Positions 1-39,635 of a stretch of DNA of 39,635 nucleotides are shown here, in pieces. A program made the translations under genes and the position numbers. How positions within the stretch are numbered: the first letter of the stretch is position 1; every line of letters starts with the position of its first letter. This stretch comes from an uncultured Methylobacter sp. Its GTDB lineage: Bacteria > Pseudomonadota > Gammaproteobacteria > Methylococcales > Methylomonadaceae. The stretch is taken from positions 1 to 39,635 of the forward strand of contig CAILCX010000081.1 of NCBI GenBank assembly GCA_903832775.1, in the 5' to 3' direction. Under the pieces are notes generated by a model that worked only from the letters and a program-made list of their open reading frames with translations, ran no database searches and was not told the origin of the DNA.

Positions 1-777
1 ACCACCAGCGACTCCCAAACCATCAATCGCGAACACATTGTCGCCCAGCTTGTTTGCAATATCTGCTACCAAAGTCGTCATTGCAGTTTCCGGGTAATCC
101 TGTGGAAACAGCAATTTGGTTTGCACATCATCTTGACTTGCCCTAAAACCCAGCTGTACCGGTGCCGGAATTTTATTGCCATTAAGGCGTTGCTGTATGT
201 CAGACTCGCCAATGCCCAAGGTTTTGATGGTGACTAATCGTGGCGGCTTTAACAAAAATCGATTTGCCAACGTTGGCCCGATAGATTCTTCAAACAAATG
301 GCGCATTTCTGTCGGTACGCCCGGCGAAAACGCAAACCAGCAGCGTCCAACTTGCAAGGAAAATCCCGGAGCGGTTCCCCATGCATTATCAATTCGTTCT
401 GCACCTTTTGGAAATAATGCCTGTTTGCGATTTGCTTCGGGCATAGCGCGATTTCTTATGTCGAAAAAACGTTTGATTTGTTCATAAGCGACAGCGTCAA
501 ACTCCAGCGGCAGATCAAAGGCTTTGGCCACCGCCTCAGCGGTCAAGTCATCGCTGGTAGGACCGAGTCCACCGGTACAGATACAGCAATCGGCACGTGT
601 CGATATTTCACGTAACAAAGTGACTAAATCATCCAGCTTGTCGCCGACCGCAGTATGCCGGGTTACCGTAAAGCCCAGCGTAACCACCTGCTCTGAAAGC
701 CAGGCGGCATTGGTATCAACGGTTTGACCGGTAACGACTTCTTCGCCTTGAGAGAATATTTCCAGAGTTGGGTTCAT
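1..777 (-). CDS. cinA: CinA-family protein, partial (C-terminus beyond the window)
   Basis: Reading the minus strand from the ATG at 777 gives 259 open codons to the window edge, so only the N-terminal part is present. The protein begins MNPTLEIFSQGEEVVTGQ and carries VDTNAAWL and TGGLGPTSDDL, the hallmark motifs of the molybdopterin-binding-like (MoCF) domain of CinA and E. coli YfaY. SPGVPTEM, typical of the family, follows further on. CinA proteins act in pyridine-nucleotide repair (ADP-ribose pyrophosphatase and, in two-domain forms, NMN deamidase) and are named for competence/damage induction. Whether the C-terminal deamidase domain is present cannot be seen. No clear Shine-Dalgarno precedes the ATG, but the start matches the family N-terminus. 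The overall pattern resembles YfaY more than Gram-positive CinA. Confidence 0.9.
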   Translation of the reverse strand, partial: MNPTLEIFSQGEEVVTGQTVDTNAAWLSEQVVTLGFTVTRHTAVGDKLDDLVTLLREISTRADCCICTGGLGPTSDDLTAEAVAKAFDLPLEFDAVAYEQIKRFFDIRNRAMPEANRKQALFPKGAERIDNAWGTAPGFSLQVGRCWFAFSPGVPTEMRHLFEESIGPTLANRFLLKPPRLVTIKTLGIGESDIQQRLNGNKIPAPVQLGFRASQDDVQTKLLFPQDYPETAMTTLVADIANKLGDNVFAIDGLGVAGG

Positions 778-841
778 TATGTTAATTTTAAGGTAACTGT
801 CAAAGCCACTAATCGATTGTAAAATAGTATATTGGCCATTC

Positions 842-981
842 TTTGATCTCCATCCATCGCCTTTCATTCTCCAATCTCAAAGCACCATGCTTGATGCTCC
901 ACTCTTCACCCTTTGCTTATCAGCTTTGAAGCTCCGAGCTCGAACTTCCACCATTGAAGCTTGATCCTTGGGCCTTCATCC
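842..981. repeat. degenerate heptamer array, 20 units, consensus TYSAWSC
   Basis: The stretch divides without a phase break into 20 seven-base units, for example TTTGATC, TCCATCC, TTCATTC, TTGATGC, TTGAAGC, TTGATCC, TTCATCC. By hand count, position 1 is T in 17 of 20 units, position 2 is a pyrimidine in all 20, position 4 is a purine in all 20 (15 A), and position 7 is C in 15. TTGAAGC occurs twice exactly. The array fills most of the gap between cinA and the kinase gene, and its last unit supplies the kinase stop codon. It is pyrimidine-rich on the plus strand. Origin and function are unknown; it resembles the degenerate heptamer repeats reported between genes in some bacteria. Confidence 0.7.
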
Positions 982-3276
982 TTCTAAATTCGAGTATTTT
1001 TCACCTTTAGCCACCCAATTATTCAAACAGGTGATGAGCATTTGTGGATTAACCGGCTTGGGAACAAAATCATTCATGCCCACGGCATAATAACTCTCCT
1101 GCTCTTCTTGTGTGACCCCGGCCGTTAGGGCAATAATCGGGAGATTAGCATATTTTGCCTGCGTCCGAATGATACGTGTTGCCTCTATTCCGTCCATGAC
1201 CGGCATTTGCACATCCATCAGGATGACGTCAAACTCTTGCTGTTCAAGTAAATCCAAAGCTTCCTGGCCATTATTTGCAATAAAAACCTCAACACCGGAA
1301 AACTTGAGAAACTCACTGACCACTTTCTGGTTAATTCGGTTATCTTCAGCCATTAGAACTCGAATTCCCTGTAGATTGAAACCCGCTTTCTGTAAATCTT
1401 GCGCCAACTCGCCTTCTTTAAGTCGGGCACGATAACTGATTTTTTTTACACTTCCCTGAACTGCAAGGTCGAGTTCAAGCTCAAATCGAATAGATGTTCC
1501 GCGATTTGGCTGACTGCTAATGGAAAATTCTCCACCCATCAGTCGCAACAAACTTTGACTAATCGATAAACCCAAGCCGGTGCCGCCAAATTTCCTGGTC
1601 ACCGAACCATCAATCTGACTGAAGGGTTGAAAAAGCTTATTAAGGTCTTCTTTAGCTATGCCTATGCCGGTATCCTGAATAATAAAACCGAGAATAATAC
1701 CGCCCGTTTCATGCTTTTTAAAGCCTATCCTGATTGCAACATAGCCGTGCTCGGAAAACTTGATAGCGTTCCCCAACAGATTGGAAATAATCTGCTGAAT
1801 ACGCATGGCATCACCGATCAGGTTACGGGGCGTGTCCGGATCAATTTCGATAATAAAATCAAGCTGCTTGGCATTCGCGCCCTCTTCAAACAGATTTCGC
1901 AAATTATCCAGCACCAAATCCAGATCGAAGGGATTATGCTCAATTGTCATCCGCCCGGCTTCAAGCTTTGAAAAGTCCAGGATGTCGTTAAGAATGCTAA
2001 GCAGACTATGGGAAGACGTATATATTTTGCTGAGATAATCCCTGAGATCCGGATCTGTCGGCAGATTCAGCGCTAACTGAGCCAGACCGATGATACCGTT
2101 CATTGGCGTGCGTATCTCGTGACTCATGTTTGCCAAAAACTCGGTCTTAGAGCGGGCGACCTGCTCAGCCAAATCTCTAGACTCTCTAAGTTCCTGTTCA
2201 ACTTTTACCCGCTCCCTGATATCACGAAAAAAGCCGGCTATAAACTCACGTCCGGCATAGCGTATATAATTAGCCGAAACTTCTACCGGAACGATGTCAC
2301 CACCAGCAACAAGATGTTTGCTGTAAAAAGTCAAATGACCGTTCTGCTTAATGTCTAACCAAAAGGTGGCGAGCTTTGCCGAATCAATCTCCGTATCCCA
2401 GTCTGTTACGCGCAGAGATAACAATCTTTCTCTTGAAACACCATAATGACGACAAGCCGCGTCATTAGCAAAAACCATCCTGAAATCATCTTCTACATCG
2501 ATAATATAAATAGGATCTTCACTATATTCAATCAAGGTATTAAGCATCTTTAGCTCCTGATCCTGCTTATGCAGTTTCTCAGAGGCCGTATTTAATGCGG
2601 AAAAAAGATGCTGCAATTCAGAGACTGAAGAAACTTGCTTGAGAACCTGCCCATGTTTTTCAGGTAAAATGCCGGCAAATTCCGTGGCACGCCTAAGTTG
2701 CTCTATAGGGCGGTGTAAGGCTATGACTACGACAAGCATCGATAACACCACCGCCAGAATGGCGACAAATACGGTTTCCTCCAAGATCTTGTGCTGTGTC
2801 GCGGTAATCTGATCCATTGGCATGTCAGAGCGCACCCACCCAATAACATTGCCGGCATTAATTGGTGCCCAAGTGACAATATGATTGCCTTGTATCAAGG
2901 GAAGTACCCCGATTTTAACTGGAAGCTCCACAGTACCCCCATGAAACAATTCCCAACTTTCACTTTTAACATTCCATCTCGCCTCGACTATAACATTGCC
3001 TTTAGCAGTGGCAACCAGAAAACTGTCTAAATTAAGATGGGTAGTAAATTGAAAAATGGTCTGGTCAATACCGCCATAATTTTTAATAATGAGATCGGAC
3101 GCGAGCGCTGTTGCAAGTCCGGTCGTGATTAAATACGATTCCCGATGCGCTGATTGCGTTGCCAGCTCACCTTGTTCGTAAGCAACATAAGCGCCAAGCG
3201 CAAATACTGACAACAGCGAACCCATGGCCCCCGCAAGGGCCAGGCGAACAAAAAGACTTTTAGATTTGGAAATCAA
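976..3276 (-). CDS. hybrid sensor histidine kinase (PAS-HisKA-HATPase-REC)
   Basis: Inner-membrane sensor of 766 residues. A membrane segment at about 10-33 and a second at about 168-188 enclose a periplasmic region of about 130 residues. A linker/HAMP-like stretch and a PAS domain (about 240-360) follow. The HisKA motif is FLANMSHEIRTPMNG with phospho-accepting His386. The ATPase domain has N503 in the N box, DTGIGI at 535-540 and GGTGLGL at 564-570. A receiver domain from about 638 has acidic residues in MAEDN and acceptor Asp688 in LMDVQMP. There is no HPt domain, so phosphotransfer to an output would need a separate HPt or response regulator, neither of which lies nearby. The start overlaps the end of the upstream binding-protein gene by 4 bases, implying translational coupling. 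Ligand unknown. Confidence 0.93.
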   Translation of the reverse strand: MISKSKSLFVRLALAGAMGSLLSVFALGAYVAYEQGELATQSAHRESYLITTGLATALASDLIIKNYGGIDQTIFQFTTHLNLDSFLVATAKGNVIVEARWNVKSESWELFHGGTVELPVKIGVLPLIQGNHIVTWAPINAGNVIGWVRSDMPMDQITATQHKILEETVFVAILAVVLSMLVVVIALHRPIEQLRRATEFAGILPEKHGQVLKQVSSVSELQHLFSALNTASEKLHKQDQELKMLNTLIEYSEDPIYIIDVEDDFRMVFANDAACRHYGVSRERLLSLRVTDWDTEIDSAKLATFWLDIKQNGHLTFYSKHLVAGGDIVPVEVSANYIRYAGREFIAGFFRDIRERVKVEQELRESRDLAEQVARSKTEFLANMSHEIRTPMNGIIGLAQLALNLPTDPDLRDYLSKIYTSSHSLLSILNDILDFSKLEAGRMTIEHNPFDLDLVLDNLRNLFEEGANAKQLDFIIEIDPDTPRNLIGDAMRIQQIISNLLGNAIKFSEHGYVAIRIGFKKHETGGIILGFIIQDTGIGIAKEDLNKLFQPFSQIDGSVTRKFGGTGLGLSISQSLLRLMGGEFSISSQPNRGTSIRFELELDLAVQGSVKKISYRARLKEGELAQDLQKAGFNLQGIRVLMAEDNRINQKVVSEFLKFSGVEVFIANNGQEALDLLEQQEFDVILMDVQMPVMDGIEATRIIRTQAKYANLPIIALTAGVTQEEQESYYAVGMNDFVPKPVNPQMLITCLNNWVAKGEKYSNLEG

Positions 3277-4127
3277 TCGCCGCCAATCACTGCAAATTTT
3301 TCAAGACCAAGCGCTTCGAGTGAGTGGTAATCTCGGGCGTAATCAGCTGGCACCGGAATCGGCATTTGGATGGCATCAAACAGCGCCGCATTGGCCGGAT
3401 CAGTTGCCAGTTGAATAAAAGTTTCGAGGACTTTGATACGCACTGCTTCAGGTATGCGCGGGTTTACGGCCAAAGGATGTGGCGCTGTTTTTGGCGTGAC
3501 ATATAGCACCTGTAACTGGTCACTTACATCTTTAGGTTCTCTCTGAAAGGTGTTATTGATTCCACCTCCTGCAGCCACGTCTCCGAGCAAGACGCTTCGA
3601 TAGACATTGCTGTGCGTTTTGACATAATTGGTTGTAATAGTAATATTTTGTTGTGCCAGCAACGCCCGCATAAAAAGCGAAGCGGCGAAAGCATTGGGCG
3701 CAGGGAAACTCAGCGTTTTACCTTTAAGATCTTCCAGAGATTTTATTTCACCGCCTTTTTTGACAACCAGAATACCTTCAAGCATGTTTTTTGAATCCCG
3801 TAACAAGGGAATGTAGCCTTTATCACGTTTAGCGACAATTATATGATAAGGGTTCATATAAGCGAAATCCGGCGTACCTGAAGCGATCGCCTGTTCAAAA
3901 GCGGGAATACTGGGCTCGACATTCAACTCAAATTCCAGTCCTGTCGCCGCTGCCAATTTCTCCAAAACCGGTGCCCAGGCTTTATGTGTCGCGACCGGAG
4001 TCAGTTGAGGCACAATATAGACGCTATAAGGCTTGGCGGCCTCATCTGCAGCCATCGTTAATCCGGATGCCAGAAGACCGAAGATCAGATATAAACCAAA
4101 ATGAAAAGATAACAGGAATTTATACAT
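3273..4127 (-). CDS. PhnD-like periplasmic substrate-binding protein
   Basis: A 284-residue exported protein with a signal peptide (hydrophobic core about 8-24, probable cleavage after TMA at about 26). The mature part follows the phosphate/phosphite/phosphonate binding-protein (PhnD) pattern: YSVYIVPQLTP at the first strand, PDFAYMNPYHIIVAKR, GKTLSFPAPNAFAASLFM and a late GGGINNTF segment. No ABC permease or ATPase gene is adjacent. Instead the stop codon overlaps the start of the hybrid kinase gene, so the protein more likely presents a ligand to the kinase than feeds a transporter. The true ligand is not evident; the family also binds compounds other than phosphonates. No strong ribosome site precedes the ATG at 4127. 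The upstream 277 bases separate it from the divergent giant signalling gene and hold no recognised operator. Confidence 0.85.
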   Translation of the reverse strand: MYKFLLSFHFGLYLIFGLLASGLTMAADEAAKPYSVYIVPQLTPVATHKAWAPVLEKLAAATGLEFELNVEPSIPAFEQAIASGTPDFAYMNPYHIIVAKRDKGYIPLLRDSKNMLEGILVVKKGGEIKSLEDLKGKTLSFPAPNAFAASLFMRALLAQQNITITTNYVKTHSNVYRSVLLGDVAAGGGINNTFQREPKDVSDQLQVLYVTPKTAPHPLAVNPRIPEAVRIKVLETFIQLATDPANAALFDAIQMPIPVPADYARDYHSLEALGLEKFAVIGGD

Positions 4128-4452
4128 TTTTAGGCCAATCAGTAAGTTATTAGAAATGGGATAATTTTAACCTTATTCATAAACAAGAGTCATTTATTCT
4201 AAAGCACACGAAAATTGGCTATGCCTCAAGCTCAACTGCCATCGAATAGGTATTTATACGCATTGTCTATCTTTATTCATAATATTAAAATCAATCAGTC
4301 ATAACTGATGTTAAGCGGTACTCCTTCATAATCCCGTTTGCTGCGCCCAACAGCAAAGCTTTTACCTGAGAACCTCATGACCTTGACTCAGATAATATCC
4401 AGCAATGAATCTACCCGATTCAATGGAACAGCATTCTCCTAAAGGAAATTCC

Positions 4453-7400
4453 ATGAGCGCTCACGATCAAGACCTTCCTGTTATTACAGACGACTGGACA
4501 AAACAACTCACAAATCCTCATCGTTTATATGGCCGGGAAGAAGCGGCAAGCATCCTCAATAATACCTTTAATCGCATTTGTTATGGTGAAGGAGAAGTGG
4601 TCCTGATTCCTGGCAACTCAGGGACGGGGAAGACCTCACTGGTTAAAGAACTACAAAATCCGGTAATGAACCGAAATGGTATTTTTCTTCATGGCAAATT
4701 TAACCAATACCAACAAAATATCCCCTATTTTGCGTTCCGTCAGGCATTGACTGAACTTGCCTGCGAATTAGGATCTGAAGAAGACGTCATCCGACAACAA
4801 TGGCAACGCTCACTAAACAAGGCGTTAGGCTCCCTGGGCCAATTATTGCTTAACTTTATTCCAGAATTCAAGAAAGTTCTCGGTCCCCAACCACCGGTAG
4901 CGAAAATCAGTCCCCTAGAGGCAAAATATCGTTTTATCAGTGTCATCCAAAAACTTATGGAAACCTTATGCCGCGCAGAGCATCCTGTCGTTTTATTTAT
5001 AGATGACTGGCAGTGGGCAGACCCTGCTTCTTTGGAACTGCTTAAGCAACTCCAAATCAGCTCCACCCTCCGTTACCTGCTGGTGATTATTCCATACAGG
5101 GACAACGAAATAGACTCTAATCACCCACTGGTTACTATTATTGATGAACTTCGTCATCAACATGTTCCCATCAGCATTATCGAAATCAAAAACCTGAGTC
5201 TAAAAGATGTGCAAACCTGGATAACAGATGTGCTACAACCCTCAGTCGAAAACCCAAAAGGCCTGGCCAAGTTTATCTACCAGCAGACCCGGGGGAATCC
5301 ATTTTTTACTCAAGCCTCTTTGTTATTTCTCAATAACTACAGCTTGCTTAACTTCGACCAGGGCAATAAATGTTGGCGATGGATAAACAAAACTAATGAC
5401 GTTGACAAATTACCCGACTCGATTGCCAATCTTTTTCTCCACCAGTTATTACGTCTGGGCCCAGAAAGCCAAATATTGCTTAGCAAAGCCGCATGTCTGG
5501 GCAACCGCTTCAATCTTGACAACCTGGCTGTAACCTGCAAACTGAACACTAAGCAATGCCTGGCCCTGCTTCTCGACCATTCCAGCATGGTTATACCGAC
5601 TAGCGCTGACGGCTTTAGCAGTGCTTCATCCAGACAAGAAGCCGATCAATGGTTCAGGTTCATCCACGACCAAGTCCAGCAAGCCGCCTATAATTTAATT
5701 CATGTCAATGAGCGGCCTGTTACCCATCTGGAAATTGGCAGACTAATTCTTGCTAGCCTTGATCCGGTTCAACTGAGCCATCGCCTGTTTGAAGTGGTTA
5801 ACCACATTAACCTCGGAAAACTATTGATTATTGATCTCACTGAACAAGTCCAGGTAGTAGAACTGAATGTGGCAGCTGCGCGCAAGGCTTGGACTGCAAC
5901 AGCCTACAAAGAAGCGCTTCAGTATCATCGCTCGGCTGGCTATTTTCTGACTATTCCCGACTTTGGCGAATACCTGTGGAGTAACCACCGTAAACTGGCA
6001 TTGTCACTCTTTAAGGAATGGGCAGAGAATGAGTTTCTCGAAGGGGATGAGCAAGAGGGCAATCTACTCATTAATCAAGTCTTCGTTCATGCCGAAAATG
6101 CCCTTGAAAAAGCGGAAGCGCTCACTGTATTGATCCTCCAGAACACACTTAAGGCCCGTTATCGGGAAGCCATTAACGCTGGCAGACTCGCCTTGGCCGC
6201 ATTTAAAATCTTCCTGCCAGAAGACAATTATGAAGCGGCCTGTGATGAGGAAATCAAGCAAGTACGCAGCATTCTTGAGCAGCGCACAATCGCCTCGCTG
6301 AGCGACTTGCCGGTCATGAGTGATCCTGAAATGCACATGATTGTAAAAATCCTCATTACTATGGGACCGCCTTGTTATCGTTCGCACCAGAAGCTTTGGG
6401 GAGTCATCGTATCTAAAGTGGTCAGCCTTACTCTCAGGTTTGGCAATGTCAAGCAGATAGGTTATAGCCATCCAGCCTTCGCCGGTCTGCTTTGCTGGGT
6501 TGCCAATGATCAGGCCAATGCCTTGGAATTCGGCGAACTCGCCTCTAAACTCATGTCCGAAGTTTTTCATTCGCCTTCCGCCCGAAGCGTCTATGCACTG
6601 ATGATAGGAAGTTCGGTACGGCATTGGCATCACCACCTTACAAAGGGCAGTTCAGATTATGCCGAAGCCTGTGAGATAGGCTTGCAATCAGGCAATTTGC
6701 AATACACCGCTTACGCCCTGGGCCATGATATGTATTGCAAATTTTATAGTGGCTGCCCCTTAGATGCCTTGATAAGAATATCGCAAAAATCCTTAGCCTT
6801 TAGTCGGACACGGTTCAATCAATGGGCTATCGACCTTCTGGAAGGCGGGTTGCGAATATTTTCCCTCCTGTCGATTCCGGATCAGGAAACCCTGGCTTAC
6901 GAATTTCCACAGGAAGATGACTACCTTAAACTGCTTAAGTTACACCAAAATATTCAGGTAGTGTGTATTTACAAGATTATGAAGGCTTTCTCCCTAATGT
7001 TACTGGGTCGATACGACGAAGCCCTGGAAATATCCACTCAAGTACAACCAATTCTATACACCGTGGGCATGCAAGGACTACTGCCCTGGCCGGAATCTGT
7101 AATGACTCGTTTACTCATCTTAACTGCCCTGCCAAAAAATCAAGATCTAAATTTACAGACACAACGCGACATAGAACTGACCGGCAGCCTCGCTCAACTT
7201 CGTCACTGGGCAGATTCCTGCCCGGAAAATTTCGAGCCTCTTTATCAACTGGCCGCCGCAGAACTGGCTCGGCTTGAACTAAGATACGAAGATGCCATGA
7301 TATTTTATGAACAAGCTGTCGCCGGTGCCAAGGACGGAGGCTTTATCCAGTGGGAAGCAATTACAAACGAGCGGATTGCGCGTTTCTGGTCAGAGCAAGG

Positions 7401-10182
7401 TAATATTTGGCTGACTCAAAATTATTGGCAACAGGCCTATAATTGCTATAACCAATGGGGCGCAAAATCAAAACTCTGGGCCATGGAAGTCGAATATCGT
7501 CAGTGGCTAGAGGCCGCGATGCCTTCAGTCTCTGCATCCGGTGACAGCAAAACTAAACAGATACGCACTGACCTTTTGGAAAAACAGATCCAGTTCCTTA
7601 ATGAAGGTGGATTAAAGGATACCAACGCTGACAGGCAACCCATGGCTGAAAGGCAAGCCGTAGAATTTGAAATTGCTACCGAACACCTGCGAGCCGAAGT
7701 CACAGAACGTAAACGTGTGGCAATAAAATTGCAGTTGGCAAAGAATTCAATTGAAGAAGGTTTACTAAATGAACGCTTGCTTATGGCGGCCATTGTTGAA
7801 TCCTCAGAAGACGCCATCATCTGCAGGACCCTGGATGGCATCATCACCAACTGGAACAGAGGCGCTGAAAATATTTTCGGCTACTCGGCAGAGGAGATAC
7901 TAGGGCAATCCATTCTGGTTTTGATTCCTTCTGATCTCCTCAATAAAGAAAAAGACTTGCTTGCCTCTATCCTGCAAGGTAATTCCATTAAGCATTATGA
8001 GACCATCAGACTTTGTAAAGCCGGTAATAAAATAAACGTTTCAATCACTGCCTCACCGATCCGGGATAAGAACGGGCAAATCATCGCCATTTCAAACATT
8101 GCCCACGATATAACAAGCCGAAAAGTTAATGAATCTAATCTTCGCCTTGCAGCCAACGTTTTTACCCATGCACGGGAAGGTATCATGATCACCTCACCGG
8201 ATGGAAAAATCGTGGATGTCAACGAAACCTTCTTGCATATAACGGGCTATAACCGCGACGAAATCCTGGGACAGACTCCTCATATTTTGAGCTCCGGCCG
8301 TTATGACAAGCAATATTACTCCAACATGTGGCGAGATTTAACCGAGAAAGGGCATTGGTATGGTGAAATCTGGAACCGAAAAAAAAATGGCGAGGAATAC
8401 GCTGCCCTGCAAAATATCAGTGTAGTGCGCGACGCTCAGGGCAATATTCAGCAGTTCGTGTCTTTGTTTTCTGATATCACTATGCTAAAAACCCATGAAA
8501 AAGAGTTAGAGCATATCGCTCATTACGATGCGCTGACCGGACTGCCTAATCGCATCCTGCTGGCCGACCGACTGACGATGGGCCTAACACAAACTCAACG
8601 GCGCCAAAAACACTTAGCAGTCGTCTATCTCGACTTGGACGGTTTTAAAGTCATAAATGATAGTTACGGTCACCATATTGGCGATCAGTTACTCATAGAC
8701 ATAGCCTCACGGATGAAACAGGCCTTACGGGAAAGTGACACACTAGCACGCTTGGGCGGAGACGAGTTTGTCGCGATACTGGTTGATCTGGATACTATTG
8801 ATGCCTGTGTACCCATGCTTACCCGTTTGCTGGCATCGGCTTCACTACCAGTTTGTGTCGACAACCTCAGTCTTACCGTCACCGCCAGTCTTGGCGTGAC
8901 GTTCTACCCGCAAGCCGAAGACATTAGCGCAGATCAACTGCTACGCCAGGCAGATCAAGCCATGTATCAAGCCAAATTATCCGGTAAAAATCGTTATCAT
9001 ACCTTCGATGCCCAAATGGATAGAAATGCCCGGGGCCTGCACGAAAGCCTCGAGCGTATCCAGGAAGCCCTGTCAAAACAGGAATTTGTGCTCTATTACC
9101 AGCCTAAAGTAAACATGAGACAGGACAGTATTATTGGATTAGAGGCGCTGATACGCTGGCAACATCCAGAAAAAGGTCTCTTACCGCCACTGGTATTTCT
9201 GCCTTTGATAGAAAATCACTCACTGTCTGTCGAAGTGGGTAATTGGGTACTCAAAACAGTGCTGACCCAGATGGAGCATTGGCGTACTGTCGGAATAAAT
9301 ATTCCGATCAGCGTTAATATCAGCGCACGCCAAATACAGCAGTCAGATTTCGTCGAGCGTTTGCGCACTTTGCTGGCAGCGCACCCTGACATTATGCCCT
9401 GGAACCTGGAACTGGAAGTACTTGAAACCAGTGCGCTGGAAGATTTGAGCCAGGCTACTCGGGTGATCGACGCCTGTAAAGAAATCGGTGTAAATTTCTC
9501 TATGGATGATTTCGGAACCGGTTACTCTTCGCTAACCTATCTGAAACGTCTCCCGATATCGACCATAAAGATCGACCAAAGCTTCGTGCGTGACATTCTT
9601 ACCGACCCAGATGATCTTGCCATTCTGATTGGAGTAATGGGTTTGGCTAATGCCTTCGGTCACCAGGTTGTCGCTGAAGGGGTTGAGTCAGTTGAACACG
9701 GTATATTGCTGCTAAAACTTGGCTGCGAATTGGCCCAAGGTTACAGTATTGCCTATCCAATGCCGCCACAAGAACTGCCCGGTTGGTCGGCAGCCTGGCA
9801 CATTGACCCAAGTTGGGTCGATGTGCCTTCTCTTGACCCCAATGATTTACAACTACTCTTCGCCATCATCAACCAGCGGGCTTGTACCTTGTCCGTCGAA
9901 ACATATCTCAAGGACAATAATAAATCTTCGTTGATACTAGATCCCCACCTGTGTCGCTTCGGCAAATGGCTAAGTGGCGAGGGTCAGGCGCGCTATGGCG
10001 GTCAACCTGCTTTTCAAACCATCACCGTACTGCACGCAAGAGTGCATGCCCTGGCTAAAAAACAGAATGAATACAAAACCAAAGTGCCGGTTCGGCAGTT
10101 AAATACTCAATTAGCCAAACTCAATACCTTACAGAACACCATCTATAAACAAATAAGCATTCTGGAACAAGGTGTACCATAA
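4453..10182 (+). CDS. giant AAA ATPase / helical repeat / PAS-PAS-GGDEF-EAL / CZB-like signalling protein
   Basis: About 1909 residues, no membrane segment. Order: AAA_16-type ATPase with Walker A GNSGTGKT (54-61) and Walker B VVLFIDDWQWAD (179-190); a long helical TPR-like region (about 450-1070); a charged coiled coil; PAS1 (about 1111-1225); PAS2 (about 1231-1350); GGDEF (intact motif 1435-1439, preceded by an RESD inhibitory site five residues upstream); EAL (1564-1566, with DDFGTGYSSL at 1685). The tail resembles the zinc-binding CZB domain: H1832, C1834, FGKW, H1861, H1865. Its usual first His is Gln1808. The ATPase/helical module is usually joined to Ser/Thr kinase and His-kinase domains; here it drives c-di-GMP domains and no kinase domain is present. 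Start chosen at ATG 4453 because AAAGGAAA precedes it; an in-frame ATG at 4405 lacks a good ribosome site and would add 16 residues. Confidence 0.92.
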   Translation: MSAHDQDLPVITDDWTKQLTNPHRLYGREEAASILNNTFNRICYGEGEVVLIPGNSGTGKTSLVKELQNPVMNRNGIFLHGKFNQYQQNIPYFAFRQALTELACELGSEEDVIRQQWQRSLNKALGSLGQLLLNFIPEFKKVLGPQPPVAKISPLEAKYRFISVIQKLMETLCRAEHPVVLFIDDWQWADPASLELLKQLQISSTLRYLLVIIPYRDNEIDSNHPLVTIIDELRHQHVPISIIEIKNLSLKDVQTWITDVLQPSVENPKGLAKFIYQQTRGNPFFTQASLLFLNNYSLLNFDQGNKCWRWINKTNDVDKLPDSIANLFLHQLLRLGPESQILLSKAACLGNRFNLDNLAVTCKLNTKQCLALLLDHSSMVIPTSADGFSSASSRQEADQWFRFIHDQVQQAAYNLIHVNERPVTHLEIGRLILASLDPVQLSHRLFEVVNHINLGKLLIIDLTEQVQVVELNVAAARKAWTATAYKEALQYHRSAGYFLTIPDFGEYLWSNHRKLALSLFKEWAENEFLEGDEQEGNLLINQVFVHAENALEKAEALTVLILQNTLKARYREAINAGRLALAAFKIFLPEDNYEAACDEEIKQVRSILEQRTIASLSDLPVMSDPEMHMIVKILITMGPPCYRSHQKLWGVIVSKVVSLTLRFGNVKQIGYSHPAFAGLLCWVANDQANALEFGELASKLMSEVFHSPSARSVYALMIGSSVRHWHHHLTKGSSDYAEACEIGLQSGNLQYTAYALGHDMYCKFYSGCPLDALIRISQKSLAFSRTRFNQWAIDLLEGGLRIFSLLSIPDQETLAYEFPQEDDYLKLLKLHQNIQVVCIYKIMKAFSLMLLGRYDEALEISTQVQPILYTVGMQGLLPWPESVMTRLLILTALPKNQDLNLQTQRDIELTGSLAQLRHWADSCPENFEPLYQLAAAELARLELRYEDAMIFYEQAVAGAKDGGFIQWEAITNERIARFWSEQGNIWLTQNYWQQAYNCYNQWGAKSKLWAMEVEYRQWLEAAMPSVSASGDSKTKQIRTDLLEKQIQFLNEGGLKDTNADRQPMAERQAVEFEIATEHLRAEVTERKRVAIKLQLAKNSIEEGLLNERLLMAAIVESSEDAIICRTLDGIITNWNRGAENIFGYSAEEILGQSILVLIPSDLLNKEKDLLASILQGNSIKHYETIRLCKAGNKINVSITASPIRDKNGQIIAISNIAHDITSRKVNESNLRLAANVFTHAREGIMITSPDGKIVDVNETFLHITGYNRDEILGQTPHILSSGRYDKQYYSNMWRDLTEKGHWYGEIWNRKKNGEEYAALQNISVVRDAQGNIQQFVSLFSDITMLKTHEKELEHIAHYDALTGLPNRILLADRLTMGLTQTQRRQKHLAVVYLDLDGFKVINDSYGHHIGDQLLIDIASRMKQALRESDTLARLGGDEFVAILVDLDTIDACVPMLTRLLASASLPVCVDNLSLTVTASLGVTFYPQAEDISADQLLRQADQAMYQAKLSGKNRYHTFDAQMDRNARGLHESLERIQEALSKQEFVLYYQPKVNMRQDSIIGLEALIRWQHPEKGLLPPLVFLPLIENHSLSVEVGNWVLKTVLTQMEHWRTVGINIPISVNISARQIQQSDFVERLRTLLAAHPDIMPWNLELEVLETSALEDLSQATRVIDACKEIGVNFSMDDFGTGYSSLTYLKRLPISTIKIDQSFVRDILTDPDDLAILIGVMGLANAFGHQVVAEGVESVEHGILLLKLGCELAQGYSIAYPMPPQELPGWSAAWHIDPSWVDVPSLDPNDLQLLFAIINQRACTLSVETYLKDNNKSSLILDPHLCRFGKWLSGEGQARYGGQPAFQTITVLHARVHALAKKQNEYKTKVPVRQLNTQLAKLNTLQNTIYKQISILEQGVP

Positions 10183-10244
10183 TTTTCAAGGTGCGCACGG
10201 CACGCCCTAAAAACCTGATCAAATCATAACTGTGCAGGTCACTT

Positions 10245-11612
10245 TTATAAGCCATAAAATTTGCGCTTACGCCAGAAAGTTGCACGGCTCATACCCAGCA
10301 ATCTTGCCGCTTCCGTAACCCGCTCATTGCTTTGTTGCAAAGCTTTCCGAATAGCCACTGATTCTTCCAATTCCGACAATGGCTCACTCTTCTGAATTGG
10401 CTGATTAATTGCATGAGGTTCTCTAAATTCAGGCGGCAATTCCGACAAACGTAAAACCGTTCCGCGACCAACGGCAAATGCATATTCAACAACATTATGC
10501 AGTTCCCTGATATTGCCAGGCCAGTAGTAATCCAGCAAAACCCGCATCGCTTGAGGCTCTATCTTTTCGATCTTCCTGAAATTGGCCCCATTATGTTGCT
10601 GGATAAAATGCCAAATCAACAAACTGATGTCTTCCCGACGTTCTCGTAACGGCGGCAAAAAAATCGGCACCACTCGCAAGCGGTACATTAAATCCTCACG
10701 GAAACGCCCGCTTTTCACTTCTTCCCTGAGCGATCGGTGTGTTGCAGCGACAATTCGCACATCAACATCAATGGAACGGTCGCCGCCCACCGGAATATAG
10801 TTTCTTTCCTGTATCACTCTGAGCAACTTGGCTTGCAATTCCAGCGGCAATTCAGCTATTTCATCCAGAAACAAGGTTCCGCCCCGCGCCCGTTGAAACA
10901 GCCCACTATGATCTTTAATCGCCCCGGTAAAAGCGCCACGCATATGGCCAAACAATTCGCTTTCCAACAAATTGCTGGATAAGGCCGCGCAATTAATTGC
11001 CAAAAACGGGGCATTTTGTCGGCCACTTAAATCGTGAATGGCTCTGGCAACCAATTCCTTGCCGGAGCCACTCTCACCTCTGACCAAAACGGTAGCTTCG
11101 GTTTCCGCCGCATTCTGAATAATTTGAAATACTGCCTGCATGGCCGGGGAGCGACTGAGGATGCCCTGAAAACTTTGCGGCGTTTCAACCTGAGCTGCAG
11201 GTGAAACAATTTTTGAAACCTGCTCTGTGTTTAAAAAAACCATGCCTATACCGCCTGCAAAAGCTCCGGCCTTGTCCTGAAAAATCTGAACAAAATTTTT
11301 AACTTCGCTGGTATGGCCTTCGGGATGGCTAAACTTTAGCTGCACCTCTTTATTTTGACTGTTTTCGGTAATGGCAAAGTCCTTCGTACAATGTTTGCCG
11401 ACAAGTTCCTCTGACTTTAGTCCCGATAACTGTTCAAGGCCAGGACTCCAATAAAGTATCCGTTGTTTTTTATCGAGCACATAAAATCCCGAACACCCAC
11501 AGCAAGCCAACATCTTTGAAAAAACAGTTGCACTGTCAAATTGCGCTAGCCACAAAATAAAGGATTTGGAAAATGATTCCGACGGTTTTGAATGTATCAT
11601 TATTTGTTTCAT
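10245..11612 (-). CDS. fisR: FisR-like sigma54-dependent activator of sulfide oxidation
   Basis: A 455-residue enhancer-binding protein. The N-terminal PAS-like sensor contains [12 protein letters not shown] (Cys37, 38, 40) and a further Cys75 in GKHC. The central AAA+ domain has Walker A GESGSGKE (179-186) and the sigma54-contact loop GAFTGA (226-231). The C-terminus is a Fis-type helix-turn-helix ([14 protein letters not shown]). FisR of Cupriavidus, a known regulator of this type, senses sulfane sulfur through N-terminal cysteines and activates pdo-sqr genes. The pdo-sqr pair and a sigma54 promoter lie about 1.2 kb away, which supports the same role. I cannot confirm that these cysteines are the FisR ones. 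A GTG at 11615 directly precedes the ATG used here, and neither has a clear ribosome site. A TGTTTCA/TGAAACA palindrome starts 11 bases upstream. Confidence 0.9.
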
Positions 11613-11622
11613 CACTGGTTAA

Positions 11623-11643
11623 TATTGTTTCACTGAAACAATA
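11623..11643. promoter_or_regulatory. palindromic operator upstream of fisR
   Basis: Two perfect 10-base arms, TATTGTTTCA and TGAAACAATA, flank a single C. The same GTTTCA/TGAAAC half-site recurs at least six times in the region upstream of the dioxygenase promoter. The palindrome lies 11 bases before the regulator's start and in the fisR/outer-membrane-protein divergent gap, so it could serve autoregulation, control of the barrel-protein gene, or both. That it is the binding site of the adjacent activator is inferred from the shared sequence. Confidence 0.7.
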
Positions 11644-11793
11644 CATGAATTGCTTTAAAAGCACAAAATACATAACACATGAATAAAAGTCAGATGAGTT
11701 AAAACGCTAATTTTAGCCTAAAATAATTGACAATCAGGTCTCTGATCGGCAAGATAATTATCTAAACTCATATATTTTGTAAGGAAAAAGCTC

Positions 11794-12573
11794 GTGAAAC
11801 CAAATAAAATTAAATCGACTTTACTGAAACCTCATAAATCAAAACTGCTTACAGTTTTGATATCAGGCCTATTGTTGACACCGTCAGTCAACGCAGAAAT
11901 AACACTTGGCTTATTTGCGGGAAAATCATTTGTCGACAACGGCGATTTAAATTTGAAACAAGGTAGCACCAATCTGGATTTTAAGGATGTCAGTTGGGAA
12001 GACAATTCTTTTAAATCCCCAATTTTTTATGGCGCCCGCATTGGTTATTGGTTCAAGGAATCGCCAAACTGGGGCGTATCCGTTGATTTTAGTCATCTGA
12101 AAAACTATCTGATAGATAGTAAAACCGCAGCGGTTAGCGGCGTTAATAACAACGTTCCAGTTAACGGTAGCCAAGTTATTAACACTACCGCCCTTAAAGA
12201 TTTTAATATGTCTCACGGCTTGAACACGCTGACTTTTAACGGTCAATATCGCTGGTTCCCTACTGGCCAGCGAGATAACACCCTGCTCGGTCGCTTACAA
12301 CCCTATACCGGCTTAGGTGCCGGCTTTAGCATTCCCCACGTCGAAGCGACGGTTAATGACATTAAAACTTATGAGTATCAATGGGGAGCAGGCCCGGTAG
12401 TCAATGGTATGTTAGGTTTCAATTATGATATTTACAGCTTCATCTCCGGCTTTGCCGAATACAAATTAACCTATGCCAGCGTGGAAGCTAACTTGAAAGG
12501 TGGTGGCACGATCAATACCGAAACCGTCAATCACCAGTTGATCGTAGGCTTGTCGGCACATTTTGATATTTGA
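11794..12573 (+). CDS. outer-membrane beta-barrel protein
   Basis: A 259-residue exported protein starting at GTG 11794, with AAGGAA seven bases upstream. The signal peptide has a basic N-terminus (KPNKIKS, KPHKSK), a hydrophobic core LLTVLISGLLLTPS and probable cleavage after VNA at about 34. The mature part shows alternating strands with many aromatic and glycine residues (WGVSVDFSHL, YTGLGAGFSI, YEYQWGAGPV, SGFAEYKLTY) and ends HFDI. This fits an eight-stranded OmpA/OmpW-like barrel domain. No specific ligand can be assigned. It sits between the sulfur regulator (divergent) and the sulfide-oxidation genes (same strand). A strong hairpin follows it, so it is probably a separate transcript. 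Its position next to the TGTTTCA palindrome suggests possible co-regulation with sulfur oxidation. Confidence 0.8.
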   Translation: MKPNKIKSTLLKPHKSKLLTVLISGLLLTPSVNAEITLGLFAGKSFVDNGDLNLKQGSTNLDFKDVSWEDNSFKSPIFYGARIGYWFKESPNWGVSVDFSHLKNYLIDSKTAAVSGVNNNVPVNGSQVINTTALKDFNMSHGLNTLTFNGQYRWFPTGQRDNTLLGRLQPYTGLGAGFSIPHVEATVNDIKTYEYQWGAGPVVNGMLGFNYDIYSFISGFAEYKLTYASVEANLKGGGTINTETVNHQLIVGLSAHFDI

Positions 12574-12585
12574 TCCCGATAATAA

Positions 12586-12621
12586 TGTAGGGTGTCTAAA
12601 TCCACGCTTAAACACCCTACA
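12586..12621 (+). terminator. hairpin after the barrel-protein gene
   Basis: A perfect 10-base stem, TGTAGGGTGT with ACACCCTACA, encloses a 16-base loop and is followed by GTTTTAATCTT. It starts 13 bases after the stop codon and fits an intrinsic terminator, though the T tract is interrupted. It separates the barrel gene from the operator array that follows. Confidence 0.6.
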
Positions 12622-12652
12622 GTTTTAATCTTAACTTTCTGAACCACCCCGC

Positions 12653-12718
12653 TTGTTTCATTCACGTTTCATGAAACAAAAAAGCACTTCACTGAAACAT
12701 TAGTGAAACACTGAAACA
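12653..12718 (+). promoter_or_regulatory. upstream activator array for the sulfide-oxidation promoter
   Basis: At least six half-sites lie within 66 bases: GTTTCA at 12655-12660 and 12666-12671, and TGAAAC at 12672-12677, 12693-12698, 12704-12709 and 12712-12717. Sites 12666-12677 join into a perfect 12-base palindrome, GTTTCATGAAAC. The array lies about 55-120 bases upstream of the -24 element, a normal place for a sigma54 enhancer. The half-site matches the palindrome before the regulator gene. Binding by the FisR-like protein is inferred. Confidence 0.75.
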
Positions 12719-12773
12719 AAACAACAAGCCCTGACGATTTCCTATAACCTTGAAAAGGCTGTGTTTACAAGTT

Positions 12774-12789
12774 TGGCACAAGGCTTGCT
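12774..12789 (+). promoter_or_regulatory. sigma54 (-24/-12) promoter of the pdo-sqr genes
   Basis: TGGCAC (12774-12779), five bases, then TTGCT (12785-12789). The GG and GC doublets are exactly 12 bases apart, matching the sigma54 consensus closely. The predicted transcript start is near 12800, leaving a leader of about 30 bases with GGAGAG just before the dioxygenase ATG. The enhancer array upstream and the sigma54 activator gene nearby agree with it. Confidence 0.88.
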
Positions 12790-12828
12790 TAATCCTAATT
12801 ATAACAAACACAAAACAGGAGAGACACC

Positions 12829-13923
12829 ATGCTATTCAAACAATTATTTGATCAGGAAACCTGGACTTACACTTATTTAATTGCTGACCCCATCAGCAAA
12901 GACGCGGTACTTATCGATCCGGTCAACACACATATTGATGAGTATATCGCCTTGCTTGAAACGCACGGTTTAACTTTAAAATACACACTGGAAACGCATG
13001 TTCATGCCGACCATATTACAGCCGGCGGTTTGTTACGCCAACGCTTGGGTGCACAAACCGGTGTCAGCCAGCTTTGTGGTGCTGAAACAGCCGACATCCA
13101 AATTCAGGACGGTGATGTTTTCGAATTCGCAGGCAGCGAATCAATTAAGGTAATAGCAACACCAGGCCACACACCCGGCAGTATTTCTTTTTTATGGCGT
13201 GACCGCTTGTTTTCGGGTGATGCATTGCTGATCGGTGGTTGCGGACGCACTGATTTTCAAGGTGGCAACGCCGGTGCGCAATATGACGGTATCACGCAAC
13301 GTCTATTTACCCTGCCGGATGAAACACTGGTTTATCCAGGCCATGATTATCAACAACGCTGGGTGAGCAGCATCATGCAAGAGCGTACCACCAATCCGCG
13401 TCTGGCCGGAAAATCACGGGAACAGTTCATCGAAATTATGAATAACCTGAATTTACCAAAACCTCGTTTGATTGACGAAGCGGTTCCCGCCAACCGTTAT
13501 TGCGGCCTGGATGAGAACGAACGTCAAGATGCAGTAGCGTTGCGCGACGAAACTCAACCCTTGCGTGTCACCACAAAAACCGAGGATCTGGTAACGGCTG
13601 CCAAACAACACATCACTGAAATTGATGTTGCGAAAACAAAACAATTCCTTGCTGAAGGGCAGATGATCTTGATCGATACCCGCGAAGAAAGCGAATACGC
13701 TGCCGGACATATAGACAATGCAGTTTTGCTACCGCGAGGCGTACTGGAATTCAAGATCGGTAAACTACCCGAACTGGCGGATAAATCCAAAGGTATCATT
13801 ATTTATTGTCGTACTGGCGGTCGTTCTGCAATGGCGACTCAGACTCTGCAACAATTGGGGTACACCAATGTCCTGTCCATGGCGGGCGGTTTTGAAGCCT
13901 GGAAAGCCAACCTATCCTCTTAA
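12829..13923 (+). CDS. persulfide dioxygenase-rhodanese fusion
   Basis: A 364-residue two-domain enzyme. The N-terminal metallo-beta-lactamase fold has the ETHE1-type metal motif THVHADH (His57, His59, Asp61, His62), ATPGHTPGS and FSGDALLIGGCGRTDF. This identifies the single-iron persulfide dioxygenase that oxidises glutathione persulfide to sulfite. The C-terminal rhodanese domain (about 265-360) has IDTREESEYAAGHI and active-site Cys327 in YCRTGGRS, and would pass sulfane sulfur between acceptors, for example to form thiosulfate. A good ribosome site (AGGAGAG) precedes the ATG. It is the first gene behind the sigma54 promoter and is followed by SQR after 170 bases, so the product of SQR is the likely substrate. 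The protein is cytoplasmic, with no signal peptide. Confidence 0.94.
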   Translation: MLFKQLFDQETWTYTYLIADPISKDAVLIDPVNTHIDEYIALLETHGLTLKYTLETHVHADHITAGGLLRQRLGAQTGVSQLCGAETADIQIQDGDVFEFAGSESIKVIATPGHTPGSISFLWRDRLFSGDALLIGGCGRTDFQGGNAGAQYDGITQRLFTLPDETLVYPGHDYQQRWVSSIMQERTTNPRLAGKSREQFIEIMNNLNLPKPRLIDEAVPANRYCGLDENERQDAVALRDETQPLRVTTKTEDLVTAAKQHITEIDVAKTKQFLAEGQMILIDTREESEYAAGHIDNAVLLPRGVLEFKIGKLPELADKSKGIIIYCRTGGRSAMATQTLQQLGYTNVLSMAGGFEAWKANLSS

Positions 13924-14023
13924 GTCGTCAATATTAAAGTGTAATTCGATTTTTCTGTTGTATCTGATCGAGTCAGGGTTACACTTAATCGCTGGAAAAA
14001 GACCATCAAATAAAGCGAAGACC

Positions 14024-14057
14024 GGTACACGACAAACTATGGATTTTATCGTGTACC
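14024..14057 (+). other. intercistronic hairpin between dioxygenase and SQR
   Basis: A perfect 9-base stem, GGTACACGA with TCGTGTACC, and a 16-base loop end about 36 bases before the SQR start. A second long-range pairing, AAGTGTAA (13937-13944) with TTACACTT (13979-13986), lies just upstream. No T tract follows, so a terminator is unlikely. The elements could stabilise or process the mRNA, or set the dioxygenase/SQR ratio. Confidence 0.45.
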
Positions 14058-14093
14058 CAACTCTTCCATTAACTTTCTAAACAAGAGGATTTT

Positions 14094-15347
14094 ATGAGCA
14101 ATCAACACCACACCTTACTTATCATCGGAGGCGGCGCAGCAGGCGTTTCCGTAGCCAACAATATGCGTCGTCAAAATGTCACGATTGACATGGCCATTAT
14201 AGAACCTTCAGAAAAGCATTATTATCAGCCCGGTTTTACCATTATTGGCGGCGGCGCTTATACAATGAAAAAAACCACCCGCAACGAAGCCGATTTAATC
14301 CATCCCAGTGTTAAATGGATTAAAGACTTTGCCGAATCTTTTCAGCCCAATGACAACAGCATCACCTTACGTTCAGGCGACACTATCACTTATGACTATC
14401 TTGTAGTCTGTCCCGGCTTGCAACTGGATTGGGACAAAATTGAAGGCTTGAAAGAAACAATCGGTAAAAACAATGTATGCAGCAATTATTCTGCCGACAC
14501 TGTTGAATATACTTGGGAATGCATACAAAACCTGCAATCCGGCACCGCTTTATTCACGCAACCACCCATGCCAATTAAATGTGCCGGCGCGCCACAAAAA
14601 ATCATGTATCTAGCCGCAGATCGCTTCCGCAAGAAACGCATTCTGGACAAAATGAACATTGAATTTTGCAATGCTGGCCCGGTGTTGTTCGGTATTCCCT
14701 TTTTCGCCAAAGCCTTGCATAAAGTCGTAGCCGGCTATGGCATTAAAACCAATTTCAACCACAATCTGGTAGCGATTGACGGCCCTGCAAAGACCGCCAT
14801 TTTTGAAACCACCGACGCCGATGGCAAAAAACAACGGGTCAGCAAAGCTTTTGACATGATTCATGTCACGCCACCACAAAGCGCCCCGGACTTTATCAAG
14901 AAAAGCCCCTTGGCCAATGCCGCTGGCTGGGTCGATGTTAATGACAAAACACTGCAGCACAATAAATACACCAACATTTTTGGTTTGGGTGATGCGACTT
15001 CAACACCCAATGCCAAAACCGCAGCGGCGGTACGCAAACAGGTGCCGGTCCTGGTTGACAACATTCTGAACCTGATGAATGCCAAAGCCGTTGAAGAAAA
15101 ATATGATGGTTATGGCTCCTGCCCGCTCACCACGTCTTTAAGCACGGTGATGTTGGCAGAGTTTGCTTATGGCGGCAAAGTTACGCCGTCGTTTCCCTGG
15201 TTAGATCCACGAAAAAACCTGTTTATCTGGTGGATAGGCAAAATAGCCGGCTTCCCCTGGATGTACTGGCATTTAATGATCAAAGGTTACCGTATCGATA
15301 TTCCGCACATGGAAGGTTATGCAAAACGTTTTACAAGTGAAGAATAA
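14094..15347 (+). CDS. sqr: sulfide:quinone oxidoreductase, type II
   Basis: A 417-residue flavoprotein that oxidises sulfide to persulfide and passes electrons to the quinone pool at the inner membrane. The FAD-binding motif GGGAAG is at 12-17. The segment IKCAGAPQKIMYL (Cys163) and YGSCPLTTS (Cys343) match the two redox cysteines of mitochondrial-type SQR. The C-terminus is hydrophobic and aromatic (FIWWIGKIAGFPWMYWHLM), as expected for membrane attachment in this type. A further Cys129 (NNVCSNY) is present. AGAGGA lies 9 bases before the ATG. The gene follows the persulfide dioxygenase on the same strand with no terminator seen between them, so both probably depend on the sigma54 promoter. 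Together they form a complete sulfide detoxification or oxidation pair. Confidence 0.95.
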   Translation: MSNQHHTLLIIGGGAAGVSVANNMRRQNVTIDMAIIEPSEKHYYQPGFTIIGGGAYTMKKTTRNEADLIHPSVKWIKDFAESFQPNDNSITLRSGDTITYDYLVVCPGLQLDWDKIEGLKETIGKNNVCSNYSADTVEYTWECIQNLQSGTALFTQPPMPIKCAGAPQKIMYLAADRFRKKRILDKMNIEFCNAGPVLFGIPFFAKALHKVVAGYGIKTNFNHNLVAIDGPAKTAIFETTDADGKKQRVSKAFDMIHVTPPQSAPDFIKKSPLANAAGWVDVNDKTLQHNKYTNIFGLGDATSTPNAKTAAAVRKQVPVLVDNILNLMNAKAVEEKYDGYGSCPLTTSLSTVMLAEFAYGGKVTPSFPWLDPRKNLFIWWIGKIAGFPWMYWHLMIKGYRIDIPHMEGYAKRFTSEE

Positions 15348-15413
15348 CTACGTTACATAATTCCAAACTGTCAGGCATTCAGCTTACTTTTAGGAGAGCT
15401 ATCTTCAAAACTC

Positions 15414-15442
15414 ATCATTCCTGCACCGAATGCAGGGATGAT
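15414..15442 (+). other. strong hairpin downstream of SQR
   Basis: A 12-base stem, ATCATTCCTGCA with TGCAGGGATGAT, has one U-G pair in RNA and a five-base CCGAA loop. It sits in the 146-base gap between SQR and the DUF599 gene and has no following T tract. It could protect the 3' end of the dioxygenase-SQR message or act as a partial terminator that lowers expression of the next gene. Confidence 0.5.
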
Positions 15443-15493
15443 GCCTAAAACTGTCTCAATCAAAACCACCACGACAAAACAGGAACCCAATAC

Positions 15494-16165
15494 ATGAAAT
15501 ACGACATCATGGCCTTTATGCTTAGCTGTCTAATGATATTGATTTATTATCTCTATCTGGCCAGGCGCACCCGCCGTGCCCCAGATTCCAGAGTTCACTC
15601 GCTAAACTACAGCGTTCGTGAACGCTGGGTAAAAATGATCATGAACAGCGATAAAATGGATATTTTGGCTGTTCAGACCTTGCGCAACTCGGTAATGGCA
15701 GCGAACTTCATGGCCTCGACCGCGATATTGCTGATTATCGGAACCTTGAATATCAGCGAAAGAATCGGACAATGGATGCTCACCTGGCATCTCAATAGTG
15801 TATCGGAAAACTTTTCCACCGAATTGTGGCAAATAAAGCTATGTTTATTAATGCTGGATTTTTCTATCGCGTTTTACTGTTTTTCAATGGCAATCCGCTT
15901 CTTTAATCATGTCGGTTATATGATTAATCTGCCCGTCGATAAAGCAACTGACGACTGCCTATATAAACAAACCTGCGTTTATTTAAACCGGGCCGGTGGT
16001 TATTATTCTTATGGCACACGCACTTTCTTTTTTAGCCTCCCGCTCATTATGTGGTTTTTCGGACCCTATTTTTTGGTGCTGGCGACCTTGGGACTTCTCC
16101 TGGGACTTGCCCGACTGGACAAAATGCCAAATTGGGCGCTTTCGACAAAATCGCCTAAATCTTAA
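15494..16165 (+). CDS. DUF599-family inner-membrane protein
   Basis: A 223-residue membrane protein with about four hydrophobic segments (about 5-22, 72-90, 110-135, 175-205). It follows the DUF599 pattern: an N-terminal helix, RERWVKMIMNSDKMDILAVQTLRNSVMAANFMASTAILLI, then FFNHVGYMINL and FFFSLPLIMWFFGPYFLVLATLGLL. The biochemical function of this family is unknown. AGGAA precedes the ATG by 10 bases. The gene lies downstream of SQR on the same strand, separated by a hairpin, and may be a weakly read-through third gene of the sulfide operon. A role linked to sulfur oxidation or to electron transfer at the membrane is only a guess from position. Confidence 0.82.
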   Translation: MKYDIMAFMLSCLMILIYYLYLARRTRRAPDSRVHSLNYSVRERWVKMIMNSDKMDILAVQTLRNSVMAANFMASTAILLIIGTLNISERIGQWMLTWHLNSVSENFSTELWQIKLCLLMLDFSIAFYCFSMAIRFFNHVGYMINLPVDKATDDCLYKQTCVYLNRAGGYYSYGTRTFFFSLPLIMWFFGPYFLVLATLGLLLGLARLDKMPNWALSTKSPKS

Positions 16166-16191
16166 GTCCGTTTTTCTTCTTTGTATGCTTT

Positions 16192-16209
16192 CCGAATAGG
16201 CTTATTCGG
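16192..16209. terminator. short hairpin after the DUF599 gene
   Basis: CCGAATA and TATTCGG form a perfect 7-base stem around a GGCT loop, 27 bases after the stop codon. The flanking CTTTCC and GGAAAG can add an outer stem. The T tract downstream is weak, so termination efficiency is uncertain. It marks the likely end of the sulfide-oxidation transcript before the efflux operon. Confidence 0.45.
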
Positions 16210-16288
16210 CTTTATGGAAAGTGATTTTGCTTGTTAAATCTGTTCACGACATACCCTGATAAATGATAGCTTTACTATAAGGTACCGC

Positions 16289-17668
16289 ATGTTTAAAAAG
16301 CCCAACGAAATACTGGCGCTCAATCTGTTTGTTGTGCTTATGCACTTCAGTTTACCGGTTATGGCAAATGAATCCAGTCCGCCTAACATTCTGGCTAAAA
16401 CCGCTCCAATCCATTCATTCACGCTAACTCAGGCCATCGAGTTTGCTCTTAGTAACAATCCTGACTTACAAATTGCAAGCGAACGGATTGCACAAGCTGA
16501 GGCGAATTTAGGCGTTGCGCTGTCCGTTTTCTATCCGGAAATTAGTGCCAAAGTCGGTTATGAAGATTCCAATAATCCGTCTCATGTTTTTTCAATGCTC
16601 GTTTCGCAACGCCAATACGGTGCCAATCAGAATATTAACAACCCGGGTTATTACCAAGACTTTCGACCCGAAATAACCGGAAAACTCTCACTGTTCCGTG
16701 GCGGTCAGGATTATCAAAACAGTAAAGCAGCGGAATTGGGTATTAGCGCTGCCGAATATGAACACTCGTCAATACGCAACGCATTGATTCAAGCGGTGAC
16801 TGCCTCGTATTATGCATACCTGGGCGCCTTGGAAGCGCACAAGGTCGCACAAGAATCAATTTCGGCGCTTGATAGCGAACTGACTCAGACCCGTCAACAA
16901 TACTCCGCCGGCACCGTTCTTAAAGCGGATGTGTTATCGCTGGAGGTAAAATCAGCCGAAGCACAAGATGCAGAAATCCGTGCCGGGCATGGCATCGAAC
17001 TGGCTCAACTCGGTATCGCTAACTTACTGGGCCTATCAACCGACCAAACCTTTTCTGTCGCCTCGGAAACCTTATTAACCAAACCTGTTTTATCTGCATC
17101 GTTTAAAGACTTACTAAATCAGGCACTGCTCCAACGTCCGGAACTTAAAGCTGCCGCTAACCAGATAGAAATCAGGCAACACCAATTATTAAGTGAACAA
17201 GGCGCTTATCTTCCCAAAGCAGATGCTTATGTGAGTTACGGACAAGACAGCAAAACACCAGGCTTCTCAAGTCAAAAAGAAAATGTCACCGCTGGCGTTA
17301 CCGTTGAAATGGCTTTATTTTCTGGCTTACAGACCCAGAACCGCGTCTCGTCAGCTCAACGAAAAGTCGCTGAAGCGATTGAACTGGAACGAAAAACAAA
17401 ACTGGCTATTGAACAGGAAGTCAAAACATCCTTGATTAAACTGGACGAAGCCTTGGCTCGCATACGCGTCACTGAAACCTCCGTGACTGCCGCAAATGAA
17501 GTTTTAAGATTAATCAATGAACAACGGCGCGCCGAAACAGTAACGGTCACCCGTTACATCGAAGCCGAAGTTGCCAGAAATAAAGCCCGCGCCAACATCA
17601 TTGCAGCCCACTACGAAGCACTGAGCGCTGAAGCCGCTTTGAAAAAAGCACTCGGCGATTGGAAATAA
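16289..17668 (+). CDS. TolC-family outer-membrane efflux channel
   Basis: A 459-residue outer-membrane factor. A signal peptide ends near VMA at 26. The mature part has the two internally similar OEP halves: LTQAIEFALSNNPDLQIA at the start of the first, and LLNQALLQRPELKAAANQIE at the start of the second, each with long heptad-rich helices. AAGG lies 8 bases before the ATG. It is the first gene of a three-gene exporter operon, with 10 bases to the adaptor gene, whose ATG in turn is preceded by AAAGGA. It should form the channel for the RND pump encoded downstream. The substrate cannot be deduced. The position directly after the sulfide-oxidation genes is noted, but a hairpin intervenes. Confidence 0.93.
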   Translation: MFKKPNEILALNLFVVLMHFSLPVMANESSPPNILAKTAPIHSFTLTQAIEFALSNNPDLQIASERIAQAEANLGVALSVFYPEISAKVGYEDSNNPSHVFSMLVSQRQYGANQNINNPGYYQDFRPEITGKLSLFRGGQDYQNSKAAELGISAAEYEHSSIRNALIQAVTASYYAYLGALEAHKVAQESISALDSELTQTRQQYSAGTVLKADVLSLEVKSAEAQDAEIRAGHGIELAQLGIANLLGLSTDQTFSVASETLLTKPVLSASFKDLLNQALLQRPELKAAANQIEIRQHQLLSEQGAYLPKADAYVSYGQDSKTPGFSSQKENVTAGVTVEMALFSGLQTQNRVSSAQRKVAEAIELERKTKLAIEQEVKTSLIKLDEALARIRVTETSVTAANEVLRLINEQRRAETVTVTRYIEAEVARNKARANIIAAHYEALSAEAALKKALGDWK

Positions 17669-17678
17669 AGGAATACCC

Positions 17679-18752
17679 ATGACACATAACACACAAAAAA
17701 TCCTCAGTATTTTGGTTGCAGTTTTAACGCTGATTTTACTGCTACTCTATATGCAAGGCAGCTTCGTCGCTAAAGTCGCACCAGGAACTGTTGCAGATAC
17801 TCAGGCTAAAGCTCTTCCCCCAAGTACGACGTCTGAAGTTGAAACAAAAACAGTGGATGATGTTTTGTTATGGCCAGGCACTGTTCATTCGCTGACTGTT
17901 ACCAACATAGCCGCCAAACTCACCGCACGAATCATCGAAATCAAGGTTAAAGCCGGTGATCACGTCAAAAAAGGAGATATAGTCGCCCGACTTGATGAGC
18001 GCAATATTCAGGCAAAAGAACACCAAGCCCTCGCCGAAGTTGACAGTGCAAACGCACAGGAAAACCGCTCCAAAGCTGATCAGCAACGTATTGGCGCTTT
18101 GTACGAAAAGGAAGCCGCGACCCGTGAAAATTTCGATGCCGTTGTTGCCCGAGCCAAAGAAGCTCAGGCCCTAACCCGACTGGCCTTAAGCCGACTCAAT
18201 GAAGTTCGAAGCTATCTGGAAGACACCACCTTACGCGCACCGTTTGATGGTCTTATTGTGCGTCGATTTAAAGAATCCGGCGACATGACTCTACCGGGCG
18301 AAACAGTGGCCACTCTTCAAACACCTCGGGGTTTAAGACTTGAAGCTGAAGTACCGGGCAATTGCGCAAGTCGCTTAACGCCAGGCATGGCCGTCAAGGT
18401 TCGTATAGATACTCTAAAAACAATCAGCATGGCACACATCGATGAAATCACCCCGGAACTAGATCCACAAACCGGCACCCAATTGGTTAAAGTCGTTTTG
18501 CCACAGCTGGAGGGCTTGCAGCCCGGTTATTTCGGTTGGCTGGAACAGGCTTGCGCACAACATGAAGCTCTATTGATTCCGGTCAGCGCCATCATTCATA
18601 TCGGCCAACTCGAAGCCGTCAAAGTACTGACAGCCGGTAAAATCCTCATGCGGCATATCCGTAGCGCCAAGACCTTTGGTCAGCAGATTGAGGTCATCTC
18701 TGGTTTGCACGCTGGTGAAACCGTTATTACTGACCCACAGACACAGCCATGA
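17679..18752 (+). CDS. RND efflux periplasmic adaptor (membrane fusion protein)
   Basis: A 357-residue HlyD/AcrA-type adaptor with an N-terminal membrane anchor (about 8-25) and no lipobox. The biotinyl-lipoyl-like halves are visible as IIEIKVKAGDHVKKGDIVARLDE and LRAPFDGLIVRRFKESGDM, bracketing an alpha-helical hairpin (about 105-175, LAEVDSANAQENRSKADQQR). Beta-barrel and membrane-proximal segments follow (LRLEAEVPGNCASRLTPGM). It links the inner-membrane pump to the TolC-like channel. Its last codons overlap the pump gene by 4 bases, which supports coupled translation and a fixed ratio. Confidence 0.92.
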   Translation: MTHNTQKILSILVAVLTLILLLLYMQGSFVAKVAPGTVADTQAKALPPSTTSEVETKTVDDVLLWPGTVHSLTVTNIAAKLTARIIEIKVKAGDHVKKGDIVARLDERNIQAKEHQALAEVDSANAQENRSKADQQRIGALYEKEAATRENFDAVVARAKEAQALTRLALSRLNEVRSYLEDTTLRAPFDGLIVRRFKESGDMTLPGETVATLQTPRGLRLEAEVPGNCASRLTPGMAVKVRIDTLKTISMAHIDEITPELDPQTGTQLVKVVLPQLEGLQPGYFGWLEQACAQHEALLIPVSAIIHIGQLEAVKVLTAGKILMRHIRSAKTFGQQIEVISGLHAGETVITDPQTQP

Positions 18753-21700
18753 GTGATTTGCCCCTTGAGCCGAAACGTGGTTTGACGACCAGGATTGTCA
18801 AACTCTTTACGATGTCACAACTGTCCATTCTGTTTCTGATCATCTCTTTGCTGGCCGGTGCCGCTGCACTGATACTTACGCCTCGTGAAGAAGATCCGCA
18901 GATTGTGGTACCGGTAATGGATGTATTCATCCATTACCCCGGCGCCTCCAGTGAAGAAGTCGAAAAACTGGTTGCCACACCTCTGGAGGTTTTACTCACA
19001 CAAATTGATGGTGTCGAATACGTTTATTCAGTCTCCAAACCTGGCCTAGCGGTCGTTACGGTGCGCTATTTGGTCGGCGAGGAACGCGAAAATAGTCTGG
19101 TTAAAACGTGGGACAGAATGATGTCCAATCAACAGTTGATTCCAGCCGGTGTAAGTAACTGGACAGTTAAGCCTGTTGAAATCGATGACGTGCCCATTGT
19201 GTTGCTGACGCTCTCAGCCCAAAACAATAGTTACGATTCAATGGTTTTACGCCGATTTGCCGATGAAATGATAAGCTCGCTCAGAAGTGTCGCGGATGTC
19301 GGTAAAAGCTGGGTAGTCGGTGGCGAACATCGCCGCATTTCAGTATATCCGGATCCCGCACGTCTTGCCGCCTTTAGCATAAGCTTTGCTGAAATTAGCC
19401 AGGCGCTAAGCACAGCCAATGTGAATCTGCAAGCCGGGCACTTTGAACAAGGCAACCGGGAGTTTCAGCTCGAAGCAGGCCCGCAATACAGTAACGCCGA
19501 TGAAGTTGCTGCGACCGTCATCAAAAGTGCTGACGGTAAGCCGGTTTATCTGCGCGATATTGCCCGAGTTGAAGACGGTCCGGCTGATGTTGATCATTAC
19601 ACCCGCATTGGTTTTGGCCCCGGCGTGAATAACATGCCAACCATTGGTAACGCCACCGGCCAACAGGCACACGCTGGTGAAGAACGTCAAATGGTCACCC
19701 TTGCTATTGCCAAACGTAAAGGCAGTAATGCCGTAAAGGTTGCCGAAGCTGTCATTGCAAGCGCCGAAAAAATGCGCGGCACCTTAATTCCCGATGACAT
19801 CTTGATGACCATCAGCCGAGACTATGGTGAAACGGCGAATCACAAGGTTAACGAACTGGTAAAACACTTAAGTTTTGCAATCGTGATTATCGTGGTGCTA
19901 CTGGCTTTCTCGCTGGGTCTGAAAGAATCGTTCATCGTCTCCATCGCCGTGCCGATGACGCTGGCCCTGACCTTATTATTCGACTATCTTTCAGGTTACA
20001 CCATTAACCGTGTAACACTGTTCGCCTTGATTTTATCGCTGGGTTTACTGGTTGACGACCCGATAGTCGATGTCGAAAACATCCATCGCCACTATAAACT
20101 GCGTAAGGAATCGCCACTTAACGCACTACTGACTGCGGTTGACGAAGTCAGACCACCAACCATTCTGGCCACTTTTGCGGTTATTGTTTCATTCCTGCCA
20201 ATGTTTTTTATCACCGGCATGATGGGGCCTTATATGGCACCCATGGCCTTTAACGTACCAATTGCGATGCTTGTATCTTTGGTGGTCGCTTTTACCGTGA
20301 CACCTTGGGCCAGCTTCAAGCTGTTGCAAAGCGAATATCACAGCCATGACAATGAAGCACCGTTCGAGCTTAAACAAACTTTTATTTATAAGATGTACCG
20401 TGCCGCACTAGGACCCTTACTGGCAACATCAGGACGCGCGAAACTGTTTTTGCTGGTGGTCTTTATCGCCTTTGTCGGATCGACAATGCTGGCGGTCACT
20501 CGCGCCGTGCCACTTAAGCTATTACCGTTTGACAACAAAAACGAACTGCAGCTATTGATAGACATGCCGCGTGGCAGTACACTGGAACAAACCGATGAAG
20601 TAGCCCATGCCTTGGGCAATTATCTGTCCACTCTCAATGAAGTCACCGATTACGAAACCTATACCGGCCTGGCCTCACCGATGGATTTTAACGGTATGGT
20701 TCGTCACTATTATTTGCGTAGCGGGGGTTATGTCGGCGATATTCGCGTCAATCTACTGCCTAAAGATAAACGCGGGCAACAATCTCACGAAATCGCATTA
20801 CGGATTCGACCTGAAATCGAGCGATACGGAAAACTTTATGGTGCCAATCTTAAAATTGTTGAGTTACCGCCCGGTCCTCCGGTTCTTTCAGGGCTGGTCG
20901 CCGAAATCTATGGCCCTGCAGAAGCGACTTTAGATAGTTTGATAGCTGTCTCTAAACGCGTAAGAGCCGACATGGAGAAAACCGAAGGCGTGGTGGATGT
21001 TGACGACTATTCTGAAACAGCGCATGACAAAATTCACTTCCAACTGAATCGTGAAAAATCGGCGTTAGCGGGAGTTACTGTTGCCCAGGTTGCCGAAGCC
21101 TTGAATATCAGCGTCTCCGGTAAAGTCGTTGGCACAGTTCATCTTGCCAGCGAACGTCAACCGCTGGAAATCAGCTTGCAACTACCAAGAGAACTACGTT
21201 CTTCTATTGCAGATTTATTGGCCTTACGTGTTAAATCCGATAAAGGTTCGATGGTTCCGCTCAGTGAATTGGGTACCGCTTCGCATGAAGTTGAAGATCA
21301 GCCCATTTATCACAAAAATCTGCACCGGGTAAATTATGTCATTGCCGAAATGGCGGGGCGAAGTCCGGTTGAAGCGGTTTTCGACTTGAATGCTACGATG
21401 GCCGCACATCCCTTGCCGACCGGCTATCGTGCGAACTTGGCCGGAGAAGGTGAATGGAAAATCACCGTCGATGTGTTTCGTGATTTAGGTCTGGCCTTTG
21501 CGGCTGCGTTGCTTATGATCTATGTACTGCTGGTAGGACAGACCGGTTCGTTGACCGTGCCATTGGTGATGATGATTGCCATTCCCCTGACCGTTATCGG
21601 TATCATGCCCGGCTTTTGGTTACTTAATCTGTTCATGGCCGACCCGATTGCCGGTTATCCCAATCCGGTTTATTTTACCGCCACCGCCATGATCGGCATG

Positions 21701-21997
21701 ATTGCGCTTGCCGGTATCGTGGTGCGAAATTCAATTATATTAATCGATTTTATCGAACGCATTCGTGCCCGCGCCGAAGTGACACTGGCAGAAGTTTTGA
21801 TTGAAGCCGGAGCGATTAGGTTGCGGCCTATTTTTCTGACAGCAGGTGCCGCCATGTTCGGAGCCTTTGTGATTATCCTTGATCCAATCTTCTCAGGTCT
21901 GGCGTGGAGCTTTATTTTTGGTATTTTTGCCTCAACTTTGTTTTCCTTACTGGTAATTCCGGTGGTTTATTTTTTGATTAACGATAAAAGGAACTGA
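18749..21997 (+). CDS. RND efflux pump, inner-membrane permease (HAE1-like)
   Basis: A 1082-residue AcrB-type proton-driven exporter with 12 expected membrane segments and two large periplasmic loops. LSLGLLVDDPIVDVENIHRH in the fourth segment holds the paired proton-relay aspartates (Asp436, Asp437). The N-terminal REEDPQIVVPVMDVFIHYPGAS is typical of a subgroup found in many proteobacteria, distinct from both AcrB itself and the CusA/CzcA metal pumps. The second half has AALLMIYVLLVGQTGSLTVP and ALAGIVVRNSIILIDFIE. The first periplasmic loop carries an extra glycine-rich stretch (about 290-310). It completes the operon with the adaptor and outer-membrane channel. Substrate unknown; drugs, lipids or sulfur metabolites are all possible. 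Confidence 0.93.
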   Translation: MSDLPLEPKRGLTTRIVKLFTMSQLSILFLIISLLAGAAALILTPREEDPQIVVPVMDVFIHYPGASSEEVEKLVATPLEVLLTQIDGVEYVYSVSKPGLAVVTVRYLVGEERENSLVKTWDRMMSNQQLIPAGVSNWTVKPVEIDDVPIVLLTLSAQNNSYDSMVLRRFADEMISSLRSVADVGKSWVVGGEHRRISVYPDPARLAAFSISFAEISQALSTANVNLQAGHFEQGNREFQLEAGPQYSNADEVAATVIKSADGKPVYLRDIARVEDGPADVDHYTRIGFGPGVNNMPTIGNATGQQAHAGEERQMVTLAIAKRKGSNAVKVAEAVIASAEKMRGTLIPDDILMTISRDYGETANHKVNELVKHLSFAIVIIVVLLAFSLGLKESFIVSIAVPMTLALTLLFDYLSGYTINRVTLFALILSLGLLVDDPIVDVENIHRHYKLRKESPLNALLTAVDEVRPPTILATFAVIVSFLPMFFITGMMGPYMAPMAFNVPIAMLVSLVVAFTVTPWASFKLLQSEYHSHDNEAPFELKQTFIYKMYRAALGPLLATSGRAKLFLLVVFIAFVGSTMLAVTRAVPLKLLPFDNKNELQLLIDMPRGSTLEQTDEVAHALGNYLSTLNEVTDYETYTGLASPMDFNGMVRHYYLRSGGYVGDIRVNLLPKDKRGQQSHEIALRIRPEIERYGKLYGANLKIVELPPGPPVLSGLVAEIYGPAEATLDSLIAVSKRVRADMEKTEGVVDVDDYSETAHDKIHFQLNREKSALAGVTVAQVAEALNISVSGKVVGTVHLASERQPLEISLQLPRELRSSIADLLALRVKSDKGSMVPLSELGTASHEVEDQPIYHKNLHRVNYVIAEMAGRSPVEAVFDLNATMAAHPLPTGYRANLAGEGEWKITVDVFRDLGLAFAAALLMIYVLLVGQTGSLTVPLVMMIAIPLTVIGIMPGFWLLNLFMADPIAGYPNPVYFTATAMIGMIALAGIVVRNSIILIDFIERIRARAEVTLAEVLIEAGAIRLRPIFLTAGAAMFGAFVIILDPIFSGLAWSFIFGIFASTLFSLLVIPVVYFLINDKRN

Positions 21998-22030
21998 TGG
22001 TATCAGGTAAGAACATAAGCAAAGAAAAGT

Positions 22031-22057
22031 CCTCGATTATTTTACACTCCATCGAGG
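22031..22057. terminator. inverted repeat after the RND operon
   Basis: CCTCGAT and ATCGAGG form a perfect 7-base stem with a 13-base loop, 33 bases after the pump stop codon. No T tract follows. It may be a Rho-dependent or weak terminator, or an mRNA 3' stabiliser. It is the only structured element seen close to the end of this operon. Confidence 0.35.
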
Positions 22058-22149
22058 CTAATTGATGTTCTATAAAACAACAAACTCTAAAACTGCTGTT
22101 TGTAGACATTTAGTTCACAGTTTCAAACATTTACCGAACAACATTCAAT

Positions 22150-22178
22150 TTGACTTGAGCAGTCTTGGACGCAATACT
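22150..22178 (+). promoter_or_regulatory. candidate sigma70 promoter of the diguanylate cyclase gene
   Basis: TTGACT (22150-22155), a 17-base spacer, then AATACT (22173-22178). This matches the -35 consensus at five of six positions and the -10 at four. It lies about 90 bases upstream of the cyclase ATG and after the hairpin that ends the RND operon. Assigned by eye only. Confidence 0.4.
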
Positions 22179-22267
22179 AACAAATCGACCTTAAAATATC
22201 TTATCCCATCAAACAGAAAGTAATTGATGTTTATTGACTGCTAAAAAGAACTTATGGAGTTTTTGCA

Positions 22268-23398
22268 ATGGAGAACCATGAACTACCAGGCAAACTGGCA
22301 TTAAATGCCGAAATTGAACGTCTGAACAAAATCATTAAGACAATGATGAATCATTCAACACAGTATCACTCCCAAGAATCAGACTTTTGCACATCCTATC
22401 AAGCTGTAGCATTTGGAGATACACTAAATCAGACTTCCGATGAGAGACAGAAATTCGAGAGGGTCATTCGTAATTTACAAGAAAGCGAAGCGCTTTTTCG
22501 GCAATTGTTCGAGCGTCATAATACAGTGATGTTACTGATCGATCATGATTCTGGCACCATAGTTGACGCAAATCTTGCTGCAGCGCAATTTTATGGCTAC
22601 CCACTTCAAAGCTTGCGCGGCATGAGTGTAAACCTCATCAATGCACAACCCGAATCCGAAATTGACCAACAAAGACAGTTGGCTATTAAGGGAGACCAGA
22701 ATAAATTTTTCTTTAATCATTATTTGGCAAACGGCGAAATACGTGCGGTAGAGGTTCACATTTCGACTGTTAACTACAATGATAAGAGTCTGTTTTTTTC
22801 TATCATTCATGACATAACTGAACGTAAACAGATGGAAGATCAGATTCGCCAACTGGCGTTTTATGACACGCTGACAAATTTACCTAACCGCCGTTTACTT
22901 AATGACCGTTTAAGTCAGGCGATGGCTACCAGTAAACGCAGTGGTTATTATGGTGCCCTACTGTTTCTGGATTTAGATAATTTCAAGTCACTTAATGACT
23001 GCCATGGTCATCCGGCAGGCGATTTGCTGTTAAATAAAGCTGCGCGACGCCTCGAAAGCTGCATGCGTGAAATGGACACTTTAGCCCGCTTTGGGGGTGA
23101 TGAATTTGTAATCATGCTGGTTGAGTTAAATAAAGATAAGACCGTGTCTAAGCAACAAGCTGAAATTGTTGCAGAAAAAATACTCGCCACTTTGTCCAGG
23201 CCATACCTGTTAGCAATTAGTAGCGATGAAAAATCAGTGAGTACAATAGAGCATTGTTGCACTGCCAGCATTGGCGTAGCACTGTTTATTGATCATGAAT
23301 CAAGCCCGGATAATGTAATGCGATGGGCAGATACTGCCATGTATGAAGCCAAGGAAGCAGGTCGTAATCAGATTCGATTTTATAATCACGATAGCTAA
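22268..23398 (+). CDS. PAS-GGDEF diguanylate cyclase
   Basis: A 376-residue soluble protein predicted to make c-di-GMP from GTP. An N-terminal coiled segment (about 8-30) leads to a PAS domain (about 76-190: FRQLFERHNTVMLLIDHDSG ending IHDITERKQM). A complete GGDEF domain starts at FYDTLTNLPNRRLLNDRL and has the catalytic GGDEF at 276-280. An REMD inhibitory site lies five residues upstream, so product inhibition is expected. No EAL domain or membrane segment is present. GGAG lies 8 bases before the ATG. It stands alone between the RND operon and the aldolase gene. The PAS ligand is unknown. It is the second c-di-GMP enzyme of the window. Confidence 0.93.
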   Translation: MENHELPGKLALNAEIERLNKIIKTMMNHSTQYHSQESDFCTSYQAVAFGDTLNQTSDERQKFERVIRNLQESEALFRQLFERHNTVMLLIDHDSGTIVDANLAAAQFYGYPLQSLRGMSVNLINAQPESEIDQQRQLAIKGDQNKFFFNHYLANGEIRAVEVHISTVNYNDKSLFFSIIHDITERKQMEDQIRQLAFYDTLTNLPNRRLLNDRLSQAMATSKRSGYYGALLFLDLDNFKSLNDCHGHPAGDLLLNKAARRLESCMREMDTLARFGGDEFVIMLVELNKDKTVSKQQAEIVAEKILATLSRPYLLAISSDEKSVSTIEHCCTASIGVALFIDHESSPDNVMRWADTAMYEAKEAGRNQIRFYNHDS

Positions 23399-23886
23399 TA
23401 GCAATTCTTGAACAATATCTCTGACTTTCTGATCAAGCACATTTGTACATTTAAAGCATCTAACAACTCGGCAACCCGAAATTCGAAATGAACAATAAGG
23501 CACCAATAGCCTATTGCCGCATGAGCATCGCAAATGGATCATCCACGCTCACCACCTTCAAAATCAATGCTTTTCGATGTTGACCATTCTATAGTAAATG
23601 TTCACACCATATCCTACTATCCTAAAATCGGTAAGAGGAGCAGGTTACCCAGCATTTACCGATAATAGTAAAGCTTGATTAATCAACACATAACAAAGTA
23701 TGTGTATCCTTAGGACTTTAATATTTCTGATTAGACTCTCACTTACGTATCTCTACCAATAGTTGGAAACTGTTAAAACCCTTATATTCCAACTACACGG
23801 CTTTCTCACTGCCGGAAAATAAATCAGATCAGCCAATTCTTTGTGCCAAACAGTCAAGAAATCAAAGCCACATTCGGAGCTATATC
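23399..23886 (+). other. 488-base intergenic region before the aldolase gene
   Basis: No convincing gene is seen on either strand. AT-rich stretches and a repeated word (TACCGATAATAGTAAAG near 23660 versus AAATCGGTAAGAG near 23624) are present, but no promoter or riboswitch could be defined by eye. A GGAG ribosome site occurs just before the aldolase ATG. The length leaves room for a long leader or an unannotated small RNA. Confidence 0.5.
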
Positions 23887-24909
23887 ATGAGCATACAAAA
23901 CGAACTACAAACCACTATTGCTGAACTGGTCGTCAAGGGCAAAGGCATACTTGCCGCCGATGAAAGTCATCCGACCATGGCCAAACGCTTTGCTACGATA
24001 AAGATAGATTCCAACGAAGAAAGCCGACGAGCCTATCGCTCCATATTACTGACTACCCCAAACTTGGGAGACTTCATCAGTGGCGTGATTCTGTTTGAAG
24101 AAACCCTGGAACAAAAAACTGATGACGGTAAACTGCTTCCGGCTGTGCTGGCTGATAATGGTATGGTGCCTGGTATCAAAGTTGATAAAGGCACCCTGCC
24201 CCTGGCGAATGCCTCGGGCGATTTGATTACCCAAGGCTTGGACGGTCTGACTGAGCGACTGGAAGGCTATAAAGTACAAGGCGCACGCTTTGCTAAATGG
24301 CGGGAAGTCTATTCTATTAGCCCGAACAACCCGACCCAACTTGGTATGGATGCTAACGCAGAAGTATTGGCCCGCTATGCAGCCATTTGTCAATCAGTGG
24401 GTATTGTGCCTATTGTCGAACCGGAAGTGCTGTTAGATGGTGATCATACCATCGACTACTGCTTTGAAGTAACTGAAGCTGTGCAGCGTGCGGTGTTTCA
24501 TGCTTTATACAGACACCGGGTTGAACTGGAATATATCGTCCTCAAACCCAGCATGGTTATGCCCGGTAAGACTGCGCAATGCCAGGCGAATCCAGAAGAA
24601 ATTGCCGAGAAAACTCTTACACAATTACGCCGTTCGGTGCCTGCGGCGATGCCGGTAATTAATTTTCTTTCGGGCGGACAAACGCCAAAAGAGGCTACGG
24701 CAAATCTTAATGCTATCAATGCCATGGCTGGAAACGCACCATGGGAATTAAGTTTTTCTTATGGAAGGGCCTTGCAGCAACCGGTACTTCAAGCATGGCA
24801 GGGAGAACCGGAGAATAGCAAAGCTGCGCAAAATGCCCTTTATCAACGCGCAAAACTGAATGGCGCAGCCCGCTATGGTAATTATTCTGCAAATATGGAA
24901 AACGAATAA
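23887..24909 (+). CDS. class I fructose-bisphosphate aldolase
   Basis: A 340-residue Schiff-base aldolase that splits fructose-1,6-bisphosphate to dihydroxyacetone phosphate and glyceraldehyde-3-phosphate. Class I signatures are clear: KGILAADESHPTMAKRF at the N-terminus, ARFAKWREVYSI, IVPIVEPEVLLDGDHTI, the Schiff-base lysine Lys220 in VLKPSMVMPGK, and INFLSGGQTPKEATANLNAI. Length is close to the usual animal/plant-type enzyme. GGAG precedes the ATG. The gene appears monocistronic. In a ribulose-monophosphate methylotroph this enzyme would act in sugar-phosphate cleavage, but nothing here proves that lifestyle. Most gammaproteobacteria rely on a class II aldolase, so this gene is somewhat distinctive. 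Confidence 0.96.
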   Translation: MSIQNELQTTIAELVVKGKGILAADESHPTMAKRFATIKIDSNEESRRAYRSILLTTPNLGDFISGVILFEETLEQKTDDGKLLPAVLADNGMVPGIKVDKGTLPLANASGDLITQGLDGLTERLEGYKVQGARFAKWREVYSISPNNPTQLGMDANAEVLARYAAICQSVGIVPIVEPEVLLDGDHTIDYCFEVTEAVQRAVFHALYRHRVELEYIVLKPSMVMPGKTAQCQANPEEIAEKTLTQLRRSVPAAMPVINFLSGGQTPKEATANLNAINAMAGNAPWELSFSYGRALQQPVLQAWQGEPENSKAAQNALYQRAKLNGAARYGNYSANMENE

Positions 24910-24923
24910 TGGTGTTATTCAGT

Positions 24924-24942
24924 AAACATAAAAAATATGTTT
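24924..24942 (+). terminator. AT-rich hairpin after the aldolase gene
   Basis: AAACATA and TATGTTT form a perfect 7-base stem around five A residues, 14 bases after the stop codon. It lacks GC pairs and a T tract, so it is a weak terminator at best. Confidence 0.3.
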
Positions 24943-25118
24943 GAGCTTAATTGTTTAGGTAAATAATCAAATTGTTATTGCCAACCTTGAATCCACGAGC
25001 TTTCGACAATCAAGTCAAAGCAAGGCAAGATAAAAATACGATACAAATAGATAGCTTCCATTTCGATGATCTCGATCTGAAGATCACATATTTCGGGCAG
25101 TATCACTTTGATCTTTTA

Positions 25119-25141
25119 GGGAACTACAAAAAGCAGTTCCC
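25119..25141. repeat. inverted repeat between convergent genes
   Basis: GGGAACT and AGTTCCC form a perfect 7-base stem with a 9-base loop. It lies between the convergent aldolase and PepSY-like genes, where a bidirectional terminator would be expected, although neither side has a long T run. Confidence 0.4.
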
Positions 25142-25187
25142 CAAGAACTAATTCAATATCTGAACCGAATAAAATCCTTTTTATACT

Positions 25188-25664
25188 TTATTGGTACTGT
25201 TCTTTCCCCGTAATTCTGCCTTTTCCATCGATCCCCACCTTCCAATTCGCGCCTGCATGAACCAAATAGACTTCGTATTCTTCCCCGGGACCATTAGGAT
25301 TGGCTATCAACTCTGCTTTTTTAAACTCATATTTAGGATAGGTTTTTTCCAGGGTTTCTTTGACTACTGGCGGAGCTTCACTTAAATCGGCCAAAGGCAA
25401 TTCATCTGTAAACAGCGTGCCATTAGCTATAAAAAGCTCCATTAATGATTCTACCTCATCAATTTTAAAAGTTACTTCCAGTAAATTCTGACCAAAATGA
25501 GTTTCATGACCAGCCTGAAGATCGTGAGCCTTGGGATGTCTTTTTATAATATCCTCTTTTACTTTCTCAGGAATACTGACCTCGGCTATTTGCTCAGCAT
25601 TGACTGTAAAAACGACCGCTGAAAGCAAAATAGTACCCAGGGTTTTATGTATCGTTTGAAGCAT
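25188..25664 (-). CDS. exported PepSY-like small protein
   Basis: A 158-residue periplasmic protein. The ATG at 25664 is chosen because AGAGGAAAG lies just upstream and it yields a clean signal peptide (cleavage after VNA at about 23); an in-frame ATG at 25700 would place 12 unsuited residues before it. The mature part has two similar halves of the PepSY-like type: IPEKVKEDIIKRHPKAHDLQ with LEVTFKIDEVESLMELFIAN, then PPVVKETLEKTYPKYEFKKA with EYEVYLVHAGANWKVGIDG. PepSY-like domains are known as small exported ligand- or protease-interacting modules. The exact role is unknown. It is the last gene of a minus-strand trio, 14 bases after the Sel1-repeat gene. Confidence 0.75.
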   Translation of the reverse strand: MLQTIHKTLGTILLSAVVFTVNAEQIAEVSIPEKVKEDIIKRHPKAHDLQAGHETHFGQNLLEVTFKIDEVESLMELFIANGTLFTDELPLADLSEAPPVVKETLEKTYPKYEFKKAELIANPNGPGEEYEVYLVHAGANWKVGIDGKGRITGKEQYQ

Positions 25665-25678
25665 TTTCTTTCCTCTTG

Positions 25679-26431
25679 TTAATGTAAGACCGGATGCCAT
25701 AAAGCAGCACGCTTCTGCGCATCCGCAATTTGTGTTGGCGTTAATTCTGTTTCAAGCTTATTAAGAAAACCTTGGGCCAAGTCATCGCCCTGGGCTGCCG
25801 CTTGAGCAAACCAGACATAAGCCTCCTGTTCGTCTTTTGAAACACCTTCACCCTCCAGGTAACTTAATCCAAGATGATGTTGAGCCATCATATTACCCTG
25901 CTCTGCGGATTGCATAAACCATTTAACGGCTTCGGCAAGATTTTTTGTTATTCCCTGACCACCTAGATACATTAATCCCAAATCAACCTGTGCAATCGCA
26001 TGGCCCTGTTCAGCCGCTTTTAGAAACCATTTGTAGGCTTCGTCATAATGTCGGGTTACACCTTCGCCATTGGCATACATTAAGCCCAAATTGAATTGGG
26101 CCGGCACGTCACCCCGTTCAGCCGCTTTTAAAAACCACTGCGCGGCTTGTTTAAGATCAATCTCTACGCCTTCACCATGGGCATACATCAAACCCAAATT
26201 ATATTGGGCAAGTGGATTACCATGATCAGCGGCAGATTTAAACCATTTTTGCGCCTGGAGATAATCCTTCTCTACACCACTGCCCAAGGCATATTTGCTT
26301 CCCAAATCCGTTTGCGCAATAGCATCACCCAGTTCTGCACGTTGTTTTAGATCAGTCAGCTTATCCGCCAATAACACAGGTGAATAAGCCATACATAAAC
26401 TCAACAACCAACCTATCGATTTTGCTCGCAT
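25679..26431 (-). CDS. exported Sel1-repeat protein
   Basis: About 250 residues counted from the ATG at 26431, which gives a good signal peptide (MRAKSIGWLLSLCMAYSPVLLA) and has AGG upstream; an in-frame ATG at 26464 would add 11 residues. The mature protein is almost entirely Sel1-like repeats of 36 residues, about five full copies and a partial one, each built around AQ.DLG..Y..G.GV....A..WF..AAE.G (for example LAQYNLGLMYAHGEGV). Such repeats form TPR-like superhelices that scaffold protein complexes; in the periplasm they often bind envelope partners. It lies between the lipoprotein and the PepSY-like gene and is probably co-transcribed with both. Confidence 0.88.
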   Translation of the reverse strand: MRAKSIGWLLSLCMAYSPVLLADKLTDLKQRAELGDAIAQTDLGSKYALGSGVEKDYLQAQKWFKSAADHGNPLAQYNLGLMYAHGEGVEIDLKQAAQWFLKAAERGDVPAQFNLGLMYANGEGVTRHYDEAYKWFLKAAEQGHAIAQVDLGLMYLGGQGITKNLAEAVKWFMQSAEQGNMMAQHHLGLSYLEGEGVSKDEQEAYVWFAQAAAQGDDLAQGFLNKLETELTPTQIADAQKRAALWHPVLH

Positions 26432-26470
26432 TTTATCTAACCTGTTAGTAATTAAAAAACGCATCCCTGA

Positions 26471-26794
26471 TTAATCATGATCATGACGACGATATTCGCC
26501 ATACCCTCTTCCCTCATGCCCATGTTCGCGATATTCATTATGCTCTCGGTAAGGTTGATATTGCTGATAACCTCTATTTCCATAATTACCATAATTGCCA
26601 TAAGGTGCCGGTCTGGCACCGTAGCCATAACCATTGCCCATTGGCATCGAACGGTGGCCATAAGCATAAGGATAGGGCGCGCAGCCGCTAATGAATATAA
26701 GGATAATAATGGCGGCTATTGAACGAGCTTGCATAGTCATCATGTTTGGTCTCGGCATTAAGTTTGTTGATATGATTTTTGTGATTTTAAACAT
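26471..26794 (-). CDS. small Tyr/Gly/His-rich lipoprotein
   Basis: A 107-residue predicted lipoprotein. GAGGAG seven bases upstream supports the ATG at 26794. A basic and then hydrophobic leader (SIAAIIILIF) ends in the lipobox ISGC with Cys38. The mature 70 residues are low-complexity: about 14 Tyr, 13 Gly and 6 His, with GYGYGARPAPYGNYGNYG and a C-terminal EYREHGHEG...RRHDHD stretch. I do not recognise a family. The His cluster could bind metal, which would fit the Cus copper pump encoded just upstream on the same strand, but that is a guess. Tyr/Gly repeats also occur in matrix or surface-exposed proteins. It heads the lipoprotein, Sel1 and PepSY-like trio. Confidence 0.72.
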   Translation of the reverse strand: MFKITKIISTNLMPRPNMMTMQARSIAAIIILIFISGCAPYPYAYGHRSMPMGNGYGYGARPAPYGNYGNYGNRGYQQYQPYREHNEYREHGHEGRGYGEYRRHDHD

Positions 26795-26978
26795 ATAAAA
26801 CTCCTCGTAAAAAGTGTTTGGGGTGTTATCACTTTTACATAGGGTAACTGAACTATTGCTTAATAAATAATTGTTATGAAGTTGCTAAAAAAAATCGGCA
26901 TTAAATAATCAAGTAAATGGATACTCCGTTAATTGATGACCTCAGAAATTAATCTGGAAATTTTGAATTTGGGTCCGA

Positions 26979-29900
26979 TTAATACTTTTTCTTGAGGGAA
27001 AACTGCTTGCACAAGGCATAAAGCGCTGGTATCACAATTAAGGTCAACAACGTAGACGAAACCATTCCTCCAACCATAGGTGCGGCGATACGACGCATAA
27101 CTTCGGAACCTGTGCCTGCACTCCACAAAATCGGTAACAGTCCGGCCATAATGGCAGTGACCGTCATGATTTTGGGGCGCAGACGCTCCGCAGCACCAGT
27201 CATCAAGGCACTATAAAGATCAGCTTCCGTAAACGACCTCTGCGCTTCAAGACATTCGCGTTGTTTTTCTCGATACGCCTGATCCAGATACATAAGCATC
27301 ACTACACCGGTTTCGGCCGACACGCCCGCCAACGCAATAAAGCCAACTCCGACCGCCACACTGACGTTATATTCCAGAATCCACAACAGCCAGATTCCAC
27401 CCACCAACGCAAAAGGTACGGACAGCATGACAATTAAAGTTTCAGTCAGGCGGCCGAAATTAAGATAAAGCAATACAAAAATAATACCCAGCGTTAACGG
27501 CACTACCATTTGCAAACGTTCTTTGGCGCGTTCCATATACTCAAACTGACCGCTCCAGGTAATATAATAACCTGGCGGAAACTTGACCGCCTGCTGCACC
27601 GCCTGTCTGGCATCCTGCACATAGCTGCCGAGATCGCGCCCTCGCATGTCGACATAAATATAAACCGACAACAAGGCATTTTCGGTTCGGATAGCCGGTG
27701 GCCCTTTGTTCAAACTTAGTTGTGCCAATTGCCCCAAGGGAATCACTGAGCCACCAGCCACCGGAACCAAAACATGTTCTGCTATAGCTTTTGGGCTATC
27801 TCGTAGTTCACGCGGATAACGGACAATAACCGCAAAACGCTCGCGTCCTTCAACCATTGTGGTAACGGTTTCACCGCCTATTGCCGTCGCGATAATATCC
27901 TGCAGCTCGCCAATTAACAGCCCATAACGCGCCAGCGCTTCGTAGTTTGGAACAATATCCAGATAAAAACCGCCGGTAACGCGTTCGGCGTAAGCACTGG
28001 TAGTATTGGGAACGGTTTTGACAACTTGTTCAATCTGTTGCGCCAAACGCTCCATTTCTGCCAGATCTTTGCCAAACAACTTAATACCGATTGGCGTGCG
28101 GATACCGGTCGCCAACATATCGATGCGATTCTTGATCGGCATGGTCCAGGCATTGCTGACCCCCGGAATTTGTAGTGCCAGATCCATCTCGGCAATCAAT
28201 TTATCGATGGTCATGCCGGGCCGCCAGGCAGATTCCAGCCTGAGATTGACCAGAGTTTCCGACATCTCCAGTGGTGCTGGATCGGTAGCGGTCAGCGCCC
28301 GTCCGGCTTTCCCAAACACCGATTCGACCTCGGGAAAACTTTTGATGATGCGATCCTGAATTTGCAATAATTCGGCGGCTTTGGTTACTGATAAACCCGG
28401 CAAGGTTTGTGGCATGAATAACAACGTACCCTCGTTTAAAGTCGGCATGAACTCGCCACCAAGCTGTGACGCTGGGTACCAGCTCGCTGCCAGCATCAGC
28501 AATGCAAAAACGAGCGTGAGTTTTTTATATTGCATAACCCGAGTGATAACCGGGCGATAAATCCAAAACAAAATCCGGTTGATCGGATTACGATGCTCGG
28601 GCAAAATCTTTCCACGAACAAACAGACTCATTAACACCGGCACCAGCGTCACTGACAAAAAAGCCGCGCCAGCCATGGCGAAAGTTTTGGTATAAGCCAA
28701 GGGATGGAACAAACGACCTTCCTGCGCTTCCAAGGCAAACACCGGCAAAAAAGAAACGGTGATAATCAATAAACTAAAAAAAAGCGGCGGCCCGACTTCC
28801 CTGCAAGAATTAAGCAGAATTTCTGCGCGTGACAAGCGGCCTGCATCACGCTCCAGATGTTTATGCGTATTTTCGATCATCACAATCGCCGCATCCACCA
28901 TCGCTCCAATAGCAATGGCAATACCGCCGAGACTCATGATATTCGAATTCATCCCTAAAGCCTGCATTACAATAAATGCGATCAACACGCCAACCGGCAA
29001 CATCAAAATCGCCACTAACGCGCTGCGTAAATGCAATAAAAACAAGACGCAGACAGCCGCAACCACAACACTTTCTTCGAGCAACGTATGGCGCAGATTT
29101 TCAATCGCGCGATGGATCAATTCCGAACGATCATAAACCGTTTGCACACTAACACCGGCTGGCAATCCGGTGGTGATTTCGTGCAATCGTTCTTTGACAT
29201 GACTAATTACTTCCAGCGCATTCTGACCATAACGGGCCAAAGCGATACCGGAAACAGCTTCGCCCTCGCCATTCAATTCGGTGATGCCGCGCCTTTCATC
29301 GGGAACCAGTTCCACGCGTGCCACATCTCGGATCAACACTGGAATTCCGTTTTCAACTTTCAATACCAGCTTTTGTAAATCCTTGGAACCACGCAAATAG
29401 CCGTGACCACGCACCATGTATTCGGTTTCGGCAAGCTCAATAACCCGTCCACCGACATCACGATTGCCATTACGAATAGTGTCGCTCAGGGTGCGTAAAG
29501 AAATACCATAAGCTTGTAACTTGTGCGGATCCACAGTCACTTGATATTGCTGGACAAAACCGCCGATACTGGCAATTTCTGCAACACCTTTGGCTTTGCT
29601 TAATTGGTAGCGCACAAACCAGTCTTGCAAAGTGCGCAATTCAGCGAGCGAATAGTTTTTTGCCACCAAAACATATTGATAAATCCAGCCTACGCCAGAT
29701 GCATCTGGCCCTAATTTAGGTTTTACAGTAGGTGGCAGGTTTCCGGTCAGCGTTGTGAGATATTCCAGAACCCTTGAACGTGCCCAGTAAATATCAGTGC
29801 CATCCTCGAAAATAACATAGACAAAAGAGGCACCGAAAAAAGAAAAACCACGTACGACTTTGGAACGCGGCACGCTTAACATCGCGGTGGTCAATGGATA

Positions 29901-30098
29901 GGTCACCTGATCCTCAACGACTTGCGGCGCTTGTCCGGGATATTCGGTATAAACAATAACCTGTGCATCAGATAAATCGGGTAGCGCATCCAGTGGCATT
30001 TTGGACAATGCATAAGCCCCGCCAATAATAATGCCGAAAGTTGCCAGCAACACCAAAAACACATTACGCAGGGACCAGGCGATAATATGATTTAGCAT
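26979..30098 (-). CDS. cusA: CusA-type Cu(I)/Ag(I) RND efflux pump
   Basis: A 1039-residue heavy-metal RND permease. The fourth membrane segment holds the proton-relay Asp in GGIAIAIGAMVDAAIVMIEN. The three methionines that bind Cu(I)/Ag(I) in E. coli CusA (573, 623, 672) are matched by Met562 (LFMPQTLPG), Met612 (PLEMSETL) and Met661 (NRIDMLATG), all offset by exactly 11. This separates it from zinc/cobalt CzcA pumps. Further landmarks are GAMVDAAI, RNGNRDVGGRVIEL and VGVGFIALAGVSAETGVVMLMYL. Two bases separate it from the adaptor gene upstream, so the cusC-cusB-cusA order is a tight minus-strand operon. It exports copper or silver from periplasm (and possibly cytoplasm) through CusB and CusC. 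Confidence 0.95.
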   Translation of the reverse strand: MLNHIIAWSLRNVFLVLLATFGIIIGGAYALSKMPLDALPDLSDAQVIVYTEYPGQAPQVVEDQVTYPLTTAMLSVPRSKVVRGFSFFGASFVYVIFEDGTDIYWARSRVLEYLTTLTGNLPPTVKPKLGPDASGVGWIYQYVLVAKNYSLAELRTLQDWFVRYQLSKAKGVAEIASIGGFVQQYQVTVDPHKLQAYGISLRTLSDTIRNGNRDVGGRVIELAETEYMVRGHGYLRGSKDLQKLVLKVENGIPVLIRDVARVELVPDERRGITELNGEGEAVSGIALARYGQNALEVISHVKERLHEITTGLPAGVSVQTVYDRSELIHRAIENLRHTLLEESVVVAAVCVLFLLHLRSALVAILMLPVGVLIAFIVMQALGMNSNIMSLGGIAIAIGAMVDAAIVMIENTHKHLERDAGRLSRAEILLNSCREVGPPLFFSLLIITVSFLPVFALEAQEGRLFHPLAYTKTFAMAGAAFLSVTLVPVLMSLFVRGKILPEHRNPINRILFWIYRPVITRVMQYKKLTLVFALLMLAASWYPASQLGGEFMPTLNEGTLLFMPQTLPGLSVTKAAELLQIQDRIIKSFPEVESVFGKAGRALTATDPAPLEMSETLVNLRLESAWRPGMTIDKLIAEMDLALQIPGVSNAWTMPIKNRIDMLATGIRTPIGIKLFGKDLAEMERLAQQIEQVVKTVPNTTSAYAERVTGGFYLDIVPNYEALARYGLLIGELQDIIATAIGGETVTTMVEGRERFAVIVRYPRELRDSPKAIAEHVLVPVAGGSVIPLGQLAQLSLNKGPPAIRTENALLSVYIYVDMRGRDLGSYVQDARQAVQQAVKFPPGYYITWSGQFEYMERAKERLQMVVPLTLGIIFVLLYLNFGRLTETLIVMLSVPFALVGGIWLLWILEYNVSVAVGVGFIALAGVSAETGVVMLMYLDQAYREKQRECLEAQRSFTEADLYSALMTGAAERLRPKIMTVTAIMAGLLPILWSAGTGSEVMRRIAAPMVGGMVSSTLLTLIVIPALYALCKQFSLKKKY

Positions 30099-30100
30099 GA

Positions 30101-31504
30101 CTAGGGGGTTTCAGGTTGCAACTTAGGCTTACCCTGACTATCAAACCCCTCCAACGCAGCCTTAAGATTGCTCTCTGCATCAATCAGGAAATTAGCGTGA
30201 GTCACTACTTCATCACCTTTCTCCAAACCGTGAATGACTTCCCAATAACCATCAGCCTGCAATCCCAGTTTGACAACATGCGGCTCAAAGCGTCCTTCGC
30301 CTTTTTGCACTAAAACCACTTGCCTTGCACCGCTATCGAGGACTGCCGAATCGGGTACCGCTAACATGTCAGGTTTGTTTTCAATAGCTGCCAGCGAGGC
30401 ACCGCCATAAAGTCCGGGCTTTAGCATGCCATCAGCATTAGGCAATACAACCCTTACTTTAACGGTGCGCGTTTCCGTAGTCAGCGTTGGATAGATAAAC
30501 TCAACTTTACCGCTAAATTGCTTTTCGGGATAAGCGTTTATATGAACCTGCGCGATTTGTCCCAGGCGCACCTCACCGATATCCTGCTCAAAAACTTCTA
30601 TCACCAACCACACCGTGCTTAAGTCAGCAATGCGAAATAGCAGTTCACCTGGCATGAAACGCATGCCCTCCTGCGCCGGTTTGTCCAGCACTACACCATT
30701 AACCGGCGACAACAATGGCAAGGTATCCAGCGTTTTCTCCTGAGTCTGTAAGCGCTGCAACTGTGCCGGGGCAATATCCCAATAATGTAGACGTTGCAAG
30801 GCATTACCGGTCAACTGCTCCGAATTCTTGCGTGCCTGAGGACTGCTCTGATTTAGCGCTTGCTGCCCCTGTTTTGCTATCAGATATTCCTGTTGTGCCG
30901 TCAATAACTCGGGGCTGTAAATCTCAAGTAGCGCTTGACCACGCTTGACATAGGCTCCCGTGGTATTAACATTCAACCGCTGAACCCAACCTTCAAATTT
31001 GGGAGTCACAGCGTGAACGTGACTTTCGTCAACCTGAATACTGCCCAGGGCGCGAATGCTCCGTGTCAATTTGCGGTGGGTTACAACTTCCGTAGTCACG
31101 CCCAATTTCTGGATTTTTTCCGGACTAATCTCAATCTGGCCGGCCTTCGCCAATTCTTTTTCATAAACAGGAAGATAATCCATGCCCATTTCATCTTTTT
31201 TGGGCACCAACGAAGTATCAGCTGCCCCCATAGGATGACGATAGTACAAAATTTTTCCGGCTTCCTGCGGCGAAATCGCTGAGTTCGGTTGTTCGGCAAA
31301 AACTGGCACGTAATCCATACCCATCTCATCTTTGGCGGGGGTAAGCGAGGTGACTTTAGAATTCATCGGATGACGATAATATAACGGTTTTTTTTCCGCA
31401 CTGAGATCCTGACTCTGATGTAGCTCTGCTTCGTGATGTCCCGCCCAAAAACCTAAACCAAGGCCCAGCAGCAACACCAAAATGGCCCAAATGTATTTAT
31501 TCAT
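30101..31504 (-). CDS. cusB: CusB-type metal efflux adaptor with duplicated Met-site domain
   Basis: A 467-residue adaptor with an N-terminal membrane anchor (about 4-22). Two tandem heavy-metal-binding (HMBD) repeats follow at about 42-69 and 87-114, each with YYRHPM...KDEMGMDY.PV. Met47/61/63 and Met92/106/108 correspond in pattern to the three-Met Cu(I) site in the N-terminus of E. coli CusB. The rest is the usual adaptor: a lipoyl-like part (ALLEIYSPELLTAQQEYLIA), helical hairpin, and barrel (LSTVWLVIEVFEQDIGEV). It hands metal to CusA and bridges to CusC. It overlaps the end of cusC by 8 bases. The duplication of the metal-binding repeat is the unusual feature; the family usually shows one or none. 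Confidence 0.93.
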   Translation of the reverse strand: MNKYIWAILVLLLGLGLGFWAGHHEAELHQSQDLSAEKKPLYYRHPMNSKVTSLTPAKDEMGMDYVPVFAEQPNSAISPQEAGKILYYRHPMGAADTSLVPKKDEMGMDYLPVYEKELAKAGQIEISPEKIQKLGVTTEVVTHRKLTRSIRALGSIQVDESHVHAVTPKFEGWVQRLNVNTTGAYVKRGQALLEIYSPELLTAQQEYLIAKQGQQALNQSSPQARKNSEQLTGNALQRLHYWDIAPAQLQRLQTQEKTLDTLPLLSPVNGVVLDKPAQEGMRFMPGELLFRIADLSTVWLVIEVFEQDIGEVRLGQIAQVHINAYPEKQFSGKVEFIYPTLTTETRTVKVRVVLPNADGMLKPGLYGGASLAAIENKPDMLAVPDSAVLDSGARQVVLVQKGEGRFEPHVVKLGLQADGYWEVIHGLEKGDEVVTHANFLIDAESNLKAALEGFDSQGKPKLQPETP

Positions 31505-32876
31505 GACTTAACACCTCGCCTACTTCTGCAGATAACTCGGCCAAGCTTTCCTGGGTTGAAACCAACGCTTGCCAATACTCTGTCTGATATTGAAAAAGGC
31601 TTAATTGGGTGCGTAATAAGTCACTAAAATCAGCCTGACTCACTTGATAACCAGCCAACAAAGAACTCACCGTTTGCTGGGCCTGCGGAATAATTTCATG
31701 TTCAAGCAACTGTAACTTTTCCTTACCATGCTCATACTCTGCGGCTTTGACCGCTATTTCAGCCTGGATTTTATGATGTTCATCCTGTAGCGAATATTGT
31801 TCCTGTAAAAGTTCACTCTGACGTTGATCAACAGCTTTGGCTTGTTTTTGATCCGCATAAACCGGCACACTCATGCTTAACTGAACATTGGCGAAATCGC
31901 TACGTACTTCACCAGTCGGCGTGTTTTGCCGATTTGCATACCCAGCCCCTACCGTAAAATCGGGGTAATAATCTTTTTTTGCCAGATCAACTCTAGCTAC
32001 AGCGGCATCCAACAACTTATTGTGCTGGGCAAATAAAGGACGCATTTGCAATGCCTTAGCCTGTAAAACAGACGGAACCAGAGTCGGTAACTTAAACTCT
32101 GCTTCAGACGGAATCCGAATCGGCGATTCCGGAGTACGATCAAGGAGAACGTTAAATCTGGCACTTTGTGCATGACGCATGCCGATCAGATTTAATTTTT
32201 CTTCTTTTAATTTTGAAAGTTCCAATTGCACCAACTGCACATCCTGCTGCGAGCCTTTACCCACCTTATACTTGGCCTGAGCGACATCGATGAGCTGCAA
32301 AAAAAAACCCTCAGCGTCGTTCAGTAAATTCAAAGCCCGATCGTAATAAAACAAACGCCACCAGCTCTGTTTTACCTCCCGCATCAAGCGTAAACGCGCT
32401 TCGTCAACGGAATCAACTGCCGCCAGTGCTTCCTTTTCGGCAATTCTTTCCCGCAAAGCCAACTTACCGGGAAAAGGAAACGCCTGACTAATGCCGACTC
32501 CCAACATAGTCATATCTTCTTTGCGCAGATCAAAACTGCGGGTCGGCACATTTTGCATGTCAAAGCTAACCGTTGGATCTGGTAACGCACCCATTTGTGC
32601 GGGAACTGCAGCCAGCGCTTCGGCACGTGCCCTGATTTCAGCCAGACCGGGATTGCCGGTCAAAGCATGATCAAGTGCCAGCTTAAGTGTCAATAAGGCT
32701 TCTTCAGAATGATTAGGACGGCTTTCATAAGCCAAAACTTCGGCCCAGGTCAAGCGCACAGAGTGAGGCGCAACATGCAAACACAAACCAGGCAAAAACA
32801 ACGCAAGTCCAAACGTAAACACTGTTTTCTCGGAAAGAATATAGCTTAGCAACCGGGAGCAGGTAATAATAGCCAT
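31497..32876 (-). CDS. cusC: CusC-type outer-membrane efflux channel
   Basis: A 459-residue TolC-fold protein with the two OEP halves (LTLKLALDHALTGNPGLAEIRARA and LDAAVARVDLAKKDYYPDFTVGAGYANRQ). The N-terminus (MAIITCSRLLSYILSEKTVFTFGLALFLPG) is an awkward signal peptide with no proper lipobox, unlike E. coli CusC, which is a lipoprotein. AGGA lies 11 bases before the ATG. It is the first gene of the cus operon and divergent from the M48 protease gene. Downstream it overlaps cusB by 8 bases. Assignment to the copper pump rests on operon position; sequence alone gives only the TolC family. Confidence 0.9.
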   Translation of the reverse strand: MAIITCSRLLSYILSEKTVFTFGLALFLPGLCLHVAPHSVRLTWAEVLAYESRPNHSEEALLTLKLALDHALTGNPGLAEIRARAEALAAVPAQMGALPDPTVSFDMQNVPTRSFDLRKEDMTMLGVGISQAFPFPGKLALRERIAEKEALAAVDSVDEARLRLMREVKQSWWRLFYYDRALNLLNDAEGFFLQLIDVAQAKYKVGKGSQQDVQLVQLELSKLKEEKLNLIGMRHAQSARFNVLLDRTPESPIRIPSEAEFKLPTLVPSVLQAKALQMRPLFAQHNKLLDAAVARVDLAKKDYYPDFTVGAGYANRQNTPTGEVRSDFANVQLSMSVPVYADQKQAKAVDQRQSELLQEQYSLQDEHHKIQAEIAVKAAEYEHGKEKLQLLEHEIIPQAQQTVSSLLAGYQVSQADFSDLLRTQLSLFQYQTEYWQALVSTQESLAELSAEVGEVLSHE

Positions 32877-33013
32877 GATATTTTTTCCTATGCAATTTTG
32901 TAAATCTTCGTAGCTAAAACTACTGTTATGCAGTTTAACTTAATGACTGTGACCTGGCTAGCTCATCATTTCAAACTAGTAGCTGATATCACCCTACCTG
33001 GTTAATCGAATAA

Positions 33014-33038
33014 ATTATAAAAAATTGATAACCATCAA
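33014..33038 (-). promoter_or_regulatory. candidate cus promoter element
   Basis: On the minus strand a perfect -10 hexamer, TATAAT, occurs (33014-33019), about 140 bases upstream of cusC. An inverted repeat, TTGAT-4-ATCAA (33025-33038), lies just upstream of it, where a repressor or activator could bind. No good -35 at the normal spacing is seen, which would suit an activator-dependent promoter. No CueR or CusR box was recognised. Confidence 0.3.
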
Positions 33039-33164
33039 AACTAATAAACCAATTTACGCCAAACTCAGATTTATAATGCCTACCTTGATAATTCAGAGAC
33101 AAACCCAATACTGAGACTTACAATATCCTAAATAAAAACCTGTTTATACACTCTGTCCCATCGC

Positions 33165-34622
33165 ATGAAATTTAAACCCACCGCCATCACACTGGCTTTA
33201 AGCCTGGCCCTTTTCTCTGCCCCACAAAAGGCAGTCGAGATTAATAAAATTGAATTGCCTGATATGGGCGATTCTTCCGGCACCCTGATTTCGCCTGCCG
33301 AAGAAAAAGAATTTGGTGAAGCTTTTTTTCGCAGCCTGCACTCACAAATCAACATTAATCAGGACGCTGAGATTCAGCAATACATTCAGACCATCGGAGA
33401 AAGACTGGTCGCCAATAGCGACTTGCCTAGCAACCCGTTTCATTTTTTCGTGGTAATGGAAAATAATATTAACGCTTTTGCAGGTCCCGGCGGCTATATT
33501 GGTGTTAATTCAGGACTCATTTTAGTAACCGAAGCGGAAAGTGAATTGGCTTCGGTTATGGGCCACGAAATTGCTCACGTTACCCAGCGCCATTTATATC
33601 GGGCCTACGAAGCGTCCAGTCGCTTATCGATTCCAACTGCCGCCGCAATGCTTGGCGCCATCTTATTGGGCACCCAATCGCCCGCAATGGGGCAAGCAGC
33701 GATCATCGCCATTCAAGCCGGTAGCGTCCAGTTTCAAATTGATTTTACGCGTGAAAATGAAGCCGAAGCCGATCGTGTCGGCATGCAAACTCTGGCATCT
33801 TCACAATTTGACCCGCGCAGCATGCCCACTTTCTTTGAACGTCTGCAGCAATCAAGCCGCTATGCAGGACAGAATATTCCCGAATTTCTAAGAACTCACC
33901 CAGTCACTGCTTCGCGTATTTCCGATACCCGGGGACGTGCCGAAACCTATCCCTACAAACAATATCCAGACTCACTCGGTTATCAGCTAACCAAAGCCAA
34001 AGTCCGCGTACTGACCAGTACCGATAATGCAGATACACTTAAATATTTTCAACTTCGAGTTACGCAAGGTACGCCAGAACAACGCACAGTTGCCCGTTAT
34101 GGACTGGGAATCTGGGAGCTTAATGCGCAAAAGTTCAGCGAGGCCGAAGCCACGTTTCAACAACTCGCCAAAGAATCGCCAAACCAACCCCAATATTTAA
34201 CCGCGCTTGCCCGAACTGCACTAGAATCTAAAAATTACAGCACCGCATTATCCCGGTATCAAAAGCTGACTGAACAATTTCCGGATAACGAAGCGATCAA
34301 ACTTGAATATATTACGTCTTTGCTCAAGGCCGGCAATTCCAAACTGGCTCAGAAAAATTTGTTCCTGTTAAGACCAAGAACCCAGCAACTGCCGATTTAT
34401 TCGCAGTTGCTGGCACAAGTTTATAGCGACTTGAATCAACCCGCCGAATCGCATCGTTACCTGGCAGAATACTACTATGCGACAGGTCAAACCCGTGATG
34501 CCATACTGCAAATCAAATTAGCGCAAAAATCAAAGGGGCTTAATTTTCAACTGTCTTCGATCCTAAATGAACGACTGAATTTCTTTATAAGTCAAGAACA
34601 GGAAGCCAAACGCTCAAAATAA
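33165..34622 (+). CDS. BepA/YfgC-like M48 metalloprotease with TPR tail
   Basis: A 485-residue periplasmic zinc protease. The signal peptide is about residues 1-23. The M48 domain has HEIAH (zinc ligands His134 and His138, catalytic Glu135) and ENEAEADRVG, which supplies the third ligand (Glu200). FHFFVVMENNINAFAGPGGYIGVNSGLI is the typical pre-active-site segment. The C-terminal half (about 300-475) is TPR-like (YGLGIWELNAQKFSEAEATF, YLTALARTALESKNYSTALS). BepA degrades or assists assembly of LptD and other outer-membrane proteins at the BAM complex, and the same domain layout and length suggest the same role. No clear ribosome site precedes the ATG. It is divergent from the cus operon and is followed by a long AT-rich gap. 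Confidence 0.93.
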   Translation: MKFKPTAITLALSLALFSAPQKAVEINKIELPDMGDSSGTLISPAEEKEFGEAFFRSLHSQININQDAEIQQYIQTIGERLVANSDLPSNPFHFFVVMENNINAFAGPGGYIGVNSGLILVTEAESELASVMGHEIAHVTQRHLYRAYEASSRLSIPTAAAMLGAILLGTQSPAMGQAAIIAIQAGSVQFQIDFTRENEAEADRVGMQTLASSQFDPRSMPTFFERLQQSSRYAGQNIPEFLRTHPVTASRISDTRGRAETYPYKQYPDSLGYQLTKAKVRVLTSTDNADTLKYFQLRVTQGTPEQRTVARYGLGIWELNAQKFSEAEATFQQLAKESPNQPQYLTALARTALESKNYSTALSRYQKLTEQFPDNEAIKLEYITSLLKAGNSKLAQKNLFLLRPRTQQLPIYSQLLAQVYSDLNQPAESHRYLAEYYYATGQTRDAILQIKLAQKSKGLNFQLSSILNERLNFFISQEQEAKRSK

Positions 34623-34769
34623 AAACCTGAACCTTAGCTGAACAAAAAGTCACTACTTGCCGATTTTTCAATTCATCGAAAATAAATATAGAACAATAAC
34701 ATATTGTAATTATTATAAAAAATAAAAAAACCTTTTTTTGACACTCATAAATGTTTTTAAAAATAGACA

Positions 34770-34973
34770 TCCAAACAGCATTTGCATAAACTTTGCCCTG
34801 CTTGAAGGATTGAGCAAGGTTTAATTACCGAACAAGAGGAGGACTTTAGTCGTGTAGACTACTGACAATAATAATAAAATTAAGTGACACTGGTTGGAGC
34901 AAGTTGTAAAAAATAACAACTCAATAACAATAATAACAGCATCCAATATGCCCGCAATATGCGGGCTTTTTAT
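34770..34973 (+). ncRNA. candidate small RNA or orphan leader
   Basis: Boundaries are estimates. A possible sigma70 -35 (TTGACA at 34738-34743) and an intrinsic terminator (34950-34973) bracket about 200 bases with several small stems and a purine-rich AGAGGAGG element that precedes GTG TAG, not a gene. Transcription has to be assumed. The terminator lies in front of the kinase gene, so it could instead end a leader or attenuator belonging to that operon. Confidence 0.3.
34950..34973 (+). terminator. strong intrinsic terminator
   Basis: GCCCGC and GCGGGC form a perfect six-pair GC stem around AATAT, directly followed by TTTTTATT. It is the most canonical terminator in the window. The nearest upstream gene ends more than 320 bases away, which raises the question of what transcript it ends. 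Confidence 0.85.
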
Positions 34974-35043
34974 TGTCCGCAAAATATATACTCCGCACAG
35001 AGTATAGGTAAACATTGTTACAAGAGTTCAGTTTTAATAACCG

Positions 35044-36378
35044 ATGAGTCTGCGCTACCAAATCAATCTGCGAATTTTTATTTCCTCTCTTTGCATCCTG
35101 CTGGTGGGCGGATCAATAGCGATCTGGCAAGCACGTGATGCGGTAAATAAAGAAATTGATTCTTCCATTAATCTAACTATACAACTCATTAGCTTTGGTT
35201 TTTCGCAAGCCTCACAAACTCCGTTTAATGAAACGGCTTGGTTACCTAAATTCAATTCACTCAACCAAACCCGCCATCTCAGTATTCAACTGAAAGAACC
35301 ATCTGGGCAAATCATCAGTCTTGCCGAGAAAAAACAGCAACCCCAAAATGAAGACAAGCCCCCGCAATGGTTCATCAATATGGTTGCTGCAGTTCAATAT
35401 CCTCAGGTTGAACATTTAATTACCCGCTCCAATGGAGAGCATATAACCCTGATTATCCAGGCCACCCCCTTAGATGAAATCACAGAAGTCTGGCAAGAAG
35501 GCCAGGGATTTTTTAGCGTACTATTTCTGCTGATATTTTTTACCTTTTTAGCTGTCAATCTGGCTTTTAATAAAGCACTACAATCAATCACCATCATTGT
35601 CGAAGCTTTAAAAACCATTGAAACGGGACATTACAGTCAACAACTCCCCGTGTTTTCCATTCTGGAATATGACAGTATCGCCAAAGCCATCAACCATATG
35701 ACTGCTGAACTTGCAGTTAGCCAAGAGAAAAACAGAGCCTTAACCCAGCATACTCTTGAAATACAGGAAGACGAACGACAGCGACTGTCGCAAGAATTAC
35801 ATGACGAACTGGGGCAATCGCTGACCGCCATTAAAGTTATGGCCATCAATGCCGGCCGCCCCCAAACGGATAAGGCCAATACTAAACAGGCTATCGACAG
35901 CATTGTCAGTATCTGTGATCATTTAATGACTGTAGTGCGTTCCATGATGCATCAACTGCACCCCCTGGTTCTGAATGATCTCGGGTTAAAAGCAACTCTG
36001 GAAGACTTGATAAATCATTGGTCGCTCAGAAACCCTCAATTAGAAATCGTCATCGACTGCCCAGTCGAAGTCGATGCTTTGGAACAAAAAATCAGCATCC
36101 AACTATTTAGAGTCATACAGGAATGTCTAACTAATACTGTTCGACATGCCCAGGCAAGTAAAGCGACGATTAGCCTGAAAATTGACCACCTAGAAACCAG
36201 AACTTATTTAAGACTTAAAGTAACCGATAACGGCCAAGGCTGCGCCAATGACAAGGTTAAAACCGGTTTTGGTTTATTGGGCATAAAAGAAAGAATCAAC
36301 AGTCTGGGCGGAGAATTCGGCATAGAATCACAGCACCAGTCAGGTATGACTGTCTTCGCGATCATACCTCTGCAATGA
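35044..36378 (+). CDS. MoxY/NarX-type sensor histidine kinase
   Basis: A 444-residue membrane kinase. Segments at about 10-28 and 158-176 enclose a periplasmic domain of about 130 residues. The N-terminus (MSLRYQINLRIFISSLCILL...WQARDAVNKEIDSSI) looks like the LapD/MoxY N-terminal family. A HAMP-like linker (about 177-230) and HisKA_3 motif DERQRLSQELHDELGQS follow, with His253 as phosphoacceptor. The ATPase part ends in DNGQGC...GFGLLGIKERI. MoxY-type kinases act in control of methanol oxidation in methylotrophs, but the family also occurs elsewhere. The 3' end overlaps the response-regulator gene by 4 bases. The start has only a weak ribosome site and is set by the family N-terminus. Confidence 0.92.
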   Translation: MSLRYQINLRIFISSLCILLVGGSIAIWQARDAVNKEIDSSINLTIQLISFGFSQASQTPFNETAWLPKFNSLNQTRHLSIQLKEPSGQIISLAEKKQQPQNEDKPPQWFINMVAAVQYPQVEHLITRSNGEHITLIIQATPLDEITEVWQEGQGFFSVLFLLIFFTFLAVNLAFNKALQSITIIVEALKTIETGHYSQQLPVFSILEYDSIAKAINHMTAELAVSQEKNRALTQHTLEIQEDERQRLSQELHDELGQSLTAIKVMAINAGRPQTDKANTKQAIDSIVSICDHLMTVVRSMMHQLHPLVLNDLGLKATLEDLINHWSLRNPQLEIVIDCPVEVDALEQKISIQLFRVIQECLTNTVRHAQASKATISLKIDHLETRTYLRLKVTDNGQGCANDKVKTGFGLLGIKERINSLGGEFGIESQHQSGMTVFAIIPLQ

Positions 36379-37019
36379 CAGGCAAAATCAAAGTCATTCT
36401 GGTCGACGACCATGCCGTTGTTCGGGCCGGTTTCAAAATGTTACTTTCCACTGAAGCTGATATTGAGGTCATCGCAGAAGCCGATCGTGGTGAGGCAGCC
36501 TGTCAGCTCTATCTGGAAAAACAGCCGGATATAATGGTATTGGACTTATCCATGCCCGGCATTGGCGGACTTGAAAGCATACGCCGTATTTGCAGCCGTA
36601 ATAGTGACGCCAAGGTCTTGGTATTTAGCGTTCATGATGAAATGGTTTATGTCGATAGGGCCATGAATGCCGGCGCAAAAGGGTATATCACCAAAAACAG
36701 TGCTCCAGACATTTTGGTCGCAGCAATACAAAAAATAGTTGTTGGTGAGCTTTATATAGAACAGGGTTTGACAAAAACTTTTCCTCTCCAAAACAGCGCG
36801 AGCGAATATCAATCTGTTGTAGATAGTTTATCCTCCAGAGAATTCGATGTTTTCCTGCTCTTGGCAAAAGGTTTAACAGCTCACAAAATCGCTGAGGAAC
36901 TTTGTCTAGGTTATAAAACCGTCGCCAATTACGGCACACAAATAAGAAACAAGCTTGATGTATCAACCGTCGCCGAGCTTGCGCATATTGCGATGATATT
37001 GGGGATCATGAAAAATTAA
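36375..37019 (+). CDS. LuxR/NarL-type response regulator (MoxX-like)
   Basis: A 214-residue two-component regulator. The receiver domain has the acidic pair DD at 11-12, phospho-accepting Asp57 in IMVLDLSMPG and the conserved Lys in KGYITK. The C-terminal LuxR-type helix-turn-helix (about 148-207) reads SSREFDVFLLLAKGLTAHKIAEEL...GYKTVANYGTQIRNKL. Its start overlaps the kinase gene by 4 bases, so the two form a cognate pair. A terminator follows. The TonB receptor gene downstream, behind its own short gap, is a possible target. Confidence 0.94.
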   Translation: MTGKIKVILVDDHAVVRAGFKMLLSTEADIEVIAEADRGEAACQLYLEKQPDIMVLDLSMPGIGGLESIRRICSRNSDAKVLVFSVHDEMVYVDRAMNAGAKGYITKNSAPDILVAAIQKIVVGELYIEQGLTKTFPLQNSASEYQSVVDSLSSREFDVFLLLAKGLTAHKIAEELCLGYKTVANYGTQIRNKLDVSTVAELAHIAMILGIMKN

Positions 37020-37052
37020 AGAATATTTGGTAAATTCGGGAATTTTTCCTAT

Positions 37053-37070
37053 AGGCGACAAGCGCCTTTT
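37053..37070 (+). terminator. intrinsic terminator after the response regulator
   Basis: AGGCG and CGCCT form a 5-base stem around ACAAG and run into TTTTGTTTG. It lies 34 bases past the stop codon and before the TonB receptor gene, so the receptor is probably transcribed separately or by read-through. Confidence 0.6.
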
Positions 37071-37120
37071 GTTTGAAAATAGCAATTTTGAAGTAGCTTG
37101 AACACAACCGAAAAATATTT

Positions 37121-39415
37121 ATGAACAGTTTTTCCTTTAAATTAAAGCCTTGGCTGGCAGTTTTACTTCTTTCCCAGATAAGTACCCATACGCAAGCCGC
37201 CGACATCATCACTCAGCCCTCGACTAGCGAGGACACAGCTCCCGGCAAAAAACAAAACGATCAACCTGAATCGTCAACACATCCAGTCGACATTTTTGAA
37301 CTGCCCGAAGTAGAAGTGATTGGTAATACCCCTTTAGGCACTACCGGTTTGGAAAGCAAGAAAATCTCCGGCAATGTGCAATCCCTCGAAGATGAAGAAA
37401 TCACCCGCCATGAAGCTTTCGGGTTAACGGATTTCATGAATCGTCGCCTGGAAAGCGTCAATATTAACGACACCCAGAATAACCCGTATCAACCGGATAT
37501 TTCTTATCGCGGCTTTACAGCCTCACCACTTTTGGGCACGCCGATTGGTTTGACGGTTTATCAGGATGGTGTGCGCGTCAACGAACCGTTTGGCGACACG
37601 GTTAACTGGGATTTGATTCCACAAGTTGCCATTGCCAGCATGGAAGTAGTGCCGGGCTCCAATCCCTTGTTTGGCCTGAACACGCTGGGCGGTGCCTTAT
37701 CGCTCAGAACCAAAAGCGGTTTTAGCCACCCCGGTTTCAGAGCGCAAGCCAGTGGCGGTTCTTATGACCGACAGAACTATCAGGCCGAATACGGCGGTTC
37801 AAAAAGCAATTTCGATTGGTATATCGCCGGCAATGTCTTTGATGATAAAGGCTGGCGACCTTATTCGCCGACCAACGTCAACCAGACCTTTGGCAAAATC
37901 GGCTGGGAAAACGATCGCACTGACGTTGATTTGTCCTTCAGCTTTGCCGACAACAACATGCAAGGCGTAGGCCCGACGCCGCAAAATCTGTTGCAACAAA
38001 ATTGGAATGCCATTTATACCGCGCCTGATGTGACCAAGAATACCTTGTATTTTTTTAATCTGAAAGGCAGTCATAAATTGACTGACGAGTTGCAATTAAC
38101 GGGCAATGTTTATAATCGTAACAGCAGCAGCAACAGCCTTAACAGTAATACCGAATGTAACCCATGCATTATCGATACGAACGCCTCTTTTCAATCCACA
38201 CAAACCAAACAAAACGGCACCGGGGTCAATTTGCAATTAACCTCCGATTACAAGATTCACGCCCACGATAATCAATTAGTGGTAGGCGGTGGTTACAACG
38301 TCGGTGACACCCATTATTCTGTTGCCACGCAAGACGCAATTTTTACCCCGACTTTTTACGAAGTCGCCGTCAATCCGCTGACCACTACGGTGAAAATCAA
38401 CGGACAAAGCACCTATTCCAATATTTTTGCAACCAACACTTTTTCTGTTTTCGACTGGTTACACGCCAATGCTTCGCTGAACTGGATGCAGGCACAAGTA
38501 CAAACCATCGATCAAATTGGAACAGAACTTAATGGCAAAGATACTTATGCTCGCGTAAACCCTTCAGCCGGTTTGACGTTTAATCCACTGGATGCGTTTT
38601 CGTTAAAAACCCCGCTCAAAGAATTAACAACTTACTTCAATTACAACGAAGGTTTCCGCGCACCCACTGCGGTTGAACTGAGTTGCGCCAACCCTGATGC
38701 GCCCTGTACTCTGCCTAACAGCTTTGTTTCCGATCCACCTTTGAAGGCTGTAGTTTCCCACACACTGGAAGTCGGTGCGCGAGGTAAATTTAATGAAGCA
38801 CTTAAGTGGAACTTTGCGTTGTACCAGACACAAAATACTAACGATATCTTGTTTGTAAACAGTCCTGGTAGCGTTATAAACGGTTATTTCCGTAATGTTG
38901 GCGGCACGCAACGACAGGGGGCAGAATTGGGTTTAAGCGGTTTGGCATTAAAAAGCCTGAACTGGTATCTCAGCTACGGTTTTGTCGATGCAACTTATCA
39001 AACAACCGAAGCCCTAAGTAATGGGCTGCCGCTCCCAAGCACCAACACTGTTGCGCCAGGAAGCAAGATACCCAGCATCCCGCAAAACACCTTCAAGTTT
39101 GGAGCAGACTACGAAGTATTTCATAACTGGTTTTTTGGTGGTGATTTACAGTATGTTTCCAGCCAGTATGCGCGTGGTGATGACCAGAATATACATCCAC
39201 AAATCCCCGACTATAAAGTGGTTAACCTTAATGCCCGCTATGTCGTAACCAAGAATATAGAACTGTTTGCAATGGGGCGTAACATTTTCGACAACCACTA
39301 CGCTTCGTTTGGGCAATTGGGACAAAACTTTTTCCAAAACAATCAAGCCACCACGTTCATGGGACCAGGCGCACCCGCAACCGGATATGCGGGGATTCGA
39401 GTTCATTGGGACTAA
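37121..39415 (+). CDS. TonB-dependent outer-membrane receptor
   Basis: A 764-residue receptor. The signal peptide ends near TQA at 26. A possible TonB box (ELPEVEVIG) precedes the plug domain (about 80-210: LTDFMNRRLESVNINDTQNN, DISYRGFTASPLLGTPIGL, GSNPLFGLNTLGGALSLRTKSG). The remainder is a 22-strand barrel with aromatic-ended strands, and the protein closes with GYAGIRVHWD. A Cys-containing loop (ECNPCIID) and another (CANPDAPCTL) lie in the predicted extracellular parts. The substrate is not evident; iron complexes are the default, while lanthanide or copper chelates are possible in a methylotroph. No strong ribosome site is seen. It lies 101 bases after the response regulator and behind a terminator. 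Confidence 0.92.
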   Translation: MNSFSFKLKPWLAVLLLSQISTHTQAADIITQPSTSEDTAPGKKQNDQPESSTHPVDIFELPEVEVIGNTPLGTTGLESKKISGNVQSLEDEEITRHEAFGLTDFMNRRLESVNINDTQNNPYQPDISYRGFTASPLLGTPIGLTVYQDGVRVNEPFGDTVNWDLIPQVAIASMEVVPGSNPLFGLNTLGGALSLRTKSGFSHPGFRAQASGGSYDRQNYQAEYGGSKSNFDWYIAGNVFDDKGWRPYSPTNVNQTFGKIGWENDRTDVDLSFSFADNNMQGVGPTPQNLLQQNWNAIYTAPDVTKNTLYFFNLKGSHKLTDELQLTGNVYNRNSSSNSLNSNTECNPCIIDTNASFQSTQTKQNGTGVNLQLTSDYKIHAHDNQLVVGGGYNVGDTHYSVATQDAIFTPTFYEVAVNPLTTTVKINGQSTYSNIFATNTFSVFDWLHANASLNWMQAQVQTIDQIGTELNGKDTYARVNPSAGLTFNPLDAFSLKTPLKELTTYFNYNEGFRAPTAVELSCANPDAPCTLPNSFVSDPPLKAVVSHTLEVGARGKFNEALKWNFALYQTQNTNDILFVNSPGSVINGYFRNVGGTQRQGAELGLSGLALKSLNWYLSYGFVDATYQTTEALSNGLPLPSTNTVAPGSKIPSIPQNTFKFGADYEVFHNWFFGGDLQYVSSQYARGDDQNIHPQIPDYKVVNLNARYVVTKNIELFAMGRNIFDNHYASFGQLGQNFFQNNQATTFMGPGAPATGYAGIRVHWD

Positions 39416-39500
39416 GCACCTCTTTTGGACTTCTTATCTTTTCATTCCTATGCTCAGGAAAGTGAATGTAATTATGACTCGGGAGTATTATAAAATCTTC

Positions 39501-39525
39501 CTTGTTCTCCTATTAAAAGAACAAG
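39501..39525. terminator. hairpin after the TonB receptor gene
   Basis: CTTGTTCT and AGAACAAG form a perfect 8-base stem around a 9-base AT-rich loop. No T tract follows. It lies about 85 bases after the receptor stop codon and is the best candidate for the end of that transcript. Confidence 0.35.
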
Positions 39526-39568
39526 AATCCGCCACAAACAAACCCAATACCCGAGGTATTTGGTTATA

Positions 39569-39635
39569 ATGACCAGCACACATCCAAAACAAGCTGATGC
39601 AGGTAATCATTATGACTATAACAACAAAAACGCTA
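39569..39635 (+). CDS. possible start of a gene truncated by the window
   Basis: An ATG at 39569 opens a frame of 22 codons to the window edge (MTSTHPKQADAGNHYDYNNK), with GAGG about 12 bases upstream. A second ATG at 39612 in another frame, with AGGT 8 bases upstream, is an alternative. The sequence is too short to assign a family or to be sure that either is real. Confidence 0.25.
   Translation, partial: MTSTHPKQADAGNHYDYNNKNA

Follow-up and report, generated by a model that had tools for sequence, protein, structure and literature searches.

A conserved TGTTTCA/TGAAACA word as the probable docking site of FisR in a proposed sigma54-dependent pdo-sqr circuit of Methylobacter

We propose that the window, a 39,635-nucleotide stretch of DNA from an uncultured Methylobacter, carries a FisR-sigma54-pdo-sqr circuit for the detoxification of sulfide and sulfane sulfur, in which TGAAACA (inverted, TGTTTCA) would be the half-site of the FisR helix-turn-helix (HTH). 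From the sequence comparisons described below, we put the probability of this reading at about 0.87. The circuit is a further instance of the already known FisR type. Because the word is kept in many relatives that keep FisR, it very probably represents the docking site of this activator. The activator, the palindrome, the half-site array and the -24/-12 promoter of which an earlier note on this DNA had spoken all lie where that note placed them, among the following features.

10245-11612, minus strand: fisR, sigma54 enhancer-binding activator, 455 aa; ATG at 11612, an in-frame GTG also at 11615
10260-10364, minus strand: Fis-type HTH, residues 417-451, including the recognition helix, from alignment rows
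11208-11612, minus strand: N-terminal PAS sensor, residues about 1-135; predicted model with mean pLDDT 85.6
11388-11390, minus strand: codon of Cys75, the one Cys in the sensor that is well conserved, from alignment rows
11606-11611: GTTTCA that falls on the fisR start (ATG AAA C), excluded as an operator by a frame check
11623-11643: 21-bp palindrome TATTGTTTCACTGAAACAATA, proposed FisR dimer site; 10-base arms with 1 base between them, 100% complementary
11794-12573, plus strand: 259-aa ORF in the fisR-pdo interval, with a start that looks signal-peptide-like by eye
12586-12621: hairpin 3' of the 259-aa ORF, listed as terminator-like for the minus strand
12655-12717: array of six exact half-sites, proposed upstream activating sequence for FisR
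12774-12789, plus strand: -24/-12 promoter TGGCACAAGGCTTGCT, consensus TGGCAC-N5-TTGC
12829-13923, plus strand: pdo, persulfide dioxygenase-rhodanese fusion, 364 aa; Pfam Lactamase_B and Rhodanese, PDB relatives BpPRF and ETHE1
14094-15347, plus strand: sqr, sulfide:quinone oxidoreductase-like, 417 aa; Pfam Pyr_redox_2

The claim that 10245-11612 (minus strand) encodes a FisR-like activator was upheld by the presence of a PAS domain, an AAA+ sigma54-interaction domain and a Fis-type HTH, the regulatory domain included in the FisR-type architecture being the PAS domain. Pfam matches were Sigma54_activat (3.3e-70), HTH_8 and PAS_9, and full-length orthologs occur in 22 of 23 genus genomes. When the sensor fold was searched against the PDB, mostly PAS/LOV domains were returned at a modest TM of about 0.5; Pfam recognizes PAS in 35 of 46 FisR homologs. 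Assignment of the protein to NorR was rejected, given a PAS fold, no GAF domain, and a score of 312 on the NCBIfam NorR model against a cut-off of 476. In the homolog alignment the HTH is nearly frozen, whereas the sensor domain drifts. Residues S442, R443, T445, W447 and R448 of the recognition helix are invariant in 102 of 102 rows; position 75 is Cys in 86 of 97 rows, and in at least 90% of the 46 rows of a second alignment. The sensor has been lost at least twice among FisR relatives, leaving sensor-less variants, of which L152 and L164 are examples, that resemble PspF and further activators lacking any regulatory domain; the FisR of the window keeps its sensor.

Upstream of pdo, where at least six GTTTCA/TGAAAC half-sites had been claimed, we found six exact ones: GTTTCA starting at 12655 and 12666, and TGAAAC at 12672, 12693, 12704 and 12712. 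By comparison, 0.38 half-sites would be expected in the 200 bp before pdo, and none of 2000 dinucleotide shuffles reached six. These sites lie 62-119 bp upstream of the TGGC of the promoter, whose description as near-perfect is matched by a consensus TGGCACAAGGCTTGCT at 12774-12789. The pdo-side palindrome (12666-12677) has a zero-base spacer, unique among the arrays examined; one base is usual. The array is homologous to the fisR-pdo gap of a relative, G019, with an alignment score of 167, where the highest among 100 shuffles was 41. Exact TGGCAC-N5-TTGC occurs eight times in the genome, the pdo promoter being one. In a survey that covered seven of the eight (L082 gave no forward match), only the pdo promoter had three or more half-sites in the preceding 250 bp, and another site, L083, had two scattered half-sites only. 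As to further FisR targets in this genome, the survey met an array at pdo but none at the remaining sites of the seven. The best NCBIfam match of the SQR protein is a type III SQR model, with a score under the cut-off.

Counting the word over the whole genome was rejected as a line of evidence, as it shows no excess over reversed controls. GTTTCA-N0-3-TGAAAC occurs at two places, both in the window, against three per strand in the control, and TGTTTCANTGAAACA with at most one mismatch at one place, again against three per strand. Since these counts are not enriched, the weight of evidence comes from position and conservation. Tandem half-site pairs are found elsewhere in the genome, on C4, C40, C113 and C158. 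The circuit can be called self-contained only in the limited sense that the genome has no other closely spaced inverted pair.

The 21-base palindrome said to adjoin the activator's own start is indeed present at 11623-11643, and TATTGTTTCACTGAAACAATA is predicted, as a likely role, to be autoregulatory for fisR. Three half-sites per 60 bp are found at fisR versus 0.11 expected, a density matched by a fraction of 0.0005 of dinucleotide shuffles, although one of the three, GTTTCA at 11606-11611, is not independent evidence because it coincides with the start of fisR (ATG AAA C); it was therefore dropped as an operator. Half-sites of this start-codon type recur in 61 of 104 fisR loci. Across the 23 genus genomes, 18 of 22 occurrences of the palindrome core TGTTTCANTGAAAC are at the fisR or pdo locus, the remainder, at neither, being G015:C51, G016:C16, G016:C56 and G017:C736.

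The word is kept beside fisR over the genus, the family and the order, even where other genes come first, and was found in two gammaproteobacterial orders plus one deltaproteobacterial MAG. Outside the genus, the family sample comprised 66 fetched of the 88 listed FisR-grade matches (at least 372 bits); outside the family, 14 loci of the order were examined, with 28 FisR-grade matches listed and L179 drawn from a separate search. The resulting 104 fisR loci, from which L197 and L201 (repeats of L156 and L157) and L174 (a fisR remnant) are omitted, hold 313 half-sites versus 23.7 expected (sd 4.9; maximum of 200 dinucleotide shuffles 36), about a 13-fold excess. With start-codon sites removed, 246 half-sites remain and 77 of the 104 loci have at least two. 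In 21 of the 27 loci with fewer than two beside fisR, the separate pdo of the same genome carries at least two. In a separate scan of 80 loci, 30 had at most one half-site upstream of fisR. Among the 18 linked loci of the genus, window included, -24/-12 is present in all and at least two half-sites in 17; the half-sites of the single miss, L044, lie just outside the 320 bp scanned. Genus half-sites are located 61-203 bp upstream of TGGC.

Over 79 non-redundant arrays, half-sites are phased at 10.5 bp (Rayleigh R 0.55 for direct and 0.65 for inverted pairs); off the main phase are 8-bp direct repeats (10 of 141 pairs) and 14-bp outward pairs (10 of 15). Such helical spacing would fit cooperative FisR binding, without demonstrating it. 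An array devoid of function, a by-product of shared ancestry or of A+T-rich composition, could draw on the shortness of the half-sites, the coding nature of those at start codons and the ordinary genome-wide counts. We regard it as very improbable in the face of the excess over shuffles, the occurrence of the array in two orders, its phasing, and the separate arrays of pdo genes that lie away from fisR.

Such pdo genes mostly have their own array and -24/-12 promoter, as in L108, L110, L115, L116 and L120. In FisR-bearing genomes, separated pdo genes showed the array at 22 of 28 loci and -24/-12 at 24 of 28, these loci having been chosen because fisR and pdo, or the array, were not together; the set includes G052, G060 and G025, picked although or because their pdo had earlier shown no array. 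Six loci have fewer than two half-sites despite FisR (L205, L209, L210, L212, L220 and L228), and in L209, L210 and L212 fisR lies within 700 bp of the array-poor pdo. In contrast, the same patterns in genomes scored FisR-less by one protein search found the pdo array in only 2 of 30 and -24/-12 in 1 of 30. The difference in arrays gives a Fisher p of 1.7e-8, or 1.4e-4 when only full-length PDOs (2/14) are counted, and within genus g24 alone 5 of 6 FisR-bearing versus 0 of 3 FisR-less genomes have it (p 0.048); these p values are optimistic, as related genomes are not independent.

The two exceptions, L338 and L344, carry arrays in drafts 99% and 97% complete. They are what would speak for a different owner of the word, namely a repressor or nucleoid protein that also controls these genes, with FisR merely nearby. 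We consider this improbable, since the word and -24/-12 are mostly missing without FisR, in genus g24 as well; the word adjoins fisR even where other genes come first; the near-invariance of the recognition helix goes hand in hand with that of the word; and the distances upstream of TGGC suit an enhancer-binding protein. The proposal of TGTTTCA/TGAAACA as the FisR operator is thus supported by conservation on the fisR side, by the separate pdo arrays, by the scarcity of the word in genomes scored FisR-less and by the presence of the word in Acinetobacter baumannii, described below.

In the window, fisR and pdo are divergent, with the 259-aa ORF between them. Of 21 relatives fetched from the genus, 18 have fisR directly adjoining pdo or sqr, and the other three reach the contig end within about 0.4-1.1 kb. 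The ORF, which 11 of the 151 family genomes carry (its own included) and none of 11 other genus members sampled, was probably inserted between the two genes and is probably unrelated to the circuit. Searches of Pfam and NCBIfam gave no match, and the PDB nothing better than E 0.16. Membership of the regulon was rejected: none of 10 homologs has an upstream -24/-12, and no clear one precedes the ORF in the window. Upstream half-sites are lacking in six of these homologs and single in three; L250 carries a pair separated by 126 bp. That the insertion split one operator into the two clusters of the window was not established; the single gap of G019 (L035) already has both a fisR-side site and the pdo-side array. 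Alignment on the fisR side scored 44 versus 45 for shuffles with L035, and 50 versus 42 with L032, a slight gain only.

The excerpts of PMC7315123 describe an A. baumannii FisR (A1S_1707) that drives A1S_1708-1711, an operon that is sulfide-induced in a FisR-dependent manner. In two A. baumannii records (L252 and L253), which from gene order, not locus tags, appear to be A1S_1707-1708, the fisR-pdo gap has the same word, as GTTTCAcaatcGTTTCAtTGAAAC and TGGCATcttatTTGC, plus -24/-12. Like that of the window, the sigma54 activator of A. baumannii is divergent from its target operon, there pdo-sqr-tauE, and the gap has the same word and short spacings; the two systems differ in that the A. baumannii sensor domain is very unlike and no ORF separates fisR and pdo there. 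The FisR of Cupriavidus pinatubonensis JMP134 (Li and colleagues, 2017) reportedly activates sulfide-oxidising genes together with sigma54, and is similar in that respect. A plasmid search for a beta-proteobacterial FisR revealed no fisR-pdo pair on L255 or L256. The open literature that we searched, outside of which the 2017 Cupriavidus study falls, yielded no FisR operator and no instance of this word. The TGAAAC/GTTTCA half-site presumably resembles PrpR sites. For Escherichia coli NorR, which detoxifies a reactive small molecule, three enhancer sites are required as a hexamer scaffold, according to the excerpted PMC2941729. In the window, six half-sites, of a kind helically phased across the arrays, lie upstream of -24/-12 and may serve as a NorR-like scaffold; the sensors differ, GAF in NorR and PAS in the FisR of the window.

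Comparison supports the word, the promoter, their link with FisR and the helical phasing; we infer that FisR binds the word, that the array is a scaffold for its hexamer, that it represses its own gene and that sulfur is the signal. The HTH of FisR would read the TGAAACA half-site, and the six half-sites would form an enhancer where FisR, probably binding in the form of three dimers, builds the active AAA+ hexamer. This hexamer would open RNA polymerase-sigma54 at TGGCAC-N5-TTGC, so that PDO and SQR are made. The trigger may be reactive sulfur reported by the PAS sensor, and through the palindrome beside its start FisR may limit its own expression.

FisR might bind the word but answer to a signal other than sulfide or sulfane sulfur, such as redox state or a PAS cofactor. 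A PAS sensor with just one well conserved Cys and the occurrence of sensor-less FisR point that way, as does the A. baumannii FisR, which, in the excerpts of PMC7315123, is without the regulatory cysteines of Cupriavidus and has a sensing mode termed unclear. We hold such a signal to be unlikely, at perhaps one chance in four, because the circuit is aimed at enzymes that oxidise persulfide and sulfide and the A. baumannii operon is itself induced by sulfide through FisR.

FisR may combine a fixed DNA code with a disposable sensor, a tentative view to which we give slightly less than even odds: the phased hexamer-scaffold word would have been kept in at least two gammaproteobacterial orders while the PAS domain drifted to one conserved Cys, at the 'GKxC' position of its sequence, and was deleted at least twice. 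If this is true, sensor-less FisR must be switched by something besides its own sensor. According to the excerpted PMC10205796, the effects of sulfide on methanotrophs, which meet it in many environments, are virtually unknown. For the FisR family this supplies an explicit operator with predictive use, namely TGTTTCA-N-TGAAACA together with half-sites in helical phase, followed by TGGCAY-N5-TTGC, so that the FisR regulon would be readable from sequence in methanotrophs and Acinetobacter. Furthermore, this operator makes testable both sulfur sensing without the Cupriavidus cysteines and the control of sensor-less FisR.

The circuit itself is already known from Cupriavidus and Acinetobacter. The earlier note had claimed a FisR-like activator, a palindrome, an array of at least six half-sites (TGAAAC(A), or inverted (T)GTTTCA) and a sigma54-type -24/-12 promoter here, and all four were found.

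Features of the locus
10245-11612, minus strand: fisR, sigma54 enhancer-binding activator with PAS, AAA+ sigma54-interaction and Fis-type HTH domains
11623-11643: palindrome TATTGTTTCACTGAAACAATA, its first base 11 bp away from the start codon of fisR
11794-12573: 259-aa ORF between fisR and pdo
12655-12717: half-site array, six exact half-sites
12774-12789: -24/-12 promoter TGGCACAAGGCTTGCT
12829-13923: pdo, persulfide dioxygenase-rhodanese fusion
14094-15347: sqr, sulfide:quinone oxidoreductase-like gene

The number of half-sites in this array exceeded that in all of 2000 shuffles. The coding sequence of fisR itself contains an extra TGAAAC-N6-TGAAAC pair (11202-11219); the whole genome has seven TGAAAC-N4-6-TGAAAC pairs, this one included. 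The neighbour of fisR (4405-10182) encodes a 1925-aa protein in which an AAA ATPase and PAS, GGDEF and EAL-like domains were recognized by eye.

A full-length FisR ortholog is present in 22 of the genus's 23 genomes, the exception (G018) being 70% complete. In 18 of the 21 genus relatives fetched, pdo or sqr diverges from fisR across a gap of about 160-470 bp, and in the other three the contig runs out within about 0.4-1.1 kb. In 19 of the 23 genomes the pattern TGTTTCANTGAAAC was found, at 22 places altogether; 18 of these places belong to a fisR or pdo locus. Its reversed control was found at three places. Across 104 fisR loci (22 from the genus, 66 from the family, 14 from other families of the order and two from other orders), 280-bp stretches held 313 half-sites versus 23.7 expected. 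The fisR start codon itself supplies one half-site in 61 of these loci; with such sites removed, 246 remain, and 77 of the 104 loci keep at least two. An A follows TGAAAC in 78% of 302 sites, bearing out the half-site TGAAACA that had been proposed from the window alone. At one further locus (L178, G017:C736) the word and TGGCACAAGATTCGC lie upstream of a gene that may be another FisR target. In other genera (L110, L112, L115, L116, L120, L128) fisR is located at a larger sulfur-related cluster, with varying sets of genes named from translations only: small secreted or lipoprotein-like, cytochrome c peroxidase-like, SoxB-like, YeeE-like, pdo and sqr.

At five loci where fisR and pdo lie 3.7-6.1 kb apart (L108, L110, L115, L116, L120), pdo comes with half-sites and a -24/-12 of its own; this combination was not found at pdo in L112 (4.6 kb), L113 or L117. 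We then took 28 FisR genomes chosen because fisR lacked an array, pdo was not adjacent or pdo lacked an array; 27 of them yielded 28 pdo loci. At least two half-sites were present at 22 of the 28, a -24/-12 at 24 and both at 21; without the three loci that have fisR within 700 bp (L209, L210, L212), 22 of 25 carry at least two half-sites. For the control, 53 genomes of the family gave no FisR match at 1e-90; 39 of these were used, 13 that were less than 90% complete and G157 at 90% being left out. Thirty-six of the 39 have pdo. In contrast to the FisR genomes, the best 30 of 37 such loci, searched with the same patterns, showed at least two half-sites at only two and a -24/-12 at one (Fisher p 1.7e-8, ignoring relatedness). 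Sixteen of the 30 match the dioxygenase part alone and may be paralogs; among full-length PDOs of FisR-less genomes the count is 2 of 14 (p 1.4e-4, ignoring relatedness). Inside genus g24 it is five of six with FisR versus none of three without (p 0.048, relatedness again ignored). Judged by these sequence comparisons, the candidate operator word belongs to the pdo promoter and goes with FisR. At L174 and L034 (G010), operator and -24/-12 are intact at pdo beside a fisR remnant, with an intact fisR located on a different contig.

In two A. baumannii records (L253, and L252, which comes from a 3.66-Mb entry deposited as a plasmid) the fisR-pdo gap reads GTTTCAcaatcGTTTCAtTGAAACatacttgaGTTTCA, then TGGCATcttatTTGC; judged by gene order, this is a FisR locus already published (PMC7315123), and it has the predicted operator word. 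Three half-sites also accompany the FisR homolog of a deltaproteobacterial MAG (L265), with pdo 319 bp away; two myxococcal homologs (L331, L337) have none. A scan of 80 loci including these three found at least two half-sites in 50, start-codon sites counted. In the open-licence literature searched, we found no FisR operator, phasing or absence of the word without FisR; Li et al. 2017, the most relevant paper, lies outside the literature covered, so a site may already be reported there.

In 79 non-redundant arrays, spacings peak at 11-12, 19-21, 31-33 and 40 bp for direct repeats and at 7, 17-19, 28 and 38-39 bp for inverted pairs. Rayleigh lengths at 10.5 bp are 0.55 (141 direct pairs) and 0.65 (136 inverted pairs), pairs from the same array not being independent. 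By these peaks and lengths, most half-sites share one helix face; 8-bp direct repeats and 14-bp outward pairs are off phase. Within the genus, half-sites lie 61-203 bp upstream of the promoter's TGGC. For NorR, three enhancer sites are described as the scaffold of a hexamer (PMC2941729); by analogy, the six half-sites of the window suggest three FisR dimers.

The 259-aa ORF has no database match. It is patchy, occurring in 11 of 151 family genomes, its own included; all 11 other members of the genus in that sample are without it. The fisR-pdo gaps of the nearest relatives, G009 and G019, which lay outside the sample, also lack it. The pdo-side array aligns with the G019 gap at a score of 167 (shuffles, at most 41). 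It therefore appears that the ORF arrived later and parted fisR from pdo. The pdo-side array is probably older than the ORF, and the fisR-side site, whose alignment is weak, may be so too. No -24/-12 was found within 250 bp upstream of any of 10 homologs of the ORF; in G147 (L250) one adjoins a copy of fisR at its 3' end.

Five recognition-helix residues (S442, R443, T445, W447, R448) are invariant in all 102 FisR rows, in which mean column conservation is 0.85 for AAA+, 0.72 for HTH and 0.48 for the sensor. The sensor is modelled as a PAS fold (mean pLDDT 85.6), and among its PDB matches PAS and LOV domains predominate, at modest TM-scores near 0.5. Cys75, conserved in 86 of 97 rows, is preceded by GK in the PAS sequence and may correspond to the reactive LOV cysteine. 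FisR matches that begin only at about residue 117-145, in open frames of 311-380 aa, came from genera g14 (nine genomes) and g9 (four genomes). Sensor-less L152-L154 and L164/L172, from these two genera of the family, fall in separate clades of the tree, the latter pair with full-length L144; the predicted sensor was therefore lost at least twice. An A. junii plasmid (L254, 327 aa) also encodes a sensor-less FisR. The word and -24/-12 are retained next to sensor-less fisR at five of these six loci; L153 lacks an adjoining word, and a separate pdo of the same genome (L227) has it.

The comparisons support a FisR family protein, its putative operator word, the -24/-12 promoter and the link among them. 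FisR bound to the palindrome 11 bp from its own start codon may lower fisR expression. On the array, FisR would touch RNA polymerase-sigma54 through looping and open the promoter by ATP hydrolysis, with the PAS domain gating that opening upon reactive sulfur.
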